DNA from: Zychaea mexicana
Taxonomy: Eukaryota; Mucoromycota; Mucoromycetes; Mucorales; Lichtheimiaceae
Length of the DNA: 64,000 nt
Reading direction: 5' to 3'
NCBI RefSeq assembly: GCF_025766255.1
Contig: NW_026516781.1
Span: 62,001 to 126,000 of the forward strand
Of the stretch, positions 1 to 64,000 are shown piece after piece (position 1 is the first letter of the stretch; every line of letters begins with the position of its first letter). The notes under the pieces are model-generated. The model was given only the letters and a program-made list of their open reading frames with translations, was not told the DNA's origin and did not search any database. The translations under genes and the position numbers were made by a program.

Positions 1-1199
1 TACGTACATACAAGCAAAGTTTTTGGCAGGTGCCCAAAAGAAATGATTTTAAAAAGAACGATGCATCTTGTTCTTTTTAAAGTAATGCACTTGTGGCGAG
101 TATTAGCGCATTGTTATTGCCACCTGTAACTGTTTATATCGATCCCCACTTGTTCATGGCACCCCAAATATTTTGAATGCTTTTGCGTGTATGTGTGTGT
201 GTGTGTGTGTATGTGTGTGGGAAATTAACTCATCGTCAATGCTAATGTAACTCATACCACAGTATGTAAACCCCCAAGGATAGCAATGACAAAGATAACA
301 TCATAACCGCCCTCTCTACGTTTAAACTAATCATCACGTCGTTATTATGAAACACATTCTTGATGCACTTTTTATTAATAAACTTTTACCTAGCGAATGA
401 TGCGTTGATCATCCCAGTTCCCATTTGGTACGAGATATCCTGCATGATAGCTATGGACTTTAATCCATATATCGAAGCGTGGTAACTACACTTTGATGCT
501 GCATTCCATCATGAGAATCAAACGCTTGTAGTGTAGTGGATCATCATACTTTAGTCATTTTTCTGATCTATGGAAAAACTGCTGCTCTCTCTTTCTCTTT
601 GCTCGCATCTGCTACTTGCTATGTACTTGTAAGCTTGCTCTCTCTCTCTCTCTCCTTCAGAAACATTTTCGAGAAGAACAACATTCCAAAGAGACTGTAA
701 ATGAAAAAAAAAGTTTAATTTAAAGTATACAAAAATACTCTTCTCCTTGGATTTTCAAATCAGCCAAGCTGGTCAATATGCTCAAAGTCAAAGCCCTTGA
801 AGGCTTGATGGCTGCAGCAGCAACGTTTTTTTCTTCCTTGGCAAATGATTCAATTAAAGAAAAAATCCCCCATCGCTAGACATTATTACTGCGGCCGCAT
901 AGAGTATATAATAGACAGACTTTTCACTGTCTTGTTGTGCAGTAGCAGTCTCATATTTAAGCTTTTCCACGCACGGCTCAGTAACTTTTGTCCCTTTCTA
1001 CCCATCATTGGCCTGTAGTATGTAGGGACGCCTCATTGTCACAAGAAAAGAGATTACAGGGACCAGACCTAGCCAATCAAAATCGTTCTTGACACGAACA
1101 GGTTGCCCGCGAAAAAGAGACGCGCGATGGTCGGCATATAGTCAAAGTCCTCTCCACCCTCCTTTTTGTCTGCAAACGGCTGTCCAAAAGAAAAGCGAA
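1..1199. other. Intergenic, no gene seen
   Basis: No open reading frame with recognisable protein character was seen on either strand. The stretch is AT-rich, with a TG microsatellite near its start and short CT-rich runs around 640-655. Its right end would hold the promoter of the GRF/HARP protein. Confidence 0.6.
186..218. repeat. TG dinucleotide microsatellite
   Basis: A run of TG units, interrupted once by ATG, lies in intergenic sequence. Confidence 0.9.
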
Positions 1200-2949
1200 A
1201 TGTCAAGCGCGCCTCATTGCCGTTGTGGTCGAGAATGCGTCAGTTATGAAGTGAGAAAACCGGGTCCTAATCGAGGCAAGTGGTTCTGGAGAGTAAGCAT
1301 CTTGAGAGAGTTTCTATATGTTTTTTTTTTTTTTGAATGAATGAACGCCACCGTTCATCCCCATCTCGTGCGATTGTTTCCAAGTTGGGAAAACAATTCT
1401 TGTTATTTTGGACACTCATCGACATTTAATTAGTGTGCTACTCAGGCGTGTGGATACTTTAAATGGGACACGTCTGCCAGTAAATTCACAGTCCATCCTA
1501 CGAATGCCTATGCTCTAGCGCAACCAGCAGTGACACTGAGTCGAGGAAGCGGACCAGGAGGATTCATGAACAAACCCAACCTGGACGCACAATACTTTAT
1601 CGAAAAGGCAAGCAAAAAGAAAACCGAGATTGAATTCCGGTTACATTCCACGTCTGAAATCACGATCCGCGCCGATCTCAATCCGACCCTGTTGCCAGCG
1701 CTACAAAACATTAGCAATGCCGTGTGGAACGAAGCATTACAACGGTGGCTCCTTCCTGCAACGTCGCAAGCCTATGCACGCGCACTCCAACAGATCCCAT
1801 TGGCCCCGAATTTAAACCTGAACGTGATACGGCTGTCCAACGCATTAAAACAAGTCTTGCACGAACAGACGGGCTTGTCGGATCACACGGTGGATATTCG
1901 GGAAACTGATGTCGAGGAAACGATTCGCAACATACGTGACTCGGCTCTTTGGAAGACACTCAAGCCGTTCCAACAACAAGGAGTACGATGCGCTCTGAAA
2001 CGTAACGGAAGACTTTTGCTTGCGGATCAGGTTGGCAAAAAGTTGCAAGCGTTGAGTGTGGCTCTGGCGTACCAAAGCGAGTGGCCCCTCTTGATCATCT
2101 GTCCGAAAGATGACCAGCCTGAATGGCATCGTTTGGTCATGGATTGGTTGCCTGTGACGGAAAAAGATATCCATGTCTCCACTGCAGTCACGAATATTTT
2201 GGGCAAAACGCGCAAGCGCACCATTGCTAGTGCCGTACAGAAGGGTCTTTTGGTCAAATCGAAAAAGAGAAAAACGAAGACAGTGTCGGCAACAGTAAGG
2301 AGGGCACGGCGGTTTATCCAGACTCAAGCCAGTGCCACGAGTGATAGTAGTAGTGGTGATGATGATGATGATGAAGAAGAGGAAGAAGAGGAAGAAGAAG
2401 AGATAATGGGTACCAACGACGACAACAACGACGGCGAAAACAAATACAATGTATCACTCTTCTCGTCCCACAAGATCCACATCGTCAATGATGAATTGGC
2501 GAACAAATGTCACAAGCAGTTGCTGGAACGACATTTCCGTGTGATTATTTGTGACAAAAGCCATAGCTACCTCAAATATCTTCCAGTAAGCAATAGCCAC
2601 TCTTTTCCTCCCTTTTAAAAAGTATACTCACCTTTCTACATTCTAACAGAGAAAACGTGCCCAACACTACCTGCCAATGCTAAAATCCTGCAACCGACTG
2701 GTAATGCTGACAGACGATTTCAATTTCGAGAAACCCATCGAATTGTTCACACAACTCAGTGCTCTTCGGCCCGATCTGTTTTCTGACTTTCGACGCTATG
2801 GCCAGCATTACTGTAAGGCGGCGCAGCAGGTCTTTGGATGGGACTATTCGGGCAGGAACAATCCGGTTGAGCTCAGATACATTGTCGACAGGGCGATATG
2901 GTTGAAGCGGACCAAAGAAGATGTGCAGGATCAATTGCCTTTGGTTTAA
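1200..2949 (+). CDS. GRF zinc finger-HARP-SNF2 lobe 1 protein, ATPase motifs lost
   Basis: Model: 1200..1292, 1434..2585, 2650..2949 (514 aa); all junctions are phase 0. Residues 7-43 form a GRF zinc finger split by intron 1: C7/C9, then the GPNRGKWFW core, C32, C37 and GYFKW. Residues about 96-155 resemble a HARP domain, and about 205-510 align with the first RecA lobe of SMARCAL1-type annealing helicases, ending in a GWDYSG...LKRTKEDVQDQLP-like stretch. The ATPase signatures are broken. The Walker A region (228-234) reads ADQVGKK with the GLGKT core gone, the DESH box is DKSH (405-408), and the LSGTP motif is LTDDF (435-439). An acidic Asp/Glu run is inserted at about 335-355. The frame stops before any second RecA lobe, and the chitinase follows directly. 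This is a pseudoenzyme or a decaying paralog; the long open frame and intact splice sites favour a made protein. An ATG at 1566 would remove the finger. Confidence 0.75.
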
Positions 2950-3112
2950 AAAAAACTCACTACTCTCTATTCCAAAAAAAAAAACCCCCATCTATTCCTT
3001 TTAATTTGTACATTTTCTAGTTTATAAGCTTGTATATCTTTCTTTGGCACATATCTGCGACAGCTCTTTGTATAAACACACACAGCACATTATTTACTTT
3101 TTATCCCAAAAG

Positions 3113-3140
3113 CCACACACACACACACACACACACACAC
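3113..3140. repeat. CA dinucleotide microsatellite
   Basis: A CA run lies in the short gap between two convergent genes, the GRF/HARP protein and the chitinase. Confidence 0.9.
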
Positions 3141-3247
3141 TCCTCAAAGCAGCATAAACGTTCAAATGAATAAATCGTATATATAAATATATATATATAT
3201 CACATAAATAGCCATAGCAGCACAGAAAAATAACTAAAATATAAAAT

Positions 3248-4828
3248 TTATACTTTGGGGAAACCACAGAACAAGAAACCTTGATCATCATGGCACACCG
3301 ATCCCGATGAGCAAGAGCGCTGGACCCACTTGTTAAAGCTACAAGTAAGCCAGTGAGCCGACTGGCCACTGCTGATACAACGTTGCTCACCAATGACAGG
3401 GCAGTCCTCTTGAGCGACGACCAAGGAAGGCGACGATGCGGCTACTGCGGGATTGGATGATGCTGCTGCTGTTGGCATGGCCAGACCTGATGTGGCTGCG
3501 AACGTGCGGCTGTTTTGGGCGGCGACCTGGGATGCCGAGGATGAAGCTTTGGGAATGGGGACAACAACAGCAGGTGATTGTTGAGACATGCTAGCAACAG
3601 AGGAAGAGGCAACCACTTGTGCAGATGATTGTTGTTCTTGAGGAAAAGCATGGATGACAGTATTGGCTTCGGATGGGCAGTTTTCTGGAGCGGCGTCATT
3701 ATGGATAGTGTTGGCCACACGGAGCAGCTCACCATTATCTTGATGCAAGTCCCTATGATGCGTTTAAAGAAAGTTGTCATTGTGATTAATAGAGAGAAGA
3801 TGGGATAATAAGAGAGGCAAAAAACAAACAATCTTTACCAAACCATGACACCAGCAATATCTTCACATAAAGCATGATCGACCTTGATCTGAATCGATTG
3901 CGGATCATCGTACGAGATATAAATGTTGTTTTGAGCATTAAAGAGCCATGGGGTCTTGGAGACATCGTCCCAATAACGTTGCCATCCCTCACCGGGGCTC
4001 TTTAGATCATCCAAAATCACACCCTCCGATCGCAGGTTGCGCCACTTCCATACACCGGATGTGCCATCGATATCTGCTGCACAGTAAGGGTTGCTCCAGT
4101 AAGCATCATCGGCATCGCCCTTGGGTGCACCGACCTTGGCTGCTTGGTATTGCGACAATGGGTTTTCGGTCATGTCCACTTGTGCTTGCATGGATCGACC
4201 ATAGAACGCAAGACCGGCTGTCAGCTTTTCGCCTGGAATACCTGCTTCTTTCCACTTGCGAATGCCTTTTTTTCCGTGTTGGATGGTTCGTTAGTTTTTT
4301 TTTTATAGTTACAAAATTCCAAATAGGAAGGGACGCTTCTGTTTTTTTAAAAGGAATAGCTAGATAGACGTACTTTCAACAAAAGAGTAACTGGCACCCT
4401 TGCCGTCTTCGTATTGGAAAGGTGCATTAGGACCTGTTTCTTCAGCCCATGCGCCATTGATATCTAAAGAAAAAGAGGGTTCGTCTCACATGTCAATATA
4501 CAAAAAAGCAGTTCATCACAATAAACAGTTGTTCTTTTTTACCATAAGTCATCAAGTTGATATGGTCAACGACTGAAGCGAAGCCGCTCACATCCTTCAT
4601 GGGCGTGCCATCAGGACCGGTAAAAGGATCAACGTGGACGGCCATAGAGACTTCCTTGTGGTTATCCGGGAACCGCTGATCCAATGCCTGACGAAGTTCT
4701 TGCAAGAGCAGCAAGAAATTTTCTGCGTCATTGGGTGCGACTTCATTACAACCGGCTCCTTGACGGCCTGGATACTCCCAATCTATCCATTCATTTCTCA
4801 AATGTGTGAGAATTATAGTTGATTTTCT

Positions 4829-4865
<37 letters not shown>

Positions 4866-5427
4866 TTTTTTTACCCAAATCAACACCGTCCGTTTGATAG
4901 GTCTCGATGAAATTCAAATTCCAGTCAATGAATGCTTTGCGAGCGTCAGCAGACGCTACCATGGGACTGAACCGTTGGGAGCCGGTCCATCCACCAATCG
5001 AAAGTAAGATTTTGGTGCCTGCTTGGTGAGCCAAGTCCACAATCTTTGGCAAATAGGCTTCGACGGCCCAGTCATCCGGGAAGGAAGGCAAGTTGCTTTC
5101 ATCGTTCAACATTGAAAATGCTGGTATGTTATGTATGTTTATCATTAGCGTCACTTGGCTTTGGGTTTGGGGGTGGGGCTGCATATTATCTTTTACCATA
5201 GTTGATGTGAGTGTATTCAGTGTAAGGGATTTGTTCTACAGGATAATTTGCATAAAGCCAGTTTGGAAAGTAGCTGATTTTTTTTTTTTTTTTGGTGTGT
5301 CAGTTCTTGATTCCATGTACATGGGCCTTTTAAAAGATACATGGACTCACCCAATAAGCATATGCTTTGACGATACTGAAGACACCAGTACGACAAGCAA
5401 CGCGACCAAGGTGTACAACGCCGCCAT
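3248..5427 (-). CDS. Secreted GH18 chitinase with C-terminal CBM19-like domain
   Basis: Seven exons, given low to high: 3248..3752, 3839..4265, 4374..4463, 4543..4782, 4875..5120, 5197..5273, 5351..5427 (553 aa). All phases close. Residues 1-20 are a hydrophobic signal peptide. The barrel starts with GYFPNWLYANYP. It contains LLSIGGWTGS (substrate-binding strand) and DGVDLDWEYP at 129-138, the GH18 DxxDxDxE signature with catalytic Glu136. INLMTYD and GVMVWDLHQDNGELL mark later strands. A Ser/Ala/Pro/Gln-rich linker leads to a Cys-rich module at 503-553 that resembles CBM19 of yeast-type chitinases. It hydrolyses chitin beta-1,4 links outside the cell or in the wall, in wall remodelling or nutrition. 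A GA repeat sits in the intron next to the donor at 4874. Family assignment is firm; the CBM19 call is by pattern only. Confidence 0.93.
4832..4862. repeat. GA microsatellite in a chitinase intron
   Basis: About fifteen GA units lie in the intron between exons 4543..4782 and 4875..5120, about 12 nt from the 5' splice site (minus strand). On the coding strand the run is CT, so it could resemble a pyrimidine tract. Confidence 0.9.
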
Positions 5428-5506
5428 TGGTAAACGCTGAGAGATGTAAGAAAGTATGTAAAAGAGACGTACGTATGCGTTATCACAGTGAGAAGAAGGG
5501 TCATCA

Positions 5507-5515
5507 TTTTTTATA
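5507..5515 (-). promoter_or_regulatory. Probable TATA box of the chitinase gene
   Basis: The minus strand reads TATAAAAAA about 80 nt upstream of the chitinase ATG (5427). Position and sequence fit a core promoter; this is inference. Confidence 0.45.
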
Positions 5516-5718
5516 CAACAGCTGGTATGTCCAGTGCAATTTAGAATATGATCCACCCACCGCAAACCCAACATAAAGAATGCACACAAGTTCTAGTGTG
5601 TGTCATGTATAAAGATGTAATCCGTGAGCATGTGGATCAACGACAGAGCATGAGTACGGATGATGATGATGATGATGATAGGTCTTTTATTACACACAAC
5701 AACGAAAGAAATTTTGCA

Positions 5719-7715
5719 TTATCGTTCCTGACGATTGTCGTCATCAATAATGCCTGCCATCCGCAAAAGTTCGCGGTCCACTTGGTTTCCATCTGCTTGT
5801 CGAAATTGTAAGCCGGCACGTCGTACCGCTTCCCGCTTCTCAAACTCCCATTCACGTTCCTGGACCTTTCGTGCCTTTTCGCTGCCCATACCAAACACCT
5901 CGATATCAATCGTTTCAAACTTGACATTGAATCCGGACTTTTGACGGGTACAGGCTGAGTTTTCAAATGTGGGTAAAGATGGGTATTGTTCCTGAGCATA
6001 GACGCCTTGTTGAAGGGTATTATCCAATTGCAACAAAAAGTTAACAGAAGAAGACGACGGATGTCTTTTGTTGAGCATTGATGACGAGGAGGAGACCGGA
6101 GGAGCAGATGATTTAGAAGTGCCACCCATAGCAATGCCAAAGTCGTCGTGATAGTAAATATATTGGTTGTTGCGTTTTGTTGAGCGATACACTTGGAACG
6201 TCGGCCACAGTTCAAACACAAAACATGCGTCGTTTCCCCAATAGTGCCGCGACGACTGCTTCCATGCTTCGGAAATGTAAGCGCCAATCAGAATCGATTT
6301 GTTTGTGTGCAATTCCTCGCCTTGGATCACCATCAGTGTGGGACCCGGATAGCGAAACACGTTGCGTTCGAATCGGTTCATCGCAAACCCGTCTTGGTTG
6401 GCCGAATAGAGACGCGGCCACATCTTGACACGACGCGCAATCTCTGGCAAACACCAGCACAACAGTGCGCAATAAGGTAGCGTCAAGATGTCAGATGTAT
6501 CTGGTGTGGATACACTGTCTTCTGGAAGAATCAGGTCCGATACAGTCGTCAGCGACGTTTGGCCGCTCAAGGCAAATTTGCCATAGATGAAGGATTGGAT
6601 CGTTTTGAACAGGTAAGGTGCATTACGTCGTTTCCATGCAAAGAAATGCCGTTGCGATACTTGATCTTGGTTGCTGTCGCTGCCATCATTATTGCTGCTG
6701 CTGGTGTCGCTGGTCGGCTGCATACTATCCACCATCGCGCGTGCCATCCGTCTCAGTGTCTCCACACTTTTATCATCTCCACTACCCATCTTGGTTTGTT
6801 CTTGCTTTTCCATTTGAACAATATACAGCATCAACGTAAATAACTCGACAAGGTCACGACAGAGCATCATGGCTGAATCATCGTCATCGTCGTCATCGTT
6901 GTCGTCGTCGTCGGCTGTGCTTTTCCTTTCGGCGTCCTGTTGGCCAAAATCCAAATCGTCAAAACTGACGCCTAGATCAGCAAGTGATAGCCCCTTTGTT
7001 CTTTTCTCCTCTTCTTTTTCATGCTGCGGCACCGGTAGTGTGTTGGGTTGTTCCTGTTCTGTTTCTGTTGGACTAGCGGGTTTGTTGCTTGCTTTTGAAT
7101 GAACAACGGCCAGTGATTCAAAAAACATGTCTTCAAAGAGCGAGGCGTCGAGATTGTCACTGTCATCCATCTTGCCCGTAAGCAGCACAAATGCTGTAAG
7201 AAACGCCTCAAACGTCAGAGGCACCGCGGACGAACAGTTTGGATATGAACCGAGGTATGAGAATGATTTGAACAACAGAATGCCTCCTTGTTCAACTGAA
7301 CGTGGCAGGTTCAAGTGTTCCTATACACATACATATATCTTTTGACGTTAGCGTCACACCACTCACATTAAACAAAAGAGAAGGGTTCCCTCGCTTTATA
7401 TTGGGCAATGGACGAGTTGTGTGAACTCACCAAAAACTTTTTAGCTTCAATGCATTCAAAATGGTCAGGGTATTCTGTTTTCAGCTCGTCAAAAACTTGA
7501 TGAAGGGAATAAAGTTCAATGCGTTTCAGTTTGCGTTTGAATTGTAACAGTGTCGCGTTGGACCGGTCGCCCAAGGATGAGCATTCGGTGGTACTGTGTT
7601 TGCCAAACGACAATGTGCTCGTGTTTTCGCCAATACCGGAGGATGGTCGGCTCTCTGTAATATTGCTGTTGTTTTTCACTGTTGCTTCTTTGGATTTGGA
7701 TTGATGTTGGCCCAT
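5719..7715 (-). CDS. RTC5: TLDc-domain protein, RTC5/MEAK7-like
   Basis: Two exons: 5719..7320 and 7431..7715 (628 aa), joined in phase 0. The N-terminus MGQHQSKS carries Gly2 and Ser6, a good N-myristoylation signal that RTC5/MEAK7 proteins also have. Residues about 60-170 look like the helical N-terminal region, ending near FLTAFVLLTGK. A low-complexity acidic Asp run lies around residue 235-245. The C-terminal half holds the TLDc domain, with FRYPGPTLMVIQGEE, GAYISEAWK, CFVFELWP and the closing FETIDIEVFGMG. In yeast, Rtc5 binds the vacuolar V-ATPase and promotes its disassembly; a similar role at the vacuole is inferred here. The gene is divergent from the DUF1206-like gene across about 0.86 kb. 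Confidence 0.88.
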
Positions 7716-8325
7716 TGTTTCTTTTTCATATCCATACAGTAGGAGTGGTGAGGAGGGGCGAAGCTTTAAATTTTCTTTTTTTTTATGCGCGCTTCATTTT
7801 TTTGTTGTATGCCCGCTTCCATGCAAAAGAAAAATATCTGTCTCGGTGCTACGTTATGCTTGGTGGGAAAATAACTGCGCAAAGAGTGCCATTGTCGAGC
7901 TTTTTTCTTATGAGCTCATTGCTTTTAAAAGTTTAAAGAATGGGCATTTTATATATGTCTGCCTGGGGTGACATAATAGACCATGGAGTTTCTTTTCTAT
8001 GCCAATATGATCAAACAACAACAAGTCGTGTATCATTGCTGTGGAATAGCATGCTTTACTAAAAAATAATCATGAATGACGATCCGATGTGTCATCTTTT
8101 GGGGTGGACCGAAAGGTATATAGAATGCCTCAACCAGCCGTTGTTACACAAGCATTGATGTCATTGTTGAATGCCTCATTTTCCGGTAGGATACGTGGGT
8201 TTTGATGCATGCGCAATCGACAGCGCTCAGAGTACAATCTGCAATGACGACTTTTCTCCTTCTTTCAGGGAGAAACCCAAGGAGAGGGGGTAACTCTTTG
8301 AAAACAGCATTAGCAGTAGTAGCAA

Positions 8326-8362
<37 letters not shown>

Positions 8363-8578
8363 GGTAGTGGCGGTGGACTGATCATATGATGGTTTTACAA
8401 TTCATTGGTTATGCTGGGATACGGAACCAGCCCCCAAAAGAGGAAAGTGTCTTTTTCTTTCTTAAGAGAGAGAGACACACACATGCATAACTTTTCTTCC
8501 TTCTCTTCGTATGCCCATACCACTATCACGATTACCACACACCTCTTTTTTAATTCTACCACTCCCATTTACAGGTCA
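7716..8578. other. Divergent intergenic region
   Basis: The shared upstream region of RTC5 (minus) and the DUF1206-like gene (plus). It contains a TAG/TGG trinucleotide array at about 8316-8372. A pyrimidine-rich stretch ends in TTTACAG just before the 8579 ATG, so a 5'UTR intron with its acceptor there is possible. No protein-coding signal was seen. Confidence 0.6.
8316..8372. repeat. TAG/TGG trinucleotide repeat
   Basis: Imperfect TAG array grading into GGT units, upstream of the DUF1206-like gene. Confidence 0.85.
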
Positions 8579-10287
8579 ATGAAGGACGATCATTCAGACA
8601 ATCGTCCAAAGCATACTGACACTGACTCGGCACCAGCAACGAGTAACAACAACAACCTCGCCACCGTCATAGAGGTGCCACCACCGTCTTTCCAGCACCC
8701 ACATCAACAACCAGAATCATTAGCGTCGCTGTCGTCAATACCAGCGGATGGCTCAGGAAACGAACATCTAGGGCAACAAGACCATGAAAGAAACAACAGC
8801 AGCAGCAGCGCTGTTCATGTTTCCGCGACACACAACGGAAAGAAATTACGTCAACGGATCGTTCGAGCCAAGGAATTGCCATTCTATCAAGGAGGCGTTC
8901 GACCCAAACATGTCAGAATTGTGCGCTTCATTGGCCGCTGCGGCTTCATTGCCAAGGGCGTTGTGTATGGCATCATTGGCGTCTTGATAATGACCAATGT
9001 GTCAGGCACGTTCACGCCCAATGGGAGTCAAGGAAATGAATCGCCACAGGTTAGACCAATCTGTTTTTTTTTCCATTTTTCGTTCCCCACTCATTGGATC
9101 GGCTAATCCATTGCCGTGTCCGTGTTTCGTATCATTGCCCCCTATCCTAACAGTGCCGTATGTTCTTGGATTGATAGGGTGCCTTTTTGTTACTGGGTGG
9201 CATTCCTGCTATTGGCAGACCCATCCTTGTTGTCATGGCTATAGGCCTAATTACATATCTTTGCTGGAGGTAATCCTAAAAAAGCCATCGTTGATAATGA
9301 CGTGTCCCTAAGCACTCATAATCCATCATTCATATATGCACGCACAGATTCTGGGAGGCCATCACGGGTCAAGCGTACGATGCAACGCTCAGCAAGCGAA
9401 CCAACTTTTTCCGGTACCGGCTCTCGCCCATTGTCAGCGGCCTTGTGTATTGTGGCTACCTGTACTATCTGATTCAAATGATCTACCAAACCGAAGAGGA
9501 GCAACAAAAGACCGCCTCGAGCAACGAGTTTCCTGCGTCGTGGACCGACACGACTGTGGGCAGTGCCTTTGTTGGCATCTTTGGTGTCGCCTTTATGATT
9601 GCTTTTGCAACCCAGCTTGTCAATGCCATTACCGGCAATTTTATTCCGGACCTGAGCACGAGTGACCCGACGACGACGCCGACGACGACGACGACGGCTG
9701 CTAGGAAATGGGAGGCCCGAACGGTCCATTTGTTTGGCCGAATCGGGTTTGGTGGACGTGCTGCCATGTTTGGTACGCTCTCTGGCTTTTTTTGGGAATC
9801 GTTGGCCGAGCGCAATGAATCAGGCGAGCTCAACGTGGTGGCTGCGGCCATTGGAAAGTTGTCAACGCACACCGGCGGATTGTTCTTTATGGTCATTCTC
9901 GGTTTGAGTTTGATCATCTATGGTATCTTTGCTATTGCCAATGCCTATTACAAGTATTTCCCAACACCGCCACCTTCACGAATACCACTCTATGCCCTGA
10001 CAACTGCCGATGCCGACGACGACGACGACGACAATAATATTATCATTAGCGGAAAACAGGGTGAAGATGTTGCGTCAGGTGTTCAGTCATCGCAGCAACT
10101 GCAACGATTGGAAGGTCAAGAAGGACAGGAAGAACAAGAAGGTGACCGCAGGAATGTAGTAGCAGGAGTGGCGGCTGATCATCGGCCAGGTCCCAAGATT
10201 TGGTGGCGCCGGCTATGGATGCGTGTGTACCCAACAAGCTCAGCTAATCGCAACAGCACAGACGATATCGAGAAGCAGCAGCAATAA
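8579..10287 (+). CDS. DUF1206-like multi-span membrane protein
   Basis: Exons 8579..9049, 9178..9269, 9348..10287 (500 aa); the phases close exactly. The first 105 residues are polar and disordered. From about residue 118 (HVRIVRFIGRCGFIAKGVVYGIIG) six hydrophobic segments follow in three repeated pairs. Each pair begins with an Arg/Gly helix such as RFIGRCGFIAKGVVYG or HLFGRIGFGGRAAMFG, the repeat plan of the DUF1206 family. The loop between pairs two and three holds a Thr run, and the C-terminal tail is polar, with an Asp run and Gln-rich sequence. The molecular function of this family is not known. The third exon alone is a long clean frame, so gene reality is firm. The start is the first ATG after a likely acceptor; no alternative start keeps more conserved sequence. 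Confidence 0.85.
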
Positions 10288-13200
10288 GCCATACCATTAA
10301 CACACAGCATGTCTGCTATTTTATTATCCTTGTACTCTTTTACATAGCATTCAACATTCCCATTACGACAGGATATGCACATCATTTCTTTACCATTTGC
10401 TCATCATTTGTATACCTTTACTATACTAGATACACCCTACTTGCTAATTTAATGCAACATTTCAATTAATTCCTTTTTTCGTTATGATATACACCCATTA
10501 CATTATTGCACTACTCGTGTATTATAATCTTTTTATATAAAAATTTAATTTCTACTGTACATCATCAAGTTATAGAATATGCAAGAGCAAGCGTCAGTTT
10601 ACTCGTCTCTTGTTTGTCTCATACTTTGAAAGGGCATAAAATAAGTAAATCTTCTAGGTAGTGGTACTACCAATCACTAGACTGTGGAAAATGATCAACC
10701 TAAATATGGGAAACTAACATCGATATAAATATGTAAATAACTCTATGATCATAAGTATATAGTAACATAGCAAAGTTGTATAAGAATGCTCTAAACACGA
10801 AAGATGATATTTGTACTGTCTCTTTCGTGGCACATAGCAGCAGCAGTTTTGATGATAACTGAGCCCAAATAGAGCCGCTAGCAGGAACGCTACCACTACC
10901 ACCACTCTCTATTTCTCGGTTGGCAGAGTCTTGCTCGACAGTTTTGGATCCAGATGGAAACCCTACCATCCATAAACCATAAAGTCTTTGAGCACAAACA
11001 TAGGTTGTAGTGATGTCTTGATAAATTTATATTATACTAATTCTGTTTATTGCCTGTCCTTTCATTTGATTGTTTCTAAGAGATGCTGTATGTATTACTT
11101 CCCACTCTAAAGGAGCCTCCACTACTATATAACGCTAAACTTCCTGTATGGAGAAATATTGTACTGTCTAGATGACGATGAAGAAAGTTAAACAGGGGAT
11201 TGATCTCTTTGAAACTCGCTTTACATGAATGTACGTTACTTCTAGGACATTATGTTGTAATGAGATTCTTCATTTATTGAAAGATGACTTTCATTATACA
11301 TAGAGACGATCTGTGGTCGTATATGGATGATTACCCCATTCGGCGACTTGAATCCGTTTCTGCCATGCTTTCGGTTGATGTAATCTTTTTTACATGACAT
11401 ACAATATAATAACTCAACTCGACCATATATTCACGTTTGGTCCATTTAAAGCATTTATTTAGATATCGTTTAAATAGATTTGAGCTTGAATTAATAGTAG
11501 CTAAGAGGTAGAAATGCCCGATTTTGTGTATATACTGTAGTACAAAATGCTTGCATGATATATATGCTCGCTGAGACAAACATTCAAGTTATTTGCTATG
11601 TCACTGCTTATGAATTTCAAGTCATGGTCACTTTGTCGCATAGTAGTATCTATGCAGCGGCACAGTCGGGGACACAAATCGCATATCAGTAAAGAACATA
11701 TGATAGACTGATACAAGTAAGATGCCCCTTCTTTGGCCCCTGTACATGTGGTGGATAGAAACTGTTCGTAAAGACCATCATACTGGTTAACAGGGTAAGA
11801 CCCACAATTGTTTCAATCTTTGGTATATGTAGGTCCCTTTTGAGGAACCAAGTGCATAGTAGCATTCAAATTATGCATATGGTTCCGAATAAGCATTGTT
11901 AGACCCCATCTGCCTTCGACGCATTTGTGTTGTTGATGTGTTCAGATACATGTATTTATTCTTTAAAAACCATACTTGCTATAATTTTCTCAATGATCGC
12001 AACCTAGCCGGCAGGAATAGATATAAAGGATGAATTTTTTTAGTACAGCAGTAGCAAGTATCTAAAAACATACATATACACATCACGACTACTGGGTTAA
12101 GCATTTTTTATCTGATATGTATTTTTCTCTGCTGTTGTATACATACAAGTCGTCTTCACAGTCAAACAAATAAAAGCTATGCAAGAGAAATACTCAGAAA
12201 AGAGTAAGCACAATGTTAGAGTTTGCTTATTCTTTAGTTCTTTATACTGCTTTATGTTCAAGAAAGAAACAAAAGCGACAACAAAGTCAATTGTCGCCTG
12301 CCCAAAGATTATGCCTCGGTTCCATCCAACACAGCTTTACCACGATTGTGCAGGTGGTGCCACGATGATACCATTACAGCATTTCTCGTAAGTTCTTGAG
12401 CAAACATTGATCAGATATCTATAGCAAGCGGGATAGGAGAGAGAGAGAAGCTCTGTACAACAATATCCGGTACAGTTTTGCTTTACCAAGGAGGAGAAAC
12501 CTTATCGGTATTGTCTTTGACAAGTTTTTCATAGTGATGGTTTACAAAAGAGATTGGCGACCTAAATAAAAGTAAAGGATACGAGTTAAGCATTGTCATA
12601 AAGAGTTGTTGTTGCCCTCTGGCCAAAAAAAAAAGAGGACTTTGTTAACAAACCGTCTCCATATTGAAGATGAGAAAAAATAGAAAACCTTACTGAATAC
12701 AAAGGTGTGTCACGATGGACGAGATGTGGTGATACAAACTTGAAAGTATAGCGTCATTTATTCTTTTATGATAGTAGAAAAAAAAAGCTCTGTCGTCATT
12801 AGAATTATTGTGTAACTCCCTTCACAACTCAGCATGCATCATTTCATCAGTGTACATGTAGAGAAGAAAGCAAACGTAGAGATCTTGATTACTGCTGTAC
12901 CTAGAGCTTGTCGACACAATATTTTAAGATCTTGATACAATTAGCCCCTCGTTACTTCTTGTGGTGTTCGTGAACAGATATCAATGTTGTATGATGATGT
13001 AAGTATGTACGAAAGTATGCGCACGTGTACATGATATCCTGTATATGTAGATCTATGATGATGGTGATGATGAAAAAAAAGTCAGCAGTTTATTTCTCTT
13101 GGGTAAGAACGGAGTAGAGTATGTACTAAGCGGCGACAACTTTTTTGGGCCACAGTATGTAGATAATAAAAATATCAACAAACCAGTTTCCTCTCCTTAT

Positions 13201-13649
13201 TTTATCGTAATTGTAACGTCAAGAACGAAATAGAGATAGTGTATGCGTTTGATAATGAATGTTCACGAGAATCGTATTATATGTGCTTTGCAAAAAGAGG
13301 GCACCTTTAACCATGTCATGCAGGGTTCTAATCGGACCAGTAGTCAATGGCAAAATTCGCGCACTGACATATTCGGGCATTTTGTGTTATTGTGCGCGTG
13401 TGCCTGAATTTTCATTTTTACTACTTACTGAGTTCCTATTAAGGGGGAGGTGGTTCTTTGAACTATTTGTTATTGAGCGAGCACAAGTGACATTTTTACC
13501 CTATTTAAAACTCTGTTATTCGTTTGTGCGTGTCACACTTTCTCCATTATTTTGCATTGACTGCAACTTTTTTTTTCCTCTTTACTTCTTTCTTTTGTGT
13601 CTTTGTTTTTTTTTTACACCTATCCAGTCCGCAAACAGCAAATAAGAAC
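10288..13649. other. Gene-poor AT-rich region, 3.4 kb
   Basis: Only short frames without protein character are present on either strand. No transposon ends, tRNA-like cloverleaf or tandem array were recognised. The last 200 bp are pyrimidine-rich and would include the antiporter promoter and 5'UTR. Confidence 0.55.
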
Positions 13650-15928
13650 ATGGATAGCGATGACTTGGTTTCGATCATAATAGCACTTTTTGGTGGATTT
13701 ATTGTCGTTTACGGCTTGTATTCTCTCGCCATCAAAGAGAAACTATACATATCCGAAGCAGGTGAGTGGCCATTGTTTTTATTAATCATGCATGATATTA
13801 TTCACTGCTATCCTTATTGCTGCCTGACTTGGTCAAACTTGAACTTTTTTCTTAAACTGACGTGTTTTCTTCTTCTTCTTCTTCTTATCAGTGCTGGCGA
13901 CATTATGTGGAATGCTCTTCCGTTTAGCAGCAACACAAGACTCGATGCCGGTTTGGGAGCATCAAAATGACTTGAACCGACAGTTTAGTCGGATCGTTAT
14001 TGCTGTGCAAGTAAAGTACCTTTTCGAAAAAAAATGGCATCATGCTCATGACGAGCGTTTTACTGCCAATTCATTTCTTCTTCTTTTTCATATACGAATA
14101 CGTTTATTTTTCTTAAAAAAAATAGGTGATGGCTACCGGTGTTGCGTTACCGAAAAAGTATCTATGGAAAGAATGGAAATCGATGTTCATGCTGCTCGTG
14201 CCCGTGATGAGCTGGATGTGGATGGTCAGCGGTTTGTGTGTCTGGTGGATGATACCCAACCTGAAATTTGTAAGTTCACCGTTTTTTTTAAGACAGAAAA
14301 AACTGTATCCTGAAACTAACTGTTACAACTTTGAAACTTCTGTAATACGTAGTTGGAAGCCTTGATGATTGCATCATGTTTTACGCCAACCGATCCAGTA
14401 AAGTGTTTTCTTTCTTTCTTGTGGTTGTACTGTATGATCTTTTTCTGTTTTGTATTAAAAAACATATTTCATCAAGGTACTTGCCAACTCGATCGTGCAA
14501 GGGCGCTTCGCGGAAAAATACGTTCCCGTTCATATTCGCAATATGCTGGCTGCAGAAAGGTAATACATCGTTACACTACACGATTTATCCGTTCGTGTTA
14601 TCGTTACAGATGACATGTAAAACGCGCCAAGAAGGCTGAAACAAAAAAAAACATCGTTTTCTCACTTTATCTTTTTCTCATACTAGTGGCGCTAATGACG
14701 GTTTAGGATTCCCGTTCTTATTCCTTGCCACTTACTTGATCCAACTATCGGCCGGCAACGCTTTGTTGGAATGGAGTTATCATATCATGTTTTATGAGAT
14801 TGCATTCTCGATCGTGTGTGGCATAGCTGTTGGTTATTTGGCACGGAAAGTACTCCGATTCTCCCATGAAAAGTAAGCATCATTCCTAATGCATACAACT
14901 TGTGTGTGGGCAGTGTGTGTAACATAAGCTACAGCTAAATGATTACTGACTTTTTACAAACGTACGTGTATATTAGGAAACTAGTGGATGAAGAATCATT
15001 CGCTGTATATCCACTTGTGCTTGCAGTAAGTCAAAGTGCATATTATGCTTTATGACATTCTAAAAAATGTAAGAGAAGCTCAAGACATATTTAAATGTAC
15101 ATATGTAAATTTTGTAGTTGTTCTTGACGGGAGCCGTAGGACTTTTGGGAAGCGATGACCTGTTGGCTTGTTTCATCGCAGGAAACGCGTTCACATGGGA
15201 CGGATGGTATCACGTCGAAACCAAAAACGCAGCTGGTGTGATGCAAGCCATGGATATGTTATTGAACTTGGGCATGTTCATGTACATTGGTTTCATCATG
15301 GTAATTTACCTTTCGCAGCTTGATATTTCGCACCTTATTTCTCCACACACGTTATTAATGTAGTAAGCAAACCACTGAACCTTTTTTATTATTATATAGC
15401 CATGGACATCGTGGATCGAGTTGGGTTTGTCACGACTTTTGTTACTTGCAGTACTGGTTCACCTGTTCCGTCGTCTACCCGCAATGCTACTGGCATATAA
15501 ATTCATTCCGTCGATTCGATCCTTTTCTGAAGCCGTGTTTTCTGGCTGGTTCGGTCCCATGGGTGTGGGATCCGTGTTTTATTGCGCAGTAGCAGTCGAG
15601 ATCATGAATGCTGACGGCAATAGAAGTATCTCATATGAAGCCGCACAATATCTTGAACCAGTCGTGTATTTCATTGTTCTGTCATCCATTATTGTACATG
15701 GTCTCAGTATCCCCGTATACCAAGCAACCAAGCACACAGTCAAGCATGTTGCTGCTGTGCGACAACAAGGAGGTCATCATTATTCTGATCTGGAACGTGC
15801 TCCGGTAAGATATTCTTTACTATGGCTCTTGTATTTTGCACTGTGACGCCCCACACTAACTTGCTTACTTATATCAACAGATCAATTATGGTCGTAGCGC
15901 TAGTTATGGATCATCTTCGTCTGAGTAG
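13650..15928 (+). CDS. Na+/H+ antiporter, Nha1/Sod2-like (CPA1)
   Basis: Ten exons: 13650..13761, 13892..14010, 14126..14269, 14353..14397, 14477..14559, 14687..14872, 14977..15025, 15118..15300, 15400..15804, 15881..15928 (457 aa). All junction phases close. The protein is almost wholly membrane-embedded. Motifs of fungal plasma-membrane alkali cation/H+ antiporters are present: MIASCFTPTDPVLANSIVQG with the Thr-Asp ion-binding pair, AESGANDGLGFPF with the conserved Asn-Asp pair, and NAFTWDGWYH. The product is expected to export Na+ (and K+) in exchange for protons. The length is near S. pombe Sod2 (about 470 aa). The long hydrophilic C-terminal tail of S. cerevisiae Nha1 is missing, and the last exon encodes only 15 residues. 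The start MDSDDL precedes the first membrane span directly. Confidence 0.93.
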
Positions 15929-16293
15929 CGTCGTCAACTGCTGTTGGTGCAGCTTGGAACACATACTACACACATAGCATATATACATATACCTTGTTTT
16001 CTTGGTTACTTCTCTTTCCTTTTAGCGTTCATCATTTCTACATATAGATTGAGTATACCCTCATCTCAAACCCCTCACTTGTTATCAATTGTAGCTTTAG
16101 CAAGAGATTATAAATATATGTACTTAATCCACAATAACATGATAATCAAAGTGGGCAACAAACAAAAATTCAAAGACCGGAGGAAGTAAGGGCGGGGCGA
16201 TGGGCGGGTGGTCCGAGCCGGGGCTGAGCTTGACAAGTGAGAGGACTCCTTGAAAGCTAATACTCCTTCTCTTTTTGCATATCCACGGCAACG

Positions 16294-17170
16294 ATGAAGT
16301 AAGAACATGATGAGGGCTATGTTAGGTTAAAACGAACGCCACGATTGAATGGATACATGGATTAGACGGACGGATGTATTGATGCGTTTATATTGGATGG
16401 ATGGATGAATGGAACTCTATAGGCTCGAGATTTGCTCCTTCTCCGGCTACAAGATCTACCCCTCCAAGGGTAAGGTTTACGTTCGCAGCGACAGCAGGTA
16501 AATTATTAAACTCTTTTGAAATACAATGCGGGGTATTTTATACATTTATGAACACTTTTATAACTTTTTATGTTTAAATTAAAAAAATAGAGTGAGTAAT
16601 TCAACAATTTTCTTCCCCATTCACGATCATGCGCAATCGAAAAAAACGAAACGAAAAAAAACAACGCGAAAATTTAAACAGTGAAGAAAAAAAAATTAAT
16701 TAATCGTTGCTGTGTATTCAAAAAAAAATTATTAGACCTTCCGTTTCCTCAACGGTAAGGCCGAATCGTACTTCCTTCAGCGTTTGAGCCCCCGTAAGAT
16801 CCGATGGACTCAAATCTACCGTCGCCTCAACAAGAAGGGTGTCACTGAACAGGTTGTCAAGAAGCGCACCCGCCGCACCGTCAAGGCCGAGCGTGCCGTT
16901 GGTGGTTCCTCGTGGGATGAAATCCGCGCCAAGCGTGCCGAGAAGCCCGAAGTCCGTGCTGCTGCTCGTCAGGCCGCTATTGAGAAGAGCAAGGAGAAGG
17001 CTAAGGCCAAGGGTGCTGCCAAGAAGGTATAGTAACTCGCTAATCTTTGTGGGGTTGCTCACTGATAAATCCTGGAATGGGTGTTTTTTTTAAAAATTAT
17101 GAATTGGGCTTATTGTATATTGATAACTTACCTGGTTGTTGTCTTGTTTGTTTAGGCTGGTAAGCAGTAA
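16294..17170 (+). CDS. RPL24: 60S ribosomal protein eL24
   Basis: Model: 16294..16298, 16423..16497, 16591 (one nucleotide), 16736..17026, 17156..17170 (128 aa). The protein opens MKLEICSFSGYKIYPSKGK, typical of eL24, then TFRFLN, PRKIRWTQIYRR and a Lys/Ala-rich C-terminus. eL24 bridges the large and small subunits. Exon 1 carries only ATGAA. Exon 2 ends in phase 2 (AG|GTAAAT), but the next obvious exon starts in phase 0 (ACC TTC CGT), so direct joining breaks the frame. A single A at 16591, flanked by TAG and GTGAGT, completes an AGA codon and gives RSDSRTFRFLN with no gap against known eL24 proteins. Skipping it would give a TGA at 16785. A one-base deletion in the sequence would explain the same data. 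Confidence 0.93.
16591..16591 (+). other. RPL24: Predicted 1-nt microexon of RPL24
   Basis: The sequence AAATAG|A|GTGAGT places one base between an acceptor AG and a consensus donor, 93 nt after the previous donor and 144 nt before the next acceptor. Its inclusion restores the eL24 frame exactly. After removal of the first intron the junction becomes AGCAGA|GTGAGT, a strong donor, so stepwise splicing is feasible. Confidence 0.6.
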
Positions 17171-17756
17171 AAATATCTTTTATAAACTGCTTCTGGACAA
17201 AAACGTCAAATTGCCCCTCCTATCCTACGCATAATAAAACGACCTCTGTTCTCTCTCAACTCTATTTTTCTTTTTTCCTGTGGATGCGTGTTTTAAAATA
17301 AGGCACCTGGCTTGCTCGTGTTTCTTTATGTTGGAGCTCGAGGTGTCTGAGTACAATGGTTGAAACGGAGAGATGGAAGAATGAAAAGAGGACATGGTTG
17401 ATCTTTTTCCGGACCTGTGGTGCATGCTTAAGAAAATAAAGATGTATCGTTGACAGGGAACAAAAGAAAATACCGATCTGGTGGTTGTTGTGGAGGTGGA
17501 GGTGTGTATCACATCATAGATGCAAATGTACTTGATGGGGATGCAGGGATACAGCATGCGGCGACAGAAAACGGGAGTAATTTTTAAAGTTGACCTCGAT
17601 AACTCAGTTGATGTCGAGGGGATAAGATAAATCGCTTAGTAATACATACATTTATAGCTACAATTTACATTGGAAAGATGTGGTATTTGCATAATTGTGT
17701 ACGGTACTACAGTATGTGTGGCTGGCTGATCTAATCAATCGTGTGATCAATATGTT

Positions 17757-17770
17757 GTTACCATGGTAAC
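17757..17770. promoter_or_regulatory. Perfect 14-bp X-box-like palindrome
   Basis: GTTACCATGGTAAC is a complete inverted repeat matching the RFX-family X-box consensus (GTNRCC, 0-3 nt, RGYAAC). It lies at the edge of the tandem array, whose units repeat a related site. Binding is inference. Confidence 0.4.
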
Positions 17771-17776
17771 TGTCAA

Positions 17777-18345
17777 CTGTCTTGGCGACTGTAACCAGGA
17801 TTATATGTTGCCACAGCAATCAGCCCCATTGCGTTCTTCTGTTTCTTTGGTACATCTTGACGAAATAAATTAACGTTGACTTTTAACTGTCTTGGCAACT
17901 GTAACCAGGAATTTATGTTGCCATAGCAATCAGTCCCAACAAGACCCATAAATAGGTTTCTTTGGTACATCTTGATGAAATAAATTTGCGGTAACTGTTT
18001 ACTGTCTTGGCAATTGTAACCAGGATTTCTATGTTGCCACAGCAATCAGCCCCATTGCGTTCTTCTTTTTCTCTGGTACATCTTGACGGAGCAAATTTAC
18101 GGTAACTATTGTCTGTCTTGGCAACTGTAACCAAGATTTAATGTTGCCATAGCAATCAGTCCGAGCAAGGCCCAGAAATAGGCCAAAATGATTTGCGTTC
18201 TTGGATTCCTTTGGCAAATCTTGACGAGATAAGTTTACTGTATGACTGTTGTCTGTCTTGGCAACTGTAACCAAAATTTTATGTTGCCATAGCAGTCAGC
18301 CCCATTGCGTTCATCTTTTTCCTTGATACATCTTGGTGAAACAAG
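17777..18345. repeat. Five-copy alternating tandem repeat with X-box-like sites
   Basis: Units start near 17777, 17887, 18002, 18113 and 18253, so periods are about 110, 115, 111 and 140 bp. Each opens CTGTCTTGGC, then has a TGTAACCA block and a near-palindrome GTTGCCAYAGCARTC. Copies 1, 3 and 5 share a CCCCATTGCGTTC segment. Copies 2 and 4 share a different segment around AAATAGG. The array is therefore an A-B-A-B-A higher-order repeat. Confidence 0.9.
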
Positions 18346-18902
18346 TAAAAGTTATTCAAGGATACAAAAATACTTTGATTCAAAGTTTTTGAAGTAAAAT
18401 CGAAACGCTGACATCAGAAAGTGATCCGCTAATTTTACACCTGTTTTAAATATTTAACGCCCATGTCCGGTTAGATGAGTCTGAAACAGAAAAAAAAAAG
18501 ACAGATCTTCAATTGCTGGATATGCGTTATGCCCCGCTTCCTTATTTCCACATATGATGGGTTAAGTACACTTCAATCAAAGTAACCTGAAGTAAATGAT
18601 GTACGACATAAAATAAGAAATTGACGTGCAACCAGCTCAACTGGACACTGTGGGTCGTGTGTACCCAAAACTCGGGATTCTTTTTATCCGAAAGAGAATA
18701 GAATAGCAGGATCGACAGCAATGACCCTTTTTTTATTTCCTCACGTGGAGCTTGAAAAAACAAAAACAATGTTTTATTTTCCCGCTCACCGTTTGGCATT
18801 CTTATTTTCGTACCTGTTTTAACTCGCTATACTCTCCTTTAGTCTTTCCCTCACTCCCACACCTCTCTATCCTTTCCTTTTTCTCTCTCGACCTCACCTA
18901 CT

Positions 18903-18910
18903 TATAAAAA
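18903..18910 (+). promoter_or_regulatory. Possible TATA box of the flippase gene
   Basis: TATAAAAA follows a long pyrimidine-rich stretch, about 310 nt upstream of the P4-ATPase ATG. The distance implies a long leader or a 5'UTR intron. Confidence 0.3.
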
Positions 18911-19220
18911 GACGAGGTGTCGACCAAATACTTTCCTTTATTCTCCTCTTCCTCTACCCGCCAAAAAGAAACTTGAACCCTGCGCGCACCCCCTTTTGTT
19001 CATGCAATAACATTTTTCTACATCATACTACTACCAGCTGCCAGGTAAACCAACTCAACCAACGTGCATACATACATACACGGCATGGAAACCAAAGAAA
19101 CCATATAAAACTAATCTGGATTTCTTCCTGCTCGACAATATAGTTTCATTTTCCTCCCGACTCTTCCATTCTCACACAGACACCGCTGAAAACACTCTCT
19201 CCATATACGCACACAAACTC

Positions 19221-22200
19221 ATGAGCAGCAAACGAGTACGGTTCAAGTCCGCGTTCCGACGACGAAAACATGGCAATGACGAAAATGACGACGATGACAC
19301 TGATGCATCCGGGGGTTTGCGACGTATGGATTCCCGATCGTCGTACATGCAACAACGCCGCAGTGTCTATGTTAACATGGACCTACCGGCGACCGAGTTT
19401 GACGAAAAGGGACGACGCAAGCAAAAGATCAATATCTCGAACCGTATTCGGACAGCCAAATACACGCCGCTGTCATTCATACCCAAGAATTTGTTTGAGC
19501 AGTTCAGAAACGTCGCCAACCTGTATTTCTTGTTTCTCGTCATCTTGCAGTGTATTCCAATTTTCGGTGTAGTTGAGCCGGCCGTCTCGGCCCTGCCGCT
19601 GATAGCAATCTTGGTTATTACCGCTATCAAGGACGCCATAGAGGACTGGAAGCGTAATCAGAGCGACGACCGCGTGAATAATGCAAAAACACTTACTCTG
19701 ACGAATTGGCGCAATGTCAACATGCCCGATAATGCGGGTGGGTTCTTTGCTAGCTTCATTGGTTTCTTTTATGTCATGGCCGGTGTCGAAAACAAGTATG
19801 CACAGGCTTATAGAGCATTCTTGGCCAAGCGGAAAAGCAATGGTGGCCAAAAGAAGAAGATGAAAAAGGAACGATCCCGCCGAGGCACTGAGGATAAGTT
19901 GCCATTGACGGAATTGAACTTGCCCTCTTCATCTGCGTCCTCTCAGCATCAGTCCGAGCGAACCAACACTATTCATCAAGAAATCCCTGATAACCACCAT
20001 CACAATAACAGTCGACCCATGCGCCAGAATAGCAGGTTCAGGCTACGGTCCAATACACTGCGATCCATGTTTCGCAACAAACCGTATAATCCAAACAAAA
20101 TTCGTCACTCAGTCTTGTATCGCATCGATAGCACGCCTGGACCTTCCTCACGCCGTGACTCTACGGTCCACCCAGCATTGCTACCGCCGGTTAAAACACA
20201 TTTGGAAGGCCCTCTGGCAGCCAACGGCGATGTTGCATGGAAGCCGACGGCATGGAAAGACGTCAATCCGGGCGACTATATCTTGATTAGAAATGACGAA
20301 GACGTGCCTGCAGATATTGTCATCTTGTCGACATCCGATCCAGACCACATCTGCTACATTGAGACGCAAAACCTGGATGGCGAAACCAACTTAAAAGTAC
20401 GCCAAGCTCTTGTTGCAACGAGCGAAGTCAATTCCGTCAAGGATTGTCAGCTTGCCGAGTTTTATATCGAGAGCGAACCACCCCACGTCAACTTGTATCA
20501 GTACAGCGGTGTTCTCAAGTGGCAGATCCAGAACCAACAGACCATGGAGTCTCAAGTGGCCCATGAAAAGACAGAGGCGGTGACGTACAATAATATTCTG
20601 TTGCGTGGTTGTGTTGTCCGTAACACCGAGTGGGTCATTGGTGTCGTCGTGTACACTGGTGATGAAACCAAGATCATGATGAATACCGGTCGTACGCCTT
20701 CCAAGCGAAGCAAGATGGCTAAAAAGACCAATCCGCACGTAAGCTTCGTCTCGCTATTTTCTAATCATTAATGTGTACACACCTTATTAACTTTTTGGGA
20801 GTATACTTTATTTTAGGTAATTGCCAATTTTGTCATCTTGGCTGTTATATGTATCATCAGTTCAGTGATGGATAGCATCCTGTTCAGATCTGAAGGATCT
20901 GCTCGGTTCTTTGACTTTGAAATCAGTGGAACAAATGCGTCCTATGATGGTTTCTTGACATTTTGGTATGTTCTCTTTCTCTCCTCTTCTTACCTTTTAC
21001 AAATATGCGCATTTTTTCTAATAACAAAAGCTTTCTTGTTTGTTTCTAGGGTTACACTAATTCTGTATCAGAACATTGTCCCTATCTCACTGTACATTTC
21101 CGTTGAAATTGTCAAGACATTTGCTGTAAGTCTTATGCTAGCATAATTAGTCTTTTAAATTCTTTACTGACAGTATTAGACTATACATAAACTAACATAA
21201 AACTACATGTCGACAGGCCTACTTTATTTATTCGGATATCGACATGTATCATCCAGAAACTGACACGCCATGTGTCGCCAAAACATGGAACATTTCCGAC
21301 GACTTGGGCCAGATCGAATACATTTTTTCTGACAAAACTGGCACGTTGACGCAGAACGTCATGGAATATCGCAAATGTACCATCAATGGTGTCAAGTATG
21401 GTCTAGGCACTACAGAAGCATCCATGGGCGCCAAGATCCGTGAAGCCGTGGAAAAGCGACAAACCAAGCACCAGATCGACCGCGACGATATTGATGTTTT
21501 AAACGATAATAGCAGCAGTACATTGAACAACAACAACGATGGTACAGCAGCACTCGAGCAGGCCAAAAAGGAAATGTATGCCAAACAAGCACAATTGTTT
21601 CAAAACGACCACGTTGGTCCAAACCCGACGTTTATCGATCCAAAACTCTTTGACGATTTGGCAGAGACCGAAGTTTCACAGTCCATTTTTATCACTCACT
21701 TTTTCATGACACTTGCACTATGTCATACCGTCATTGCTGAACGGCCCGATTCGGAGAATGACCCAAATAGAATCGAGTACAAGGCACAGAGTCCCGACGA
21801 AGCTGCCTTGGTCGCTACGGCAAGAGACTGTGGGTTCGTGTTTGTTGGTCGTGAAGCAAACACGATTCACGTGAAGATCAAGGGAGAGGACAAGTATTTC
21901 GAAATCCTCAATGTGCTAGAGTTTAACTCGACCAGAAAGCGCATGAGTGTCATCTTGAAACCTCATGATAGTGACAAAATTATCCTGCTGTGTAAAGGTG
22001 CCGATTCGATCATTTATGAACGGTTGTGTAATGACTTTGGCGACCAAAAGGAATTGCAAACTACACAAGAAGAGATTCGTAATAACACCAGTGCTCACTT
22101 GGAAGACTTTGCCAATGAAGGTATGTACTATGCTTTTAGAGTTTCAGCGATGATTTGATGAAAAGAACAACAACACCCTAACACTGACACAAAAACTACT

Positions 22201-23751
22201 ACAGGTCTGCGTACATTGTGTTTGTCATACCGTTTTATCTCCATGGAAGAGTACGAGCCCTGGAACGAGAGTTACTTGGATGCCTCTGCTAGTATTTACA
22301 ACCGTGAAGAAAAGATCGATGAAGTATGTGAGGCGATAGAGTCCAACATGCTGCTCATGGGCGGTACTGCTATTGAAGATCGTCTTCAAGTCGGTGTGCC
22401 CGAAACGATTGCCGAGCTGGCCAAATCCGGCGTCAAACTCTGGGTGCTGACAGGCGACAAGACCGAAACAGCCGTCAATATCGGGTTTGCATGCAATCTC
22501 CTCTCACAAGACATGGATCTGATCATTATCAAGGGCCAGACGCGTGAAGAAACTACCGCACAATTGCAAGAGGCGCTGACAACGACAAGCAACACCAACG
22601 AAGAACGAAAACGCGCGTTGGTGATTGATGGCACGACCCTGAAATATGCTTTGGAGCCCAAGGCCAAGAACATGGTGTTGACCCTAGGCATGCGCTGTAA
22701 CAGCGTCTTGTGCTGTCGTGTCTCGCCAAAACAGAAGGCTCAAGTGGTCGCGCTGGTCAAGAAAGGACTCAAGGTCATGACCCTAGCCATCGGCGACGGC
22801 GCAAACGACGTTTCCATGATCCAAGAAGCCAACATTGGCATTGGTATCTCTGGCCTCGAGGGTCGTCAAGCAGTCATGGCATCCGACTATGCTATCGCCC
22901 AATTCCGGTTCTTGCACAAGTTATTGTTGGTGCACGGTCGATGGTCTTACATTCGAACATCGGAAATGATCATGGGCTTCTTTTACAAAAACATTGTCTG
23001 GACGTTCGTCTTGTTCTGGTACCAAATCTTCTGCCAATTCACCGGCAGCATGATGTTCGAGTATGCTCTTGTCACGCTGTACAACGTGGTCTTTACGTCG
23101 GTACCGATTATCTTTTTGGGTATTTGGGACCAAGACTTGAGCGCCAAGATTTCATTGTTGTATCCTGAATTGTACCGGATGGGTCTGCGTAACGACTTGT
23201 TCAAGACCTGGCGGTTCTGGTTGACCATGTTGGACTCGATCTATCAGTCCGCAGTCTGTTTCTTTTTCCCTTACATGTTGTTGGTCGGTGGCGGCGTCGA
23301 TCCGATTGGTTTGGACCAGAATGGCGTGTATGAGATCGGTACCATCGTTTCCAGTATTGCCGTCTGCGTCGCCAATTTCTTTGTCGCCTGTTCGTTGTAC
23401 AGTTTTACGTGGATCCAGGTCGGCATAATTGCCTTGTCCATCTTAATCTATTATGCATTCGTCTGCATCTATGCCCAGTTCAATACGTTTATTTTTGCTG
23501 GTCACAGTCGAGTCTTTGCCACTGGCATGTATTGGCTCGTGTTCATTCTCACAATGGTGGCCTGTTACATTCCTCGCTTTATAGCGTTGCATTTGCTGCA
23601 TCAATATCGACCTTACGACAATGATATTGTTCGTGAGATTGAGCTGGTGCAAAAGAAGGGAAAGCATACAAACACTAAGAGCTTAGAGAATCCAACGGTC
23701 GGCCCTAATGAAGGATTGTACGATATTAATTTACTAGAACGGTATAAATGA
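19221..23751 (+). CDS. P4-ATPase phospholipid flippase, Dnf-type
   Basis: Five exons: 19221..20738, 20817..20965, 21050..21125, 21217..22120, 22205..23751 (1397 aa); all phases close. It flips aminophospholipids or related lipids from the outer or lumenal leaflet to the cytosolic leaflet of plasma membrane or late-Golgi membranes. The N-terminus is charged. NRIRTAKYTPLSFIPKNLF, typical of Dnf proteins, precedes the first membrane pair. The actuator loop holds NLDGETNLKVRQAL. The phosphorylation site DKTGTLTQN has its Asp at residue 620. KAQSPDEAALV and GDGANDVSMIQEANIGIGISG mark the nucleotide-binding and hinge regions. Six C-terminal membrane spans follow. A basic low-complexity insertion lies between the first span pair and the actuator domain (residues about 195-310). 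P4-ATPases usually need a Cdc50 partner; none is encoded here. Confidence 0.95.
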
Positions 23752-26700
23752 GCTTACTTTTTGTTGTACAAGTATCTTTTTCCTCCTCCTCCTCCACACA
23801 CACCCCCTCTTATCCACCCATCTTTATCATCACGTTATAAAATTTCTCTCTGTGTGTTTTTCTCTCCCATTTTCTCTATTATTGTCATTTCCATTTCTTA
23901 CACCTTTTTCTGTTCTTTTCTACACTGTTTCTCCTCCAGTTCCACTACCCTTTCACTTTCCCTCTTTCAACTCATTTCTTGTTTCACTATTTATTGATTT
24001 GTTATGTGTACATAAAAAAGAAACTTTCCTTACTATCCAGTCAAACTTGGTTTTTAATCAATTCCCTTATTCATAATTATCTTCATGCAGTTCGAGGGTT
24101 GATTGCGGGAGAGAGGGTATATCTACTGCCAAATACTTGTTGTCAAATCATTTTGTAACAACAACTGCTTAGGAAGGTACAATAAGTATGTAGTGCCGAC
24201 GGGATATAAAGACGAAGTAATGAATGTGCTCACAGCAGAGCTATACATGCCAAGCTTTCTCTTCCCGTTGTTGCGAGATTATAAATTATTCGAATGGGTA
24301 GAAAAGAAAACTATGGTTACCGCGTGTGATGATCAATGTTGTAAAAAAGAACAGGACGGTCTACTATTGAATTTCTCTTTTTAGTTACCGCGTAATATGC
24401 CATAATGTTTTTGCATACTGCAGCTCTGCATAGCAATATGTGGAGGGTGAACGTATGCCGGCCTACGTGATAGAATAGGGTTGAAAAAGATGCAGCATCG
24501 TCGATATGGCAACTCAAAACAAAAGCTCTGAGAAGTACTACTATGTCAACTGACAGAATTTGTGTAAAATTCAAATTGTTTCGTTGCTTTTACATGCAAT
24601 CATAATCTTCCGCACAATAGCCGTAGTAGATATGGTCGTTTTCTTAAAACTGTTTGCTGTTACTCTTTACATTCGGACCGCGTTAATTTTAAAGTTGAGA
24701 TTCCTGTTCTTTTATGTGAAATTGACGGGTGTGGAAGTTAACGGATCCGCGTGAATCTTTCCACGTTAAATCCTAGTAGCCACATATCCAAAAGGCACTA
24801 GATGCCATGCATGCGTTATATAAAAAACCTAAGATGAAAACGTAATATATAAGTTCACTGTAGTGAACCACATTATTTACTATTTGATAATTATTTTAGG
24901 TTAATGATCAACAGCATATACTGTACACAGATAGCTACTACGGCAAGCGGTTAAGCATTATAGTAGCGTAATTACAATCTATTTGGGCTATGCAGAGTAT
25001 GGAGACCTTCTAATCCGATAACCCAGCTTATGTAAATATGACAATGATGAGCCTCTCAACAAGTGGTGTGACCACACACCAGCTAATGCCGGCATTGAAT
25101 AGCTGTCCCGATTTATTAGCGACTTGTACACAAGTTCTGTTGAGTTTCTGATCAGTCATCATAGTACATACGTTTACCTATGTACCAGCCGGACCATTGA
25201 ATATTGCTGCCTTGGTTTAATGGCTAGAATATGAAAGAGCTTGATTTTTTGCCGAATTTAACATCATCCCACAGATACATATTATCTGCCTGTCGTACCC
25301 ATGATCTTGGACATAGTGTTGGTTTTCTAGGACACATGCGACGAAGATGACATTGATCTTAAGCTTGTTGTAAAATTGATCGCTTTGCAAGACAAACTGC
25401 AAACATTCTACACACCTCGCTTAGTTACAAAGTCACACTTATTAACCCAGTTTTTTCATCAATATATTCTAAGAAGTAGACTTCTTTTCTCGCTTTCATT
25501 TGCTTAAATAAACAGAATCGCTCTTTTCACTACCCGGTTAAAGGTCAATCCCTTCTACACCTTTGAAAGTGAAATAAATGAGGGTGTGGGAAATCTCTTA
25601 TGTCATTCTTACCGTTCCTTCAAGTTCTTTGAAATTAACGGGGGTCGCCTGTAATATACTTCTTGGCATCTGCTCCTTTATGCCTCTTTAAGAGAGTGAC
25701 TATTAACATGCGTATTTTGGCTGTTGTCTATATCTAAAAAAGTATCCACCCCAAAAAAAGCACCAAATTCTGTGTGCCGCTTGAACGAAGAATGGAACAA
25801 CACAAACATGGTACATTCTATACTAAAATTTTTACACGCGGCACAGGTTGCTCAGTTTCTATTCTGAATCAACTGAATACGTTTTTACAGTGCTAACGGT
25901 TCCCTCTTTGTCGGCCGCACAGAGCATCCATAGAAGCCAATCAAAGCAACCGCAATCCTTGGCACCGCTTTAATGTTTGATAGAGCTAAGAGGGTTCAGA
26001 TGCCATTTCTGCAATATTCAGCATTAATGAGCATAAATCTACCCTTCCTAATCCATTGTATCTGGGCTTCTAATTCAATTGCATAATCAGGCAAAAGTCC
26101 ATTCATGACGATATACCAAAATTGATAAAGCAAGTTCAAAATAAACCTGATAAGAGATCAATGCATACTATTTAAAATTTATGAGCTGCTATAATACCGA
26201 CTGATTATGCTGATAATTAATTTTAATGATTCTGGCAACATTCTGCTTTAGTTACAAGCATGAGCATTCTGACTCTTATTGGTCCACGCTTTGTGAGCCT
26301 TTCCTATGCTCGCTTTCCAAGGAGAAGACCTAATAGAAGGTTTTGCTTTAGGCGCTGTGTTTTTTTTTTCAAATTGACTGGAAGTAGAGTTCTCGTTTTG
26401 AATACAGTCAACTTAATATAACAGCATATATGTGGGTCTTGTTGTGCGCTGTTGTTATACAGCGGAATATTTGTGCAGTAGGCTCCTTTAAAATTCAAAA
26501 AAATCCACCTTGCGACTGCATGATAATAAAGTAGAAGGATAATGTCTGGTTGACATATCAATGGTAGTAGCATTCTTTGACCATAAAGATGATGAACGTT
26601 GCTTTTTGCATTAACCATATGCATAATGTAGCTGCGGATATCAGGCACGACGCTTGACAGTATAGTGCTAGTAATAGTAACAGTCACTGGCAAATTCATA

Positions 26701-27219
26701 TGCAACCCTAATGTACACATGAAGACAGAATGCATCTTTGTATATACCGCGCAAATACATGTCAAGTTAATTACTATTAAGACCACCTCTTAAAATAAAT
26801 GTATAGGAAGCTCTCACTTCACGTAGCTTATTATTGCTGCAAAGAAGAACATTGGCTGTATGTTGCATCTGCGTAGAATATTTTCTAGCATTTAACTCTT
26901 GACTAGAATTTCTTTTTTATGCGGGGCTATCAAGTATGTTTCTCCGTTTTCATAACCTAGAATTCAACCAGTAAGTATTTTAAACTTTTGAGATACTAAT
27001 ATGCACGTCTGTGAGTACAACAACAATAACTTAAACAAGGAGAAGAAGAACAGGAAAAGAATGCTCATTACTTCTTCTTTATTTTCTCAATGCTCAACAG
27101 AAACTATGTTCTAATTCTTCCATAAGCATATCCACAACCGTAGATTTTTGCATGGTATGGATTGGTTCAATCTACTTTTTTCTAAGCGATGTCAGCTGTT
27201 TTCACAAACAAAAAAAAAC

Positions 27220-27229
27220 TATATAAAAG
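27220..27229 (+). promoter_or_regulatory. TATA box of the secreted peptide gene
   Basis: TATATAAAAG about 195 nt upstream of the ATG at 27424. A consensus donor (GTAAGT) near 27315 suggests a 5'UTR intron that would explain the spacing. Confidence 0.5.
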
Positions 27230-27261
27230 ATCTAAATCGCGCGTTGAAAAAAATCAATATC

Positions 27262-27305
27262 ACAACAACAACAACTACTACCACTACTACTACTACTACT
27301 ACTAC
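27262..27305. repeat. ACA/ACT trinucleotide repeat in a 5'UTR
   Basis: ACA units grade into an ACT run between the TATA box and the putative leader intron of the secreted peptide gene. Confidence 0.85.
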
Positions 27306-27423
27306 AGTTTCAACGTAAGTACAATCATTGAAAAGACCAGGTCTCACTATCGACTTTAGATCTACATCACTAAACCTATGCTTTCGTCCAATTGATATTA
27401 TGCCACAGTACCTTTTATCAAAA

Positions 27424-27651
27424 ATGGCTCTCTTCGATATCAAGAACACTTTCATCTTCATGGTGATGCTCTTCTTCGCTATGGGTTTGGTGGCTCAGGT
27501 TCGCGCCCAGGAACAAGAAAACCGCATTGAAGATGTTGGCTGCCTTGCATCCGGAGTTATCTGCTCCCTCACCGGATCCGACAGCTGCTGCGATGGTTTG
27601 TCATGCGTTGCAGATGACACCGACGCCATTAACGTTCGTCGCTGCCAATAA
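27424..27651 (+). CDS. Small secreted knottin-like cysteine-rich protein
   Basis: A single-exon 75-aa protein. Residues 1-28 are a signal peptide: a short charged start, a long hydrophobic core and AQVRA at the likely cleavage site. The mature part has exactly six cysteines at 40, 47, 55, 56, 61 and 74. Their spacing (C-x6-C-x7-CC-x4-C-x12-C) fits an inhibitor cystine knot. The mature domain is acidic. Codon use is GC-richer than the flanking AT-rich DNA, and a TATA box lies upstream, so the gene is probably expressed. Function is unknown; such peptides in fungi include effectors, protease inhibitors and antimicrobials, and nothing here decides between them. The frame is open upstream of 27424, but that part reads as leader. 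Confidence 0.8.
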   Translation: MALFDIKNTFIFMVMLFFAMGLVAQVRAQEQENRIEDVGCLASGVICSLTGSDSCCDGLSCVADDTDAINVRRCQ

Positions 27652-29519
27652 GGTTGCAGTACTATCATATGAATAGTAGACTGTTAATCTCAGTAACAAC
27701 AGATGCTCTCCAGCGTCGACTTTACCTGCTATACAGCTTGTTATCGTATTATGAATTTCATAATAAATTTGATATCCGTTTATAATCTATAAAAAAGAGG
27801 ATTGGTATTGTTAAACTCTTATTGGGATTTGGTAAATACTGCTGCTAAATAGTTATTGCAGCATACCGCTCACACAATAAACCGGTTGGGTCTCATTTTA
27901 TGATAAAATTTCGTCCTATCGACAGCAACTTCTACATGAATCTATATGTCGCTTTTATCTTTTGTTGTCAACAGTAAATTTATTATAGCAATTCAATGGT
28001 ATAGTAACATAATAGTAGAATGTAGAGCATTAATATCCCTACACATATCTCATTAATAAAGACACTGGTTGTATTTCGAAGTTCTTTGAGAAGTTGCAGA
28101 TCGCGTTTTAACTGATGCACTTTTAAACATACTCAATACGGCAATAATTCATATAAACAACTCGGACCAGCACGTCCAGCGTTAGAAAACCACCAGCCTT
28201 CATTGCTGCAGTAGAAATAAATAGTTCTTGTCCCAACAACAGCTCGTTTAATAGTGGGCACAAAAATCAAGCACCCCATCGTCTGAGATGCCAGCACCAG
28301 CACGTAACGATCTATAGCAATGCACGTCAAATTTACGGCAATTGTATTTTCCGAAGCGATCTTCTAGGCTTTGCATGTTGCCATCAAAAGAAAGCAACGT
28401 AAATTTCAACACTATCGCGATCAACACTTATTAGCTATGATACTACAATTTTGACTGACCAATGCTTCTGCATTTATTACAGCAAACTATGTCTAAAAAG
28501 CTGAACGGGTCGATAATAGCAGGATGATTTCTGAATACCAATTAACGATTTGTTTGCTTAATGTCTACGTTTGCCTATATATAAACACATCCAGCATTGC
28601 AATTCTGCAGCGTCACTTGTACCACGTTTCCGGACTAATCAACCGCCCTATATTACGATGGCAAGAAACCACACAAGTTAATGCAAAAATAGCACGTTTT
28701 CCTTCAAACTTTTTGACCCCAGTAATGGTGGTAGGTGGTTTCAGTTAGCACCGCTGCAGATATACGAATATATGCCTAATTAGGCACAGCAGATCACCAC
28801 TGTAATTTTCCACAATAACCTACTGAAAAGTACATCCAGCCTTCACGATTCATCAAATCGAGCACCTAGCAGCTTTGGCTGTAGGTATTAAACTCTGCTA
28901 CCGAATGGAGAAAACACAGAAGACTAACCATGTCTTCCTTTTGCTAGAAAGTGAAATCGTTTTCAATGTGCACTATATAGTAGCGTGGTAGATTAATAAG
29001 CACGCTCTAGCAGTAATAAAGAGCGGTCTTTCTCGTTCGGTCTGAAACTGCTGGCTTGAATATACTCGCTCCGCTTGCGTTTCCTGGGGTTTCCCGAAAG
29101 TCCCCCACCCCCTCACTCACCTCCACCTCTCACGAAATGATAATGATCAAGATAACGCTATACGACTATTCTTTCCGGGAAGGCATTTGACTATGTCTAG
29201 TCGTCGTGCAAACATTGTAGTATAGCTAGCTGTATTTGTTACTTGTATCGCTCATTCCGACTAAATGTTTAATTTGACGGTAGCAGGAGTTTCTCCGTGT
29301 ATATTACACTCCGGCCGCCGCCCAACCGTCCAGTCGTCGCTACGCAATTACAAAAATTTCTTCAATGCTGATACCTGACGTTTCGGCACGTAAACTCACG
29401 CTTTGTAATGCTCTGCGCGTATAAATATAAAAGAGAGCCTCTCCGCAACAAAAAGAAGAAACGTCATTTCTTTCCCTTATTTATCTCTAAATACAAACAA
29501 ACGAACAAACAAACAAAAA
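27652..29519. other. Gene-poor AT-rich region, 1.9 kb
   Basis: No convincing coding frame. The right end (about 29030-29460) is GC-richer and pyrimidine-rich, and contains the promoter of the SDR gene. Confidence 0.55.
29420..29433 (+). promoter_or_regulatory. TATA box of the SDR gene
   Basis: TATAAATATAAAAG, two overlapping TATA elements, ends about 87 nt upstream of the ATG at 29520. Confidence 0.6.
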
Positions 29520-30535
29520 ATGGCTTTAACTTTTGTTGTCACCGGTGCATCTCGAGGACTTGGCGTTGAGTTCGTCAAGCAACTTTCTGCCAAGGGCCAT
29601 ACTGTCATTGCATGTGCTCGCAACCCTGACAAATCTGAACAGCTCCAAGCTTTGGTGAACAATAAGACCGTGTTTGCTGTCAGCTTGGATACTGTGAAAC
29701 TAGACTCCGTCAAGGTAAAAAGAGCATGAAATTTTTTATTTTTTGACAGGTTGATTCGGTCACGGGTTTCATTCTTTTCTAATCAATTTACAAACAAAAT
29801 ATTCTAAAAAGGCAGCAGCCGATAAAATTCAAGAATTGGCCCCGAGTGGCGTGGATGTATTGATTAATAACTCTGGTATTGTAGGCGACCATACTCAGGA
29901 CGTAACAAATGCGTAAGTGAATAACTTGGCAATGATAGTTGTTATTGTGTACAGGCAGCAGCAAACCCCAATCACATTTTTTTTATTTATAGCACGGGAG
30001 AAAATTACATCAATGTCTTTGAAACCAACGTGGTTGGTACGTCGAATGTCACCCAAGCACTTTTGCCATGGCTCCGTAAGCGCAACACGCGCAAAATTGT
30101 GAATATTACTTCCATCCTTGGCTCTAACGATTTTACTACCACCGGTAGTTCTCCAGCCGTAAGTTTATTTCTACATGTAGTATTTGATTACTCTTTATAA
30201 CGACTACTATTACTACTACTACTATCAATACATGATGCTTTCAATTTTGCTAACGAAACTGTATTGTTTTTTCTCCTTTTTCCATGTTATACTAGTATCG
30301 TATATCCAAAGCGGCCGAGAACATGCTAAGCAGAGGTTGGGCTGGTCAACTTGGCGAAGAATCGTTTGTGGTTTTGGCCATGCATCCCGGATGGGTCCAG
30401 ACAGACATGGGCACATCGAAGGCTCCAGTTACCCCAGAACAATCGATCAGTGGTATGCTCTCGGTGATCGAAAACATGTCTAAAGAAACAAACGGCAAGT
30501 TCTTGTCATTCGAAGGCGAAGAGCTCAAGTGGTAG
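29520..30535 (+). CDS. Short-chain dehydrogenase/reductase, C-factor-like
   Basis: Exons 29520..29714, 29812..29912, 29993..30158, 30296..30535 (233 aa); phases close. It is a classical SDR with a Rossmann fold. The cofactor loop is TGASRGLG (8-15), and ARNPDK follows strand 2, suggesting NADP(H). The NNSG motif replaces NNAG. The active site has Ser in ITSILGSN and YRISK (Tyr-x3-Lys), with HPGWVQTDMG after it. The short length and the HPGWVQTDMG segment resemble the CsgA/sniffer-like branch. The substrate cannot be read from sequence. There is no signal peptide, so it is probably cytosolic. Confidence 0.92.
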
Positions 30536-32055
30536 TAAAGAAAGGGACATACATACATAAAATAGATTGTTCATGTTACTTTTAGTAAGAATAGAAAATG
30601 AATATATTGATTCTTGTCTTTCTCAGATATGAAATACAACGGTCCATGGTCGTAGTAGTAGCATAAAAAAGAAGAATATTCAAATGAGTGTCGAGTACAT
30701 AGAAGCAGCTACTACAAAACTAATCATTTCACAATAAATACCATTGATGCTAGTTGCTGTGTGATACACGTCACTGCTGTTATCTGATGTACATTATAGG
30801 CGGGAAAGCATTATACATAAGGTCGCATGGCTTTTTTTATATGCAGAGATCGGGTACTACTACGTTACTTTGTTGTTCAATTCTACTACATGTCAGATGT
30901 GGTTCGAGCACGCCTACGTACCGTTTACCAACTCTTCCTCTGCAATGGTCGGGCACTTGCTCCGCATAAGCAATAATAGCAGGGTTGTGTCACATCACTT
31001 GCTGTGATCTTCATTCACTCTAGACATCTTCTCACAACAATTCAATTCGGCTCTTTTCTTCTTCTTCTTCTTCTTCTTCTTCCAGAACCGCCCTCATCGC
31101 GTTATGTTATGAACAAGATTACCATATGTGCGTGACGTTCTTTATTCCTTTAATTTCAAAATGGTGCGAGAAACATATGATGACATTGGTAATTAAGCGC
31201 AGCGCAAGATATAGTACGGGGAGTACCCTAAAGTGATAATCAAGCTGCGTCTATATATTAATATCATGTGACAGCATGATAGAAAGCAGTATCCGAACAG
31301 CAGCACTGAATGCAGTAATAAGTAGTAACCGAAGAACGGTGTCTCTTCTCATTCTGTTTGTGTATGCTGACAATGAATTTTAAACTTTAAAAAAAAATAT
31401 CATGTATGCAAGTATGGCGTACTTTGCAAGGGGTGAGCACACGACACCGAACTACTTATCTCGATTCTTCTCCTTTCTACTCTGAGCTGCAGGCGAGCAA
31501 TACATTAATCATTCTGTTACTGCACATGAGCATAAAAGATAATAAGGTATGCTCGCTTAATTGCCTTGCTATTCCTGCGGGCCCCACGAGAAAGCGTGGA
31601 ATAACGTTAGGTAATACGAAAGACAAAGATGATAGATCATGTCATGATAGATTGTGCAGTCACCGACGAAGAACGACCCTTATCACTAATAGATCGCAGC
31701 CACTACAGTTATGCTCAATAGCTAGCTGGCTGACCGATCGACTGACCGGCTTGGACTGATGGAAAGAAAGATTTCAGTTTATGCTCTTCTTTACATGGAA
31801 CCCGAGAAACTGAGAAATCTTTTTTTAAAGCCGAACCTAATCACCGCGACAGCGGACAGAGGTGCCGAACGCTTTGTCCCTCCTTCTTACTTGAGATAGT
31901 AGTAGTAGTAGTAGTAGTAATATAATAGTGTACCTGAGTTTTTTTTACTGTGTGTAAATTTCTGAGAGCGCCTTGTCACATTCGCCCACACACCCACCCA
32001 CCCCTTTTTTGATTTTCTTTGTCAACTTTCTTTGAAACAACCAAGAAAACAACCA
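30536..32055. other. Intergenic, 1.5 kb
   Basis: Contains a CTT run near 31060-31083 and a TAG run near 31899-31919, both simple repeats. A plus-strand 117-codon frame at 31406 has no protein character. The right end is the promoter and leader of the P450 reductase gene. Confidence 0.6.
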
Positions 32056-34454
32056 ATGGCGCAACCGTCACCTGCCTTACTCGACACCCTGGATATCGTG
32101 TTCCTTGGTACCATTGGTCTCGGTACCATTGCCTGGTTTGCTCGTCGCCAGATTGCTGAAAAGATTTTTGGATCAAAGGATCAGGATGCTTCTGCAAAGC
32201 TAAATGGGAATGGCCAGGCATCCGCCCCACCTAAACGAGAACGTAACTTTGTCAAGGTCATGCAAGAGCAGGTAAAGAATAACGAAATGGAATATTGGTT
32301 TTTCTAGCAAGATGGTGATGGCATGGGTGTTGGAGGATGGTGTGTTGTTGAAGGGTATGGGATATGGGTTGTAAAAGGGAAGTTTATATACCAGGGTCTA
32401 TAGGCATATACATATATCAGAATGTTAATCCTACAACCTTCGAATTGTAGGGTCGCAAAGTCATCTTTTTCTATGGCTCACAAACCGGTACGGCTGAAGA
32501 CTATGCATCACGTCTCGCCAAGGAATGTCAGCAAAAATACGGTGTGAGCTGCATGACGGCCGACATTGAACTGTACGATCTGACGTACTTGGACACGGTA
32601 CCTGAAGATTACCTTGTGTTCTTTATCATGGCCACCTATGGTGAAGGTGAGCCTACGGACAATGCCGTTGATTTCTGGGAACTTGTGACCGAAGACGAGC
32701 CTCAGTTTTCGGAGGGTGATGCATTAGGTAACTTGCGTTACAGCATTTTCGGTCTCGGCAACAAGACGTATGAACATTATAACGAGGTGGCTCGCAACCT
32801 GGATCGACGTCTTGCCAAGTTTGGCGCCAAACGGATTGGTGAACGTGGTGAGGGTGATGACGATGCGTCGCTCGAGGAGGATTTCTTGGCCTGGCAGGAT
32901 AATATGTGGCCGGTGTTTTGTGATGCCCTGGGCGTGGATGAGAGCAGTGCCTCGAGCGGTCCTCGTCAGGCCACGTATTCAGTCGAAGAACTTGCCGAAT
33001 ATGAGTCGGAAAACATCTATCTGGGTGAAATTGGCGAAAAGTTAAAGGAGGGCGCGTAAGTTTCTTTGTTCTAATTTTGGGTGGTTTAAGGGCATCAGAA
33101 TGGAGAGAGGTCCAAACTAGAGTCAAGAAATTGGCTAACCTGAATGATTTTCTTTAGTAAAATCGTATACGATGCAAAGAGACCTTACAATGCACCGATC
33201 ACTTCGCGCGACTTGTTCCACAATACGGATCGCCACTGTCTGCATATTGAAGTGGATGTTTCCGACTCCAACCTGAGCTACCAGACGGGCGACCACATTG
33301 CCATCTGGCCCACCAACAGTGATGACGAAGTTACACGTCTGGCCTCCATTCTCGGTCTGGCCGACAAGCTCGATATGCCCGTGATGGTGAAAGCTATCGA
33401 CTCGACCGCATCCAAGCAGTACCCCTTCCCTGCCCCTGCCACATACCGTTCCATTTTCCGCCACTATCTCGATATCTGCGCACCTGCATCCCGACAGACC
33501 TTGATGTCATTGGTCGAGTACGCGCCAAATGAAGAAACCAAGGAAACGTTGCGCACATTGTCCAAGGACAAGGACGAGTACCGACTCAAGGTGGGCGAGG
33601 CTGTCCGCAACCTGGGCGAAGTGCTTGAATTTGCAGCCGGCAGTGAATCGCGCCCTGGCTTTTTCTCTACTGTGCCTTTTGATTTGATCGTCGAAAGCAT
33701 ATCGCGTCTCCAGCCGCGTTATTACTCGATCTCGTCCTCGGCCAAGGAGTCCCCCAAGTCAATCGCCGTCACTGCGGTCACGCTCACATACAACCCTGAT
33801 CCTACGCCTGAACGCACCGTCTATGGTGTCGCCACCAACTACTTGTGGCAAATGCACGCTGCTACACACAACGTTGACGATGGTCAAAAGTATCCCGTCT
33901 ATGATTTGGCAGGTCCGCGCAATGCTTTGCAGGGCGTCAAGGTCCCCGTCCATATCCGTCGATCGCAGTTCAAGTTGCCCCGTAACCCCACTGTGCCTGT
34001 CATCATGGTTGGTCCTGGTACCGGTGTTGCCCCCTTCCGTGGTTTCGTACGTGAGCGTGCTGCTCAAAAGGCCGAGGGAAAGCCTGTGGGCCCTACCCTG
34101 TTGTTCTTTGGCTGTCGCAACTCACAGCAGGATTTCCTCTATTCTGAAGAATGGCCTGGCTTATTCGAAACCTTGGGCGAAGAGTCTCGCATGATCACGG
34201 CGTTCTCTCGTGAAACACCGCAAAAGGTGTATGTCCAGCACCGATTACAGGAGAATGGCCAGGAGTTGTGGAACTTGTTGCAAAAGGGCGCGTACATCTA
34301 TGTTTGCGGTGATGCAAAGAACATGGCGCGTGATGTGAACCAGACGTTCGTCAACTTTGCCATCGAGTTTGGCGGTCAGTCTGAAGAAAAAGCTCATGAT
34401 TATGTCAAGAACCTCAGAAACAGTGGCCGATACCAAGAAGATGTGTGGAGCTAA
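32056..34454 (+). CDS. NCP1: NADPH-cytochrome P450 reductase
   Basis: Three exons: 32056..32271, 32451..33055, 33158..34454 (705 aa); phases close. It passes electrons from NADPH through FAD and FMN to P450 enzymes, such as Cyp51/Cyp61 in ergosterol synthesis, and to other haem proteins at the endoplasmic reticulum. A single N-terminal membrane anchor spans about residues 10-28. The FMN domain has YGSQTGTAEDYA (about 80-91), ATYGEGEPTDNA and FGLGNKTYEHYN. The FAD region has RYYSISSS. The NADPH-binding part has GPGTGVAPFRGF, FFGCRNSQQDFLYSEEW and YVCGDAKNMARDV. The C-terminus ends DVWS, with the conserved Trp that stacks on FAD. Length is normal for the family. Confidence 0.97.
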
Positions 34455-35001
34455 ATGCGTATATTCTCCTTCTTCTTCCCCATGATTAAACCTCACTGTT
34501 CTCCCCATCAATTATTTTGCTTTTTCTTTTCTCTTCGAACGTAATATACAGTACATCAGACTCGCCCCATCAAAAGTGTATAGATCCTTTATTCTTCTTG
34601 TCGTACTCTCAATCTCTCTCTTTCTCTCTCTTCCCAGCTCTCTATCTCTATCTCATTCTCTCTTATTGCCCAGCCACCACTCTTTACTATTGCTCCATTA
34701 TTTAGAAAAAATAAAATGTAGAATTTTGCAAGCTTATCTATTATATATACATTGTGTACACGGAGGAGAAAGAGAGAAAAGGGCATTGGATGTTGTGATG
34801 CCTGTAGGTGGATGTAGCGCAAAGGGGTTTATTAAAAGTTGGTGACAAAGCGAAATATGAAATCGACAAACAGGATTTGTACCTGGATTGCAGGAATGTA
34901 GTTTAGTATATATGAGTGCAGACTGACAAGACGTATATATGACATATGCATGCTTTGGAATGTTGTTATTGCGGAGGGGCCCGATAGTCTGGCTCGTTGG
35001 A
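34455..35001. other. Convergent 3' intergenic region
   Basis: Lies between the 3' ends of the P450 reductase and the Ala/Gln-rich gene. It is CT-rich around 34610-34680. An AATAAA-like element occurs near 34710. No gene seen. Confidence 0.55.
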
Positions 35002-36920
35002 TCATGATGGTTGTTGTGGTATTGGTGAAGCAGTAGTCATCTGCTGTTGTTGTTGTTTGACATCTGCTTGGTGCTGTACTACGACCGGTATTTCTTGTCC
35101 TAAATTCATGGCAGTACTTGCCATTGGCGTAGATGTTGCTGTACTAGCAGTCGTGGTAGTGGGTGGTATCGTAGCACTTGTTGCTGTGGCGGTTGTTATG
35201 GTAGCTGGAGATGATGGAGATGATGATGATGGTATCATGACAGACGAATCAGGTACTGCTGAAGCAGCAGTAGCACCAGCGTTAGCACCACTATTACTAC
35301 CATAGAATCGATGAGGCGAGTACTTTGTTTGTAACGTCTGCAACAAAGTCTGATTCTCTGATCGCTGGAACTCGCGCATGAATTCGGCCCATTCGCCGGT
35401 ATTGAAATTGTGCAGCAACTTTCGGCCCGAGACTTGTTTGCTCAACAATAAGAAACCACGGCCAACAACAGAACACATTTGCCAAATACGTTCACCAATC
35501 GTCAACCGACGTCGAATCGCTTCCCAATTCGTATTCACCAACACTTTTTCAATCTCGGAGCGACACTGCACTAAAATCGGCCGTGTATCATGCTGGTGTC
35601 CTGCTCCTCCTCCTTGTTGTTGTTGTTGACGTTCCAATTCCAAGGCACGATAAGCCAAGAATAATTGGAAATACTCATAGTTGAAATAAACGCCTGCGTT
35701 GCGTGGAGCAAAGTCACAATCGTAATGGGCTGGTAGGTTGGCAAATGTAGCGAACCGATGGAGTGGGGACAGCAAGTTGTGCGCTTGGTCTTGAATGATC
35801 AGTTTGACGTCATTGTCAACGACATTGGCTTGGTGGAATAGATCGGCTTCTGATACTTTGAGTAAGTCTTGAATGATGTCGTTTCCTAATTTGTAAAGTT
35901 GTTGTTGTCAGTTGGCGTCATCATGTCCTATATCTCGCACACCCCTGAAAGTGAAAATACTTTACTTCGAACAGAATATTCCTTGTCGCGTGGACTCGCT
36001 TTTTTGGTTCGTTTGGTAGTACTGGTAGTAGTAGTATTAGGGGTAATGGCCTTGTCGTCATTATTGCTGATCTTGCGTTTTCCGGTTGCACCGACGGCAG
36101 CTGCTGCTGCCGGTGACGAGACCGAAGCTAATGCCGCCTGTAGTAATTGCTGGGGCGATGCTTCTGTGCCTGCGGCGGCGGCTGCTGCTGCCGCCGCTGC
36201 CGCTGCCGCAGCAGAAAACATGTCTTGTTGAATCGGATGTTGCTGTTGTTGTAATTGTTGTATTTGTTGAAACATGGAAGTTGCCATGGATGGTGACGGT
36301 GACGGAGTCGATGAAGAAGAGGTGGAGGCGGCAGCGGCAGCGGCGAGAGCAGCCATCTTGAAGGGATCATATTCATGTTGATGATTGTGATGAAGGCTAT
36401 TATTACTATTGTTGCTGACGTTTGCAGTGGTGGTGTTTGTGAAAAGATGATGATCCTGCTGTGTTGTTGTTGTTCCGCTCACATTGACGGCATAAACTTG
36501 ATTTTCTTGGCGAAACATGACTTTGGGCATATGGGGCACCTTTAAAAAGACAACATTGTCGCCCAGTGCATGACAGAGGGCAAAGAACATGGCGGCTGTT
36601 TGCATGGGCGAGCGCTGTGTTTTGATGTCTTTAACACATTGATAGAAGCGCAAGATACGGTCGTCGCTGAGAATGTCGGCTAGCGTGGGTGATAAAAACA
36701 GGCAATCGTCTAGCTGAGGATGCTGCTGTTGCTGCTGTGGGTTGCTGTTATTGTTTGTTGATGATGAAGGGGTAGATGGTGTTGCTGGATTGTTGTTGAT
36801 ACTATTGTTGTTGTTGTTATTATCGCTAGCACCAACAACTGTATTGCCGCTGTTGTTATTGTTTGTATTTGACATGTTGCTGACGCGGAACGTATCTTGT
36901 GGTGATGACCCGGGTTCCAT
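35002..36920 (-). CDS. Unrecognised Asn/Gln/Ala-rich protein, possibly a nuclear regulator
   Basis: Two exons: 35002..35885 and 35966..36920 (612 aa), joined through an AGA codon with an 80 bp intron. I do not recognise the family. The N-terminus is Asn/Ser/Gln-rich. Residues about 70-150 form an ordered block (DDCLFLSPTLADILSDDRIL, CHALGDNVVFLKVPHMPKV). A long Ala run and His/Gln-rich stretches follow, then a basic KRKIS...KRTKKASPRDK segment resembling a nuclear localisation signal. The second exon holds another ordered block (HYDCDFAPRNAGVYFNYEYF, WEAIRRRLTIGERIWQMC, GRGFLLLSKQVSGRKLL). The tail is Thr/Ala/Gln-rich. Low complexity plus a basic cluster suggests a transcription-related protein, but that is inference. 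Two conserved-looking folded segments make a real gene very likely. Confidence 0.72.
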
Positions 36921-38093
36921 TTATTAAAGAAATAAAGGGGAGGGGGGGAAGTGTAGTATAGAGTGACTTCGTTGGATAAAAAAGGTCTCTCTCTTGAGAG
37001 CGTTGTTTGTGTTAACTTTTTTTGTAGTGACTGGACGATGGCCCAGAGAAAGAAAAGCAAGAGAAAGAGAGCCTGTGTGTTCCTTGTCAACGCGGTTATG
37101 CTTTGTATGCGTGGTCGTCTGGTTGGACTTGATATCAAACTTTATTGTCGTTGCGTTGCGTTAATCGTCGAATTGGCGAGGGTGGTGCGAGCCGTACGTT
37201 AAGGCAAGTTCCGGTGGGAAAACAAAAAGGAAAGCCGACATTCCGCCCGCGCTGGAAATGTCATTAATTTTTTTTGCTCATTGGACCAACAAGTCACACT
37301 TTTTTTCCGGGGACGTATGGGGCCCGGTTCGGTTTGCTTCTACGACCGTCATGCGGGCAACTTGTACCTTACTACAGCCTAACGTCATTACACGCTATCA
37401 TAAGCTTTCTTCTTGGGCGACTTGCTGATAAGGTCAGAAAAGACAGAAGATAACGACAGTGGGTGTACACTTACAAAAGAAGGGGGCGGTGATAGTAGTA
37501 ACCAGCAATTGATGACTAAGTGATATCGGTAGATATGAGCGACGTAAATGTCTAATATGTAGTTATAAATCCTTCTTGTAATCTGTTGCTACACTATATT
37601 TTTCACTTGTTCAAGGTCTATGGGAAACTTTAAATGTTACAGGAACGATTACAGTCTGTTTCCAACAACAAATGTCGCAGCCAGTAAATATTAGCGCTGT
37701 ATGCCATTATCAAGGTCACTCGGCAGCAAGTAATATTTTGAATACTTGCGCACTGTAAAAAATGTAAATACTTATAAGGTGCGGACAGAAACAAGACAAG
37801 ACAAAAACAGAAAGACCGGACAAGAATGCGTTAGGTGCTTTCAGCAAAAACAGAACAAGACAAGAAGGAAACCTGAAGGTAAGAGACCACATGATGAGGG
37901 AAGAAACAAGGAATAAGATAAGTGTCTGATGCTTTATTATTCAAAGATAATGGTATACATAATATATATATATACATATATCTTTTACTACATATCACAC
38001 AGAAACTAGCATCAATCGTATTCGTTGTAAAATGATTAGTTTGCAAGTATATGTAGTAGCTGCTTCTATGATACCCATAGATTGGAAGAGCTT
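36921..38093. other. Intergenic, 1.2 kb
   Basis: Upstream region of the Asn/Gln/Ala-rich gene. The 79-codon plus-strand frame at 36963 has no family character. Nothing else was recognised. Confidence 0.5.
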
Positions 38094-38571
38094 CAGTCAG
38101 TCGTTGCTTGAACGATGCAGGTATAGGAAGCTAAACAAATAAGAATGTAATCATATTTAATGTATCCTGTAACTTATCTTTCCATCTATCAAACCGTTTG
38201 TACCTTAAAGTGGAAACTTTGCATTTGCTCAATGTAGATAGCGTGCTGCGGATCAGATGGTGTCAAAGGAAAAAGATGACGGCGCATCATGACAAGTGGC
38301 AGCGAATGTTTGGGGCACTTTTTGCAGTAAGTGTTAAAGGTGAGAGCTCGTCCCATTCCTGGGCACGTTCGTCTGCTCTCTTTTTTTTACGCATGACGGA
38401 TAGATTATCACTGACATTGACCCATTCATTTTCGTTGGTGTCAGTTGGTGTGATCTGAGCTCGCGTATTGGAAACATTAGGTTTAATCAAAGAGATCGTG
38501 TGAGTAAGCTTCTCGTCCCATAGTTGTGGACTACTCCAAAATTCTTTTGCGTTTTCACCGAGTTCAGGCAT
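38094..38571 (-). other. Possible gene or gene remnant, frame unresolved
   Basis: The minus strand at 38287-38571 encodes a 94-codon frame with normal composition (MPELGENAKEFWSSPQLWDE at its start). Another frame continues it at lower coordinates (RRHLFPLTPSDPQHAIYIEQ) up to a donor-like GTACAA. After an acceptor-like TTTGTTTAG comes LPIPASFKQRLTEALPIYGY. I could not join these blocks with consistent phases. They could be exons of a real gene or a decayed one. No family was recognised. Confidence 0.25.
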
Positions 38572-38660
38572 TTGATTGTTTAATAAGAGGGGTGTATCAT
38601 GATAAACTACTGGCGGTAACAGCTACAAATGGCAAGCGTGCACAGGTGCATAATGTAGAC

Positions 38661-38920
38661 CAGTGTTGACGAATTTCGCCAAGTGCAATTTTCGCAAAGT
38701 GGCGAAAAATAGTGCTTCATAATTTTCGCCTGGCGAAAATTAGGGATTCTTGGATCTTGACGGTGAAGTTGACGACGAAACAGCTGAAACTCCTGACATA
38801 CAAGTGCACCCAGCAGAAAACAAATCTTATAAATACACTTTTCACCCCCTCCTTTCAACTGATTTAGATTTTTCGCCTCTAATTTTCGCCTATTTTCGCC
38901 CTGGCGAAAAATCAACACTG
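38661..38920. mobile_element. 260-bp MITE-like non-autonomous DNA transposon
   Basis: Perfect 9-bp terminal inverted repeats, CAGTGTTGA at the left and TCAACACTG at the right, are directly flanked on both sides by TAGAC (38656-38660 and 38921-38925), a 5-bp target-site duplication. The inverted similarity extends inward imperfectly. Internally the element is full of TTTTCGCC and its complement GGCGAAAA, forming several small hairpins. It has no coding capacity. The CAGTG start resembles hAT-type ends, but hAT duplications are normally 8 bp, so the superfamily is open. Confidence 0.75.
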
Positions 38921-39360
38921 TAGACCCCGCACTTGCGGTTGCGGTTGCGGCTATTTGTCGAGCTCTTCCTCGATAATACCGCAACTAAAATCCGACTATC
39001 CAAGTCGGCAGCTATGACTAGGACCCTACTGCATCACTTGTCCCTTGATAATACTGTAGTCCAAACAAGCGTTATATTTGATCGTTGCCCCCCCACCCTC
39101 CTCTTTGTCCCTTCGGGTCTTATGTCCTGCTACACATAGCATACAGAAATTTTATTTGTTGCTACCAGTTCAAAGAACACGTTAATACCTTTTTTATCCA
39201 TTGATACACCTTTTTGTATTAACAGATACGAAAAACAATAATGTATTACATTACAAAAATTGAAAGATGTAAAAAGATTTTGGACTAGCTACACATGAAC
39301 CATTCTTCACTGATTGAAGTCAAAACGGATTCGATCCTTGTATGCCTTGGTTTCGTTTGC

Positions 39361-39860
39361 TCATCCTTCAAACTGTCCGACGGTAATATTTGTATTTGAT
39401 TCATCCCGATCCTTGTATTCATGGCAGCCAGATCTGTGGCCTTTGACTGATTTCTTCAATGCAATGATTGGTACAAGTGAGTCCCGCAAATGACATTTTC
39501 CGTATTCGTCTTTAAAAGGTTTGAAGCGTTTTTCGGCAATGGGGATGCTGGTTTTCGTGAGTTTTAACTGATAAGCAATCTTCAGTTTAAGACAATTGGC
39601 CTTATCCTCATTAATATATAGAGTATATGAACGTTTTTCAGGTAATTTATCTAATATACAAGACTTCATCTCTTTCCTCCCTTATATGATTTAAATGCTC
39701 CACACTGACGTGTGTAGTACTGGTGGAAACTATATTTTGCAAATATTCGGTGAGTGATGTGAGCGATTCAAGTGCAAAAGGATTCTGATAAACAATGTAA
39801 TCCATAGGTTCAAGTCTGCCAATTTCTTCAATGGCTGCGACATTTGTTGTTGGAAACACT
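39361..39860 (-). CDS. Possible gene fragment of unknown function
   Basis: Two overlapping minus-strand frames have protein-like composition. One contains VAAIEEIGRLEPMDYIVYQN and follows an acceptor-like TGCAG at about 39861. The other contains KRFKPFKDEYGKCHLRDSLV and ends at 39361. They are one frame apart. An intron of about 55 nt (GTGTGG to ATTAG, roughly 39649-39703) would join them, but its donor is poor. No 5' exon was found. It may be a partial gene, a frameshifted remnant or an unrecognised small gene; no family was recognised. Confidence 0.3.
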
Positions 39861-40118
39861 GCATTGACAGTTGCTATTTAGAAACTGACAATTAGATTGG
39901 CTAGTACCTACTAAGCTGATTTTCCTCGGAATTGTGAATGTCCGGTAGTAGAGGTCAAGGTGACACAGCACACATGCGCACAGCAACCAAGAAATTTAAG
40001 GTTTTAAGAGAAAGCGTGTTCTTTCATACGAAATGATTCTTTAGAGAGGGGACGTGTGTGTTTGGAGAAGGTAGACTATACAGGAGATGGAGCTAATTAA
40101 GTAGAAAAGTAGGGATAA

Positions 40119-40863
40119 TCAAGCATTGTATTTGGCAATATCGACGAATTCCCTACAGCAACATACATCAAGTGCAGTGTCAGATGGGGCGAGCTGCATA
40201 TAAGTTTCATTTCTTTCCTTACCAATCTCCTTCTTCGTCATCGGCACACTTTTTTAAAGCTTCGTACTGAGTGCAAACTGTTTGGAGTGATTCGACTGAA
40301 GCTTGCATCGATGTGATGCGCTCATTATCTGACACAGCCCACAGCTTTTCCGACATGAATTCTCTGAGTTTAAGGCACTCGTTATATGTGTCCTAAGTTA
40401 ACGCACACACGGTAGTATAAAAAAAGTGGCGTTAGAAAAGAGTTTAAAGTTTAAAACGATTTCAAATGCTGTTGTCATGAGAATCGTTTGAGCACCATTC
40501 GCGGCGACAAAATAGCAAATTGCTTTTAAAATGTAATTACTTTAACGGTTTCATTCGACTTGACTTGTTGAGGTTCGAGCATTCGCAACATTTCAGCAAG
40601 AAACGTTCCCGAACGGTTTGCTTGGACGATGGCTTCATCGACACTAAAGTTCAAGTTGGTACTCTAAAGTATCGCGGATGTTTTTTTGGACATTTAATTA
40701 TCTCACTCTCGGTAAAAAAAAACCATTAACAGGGAAAGAGGACTACAATAAGGTGTGTGTTTGGGGTAGGGGAGGTCATCGTCGTCATTAATGAAAGAAT
40801 GGGTAGGATAGGTATCGTCTCTCTTACTTGAAGTACGGTATATCCTGCAACTTGGGAGGCCAT
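40119..40863 (-). CDS. Small GAT-like helical domain protein
   Basis: Exons 40119..40152, 40223..40392, 40541..40663, 40828..40863 (120 aa). All phases close from an ATG to a stop, with consensus donors. The core (VDEAIVQANRSGTFLAEMLR, DTYNECLKLREFM, LQTVCTQYEALKKC) resembles the three-helix GAT domain of GGA/TOM1/Lsb5-type ubiquitin and Arf adaptors. Such proteins normally carry an N-terminal VHS domain; here only 12 residues precede the GAT-like part. The C-terminus is acidic and ends DWEFVDIAKYNA. Further minus-strand fragments upstream (for example near 40977-41030, and 41284-41505) could be extra exons, but I could not join them. The gene may therefore be longer, or an N-terminally truncated paralog. 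Confidence 0.5.
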
Positions 40864-41652
40864 GAGAAAAAAATTAGAAAGATGTGAAGAGAAAAGGAGA
40901 GACAAAGAGAGTGAGTGTGTGTGATAAGTGTGGTAGATTTTCACATGCAAAAAATATCCCTTTTGTTTGTTACTTACTGGACGTGTTGGCGTGATTTGCC
41001 AAGCACGTGCTTTGTTAATGAACAGCAGCTGCAATAGCATTACACCCACTAGCCACTACCTAACAGCAAACAAGAAAAGGGGGGGATATTGTTCTAACCC
41101 AATAACCCACGGACACGACGGCAGCAATATGCAATTACGCCCTCTACAACCCGCAGGTTCCTTTCAAAATAACCACTTGGAGCTGATAACTACTATTATT
41201 GTCACCTTACTCTTAAAGATGATGTATATATCATTACTCGTACTATGTAGTGCTAGAAGTTTCCCCACGCTTACTTAGCTTTCTTATTTGGCAATTATAA
41301 ATATCCGCACTGAACAATGCTTTTGAACGACGGCTTTGCACCAGCAGCACCAGCCAAGAGCTCTATCATACACTAATAAACCATCAACAAGTTCAGCGCA
41401 ATTCTCTTTATCAAGCTCACTCAAAGTATCTTTTACATACTTTAGAATTGCAAGCGCCACCGTAGTATACAACATTATACCAAGATTGATCCACTGAAGG
41501 AACAAATGTCAGTATGGTGCTTTTCAACAAAAAGGTAGCTTTCTTCAATTGCTTATGATAAGTGCTTAAAAACACATTTTATTTAGAAAGAAAAAAATGT
41601 TATCAGTGTCTCAAATAAAAGTTTATTATTTTCAACAAGAACAACAATGTCA
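40864..41652. other. Intergenic or unresolved upstream exons
   Basis: A minus-strand frame at 41284-41505 (with TTVALAILKYVKDTLSELDK) and an exon-like block at 40977-41027 with a GTAAGT donor look weakly coding. They do not fit the GAT-like gene with consistent phases. No other feature seen. Confidence 0.35.
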
Positions 41653-42526
41653 TCACAGACCATCCAGATGCTCAATAAGGTCTGGCATATTCTCGTGAAA
41701 TTGCTTGCGAGAATTAATACGCGGATACGGTTCTACGGGTACAGGCTTTCCAAGGAACGCACAAATCTTATTCCAGTCAATGCCTTCTTCAAGCTTCAAT
41801 GCCAGCAACCGTTCCTGTGGCACACACTCCTTGACCCACGCATTATACGCTTTGTATCTTGCTTTCACTGCCTCTGCATCTGCCATCAACTTGGAATCGA
41901 GCAAAACACCATCGAGCCATAATTTCGAAAATACGTGCATCAGGTGTGTAGCATTTTCTGTAAGTTCACGCGTCCCGGTGGTTTCACATAACTTGCAAAC
42001 AGTATCCTTGATAGATTCGTACCAGCTGTCTGCATCTCGCTCAATAAGAATAACCTTGGCGTCCGGATACGCTTCCAAAAGAGATTGGACAAAGCACACC
42101 GCTGGGCTAAAAATTATGAAATACAAAGCATGGTTAATCGCCTTATGCAAATGCTGTAGCACATAATCATCTAAATTAGCTTATGCTAATCTTGTTATCA
42201 TCCTATATACTTTACAATTCTACGGCTGCATTATAGCCATCGAAAAGAGGATTCCAGTCCACGGACTTGTCGGGATGGTCATACGCGTTTTCTATAAGTT
42301 CAGTGTTTCCAACACGTTCCCGGATCATGTTTCCGCCGTGAAGTGTGCGGTAGCTGCAGTTATGTATAGTACAATGAGGATTTGGTCCAATAAGAATTAG
42401 TACATATGTAGCTATGCTATTGTTACGTCCTAACTACATATCATACCCAAGTATGTTTAGAGCATCACGTAGACTTTTTGATCCAGATCTACTATAGGCA
42501 GCACCTATCACTTCTAACGGGGCCAT
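41653..42526 (-). CDS. Sulfotransfer_4-like P-loop protein
   Basis: Three exons: 41653..42106, 42216..42353, 42447..42526 (223 aa); phases close. The layout matches the fungal sulfotransferase-like family (Sulfotransfer_4). The N-terminal nucleotide loop is VIGAAYSRSGSKSLRDALNI. VDWNPLFDGYNAAVEFPAVC precedes the helix that positions the substrate. SLLEAYPDAKVILIERDADSWYES is the strand with the phosphate-binding region, and a C-terminal W-x-x-x-C-x-FLG-like segment follows (WNKICAFLGKPVPVEPYPRI). The usual GRTGT-type loop reads SRSGS, a conservative change, so PAPS binding is possible but unproven. The family has few characterised members and no substrate is known. There is no signal peptide or membrane span. 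Confidence 0.85.
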
Positions 42527-43304
42527 TATAAGGTGCGCACAAGAGGTAAAATGAGTAAAGCAGAAAGAAGAACAAGCACCCGATTTGTGCTCTTTTTTAA
42601 ACAAAAAAAAAGTTTGAGAGCTGCTGACTCAATTATAAGCACTGTGAGAAAACGGTGATCGTCCAAACTGATTGAAACTTATCAAAGCTTATTTCTTGTG
42701 TAACCACTTTTCTGCAACAAGAGCCATTGCTGTTATGAACTTACTGAACATATGGTATACGCGCTATGTATCTATGGCATCTTCTCTGTCCATCGATTGT
42801 CTCACAACAGCATTTAGATGGGGCTGAGGGACCATCATACATCTCCGATAGGCATATGTTAACAACTAGGGCCACAAACACCATACAGTATTAATGCTTA
42901 CGTGGTGTATTTTTTTTTCGCTCTGAATAATAACGATCAATGTGTAGAATATGTGCAAAACTTAAGCCGGTTTATATAGTATAGAAGTATTTTTCTACCA
43001 ATCCAGGGACATGGGTTTGCTCTTACCTCTTCTATACATGTAAGGCGCAACATGTAATGTATAAAGTCAAATAACATACAGCGAATCATATTACATGTCC
43101 ACTGATTGTGTATATATATAAATAACGAGCCATTTGTTTCATAACACTTTTTTTATTATTATTGACACCGTCAGTGCAGCGATACATATTTAGCAACATA
43201 AGATGATTCTTGACGGGGTTGAATGAGAAACAAAAGGAGAAAGAACATGGTCGTCTCAATTGCTCTGTTTTTGGTGCAGCCCACAGTAGCAAGGGTTCGG
43301 CTGT
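42527..43304. other. Intergenic, 0.8 kb
   Basis: Upstream of the sulfotransferase-like gene and downstream of the second knottin-like gene. AT-rich; no gene or structured element seen. Confidence 0.55.
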
Positions 43305-43508
43305 TTAGGCAGAGGCAGCACAAGTTCCAATAGCAGTGTTTGCTCCTTGAGGAAGGCAGATGTTACTGCAGCATGCCTCTCCAGCGCCACCAGGGTTGCA
43401 GACATTACCAGCAGCCTTGCAGCGCTTTTCAACAGGCATAGCGGCACCGTTAACAATGGCGACGAGGGTAATCAAAGTGAGGAACAAGAGGCTCTTGACA
43501 GGAAACAT
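43305..43508 (-). CDS. Secreted knottin-like peptide precursor with KR site
   Basis: A single-exon 67-aa precursor. Residues 1-21 are a signal peptide ending VNG. A short propeptide ends in the dibasic pair KR at 28-29, a typical Kex2 site, directly before the first Cys. The predicted mature peptide (38 residues) has six cysteines at 30, 37, 46, 47, 51 and 63 (C-x6-C-x8-CC-x3-C-x11-C). This is an inhibitor-cystine-knot pattern related to the protein at 27424 but with different loops. It is Ala/Gly-rich and nearly uncharged. A donor-like GTGAGT on the minus strand near 43608 and an acceptor just upstream of the ATG suggest a 5'UTR intron. Function is unknown. Confidence 0.8.
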   Translation of the reverse strand: MFPVKSLLFLTLITLVAIVNGAAMPVEKRCKAAGNVCNPGGAGEACCSNICLPQGANTAIGTCAASA

Positions 43509-45527
43509 TTTTTTATTTCTCTACAAGTGACAGTAATAAACGTGCTATAGTGTAAATAATTGCTAGAACGCATTTAAAGTAAAAAATAAGATGATACTGT
43601 ACTCACGTAAGTAAAGCTGCAAGTTGATGGTAGTAGTGTGGTACTTTTGGTAGCGATTCCAAACCTCTAAAAAACATGTATCGCCCTTTTTATTATTATT
43701 TTTTTTCGATTAGAGCGTTCCTTCGACACGCGCTTATTATAAAAGCGTTATGTAATCTTTATATAGATTCCCGCGTAATGCGCCCTTTTGTACCGAATTT
43801 ACCTGAACAAGCTAAATTCCAGGGGCACCTAGTGCGTTTGAAAAAAAGCTACCTCAATGTCGGCTTGTCCTGCTTTATTTTCAAAAGAAAAGAATCATCA
43901 GCATGACAATAGTAAAAAAAAAAAGAAAACCTATAGTTATCCGTTATTATTATCATGTACTCTTGGCTCATGTTTGAGTGATTTTAAAGATAGGGACATC
44001 CGTAAAACGATGTTACACTCCATCGTCAAAAGTTTTGGAAGTTGTACATGGCAATGACCTCTAACCGTATTTGCATAAGTCCAAATTTTATTTTCGCGTT
44101 TATATCAGATCCTCGGATATAATGTGAAGTATGTACTGCCTAGGTTGTACCGTGTGAGTCCTCCCGGGTATATATTGATGAATGTACAGTACGCATGCTC
44201 GACTCCCGGATAATAATATATCAGCACAGAAACGGAGTAATTCGTTGAGCTTATAGGGATGGGGTGACACTGCTTTGCAATGTGTAACGACGGCGCGGAA
44301 GACAGCGCGAGTCATATAATTTGGTCTCTCTCTTGTTGGGTAATCTTTTTTAATATACATTTTATACAGACCAGCAATCAGGCAAGTGGATGTGTAGTGA
44401 GTACATAGTCGAGATGCAGCCCTGATAGATCCAAGACACGACAACAAGTGGAGAGACTCAATAATACCGACCGCCGAAGGCTACAGAGTCCTCTGGTGAG
44501 TTGTATACAATGTTTTCTTCCTTAGAATTAGCGGTCGGTTTTTCCTAGCGCTTATGCTTCTATGTTTTAGCACGAGATGTAGCAAAAGTCATGCCATCAA
44601 GTAAAAAACTTGATTTACACGCGGTGTATATAGACCAACGGTCACGTATGGAAAAAAAGAAAGACACTAATAAATTGAACAATTACATGCCAAAAGAACA
44701 TCCAACAGCTGTTCTTCCTCCTGAGGATGTGCCGATATCAATTCTGACATTGACAATCTATCAAAGATATGTACACGTGTAGATCTTACGCCAGAGAGAC
44801 CTTGAGGAGTCCCCTGCAGCAAATTGTTTAGATGGTGACATTGCAAACAGAATTATATGAGTTTGTTTTTATCTGCATACGTAAGGAAGTGTTGGCCGTT
44901 TGACGAACATCAGGAACATAAAAAGACTACCAACATAAAAGACACCTAAATGGACAGAGGTGTGATCATTGTATCAATAAAAGCTCTTTCTTGAGGAATG
45001 TAAAATGGGGAGGATGTGTGCTTCAATGTCTTGTAGACGATGCCCCACAGCTGTATCCAGCCAGATTGCAAATACAGTTCTTCCTGGTGATCATCCGTTT
45101 AACACATAATAATAATAAAAAAAGAAAGAGAGAGACATGCCGTCGCTGCAAGTTATTTAACGCATCAGCAGCGTCAATAGATATGACATACTAGCATTAT
45201 TTCAAGTGCGGTTAATTAGATACCATACTTAAGACTTTGTATATAGTGATTTAAAATATTATGCGAAAAAGTTAGCAGAAAAAGAAGACCAGTCTGCAGG
45301 GTTTTTTTTAAAAAGCGTGTACGTGCACTCGTCGTATATGAGTGAGAGCGACTGAGCTGCTTTCATTAGAGAAAGGGTGATGGGGGGTAAAAGGGGGATA
45401 TACATCAAAATGATATGCTACTGTGTTGTTGTATGAGAGTATGTGTATGCGAGGGTGTGGTTAGTGTGTGTGTGAGTGTAATGTGGGAGGATTATACGGT
45501 GTGTGTGTGTGTGTGTGTGTGGAATTG
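43509..45527. other. Gene-poor region, 2 kb
   Basis: No frame with protein character. Minus-strand frame 44100-44447 has odd composition and no domain. A GT microsatellite lies at 45500-45521, just before the DGAT2 stop. Confidence 0.5.
45500..45521. repeat. GT microsatellite
   Basis: GT run just downstream of the DGAT2 stop codon, so probably in its 3'UTR. Confidence 0.9.
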
Positions 45528-46951
45528 TTAGTCAATGATACGAAGATCCTGCTTTCGATCCTTGGCATACTCATCCTTGTACTTGTTAAATATGTCCTCC
45601 AATCCAGCAATATATTGCTTCTGAACTTCAAGTAATTGCTCTTGTGTAGGTTCCTTCTGATCCTTTTCCAGCTTTGGTACGGGAATAGGCTTGCCGACTA
45701 TTGAAAACACGTCATTGCTTATTAGAAAAAAAAAACAGTGTTGACTGAAGAAGAAGGCTGTTTTTATATGGGAAGCATGACAATGCTCTGGTGACCATCA
45801 TTACATATCCCACACTTGTCATGGCACTTTACCAACAGTAACGATGGGGTGTCTAAAAGGAATTATCCCCACATCATCTAGTAACATATCACTTATTAGT
45901 AACTTGTTTCAATACATCTTTCAGGTTGTGTATAGTGAAACACCTACAGTTAAATATCCCGCGCGCATGGAACAATGGCATAGTAAAGCCAAGCAAAGAT
46001 TGCATTTTCTTTTGAACCTTCCAAAGCGTGGTCCCTTTGTCATTATCGACTTGTTCATAAATATCGTTTTCGCCGAATGAAAAGACCGGGACAAGCGCTG
46101 CATTATGTTTGATAGCGAGTCGGATAAACCCGAGCCGACGCTTCAGGGTCAGATCGGTTGTGCCTGGACGCGCGCTCAATGACTCGGCTGCTCCACCAAT
46201 GACAATGACAATGGATCGACCTGGACCTGACGACAGAATGGATTCACACGAGTGTCGAGAAACGGATGCAATGCCCAGAGACAAAATCAAGTCGCGATAA
46301 AGTGGTAATCGAAAGTTGCTGTATGGGATTGGATAAGCAATGGCATGAACATGATAGTAGTAGTAGTCAATGGATTTTTTTTTTTTACCTGGCCAGAGTT
46401 AACAAGCTAGGAACAATGCCCGGGAACTTGTCGGAGAATCCCGTGGCTTCAGTGGCAAAGTTAGCAAAGGCGCCCATGGAGATAATGCCATGAGGATGAT
46501 AGCCAAAGACATAGTTGTGCTTTGGGTCCAAATCTTGTTCCTGAAGAGACAAAAAAAATTGTTGCCAAATTAAATTAGGAGAGACTCTTTGATACAGTGA
46601 CATGTACAGTGCTCGACGACGACGACGACAACAACAGCAGCAATGAAGGGTTTTTCATTTTACTTTGATGAGTTTGACAGGAAAATAATCGACAAAGTAG
46701 GTCCAGAGCTTCCATCGTCTGGGCCGATCGTAGCGTCGTCCCCCGTTTTCTGGAGCCTTGTCGGTGTAGAGGAATGAGATATAGGCTATCAAGAGCGGCC
46801 AGAGGACCGGGTGCGTGAAGAGGGAGGCGAATATGACAAGACATATGAAAAGCATAAAGATCCAGCAGCAGACGGCAAACATTTGCAAGCGTCGTTCGAA
46901 TGGAATGCCATGGAGTGGTGCCCACCGCACTTGGGGCATTGTGTCTGTCAT
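45528..46951 (-). CDS. DGA1: Diacylglycerol O-acyltransferase, DGAT2 family
   Basis: Five exons: 45528..45697, 45833..45877, 45948..46318, 46389..46540, 46664..46951 (341 aa); phases close. It makes triacylglycerol from diacylglycerol and acyl-CoA at the ER and lipid droplets. Two close hydrophobic segments (about 25-65) form the usual membrane hairpin. NYVFGYHPHG carries the HPHG catalytic motif at 111-114. RSIVIVIGGAAESLSARPG, RLGFIRLAIKHNAALVPVFS and FGEND follow, all DGAT2 hallmarks. PFRHPIVTVVGKPIPVPK leads to the C-terminal helix. Length is typical. The gene is divergent from the esterase gene across about 0.56 kb. Monoacylglycerol or wax acyltransferase activity in the same superfamily cannot be ruled out. 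Confidence 0.95.
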
Positions 46952-47514
46952 GCTAATAATAATAATAATAATACTCGAACAGTAATCAAGAAGCGTGCAG
47001 ATAAAAAAAAAGTGGGAAAGGGAAGAAGAAGAATATGAAGTTGTTGGTGGGGGGGGGGAGGGAGGAGAGAGAGTAGTGTGTTAGAGTGGAGAAAGAGAAC
47101 AAGAAACGCTTGGCTCACGTTTGCTGCCAGCCCAGCGCTCTGATCGTATTAATAGCTTGTTTTCACATGATGATGATTTTCCAAAGCAGCAGCAGCAACC
47201 TTTTCTTGCTTACCCTAATAATACGAGAGACACAAGCTTATTACTGCTGCACGGCACACATACTCCGGCACATGTAGACCCGCGTGCAAAATAACTCATG
47301 TCACACACTATTCCGCATTAAGCTGCCCTCTCGTAAAGGCATTTTACACACCCACACACACCGTTTAACAAAAATCCCAGCTCTTCCCTTTAAGAATACA
47401 CGGCCCGGCCATTGCCCTGTTCTGCAGTATTTAACACCCACCCACCCCCTCTTTATAACTCTTCACACCAACCATTCGAAAAAAGAGAAATTGTTATTTC
47501 TCAGGGAAAGGAAC
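46952..47514. other. Divergent promoter region between DGAT2 and esterase genes
   Basis: Shared upstream region of two lipid-related genes on opposite strands. It has purine-rich stretches on the left and a CA/pyrimidine-rich right half. Co-regulation is possible but not shown by any recognised site. Confidence 0.5.
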
Positions 47515-49662
47515 ATGCTTGCTTTCATTACCTCGTTGCCAGCAGCGGCCTATGTACTCAATGTCCTCGTTTCCGGCCTACTCACCGCACTTGCTTTCCA
47601 CAAACAAGTGACGCAAGAAGTGTTTGGCGGGAATGCGTTCATGCGCAAATTCCTTATTGCTGCCGATTCATCTGCTTCGACATTGAGCGAACTGCCATTG
47701 CATGTCTTGGCTCTCAAATGGATCACTATTCAACTGACTCACTGCGTCGGCGGCTTTGGTAAGGAGCAGTCTTTATAACCCAACCCATTTGTATTATTTA
47801 CAAAAAAAAAAAAATGTCAAAAAAAAAGTTTAACGGAACCGCACTGTCTTTTTCTTTTCTGGAATAGGTTACACACTCGCATGGCTGCTCTCTTATGTAG
47901 ACTATGTTATCCTCGGTTTTCTACTCATGCTGTTTGTTGAAAGTTGGAAAGAGGATGCTGTTGTTGAAGAGGCTATCAAGGATTTGGCGGGTGGAGATCC
48001 TGCTGATACGGTCGATAGTATCATGAGGTACCCACTCTTTCAATTTTCCATGTTGAACTTTTTGTCAGCCGCTTTTATTTAAACTGTTCCTAACCACGAG
48101 CATAGCGCGAATAATGTAAGACGTATCCTGAACCCTATATGGACTCCGAAGGATATTGTCATGTATCCCAATAGTAGGTTAAAAGAAACTAATAGTGTGT
48201 GTGTGTGTGTGTGTGTGTATGGAAAAACCCTCCCCTAATTGTCTATCTTTTTCAAGTCACCTATGCAACAAACGAAGAAACTACCGAAGCCATTGAGCTT
48301 ACCAACGATTACGACCAACCGCGTAAAATGGCGCTAGATATCTACAAATGGTCTAAAGCACCCAAAAACTCGGGATTACGGCCTGTCCTGGTGAAGATCA
48401 TGACCTTTTTTCTTTTTTCATCGCGACACACAAAATGTTATACATGCTGACAGAACGTGTCTGTGCCAATGGGAACCCACCCTCATGTGATTATTTATCA
48501 TGTTTTCAACTAGGTCCACATCCATGGCGGAGCTTGGCGGATGGGCGGCAAAGGATGGTTGTACCCGCATGAAAAGACTTTGGTGACTGAGGAAAACTGG
48601 GTAAAAATAATATTTCTCCTTTTTATATGTGGTTCCCCTTATCTAATTCATATACAACGTACCATAGCTTGTGGTCAACATTGGTTATAGACTGGCGCCT
48701 AAGAACGCATACCCTACTCATCTTATCGATGTCAAACGTGCTTTACGCTATCTGAAAAAGTGCATCAGTGCATTTGGTGGTGATCCAAACCTTATTGTAT
48801 TGTCAGGTAATTAACTAACGTTTTTGGAAAAAAAAAAATCCGTATGCTAACAACGTATGTTACCCAATGATGTGTCTGATCAACCTACCCATTTTAAATC
48901 AGGCGATTCTGCCGGTGGCCATCTTGCTGCTATGGCTGCATTCACAGCAAATGATCCTCAATACCAACCTGGTTAGTAACTAGGCCAAGATTATTATTTT
49001 TTTCGTCCTCTCACTGCTTCTTACAATGGAAAACCCCCACACTTTATAGGCTTTGAAGATGCAGACACAACTGTCAAAGGTGTGATTACTATCAATGGAG
49101 CTTTGGATGTACAAAGCGACAAATCTCGAGGCGAATACTTTTCTCATAAAGTGGCACTGAAGGACAAAGTGGATCCAGAGTTCTTGGGCAAACATTCGCC
49201 CGTTGATCTTGTGGATAAGGCTAACCAGGACGGTCTGCTCGTTCCTTTTCTGGTCATCACTGGAAGTAGAGATGCTATTGTGGATTGCTCCATTGGACGT
49301 CGATTCAAAAAGAACTATGATCTAGGTAAAAGGGACTATAAAGATATTTGTATAGCTACCGGATAAGTAAGTAAGGAGGGGAGCAAAGTCTTGTTATTAA
49401 ACGTATGTGTTGTTTTTTCTAGCTCTAGGTGAAAAGGCAAACACGGTTGCATCTCAATGCACACTAGTAGAACTCCCGGTAAGCAACTAACTTCATTGTC
49501 GCTCTGCACTCTTTGATCACGTAAGAACTCATATATTCTGGTTTTTCTATGAAAATCAAGGCTGCCCATCACATCTGCCACCTCAGCTGGTCTCCACGCA
49601 GTATTTATGTTTCACGCCTGATTCAAGTCTGGTGTCAACTATTCTACAACAAACACAAATGA
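47515..49662 (+). CDS. Alpha/beta-hydrolase esterase with N-terminal membrane spans
   Basis: Ten exons: 47515..47758, 47868..48027, 48106..48173, 48257..48390, 48514..48600, 48668..48806, 48903..48971, 49050..49325, 49423..49478, 49561..49662 (444 aa); every phase closes. The N-terminal part has hydrophobic segments that should anchor it in a membrane. The hydrolase core has the oxyanion motif HIHGGAW, NIGYRLAPKNAYPT, the nucleophile elbow GDSAGG, Asp in TGSRDAIVD, and a likely catalytic His in AAHHICHLSW. This is the hormone-sensitive-lipase-like carboxylesterase group, related to isoprenylcysteine methylesterase and steryl-acetyl hydrolases. The substrate is not readable. The donor after exon 4 is GTGAAG, which is weak. 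Confidence 0.9.
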
Positions 49663-50242
49663 TCACCTCTCTCTCGTTGTATATCCACCTCCACTTCACC
49701 CTCCCAAACCCATCGCAATACAATTACATTTCCTTTTTCTTTTTCTTATGTACCATGTGTGCGTGTGTGTGTGTGTGTGTGCGTGGTTTATATCTTTATA
49801 TATAATTGTTAATGTGTGAGTTGAAAGAGGGTCAAATGTGCAATTGTGTTTCCTATTTCTTTTTGGGGGCCTTATACAACGGTGGAGATTGGATAGGATA
49901 GGATCAAAGATAGAGAGGATGAGAGAGAGAGAAAGAGAGGTAGAATAAGAGCCAAAGAGCGTTGTTGTTGCTGTCGTTTTCTTGTAAGTGTTGACAATAG
50001 AAAGGAAGAAAAAAAAAGTAATCTAACGATGATTATCAGTGGTGTGAAATCAATCCAATTTGGAATCTAGGATGAAAAGCAAAAGAAAGATCACAAAAGA
50101 AAAGAAGAGGAAAAGACTCTCTTTCTTCTATCTAGACGAGCCGCCTATTGTGTTTTTTTTCAAGATAATAACAGAAAATCAGGTTAATAACACTTTATTA
50201 TATGTATATACACATACACATAAGATTGACCCGCTACCTTTA
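49663..50242. other. Convergent 3' intergenic region
   Basis: Between the esterase and UFD1 stop codons. Contains a GT run at about 49758-49784 and purine-rich sequence at 49915-49950. No gene seen. Confidence 0.6.
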
Positions 50243-52159
50243 CTACTTACTAAGTTTCCCATCCCGTTTAGAAGAGCCACCTTTCTTTCCTCTTAATGTC
50301 TGGCCCGCGCCTGCAAACACATGTGTCGGCTTTTCATCCTCTTGTTCTGAAGGTTTTGGCAATACTACAGGGAATCCAAAGAACAGCTGACCAAACGGTA
50401 ACGCCAACGGCCCATCATCATTAGGATCAAACTGTGGCTCGCCATCCTCATCCGTATCCATTTTGTCATTATTGCCGTTCTCGAATGCCTTTTTGTTCGA
50501 TCGAGCAGGTCTAAATAGTTTTGGCGTTATTAGTATCAGTAAACCTTTAAAATAGCGGTGTCATCTAAGTAGTGCTAATAGTAATCCTCACCCCTCCCTG
50601 AGATGATCCAAATCTTTGAATAACTTACTCTTTTCCTTTGCCTCGCAATGATTGACCTTTGCCTTCAAATACTGCAAATCTCGGCTTCTTTGGCTGTAAT
50701 TTTTCATCATTGAGCATTTGGCTCTTCTACAAGATATACCAAAATGGGTATTTAGTACAGTAATCTTTAAATCACCCGTGTTTTTCTTTTTTTTTTCTCG
50801 TCCAAATTACCATTGTTGATGTTGGGGTTGCTGCTCTTTGTGCTGAGGGCTCGACATAACCAACAGGTGGAGCGAAATCAACCTATATATATATATATAC
50901 ACACGCTCATTCAGGTTAAACCCTCTCTCCACTTTTTAAATTTTTGTATTACGCCCCAGTGAACAGAACAGAAAAATTGGACAATTCTGCTAACCTCCAA
51001 ATCAGTTTCCACAATGGATATGCCTGAATGCTCTTCAAAATTAGGTTTGACATCCAATACTCTAATCGCATACACTTTGTCGTTGTAATTGATTTGAATG
51101 ATGTCACCCAACGTCAGTGTGGAGAAATTACGTAATGCATTTTCAAGTCTATCATAAAAAAAGAAAACCAATCACGGTATTAGGCTCTCTGTCTCTCCAC
51201 TTTAACACGTACACACACGAAAAGAGAAATGATAAATTTCCTTACACTGCTTTTGGATCACTGATATCGAGAAAATCAGTCGATTGTGGTTGTATTTTTA
51301 CAAAAGAACCCAATGGCAATGTGGTATTCTTGATTTCTATCATATCGTTTGGTTCCAAATCCAACGTTTCCATCATCTAATCAAGAACAATGAGAATATC
51401 AAGTATTGTTTAGTAGTGATCCCGAAAATGAATACAGGTCTATATTGCATGTGTGTCTGTGTGTCTGTTTTTACCCATTGTGGAAAGTACGCGCGTCCTT
51501 CTTCGGCGACAAATTCAAGCACACCAGCATGGCTGCTCTTGCCCTTGCTTGCATTAATCAATCGAAACAGCATAGGGTATGAAATGTTGAGTTGAGCTAT
51601 AAATTCATCATCAGTATCCACGGATTCCAATAACCCCCCCCCACCGAACACCTCCATGCGTCTTTAACTAAGAGAAGCTTACAGAGTTTTTCCAATGCAG
51701 ACTGCGGAAGAATAACTGAAATGATGATTAACAAGCGATTGTTAGTAAAAAAAACCCCAGGACGAGATATCAGACACACACAGAGAGAGAGTAGTAATAG
51801 AAATATATATATATATCTATAAAGCTGCCCATTATTTCATAGTATTTACTTTTGCCACCATAATTGACGTTTTCTCTGTCACTGCCACTCTGCATCATTG
51901 CGATCGGATAGCAACGATAGAATTCAGAAAAGCCTCGGTTAGGATTCATCAAGCCAGATATAGGGTGACCCAAGCTACCGAAAAATCCAGGTGAAAAAGG
52001 GTTTTCATCGTCGAAATCACCGTTATACTATTGTATGCGTGCATGTATACATATATATATTCGTGAGTTTGTGTGTATATATACTCAATGACGACGGCCC
52101 AAAAAGAAAACTCGATCGTTCTTTTTGTAGATCTTTGAAGTAGGTCTCTATCTCACCAT
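50243..52159 (-). CDS. UFD1: Ubiquitin fusion degradation protein 1
   Basis: Nine exons: 50243..50510, 50629..50726, 50811..50882, 50995..51148, 51246..51376, 51475..51596, 51683..51715, 51850..52027, 52157..52159 (352 aa). With Npl4 it recruits Cdc48/p97 to ubiquitylated substrates in ER-associated and nuclear degradation. The N-terminal double-psi barrel (UT3) shows FSEFYRCYPIAMMQ, KIILPQSALEKLSQLNISYP and LEFVAEEGRAYFPQWMMETL. DPKAVLENALRNFSTLTLGD follows. The C-terminal part carries Cdc48/Npl4-binding repeats of the type GKGQSLRGK and GAGQTLRGK. The coding part of the first exon is exactly the ATG, spliced in phase 0 through GTGAGA; no other in-frame ATG gives the full N-terminus. Exon 51683..51715 is only 33 nt. 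Confidence 0.95.
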
Positions 52160-52508
52160 TTTGTGTATTTTCTCTCTTTATGATAGGGTTTCTTTGGGTT
52201 TGTTGTTGTACGAGTATGTGTGTGTATTTTTTCCTTTGCTGAAAAAGAAAGAGGACGATTGAAGAAAAAGCAAAAAGGGGAGAGAGAAGAGAGAGAGATG
52301 TATGCATTTGTGTGTCGTGTCTGTTCCCGTCCTACTTTTTTCCGACTCCGACCTTCTTGTCCGTCATGCGTGTCCGTTTGGGTCTTTGTGGCAGTGACGC
52401 AATGTTGTTAAGGGCAAATTTATTATTTTTAATTTGTTCACAAGTATTATATGGCACAAGGGTGGTTTTTTTTTCTCATACTGGCTTGAGTAGCGTAAAA
52501 AAAATGGA
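52160..52508. other. Upstream region of UFD1
   Basis: UFD1 leader and promoter on the minus strand, next to the 3' end of the Ser/Thr/Ala-rich gene. Purine-rich at 52240-52300. Nothing else recognised. Confidence 0.5.
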
Positions 52509-54142
52509 TTAAGTAGTACGGCGGACAGGGAGTTTGGTGGTGGATGTGTTATTATTATGATTGCAAGCAACGGGTAATCCACATCGTGGTCCAGCAGCAG
52601 CAGCAGCAGCAGCAACAACACCAGGAGGTTTCTTAATATTAGAGCGGGCAGCAGCAACAGCAGCAACAACAATGTCCGTTCGTTTCTGTGGACCATTGAT
52701 AGGTACTGGAAGATGGCTTGTGGATGAGACCTTTTTGTTATTGCCAGTAGTAGTAGTAGTAGTAGAAGTATTCGTGATGGGGGTAAGCAGCGGATCCTTA
52801 TTGTTTGCAGTGTTTGTTGTGTTGTTTGCAAAAGCAGCAGTGACAGGAGACTGTGGTGGGGATGGTGGCGGTATTTTTCTCGTTGTCAGTCTAGGAATCC
52901 GTGGTGGTCCCCTGAGTCTTGTGGGTGAAGACCGTGCGGTACCAATACTGTTGCTACGAGTGGTACTGCTACTTGTTGTGGTGGTTGCTATTGGTGCTTT
53001 CGACTCCTCTTCTTGTTCATCATTACTTGTATCGTTGGTGGTGCTGGTGGTGATCATGTTCTCTTCTTCCTCAGTTGCTGACGATGATGATGATTCCTCA
53101 GCTGGTTTGGCTGCTGCTGCTGCTGCAGGCGCCGTTGTCGTTGTGGTCGTCGTCGTCGTCAGCAGCAGCAGCTGATGCGTTGCTGTTTGTTCATCTCGCT
53201 GCATGATATCTTCCATATTGAGCGTGGGTGCATACACCTTGCTTCTGTTGCTACTAGTACTTTTAGTACTACTGCTACTGCTACTACTTGTGCTATTGTT
53301 GCTGCCGATAGTGCTGGAACTCGGGCTTGCTTTACAAACTGGAGGGTGCTCCTCCTTCGTTCGTCGTAAGCTTGGAGCTGAAGAATCCTTTGACAGTGTC
53401 CCCCGATTCTCTTGTACCAGTACTGGTTCAACACAGGCTTCTTCTTCCTCTTCTTGCTCGTCAAGCCGGTCATCACTGCTAGTGGGAGTCTTTCTCCCAG
53501 TGTTGATGCATCCCTTCTCGCCGTCATCGTTTGGATAGACCTTTTCATCTATCTTCTCCTTGTCCTCCTTGTTGTCATCATTGCTGTTGTCGTCGTCGTC
53601 TACTACTGGTTTTTCTTCTTCTTCTTTGGCCATACACTTTTCTTGGTGGTGTTGTTGTTTCTTGCTATCGCTGTTACAGTGGTCATCATCAAGACGCTCT
53701 TGATGTTCTTCATCCAATCGCGAATCTTGTTGTTGCTGGTGTTGCTCGTTCAAGCTAGGCTCTTTTGAACTTGTTTCTTTAAAGCTAAAGCTATTATTTA
53801 CAGGTTTTGAAAGATTACTACTGTTAGCGGAATAAGAATGGGGGGCGGTCATTCCCAATCATATTATACAGGAGAGAGTGTGTGTCCATACTTTGTTGGC
53901 GATACACATTCAGCAATAGCGCTATCGGAAGGAGATGATGATGATGATGTAGTAGCAGCTAATGTGGTTGTTGTTGTTGTTGACGTAGCAGTGAATTTAT
54001 TGCCATTAATCACAATATTGGTCTTGTCGACTGCTGTTCCGAGCAATCGTTCACTGATGACCCGGGTCGTTGGAAGTGGCGGGAACGCGTTCTTGATCTT
54101 TTCACTTTTTCCTTCATTTTTCTTCTTTTTGAAGAAAAACAT
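52509..54142 (-). CDS. Ser/Thr/Ala-rich low-complexity protein, function unknown
   Basis: Two exons: 52509..53820 and 53892..54142 (520 aa). The intron (GTATGG donor, CTAACAG acceptor, 71 nt) joins the frames in phase 2. I do not recognise a family. The protein starts MFFFKKKKNEGKSEK, and NAFPPLPTTRVISERLLG follows. Next comes a long charged and Gln-rich stretch, Ser and Thr runs, Ala runs, and a proline/arginine segment (RGPPRIPRLTTRKIPPPSPP) that could bind SH3 or similar domains. It is almost entirely predicted disordered. Much of the 3' half is built from trinucleotide repeats, so opposite-strand frames here are shadows. Gene reality is supported by the long frame and coherent splice phase, not by homology. 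Confidence 0.6.
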
Positions 54143-55460
54143 GGTTATTTGCTTTTCTGAAAGTAGTAGAAGAAAGGGGGAAGTAGGATGAAGGAATACC
54201 GGGAGCGTGCGTTGCGTGGTTGAAAAGAAAAGAAAGAGAAAGAAGAGGAGAGAGGACAGGCTGTTGTTGTTTTCGTAAAGAAAAAAAAAAGACAATGTGA
54301 GAAACGGAGGAGAAAAGAGAGAGGGGGAGGAGGAGGAGGATGAGGAGGGGTGGGAGTAGGAGATGTTAAAGAGGGGAGTGGAGTGAGGGAAAAAAAAGCT
54401 TTTAAAACCATCACGCACACGCATTCAGTGGGGTGTGTGTGTGTGTGTGTGTGTGTGCATAATAAGGAGGACTGTGCATGGTCTTCTTTTCTCTCGCACA
54501 CACACTTGGACAGCCTCTCTTAGTGTCTTACGGGCACGCACAGCATAAACAAGCAAATCATACAGGATGATTCAAGCATGCAGCAAGACTTTATTTATCA
54601 TCGTCAGCAGCACCATCCCAGCAGGAGTAGGCTGACTATGCAATACATGCTACATAACGGCGCATAGTGTACAGTCACGTTTGCCCTTTTCTCTCGTTCT
54701 TTTACAAAACTGCAATGATCATGGATTCGCTTTTTTCGGTAAGGATTTGCTATACATCTCTAATATCTCAAAAGAACCATGAAGAAGATGGCTCGTAAAT
54801 TAAATATCGGAAGAATACAAATGATGCAATCCGAGTTTGGTTCGCTTGTAGCACTGAAAAAACCTGGGACAAAGTTTGCTTTCAAACACATTTACAAAGC
54901 GGCTGGAACCAATAATGACGCTATAACAATAATACAGCTCGATTAACTATTTGTCATCTATATAACAGAAACAATACCAATAATACTTGATGACACGTTG
55001 CTGTTATACAATATTAGTACTGTTATACATTAAACCCGTATGGTGGTGATGATCTATGTATGTGGAACAAGAACCAGAGGATGGTGATGGTTGATAAAGC
55101 ACCGCCAGATCAAAAAGACACAAAGTCATTGTGCAATTAATTTTATTGCTATAATTCTTTTGACTCAAAAGTTTTTTTTCTCGCTTTTTATGACGGCAAG
55201 AATGAAGAGAGGGCGGTTGACTTGATTTGAAGGTTGTAGAGTGCGTGCTATATAGTAGGTAGTTACTACTGAAAGGAGGGGATGGGGTTTGTTCCAAGGG
55301 GCGGCGAATTGTGAAAGTTATAAGGGATGTGTGAGACAAGAAAAAAAAAAGATGGGTGATATACATATATATAAAGAGGATTATTACAGACAGAAAACAA
55401 CAAACAACAAAGCAACAAAACAACAATATAATAAATATATGATTGTATGAATATATATGA
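54143..55460. other. Intergenic, 1.3 kb
   Basis: Left part is purine-rich on the plus strand, probably the leader of the Ser/Thr/Ala-rich gene. A GT run lies at 54433-54457. The right part, to 55460, includes the FHIP 3'UTR. No gene was seen; the minus-strand 161-codon frame at 55004 lacks protein character. Confidence 0.55.
54433..54457. repeat. GT microsatellite
   Basis: Uninterrupted GT run upstream of the Ser/Thr/Ala-rich gene. Confidence 0.9.
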
Positions 55461-58400
55461 TTATGCATAACGGATAACGTCAATGCCAACAGATCGTCTA
55501 ACTTGCATGATTGCCACTAACTCCTTGATAGTTTCTTCGAGAATCACAACATTGTTCAACAGCGTTGACAATGTAATTTCGGTGGATTTGTCCATACGGC
55601 GCTGTTGCGAAGGGTTAGCAGCCTTGGGTGCAAACGTATCTTCATCATCTTCGTCTAGATCCAGGATTGGCTCTTCGATCTCGGTGACGAAATTGGAAGG
55701 GAACAAGGGCTGGATACGGATCGTTTGGGCTCTTTTGGCATGGATGGCGAGTGGTGACATTGGATGCTGTTGTAATGAGAGTGGAGGAGACGATGTGGTG
55801 GATGATGAAATGGATCTGGTAGGTTTGATCGGGCTGCTGCTAGCATTACTACTGCTGCCATTAACAGCTGCAGCACCTGCAGCTGCTGCTGCTGCGGTAG
55901 TAGTAGTAGTAGTGGTGGTAGTAGAACTGGATATGGATGGCCGCATCATAACTGAAGCGCGTCGAACATCGTTATTAGGTGGTACAGATGACGGTGGCTG
56001 CTGTTGTCGTGTGGATGTCGATGATGAAGTCACCATACCGACTTGTGCATCCGTCTGTGTATCTCCCACCATCAATCCATTCCGTCGTTCCTGTAACAAT
56101 CGATCAAACCCATCCACCTCGGACCGATAATAATCGATTTGTTGTGTAAGCGTACGGAACAATGTAAAGAACGGCGGGAACGATTTGAATTGTATAGGCT
56201 GCGTCATTTTTGTAGAGTTGCGATCGACGCCAAAATCCACAGACCGGTCGTCATCATCGGCATCTTCATCCACAGCCGTCGTTTCAAACTGTGCGTAAAT
56301 ATCTTTGGCACGAATCGAATCGCTCTTGTTGTTTTTACCATCATCACTTTTGTCAATACCATTGCTAATGTGTGCGCGTTGCAATTGATCGCTTGCGTCA
56401 AGTACGAGCACATCGTCCGGCTTGGTTCGATCACTTTCTTGAAAAGCAATCCAGCCTTCCAAACTTCGATAAGGGCAGACGGCAAGTGCCGAAATCACAC
56501 CTGTCAACACCAAGTTCAACTCGGGCGACTGTGCAAAGAAATGGCTCAACAAGCCGAGTAATATCTGAAGCAATGGATCCGTCGATCTGATCCTATGTTT
56601 GAACATTTTTGTTCGACTACTTGGTTGTATTTGTTGTTGCTGCTGCTGCTGCTGCTGTTGTTGTTGCTGCTCCTTGACCTCTTTGTGGTCAAATCGTTGG
56701 CCATACTTGAAGCTCCTCCGTCTCTCACTCTTGGTGGTCTTTGCACCATTCTTGTTGCCATTACTTGGCGTAACCCCGGTAAATGTATGGTAGCACATGT
56801 CATTGTCCATAACCGTCTCAATGTCCTGCAAGTAATTCTCGTATCCAAACGACATGATATCCTCTGCGTGGGTCTGATCGACTGCTGTGATCAAGGAGAA
56901 ATACAGCTCAATTTCCCGCAAATGGTGTGAGATGATGGTGGCCTTGTCGTCGAGTGTTTGCTGCTTGTTGTCTGGATAAATGGACAACAGCTTGAGCGCG
57001 TAGCGACAATGTCGAGTGACGAGTGTTTTGAGCAACTTTAACGTGGCGACGACTGTAGGTTGTGAACTTGATTTGAGCCGGCTAAAGATCAAGTCCTTGA
57101 GAGTAAACCGCTCAGCGGCTGTAAAGTAAGGCGAGCTCTTGAATTGGTCGAGTTCGATTCCGGCAAACACATTGTTCCCATAGGGCGTAGACGGTGCTGA
57201 TGTCCCATCCGCTGCCTGTTGCTGGATCCCATAATTATCCTCGTCCATCAAAAACCCTACCACCACATTGGCCAGATCATCCTGCTGCAATATCTGGAGA
57301 ATCAAATCGATATAACTTATAACTGCAACCGAAGAGCCATCCGTGTCGGAACACTCGAGAATCGACGGATACAGGATATTCTCCAAAAAGATCGTCCGAA
57401 TTGACTGTAACAACCGCATCGAGATTTCGGCATTGGGACATCGTGTCAATACGTCCTGACAAAACTCAAAGAGTTTCAAAAACGAGTCGAGCTGGTACTT
57501 GAATTCGTGCGAGCTTGACTTTTCGACAACGCCCGGCATCGCGTAACGTGGATCAACAATATCCTGACCGATCAAATAGGATGCCAAGTTACTGTTCAGT
57601 TCGGCCTCGTCCTTGATCATGAGTTTACGCGGCAGTTGGGAATACAGCGCGCCCAGTCCGGCTGCCATGATGGTCGCGAAATCCGATTCAATAATAAAGT
57701 CGCCGAGTTGATGCGTTGCCATTTCCATAAGGAATAATAAGCCAGTACGTGCAAAATCGCCTGTCCTTCCTTCACGATGTACGAATCGCAACAAGTATGT
57801 GAAAAGTAGAAACTCGTACTCGGGTTTTTTGGGCTGTGGTTGTTGCTTTTGGTGCTGTGGATCAACAGTGCTGCCGTTGTTATTATTGTGAGTGTTGTCA
57901 ACGAGCTTTACTGGCGTATGCGTCTTTTGTGGTGTTGTCAACCATTGTTTGTCGTGAAAGAAAATATTGAGCAATGCAGGGAACCCATGGATTTTCGAGC
58001 AAATGATATACATCAGATCAACCAGGTCTTCGTGATACAAGTCGCTTTGCCGTTCGTCGATCACGCAGAAGCGCAGCAATTTGATGGTCGGTTTATGGAC
58101 GGCATTGTGGACAAGGAACCGGTCGTCAAGCAGATCCACCATATTCGCGATCGTACGGATGGCCTCGCCATGTATACCCACAGGATTATCTGATTTCTCG
58201 GATACGTTGACGAGATATTGCAGAATACCGTTCTTTAAAAAGTATTCCATACACACACCCGTCGTGTTGTCTTCTTGTCGTGCCTCTTCATCCACTAGCA
58301 TGTCCATCATTTGTCGCAATTTGCTCGGAATCTCGGTTTGTTGCACGTGTACATTGGCCTTACGGTCTTCCACCATCAAGATGTTCTATATATACGAAAG

Positions 58401-58663
58401 AGGGAGGGGAATTGGAAACAGGTAAGAATAAGAAAAGAAAACAAATAATGAGAATGGCACTTTTTGTTTTCATGATTGTTTCAAATAGGTAGTGCCCCCC
58501 ATCTCGTTTCTTTTTCTCGGATTGAGAGTAAGGGTAAAAAATAAAACAAGTGACGTACATGGACGTAATCCCAACACTTGTGGAACTTGGTCAATTGCAT
58601 GGCCGGTGTCGGCTGTTGCCTTAGAGGTGTAATCCTCTTTTTAAATTTGGCGAAATAGTCCAT
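55461..58663 (-). CDS. FHIP/FAM160 (RAI16-like) subunit of the FTS-Hook-FHIP complex
   Basis: Two exons: 55461..58385 and 58559..58663 (1009 aa), joined in phase 0 by GTACGT and TATATAG. The N-terminus (FHKCWDYVHNILMVE, then TGVCMEYFLKNGILQYLV, GEAIRTIANMVDLLDDRFLV and DLVDLMYIICSKIHGFPALL) matches the RAI16-like helical domain of FHIP proteins. The FTS-Hook-FHIP complex links early endosomes to dynein in hyphae, for example FhipA in Aspergillus; the same role is inferred. A Gln run of about 14 residues lies near the middle (coding 56634-56670). A disordered Ser/Thr/Ala-rich region precedes the conserved C-terminal stretch around EITLSTLLNNVVILEETIKE. Identification rests on the N-terminal blocks. 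Confidence 0.85.
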
Positions 58664-59714
58664 AAAGAATGGAAAAAGTAAAAAGAGAACCTATTACCAC
58701 TACTACTACTACCAAAAATTGACAGAAAACTTTAACTCTGCGTGTGGTGCCTTTCGGGATTTTTGCATTACTAATAAATGATTGGCTGTAAGGCACTCTC
58801 CACACTTTAATATATTTTCGTGTTGAAATGTTTTCCAGAATTAATTAATAACACTCTTTTCTTACTTCGTTTCCATTGTGGTAGCGCGGAATAGTGTTGA
58901 CATTCGTTTGATGAATTCTTTACTGTGTTTTTCTTTGTCGGCCAATTAGCTGTATGATAGTGTAATTATAGTTGCAATAAAAATAAGAAGCACGGCTTAC
59001 ACACCAATAATGAACATGCGTCTTCACTGTATGTTATACACTTTCGAAACTGGATGGTTGCAATATCTGCATGGCAATAAGCTCACCATGGTAACACATG
59101 TTTATGATATTTTGTCGTTTTCTCGGCTCTACCCCTGCAGGGGTAGTTTTTCATTTTTACTTATAAAAAAACTTTGGGCTCGCGGAATGAGGTTAAACTC
59201 TTTACAAAACGCTTCTTGACAGCGGGAAATCAGTAACCTAAACATGTTTTTGGCGTGGGTGCGGTAATATAACGACCTACATATCATACACATCTTTTTC
59301 TTTCCTTTTTTTATTTCAGCTGCATGATTTGTATCGGAGTACTTTTATTCCCTAACCCTTCAATCCTTGAGCATAAGCGAATCCTGTGTTGTCCGTGACA
59401 CATAGCGATGGCCGCCAACAACAACAGTTATGACCAGCAACGCCCAAACACACAAGTGCATATACACACAGTTCTTAGTATCACTGTTTCTGTACCAACC
59501 TTCCGATCAATCAGTATGATATAACAAATTCAAAGCAGCCAATGTCACTCAAAGAATCAGGCAGAGGGATTAGTCAGTATAATAAAACATTTAGTTCAAA
59601 TGATGAAAGACAATACAGAACTTTAAACTTTTAATTATAGAAGGTTTTACATTAATGGAAATTGAACTGGGGAAATGATCATGTACTTTTTTTTTGTGTG
59701 TTTGCTGAATGTAA
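58664..59714. other. Intergenic, 1 kb
   Basis: FHIP promoter on the left and UTP22 3' region on the right. AT-rich, no coding frame with protein character. The GATGATGAT run at 59718-59732 is coding, encoding the Ser tail of UTP22. Confidence 0.55.
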
Positions 59715-62700
59715 TTATGATGATGATGATGATAACTGAATGCTTTCTACGATGCCAGTGCCGAGACGTTCCATCTCCCGCACGATGGCTTCAAAGTTGG
59801 GTTTCACTAGTTTGGATATCTCTTTCTTTCCTTTAGCCGGTTCCTTTTATATATATAAAAAAAGACCAAAATGTTAGAATTCACTTGTAACTAGGTAGGA
59901 ATGGCGGGTTCTCTTGTACTCTCAATTTGAATATAAAAAAATGCTCACCAAATATCCATCCTGGTTCATATCAACAGGGATGCTGTTGTAACCAAGATTG
60001 ACTTTCCATTGTTTGGGTGCAGCTGTCATTGGATTCCAGACAATACCGATCTTGTCACCACCAAATTGGTCATGGAACAACAGGACAATGTCACCGTATA
60101 TACGCTAATTACACACACACACATTGTTTAATCCCTTTTTTCTTCAGTGATCCAGTCCCTTGTCAATGCAATTGAATTCAGTTTTACCTCGAGTTCGCTG
60201 ATATATTCAGCCACAGGATTGAACTTTGCATGTACAGTGTCGCCCAAGATGGGATCCTCTTCAGATTCCAAAAGCTTGTGCTGAGGGCGTAAGTTCTGGT
60301 AGTAGCGTGTGCATCGATCGGTTTTCAATTGAATTACTGCATGATAATCTTGCATGGGTGTAACAAACAAACTCTGTGTGTGTAAAAAGGAACCAAACAG
60401 AGTAAGTAAAATGACAACGTTACCAAGCAACTCTTTCTTTATCTTACCTTGATATCCTTGTCTTGGCCTGATTGGATTGCCTGGTCCAATGCAGCAACTG
60501 ATGCTCGTGCCAGCATCTGTACACGTGCAGCCACAGCCTTGTTGGGTTTGGGACTGGACCACCTTAAGCCATCCAAATCCTTTGCCGTAGCCACAACCAG
60601 GGTAGCGTGTGCGCTCTTTTTTGTGAATCGTTGTGAGATAGTGTCGCGGTCGGCTTCTGTCAGCTCGCCCTCGATATCGACCACCAAGGGTGTCTTGCGC
60701 CAGTCCCAAGTGGCCAATAGCCCAAGAACACGGGCCATACCGGTAATTGCATTGACAGGAGGCTGCCATGGATGGGCCTCCAAGAATACATGGGCACATA
60801 TTAATTCAATCAGCTCCTCCGAGATTTGCAAGGATAACAAATGAGCGCCAAACCATCGCTTCATGAGGCGTACAGTGGCAGAGTACGCAGGGAACTTGAC
60901 GCACACTGCCTGGATGTAAAATGTGTGTCGTTGTTGGTAATGGAAGCGTAATTCGTGTACCCGTAAAGCTTCCTGAGCATGGGCCTTTAATTTTACGTCG
61001 GTACTTTTCTTGTCAGTGATGGTGTTTTTGAGGGCATCGCTTTCTTGAGGCACGTGCAAATGACAGCGGAAAATGTACCCGTAGTAGAACACGTCAATAT
61101 ACCCTTGGGCGAGCAGCTTGTTCTCATTGTTGTTCTCTGGATCCGTCAACGGACTCACCACGATCGATTCTGTACCGAGACGGGACTTCAACTCTTGAGC
61201 AATCTTCAAGTAGAACGCATACTTCACTTTTTGGAGTGCAGCGAGATCATCGGGCCACTTGGTGGATCGTTCGAGCTGTACAATGACGTCCATGGCATCA
61301 ATGTAGCGTGCTGTTGTTGGATAGCTGGCAGCAAGATCGAAATCGATAGGATGAGGCAAACAAGCGGACGTGTATCGTAATCCGGAAGAAGCAGGATACA
61401 CGTTGCTGATCAAGAGAGGCAAGTTTGTATCGACGTCACGAAGCGACTTTGCAAATTGATTGTAGGCAGTCATGACAGGCTGGAATCCGCTGATTTCGAG
61501 CTGACGACTGAAAAGGCTGGCTGGGACATGTTTCGATAAGTGCAAGTATGGATACACTTGCTGACCCGTCCAAACAAGCTCTGGCTCGGTGTGGAAATGA
61601 TGTTGGAGCAAATGCTGCACGATGTACTTGACAATCAACGTACGATTCTCGTATCCTTGCACTTCCCATACAACACTCTCGACAATACTGCCATCCTTGA
61701 AACGACGCAATTCGGCCTTATCGCCCCAGAATGCTCGGAACGCGTCGCATGCTTCTTTCTGTTGAGCGTCAGGACCTTGATCCACGATGCGCGGCGAGTA
61801 ATCGGCGTTGAGCACAAGTCCGATTTTGATATGGGAAGGTGAAGATGATGCCACATCATTGGTACCCCATGCCAGTTCTGCATCATATTGAACAGCGACC
61901 AATTCAGCACGGTTGGTCAAACCACGCTTCAACACGTCGTATACGGATTTGGCGAAAAAGTCAATGTGCAAAGGATGTTCGGATTTGGCAACATCATCAT
62001 AGCTTTTGAGTGCTTCTGGGACAGGAATGGTAAAGGCGTTGTCGAATCTTGTCTTGATGTCATTGACGCTGCGGAGGAAGAGTGTATCGAATCGATCGAC
62101 GGTGTCGTTGAATGCAGCCATGGCGAGCTTAGCTTCGTACTGTACCTGAGCAAGGCCAGACTTGCTCAAGTTGGCTGCCAGGTTGACTGTGCCGGAAGGA
62201 TCAACGATGGTGACCGGGTAGTTTTCTTGGAAATGATGGACGGCAAACTATTTATAATCGATATTTAGCATGGGGATATAATACATGATAATAGGATCTC
62301 GTTTCGTTTTCCTAGAAAACATACATCTGGGTGGTCTGATTTTCCAATCATCACTGGGTTCTTTTCAAAATCGTGGGTGCCTGTACGTTTCGGTGAGTTA
62401 CAATTTCCTTTACCGTAAGCAATAGGACGACAATGAAAATAAAAACTTACTCAAAAAGTCCATGGTTCCTCGCAGTAACTGGTACGAACTGTGACCTGTT
62501 GACAACTTGCGACCACCTTCAGCAAGACCACCTTGCAACAAATAGCCCATCACCATGGCAAATAAAAATGCGCTAAATCCAGAGCCAGTACGATTCGACT
62601 CTAATTCTCGCTGATACAGCCAAGTCCGAGCAAGCATGATGGCATCCTTAAAGGCAGCACAACTTTTACTGTGCTCGTACAAGAACGCTAGACTGGAGGA

Positions 62701-64000
62701 GAATGTTGTATCCATCAAGATGGAAGCATTGTATTGTGGTGTTGGTGAATCTGCCAATGTGGTGGTGGAGGTGTCGTCGTTGGCATGTCGAATATTATTG
62801 CGGTTAGGAGCGAGACGATAAGGTGGGAAGAGATCTTGCGAAATGGATGGAAGGATACGGATGGTGCATTTTGTTTTCGAAAAATCGACATCGCTCTTGT
62901 CTAAGGAAAAGCCGTAAGTACCACGTATTCTCTCTTCTCTCTCAAAATAAAAAAGAATGAAAGTGAGGAACTTACCGCCAGCAGGTTTCACAATAAGAAT
63001 AGGACGGTGGGCATCACCATTGAATGTGCTGAATTCCACTTGAAAGTTCTTTTTGGATTTTTGGATTGCATGGGCTAACGTTGCGAGGTAGCATGCTCGT
63101 TTGTAAAAGTAACGGTTGTTGGTATAATCTTTTTCTTGAAAGATGCTCTATGAGCCACGCTCTGATGTTAGCGTATACAAAACGTACATAGAAATAGAGT
63201 ATCCATTTGATTACAGACTCACCGAGGGCATTTCAACGGCAACGTCAACATTGAAAGGACGCTTCAGCTTCGTGACGGTCTTGAGAGCATAGCTTCCTAC
63301 CACTTTGACAGATGCAGGCTTTTCAAACTTGAATTTGTACAATGCGTCTTTGAAAGGAGGTGCCTGCAAGATAGGTGCTGTCACCTTTTGCTTTTTGCCC
63401 ATCTTTATGATATAATCATTGACCTAATTTACATGGAAGAAAAGTCAATTCTTGTTTCATGTATCATCCAATTTAAAAAAAAAAACTTACAAGCTCTTCT
63501 TTTCCTTCTGGTATATTTTCAAAGATCGTTTTGAGTTGATGAAGAGCGTTCATCAATTTTTTGTGCTTGTCGTAGTCGACGCTGACTTCTTGCAAAAGTT
63601 CATCAATCTGGGATTTACCAAACAGTGTTTTGTTGGTCAGTTTTATCAGCGACTAATAAGCAAGAAAACTCGTGAATTTATAAAAAATCTCACCTCCAGT
63701 TTGAAGATATTCGACTTGTACAATTCAGCCGTTTCCTTCAATCCTTCTAATTCACCACCAGCGACAGCGTCGTCGTCATGGTCGGTTTTGTTGCGCTTTT
63801 TCTTAGACTCGCCCTCACCTGTTGCGTCTTCGTCACTGTCTGATCCATCTTCGTCTGTTTGTTCTTCCCAATCGTCATCGTCACCTTCATCGTCGTCATC
63901 GTCGTCAATGTAATTGGCAGAAGCAGCCATAAGATCTTGGTCGTCGTCTTCGATCTCATCGATCGTTGTTGTTGCAGGTTTCTCGACTTTGGCCTGAAGT
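59715..64000 (-). CDS. UTP22: U3 snoRNP protein Utp22/NOL6 (Nrap), 5' end outside window
   Basis: Exons in the window: 59715..59843, 59949..60104, 60188..60373, 60448..62247, 62325..62380, 62451..62900, 62976..63147, 63223..63423, 63491..63652 and 63694..64000; all phases close. The frame is open to the edge, so the start lies beyond 64000 and at least 1205 residues are present. Utp22 is part of the UTP-C module of the small-subunit processome and acts in 18S rRNA maturation in the nucleolus. It is built of two inactive nucleotidyltransferase-like halves. Seen here: an acidic N-terminal part, KVVGSYALKTVTK and NVDVAVEMPS (first transferase core), FWGDKAELRRFKDGSIVESV, RLMKRWFGAHLLSLQISEEL, and the C-terminal FNPVAEYISELE and FGGDKIGIVWNP. 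The C-terminus ends in five Ser encoded by a TCA repeat. Confidence 0.95.

Follow-up and report, generated by a model that had tools for sequence, protein, structure and literature searches.

A putative one-nucleotide exon in the eL24 ribosomal protein genes of Zychaea mexicana

The gene for ribosomal protein eL24 of the Mucorales fungus Zychaea mexicana (Lichtheimiaceae) very probably possesses a constitutive one-nucleotide exon, an A that lies between two GT-AG introns and supplies the last base of the AGA codon for Arg27. Both the use of this base by the spliceosome and its constitutive use are deduced from the genomic sequence. The gene lies in the window, by which we mean the whole stretch of 64,000 nucleotides that was analyzed, and what appears there as a 238-nt intron after codon 26 would actually be two ordinary GT-AG introns flanking the single A. 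A second eL24 gene in the same genome has the same arrangement, and the gene models of relatives suggest an early origin of the exon within Mucorales.

The broken reading frame and its repair by one base

The layout of the gene is given in Table 1, in which, as in the text, slashes mark exon-intron borders. The first-pass annotation had read exon 2 as ending in phase 2 and exon 3 as starting in phase 0, which would make a two-exon junction frame-breaking, and the sequence and the coordinates agree with this reading: the joining of position 16497 to 16736 yields a coding sequence of 386 nt, which is not a multiple of three, and its product runs into R-P-S-V-S-S and meets a stop after 43 codons. 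When A16591 is included, the coding sequence amounts to 387 nt and encodes a gap-free eL24 of 128 amino acids. The translation thus bears out the earlier proposal that the single A in TAG/A/GTGAGT gives an AGA codon and an uninterrupted protein, and the paralog contains the arrangement too, though the annotation had been made from the window alone. The protein read with the A scores 103.5 bits against the Pfam profile PF01246, well over the cut-off of 27, and covers profile positions 1-65 of 66, while the skipped product scores 43.4 bits and a model that cuts out VRSDSR scores 77.5 bits. In both copies, the outer splice breaks the frame and the lone base stands between a canonical acceptor and a canonical donor, and the two halves of the apparent intron are of workable length for introns (93 and 144 nt in the window, 82 and 78 nt in the paralog). 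The first intron of the pair contains a branch-point-like TTATAAC, whose A is 27 nt upstream of the intron end in the window copy; the same heptamer occurs in the paralog, 19 nt before the end of the corresponding intron. The second intron of the window copy contains a weak branch-point-like sequence, which agrees with TACTAAC at no more than 4 of 7 positions.

Table 1. Features of the eL24 gene in the window and of the junction in the second copy
Gene	Feature	Position	Strand	Sequence and remarks
Window	Exon 1, coding part (ATGAA)	16294..16298	+	ATGAA/GTAAGA
Window	Intron 1, 124 nt	16299..16422	+	GTAAGA...ATAG
Window	Exon 2	16423..16497	+	...LEICSFSGYKIYPSKGKVYVRSDS + AG; phase 2 end; AGCAG then GTAAAT
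Window	First intron of the pair, 93 nt	16498..16590	+	GTAAAT...ATAG; TAG at 16588-16590
Window	Putative one-nucleotide exon (A)	16591..16591	+	Third base of AGA, Arg27; same layout in paralog
Window	Second intron of the pair, 144 nt	16592..16735	+	GTGAGT...TTAG; donor GTGAGT at 16592-16597
Window	Exon 3	16736..17026	+	TFRFLNGKAESYF...AKK; phase 0 start; ACC TTC CGT TTC after TTATTAG
Window	Last intron, 129 nt	17027..17155	+	GTATAG...TTTAG; not in paralog
Window	Exon 4	17156..17170	+	AGKQ + stop
Paralog, C101 (L007)	Exon 2 end	604		...GAC AGC AG/GTAATT
Paralog, C101 (L007)	Putative one-nucleotide exon (A)	687		TAG/A/GTAAGC
Paralog, C101 (L007)	Exon 3 start	766		After ATTAG

How readily such a motif arises by chance was estimated with 20,000 dinucleotide-preserving shuffles of the apparent intron, from which its first 6 and last 3 bases were held out. 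YAG/N/GTRAG appeared in 0.04% of the shuffles for the window and in 0.125% for the paralog. The bare AG/N/GT is frequent in the same shuffles (17% and 22%, respectively), and the evidential strength therefore resides in the full motif and in its occurrence in both copies. In addition, splice models with one or two introns were enumerated, allowing GT-AG, GC-AG, or AT-AC ends, introns of at least 30 nt, and inner exons of up to 90 nt, with the first donor placed from -30 to +20 nt of the known one and the last acceptor from about -20 to +10 nt of the known one. Within these bounds, the window gene has 46 frame-restoring models and the paralog has 43 (62 and 52 in a looser enumeration with other bounds), and VRSDS-x-TFRF is kept without insertion or loss by exactly one model in each, namely, that with TAG/A/GTGAGT and that with TAG/A/GTAAGC. 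The first-pass annotation had envisaged transcripts in which a different exon restores the frame; the bounded enumeration of canonical models offers no gap-free alternative of this sort in either gene. Longer inner exons of 7 to 34 nt, which would add 2 to 11 residues, were encountered once in the window and four times in the paralog, and none is common to both copies. A one-intron AT-AC model, available only in the paralog, changes a conserved Thr into Tyr.

The second eL24 copy and the gene models of relatives

A search of the Z. mexicana genome (50.3 Mb in 305 contigs) with PF01246 detected three loci: the eL24 gene of the window, which is on C22, another eL24 gene on C101, and a more distant gene on C240. 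Joined directly, the exons of the C101 gene fall out of frame as well and run into a stop after 43 codons; here, too, inclusion of the A repairs the frame. The coding sequences of the two eL24 genes differ by 27 synonymous changes and 1 nonsynonymous change in 118 compared codons, and 19 of the 57 fourfold sites are different. The interiors of their paired introns align no better than shuffled sequences, 264 and 407 of 500 of which reach the respective alignment scores, and what these introns have in common is their splice sites, the TTATAAC before the first acceptor, and the lone A. The preservation of the same frame break and the same motif in such diverged introns makes a chance origin very unlikely. 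The public protein P0001, which derives from the C101 gene, is identical to the translation with the exon, but the value of this match is weakened because AGA and AGG both encode Arg, and a protein sequence therefore cannot distinguish a one-nucleotide exon from a single non-canonical intron. The two genes also differ outside the junction. The C101 copy is without the last intron (L007 around 1050-1068) and has the C-terminus AAKK. Intron 1 of the window copy contains many GGAT-like repeats (about 16340-16413), and that of the paralog contains a run of CATC (L007 about 448-472), which is complementary to the GGAT-like unit.

Scans of viral and prokaryote genome collections with an alignment of 15 eL24 proteins, and a tblastn search of plasmids with P0001, detected no DNA from a relative. 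Gene models of other fungi were collected by three protein searches, from which the best 120 of 232, 764, and 1235 matches were taken; the second search scored 8000 candidates. Among the 201 proteins listed, 162 were grouped by name, and the remaining 39, which are unnamed or bear non-fungal names, were left out of the counts; two of the latter, P0091 and P0161, resemble Mucorales or Umbelopsis proteins in appearance and begin no earlier than the junction. Each protein represents a cluster of 90% identity, and several species are repeated, which means that the clusters are not independent. Among the matches listed, the length of the junction is kept in 19 of 61 Mucorales models, 0 of 6 from Umbelopsis, 16 of 16 from Mortierellomycota, and 76 of 79 from other fungi, which leaves damaged junctions in 42, 6, 0, and 3 models, respectively; damaged outgroup models may rank below those listed, though the third query, itself a damaged Umbelopsis model, should favor them. 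A strict pattern recognized 64 of the 79 models from other fungi as intact, and inspection by eye found 12 of the 15 misses to be intact as well, with KVYP, KIHP, or other flanking residues. A looser pattern accepted 74 of 79 other fungi and 18 of 61 Mucorales, and the counts are given as 76 and 19 because P0126, P0144, and P0014, which carry RIYP, keep the junction length. The 19 Mucorales models that keep the length include P0014 (Y for T), P0015 (I for T), P0022 (K for R), and P0023 (H for T). The three disrupted models from other fungi among the matches listed, P0108, P0150, and P0189, indicate that annotation fails at this junction elsewhere too; in P0108 (Thamnocephalis, GKTY-SFRL) and P0189 (Saitozyma, GKTY-TFRF), the end of exon 2 is cut outside Mucorales and Umbelopsis.

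The damage in the 42 listed Mucorales models takes several forms. The end of exon 2 is cut in 10 of them (nine reading ...Y/F-xFRF and one YVR-TFRF), and in 12, exon 2 is missing or is read in another frame. Another eight read DSR-V followed by R, S, or C, two read DSR-LSVS, two read DSR-Y, which represents read-through of the first donor with an insert, and eight have other forms. The eight models with R-V-R/S/C come from six species, i.e., Rhizomucor pusillus, Absidia glauca, Mucor fragilis, Lichtheimia ornata, Mucor circinelloides, and Rhizopus stolonifer, with two models each from M. circinelloides (one of them V-C) and R. stolonifer. R-V-R/S after DSR is what A/GTRAG would give when read as codons (AGA GTR AGN), with one model being GTNTG-like, a correspondence that fits the presence of the exon without proving it. 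The RLSVS sequence is the frameshift expected from the outer splice and occurs in models of Rhizopus arrhizus and Mucor hiemalis. Two Rhizopus delemar models, P0090 and P0097, fuse eL24 to an upstream PF09415 domain, which we take to be of the CENP-X family, and this fusion is perhaps a by-product of the unreadable junction.

Alternative readings of the junction

The alternative that survives best, although we regard it as very unlikely, is a single intron with one non-canonical end (AGCAGG/TAAAT...TAG/ACC or AG/GTAAAT...TTA/GACC), by which codon 27 would become AGG and the internal A would go unused. Such a junction is possible in both copies, which have AG/GT before and TAG/AC after the apparent intron, and translation with the added G gives, for each copy, the same protein as translation with the A. 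It would, however, require an odd splice site in each of the two genes, and it leaves unexplained the retention of TAG/A/GTRAG in two introns that are otherwise unalignable, as well as the R-V-R/S/C read-through in eight Mucorales models.

Far less probable is the reading that the true protein lacks VRSDSR, with a single intron starting from a GTTCGC donor at 16481 and a product of ...KVY-TFRF.... A canonical GT-AG model of this kind restores the frame in both copies, and 9 of the 61 listed Mucorales models are read in this way, including P0003 from the close relative Phascolomyces, as are two Umbelopsis models (P0038 and P0042). Nevertheless, GTTCGC is far from a usual donor, and the VRSDSR codons differ between the two copies only synonymously. 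Moreover, their counterparts are VRGDNK and ARTDGK in the two eL24 chains of known structure for which an alignment was displayed, and without them the Pfam score is 77.5 bits instead of 103.5.

Programmed ribosomal frameshifting or RNA editing, by which the base would be supplied after a simple outer splice, is comparably improbable: the frame break itself speaks for it and nothing else does, while neither process would conserve TAG/A/GTRAG within introns, and we know of no frameshifting or editing of such a kind in nuclear fungal ribosomal protein genes. The least probable explanation is a base missing through sequencing or assembly, which the first-pass annotation had raised and for which a one-base frame break would be typical, but the same break exists at two loci with different introns, this junction is also where the models of many other Mucorales go wrong, and the paralog, with TAG/A/GTRAG in unalignable introns, rules out such an error for practical purposes.

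Splicing, origin, and significance of the one-nucleotide exon

If the A is indeed an exon, its two neighboring introns would be removed stepwise, probably by intron definition, as has been proposed for the Arabidopsis APC11 gene (PMC4674806). The AG of the first acceptor would fall within the U1 footprint on the second donor, and thus the two sites could hardly be engaged at once, which argues for successive removal. Either order of removal would produce the same mRNA, ...GAC AGC AGA ACC TTC..., and skipping of the A would lead to the stop after 43 codons. In the mRNA of the paralog, ACT TTC would follow the AGA codon. The donor following the A (GTGAGT or GTAAGC) looks at least equal to the first donor (GTAAAT or GTAATT). 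The earlier idea that the removal of the first intron creates a strong second donor does not hold, since positions -3 to -1 are AGA both before (TAG/A) and after (CAG/A) that step. One could speculate that the early stop on skipping makes the exon an on/off switch for the output of eL24.

Among the closest known parallels is APC11 of Arabidopsis and other land plants, in which a single A between AG and GT is essential for the frame, and whose exon, with its proposed stepwise removal of the flanking introns by intron definition, was likewise overlooked by annotation (PMC4674806; PMC8831610). Experiments with cDNA and constructs in Arabidopsis have established the single-nucleotide exon of APC11 (PMC4674806). 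It differs from that of eL24 in residing in a plant gene, in having cDNA and reporter proof where the eL24 exon is predicted from sequence, and in that the genes and the introns are unrelated. The one-nucleotide microexon of land plant VPS55 resembles the eL24 exon in the strong, conserved GTRAGT donor directly after the base and in being unannotated in the reference genomes (PMC8831610). VPS55 forms with and without the base make two proteins (PMC8831610), whereas skipping in eL24 would destroy the protein. Exons of this size readily escape the mapping of reads (PMC8831610). In CYP621A of Fusarium (PMC12940212), as in eL24, a fungal nuclear gene has a frame-breaking apparent intron that is more than twice the median length, and the candidate base is the same in all orthologues examined in that study. 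On the other hand, CYP621A is a rarely expressed P450 gene of Ascomycota, its base is a G in AG/G/GT, and its exon is supported by SRA reads (PMC12940212). That study presents CYP621A as the second known case and the first from a fungus, while the VPS55 report (PMC8831610) is earlier. The first-pass annotation was right to cite plant APC11 as a precedent, but its side remark that no fungal ribosomal protein case was known has to be corrected to the extent that the fungal CYP621A exon is now published (PMC12940212). An exact-term search of open-licence literature found one-nucleotide exons reported neither for ribosomal protein genes nor for Mucorales. The stwintrons of ascomycete fungi are also comparable in that two introns have to be excised successively at one exon-exon junction (PMC5639578; see also PMC12403724). 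There, the two introns are not separated by an exon, and the internal one interrupts a splice element of the external one (PMC5639578), in contrast with eL24, where both introns are complete and one base is retained between them. A stwintron reading of the eL24 pair was rejected: removal of either intron leaves the GT...AG of the other whole, and one exonic base remains.

From the gene models, we infer an origin of the exon in the ancestor of Mucorales, or perhaps in that of Mucorales and Umbelopsidales together; in Umbelopsis, failure at the junction is all that the models display (6 of 6 listed). The C240 gene, which we take from its sequence to be of the RLP24 type, is interrupted here by one phase-0 intron (AGC AAG/GTAACA...AAAAG/ACC; L008 617-694), which matches the second intron of the eL24 pair in both phase and position, hinting that the shared intron position is older than the split between eL24 and the RLP24 type or was gained twice. 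Insertion of an intron at CAG/A, one base upstream of such an older intron, would create an exon of exactly one nucleotide. On balance, we slightly favor a scenario in which the exon arose once, before the split of Mucorales and Umbelopsidales, probably through insertion of an intron into CAG/A upstream of the older phase-0 intron, and has since been kept in the group and handled efficiently, so that most public eL24 entries of the group would be wrong. Nelson and Syed proposed a different origin for the CYP621A exon, in which an exonic base was lost and a cryptic exon made up for it (PMC12940212). An origin of that type might also be conceived for the eL24 exon.

The eL24 exon would be a new member of a very small known class; the nuclear members that we found in the literature, those of APC11, VPS55, and CYP621A, are outside ribosomal protein genes. 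For annotation, the finding suggests a rule, that YAG/N/GTRAG be sought wherever an intron of double length breaks the frame. Expression of eL24 is expected to be strong and constant, and deep RNA-seq of Mucorales should therefore reveal the efficiency and the order of intron removal. Interest in the exon goes beyond that of an isolated oddity on account of its possible age and spread, its location in a housekeeping gene, and the faulty eL24 records in the databases. If it proves to be order-wide, it would account for a large class of damaged public eL24 entries, and it would represent an old natural test of the spliceosome facing an overlapping acceptor and donor.
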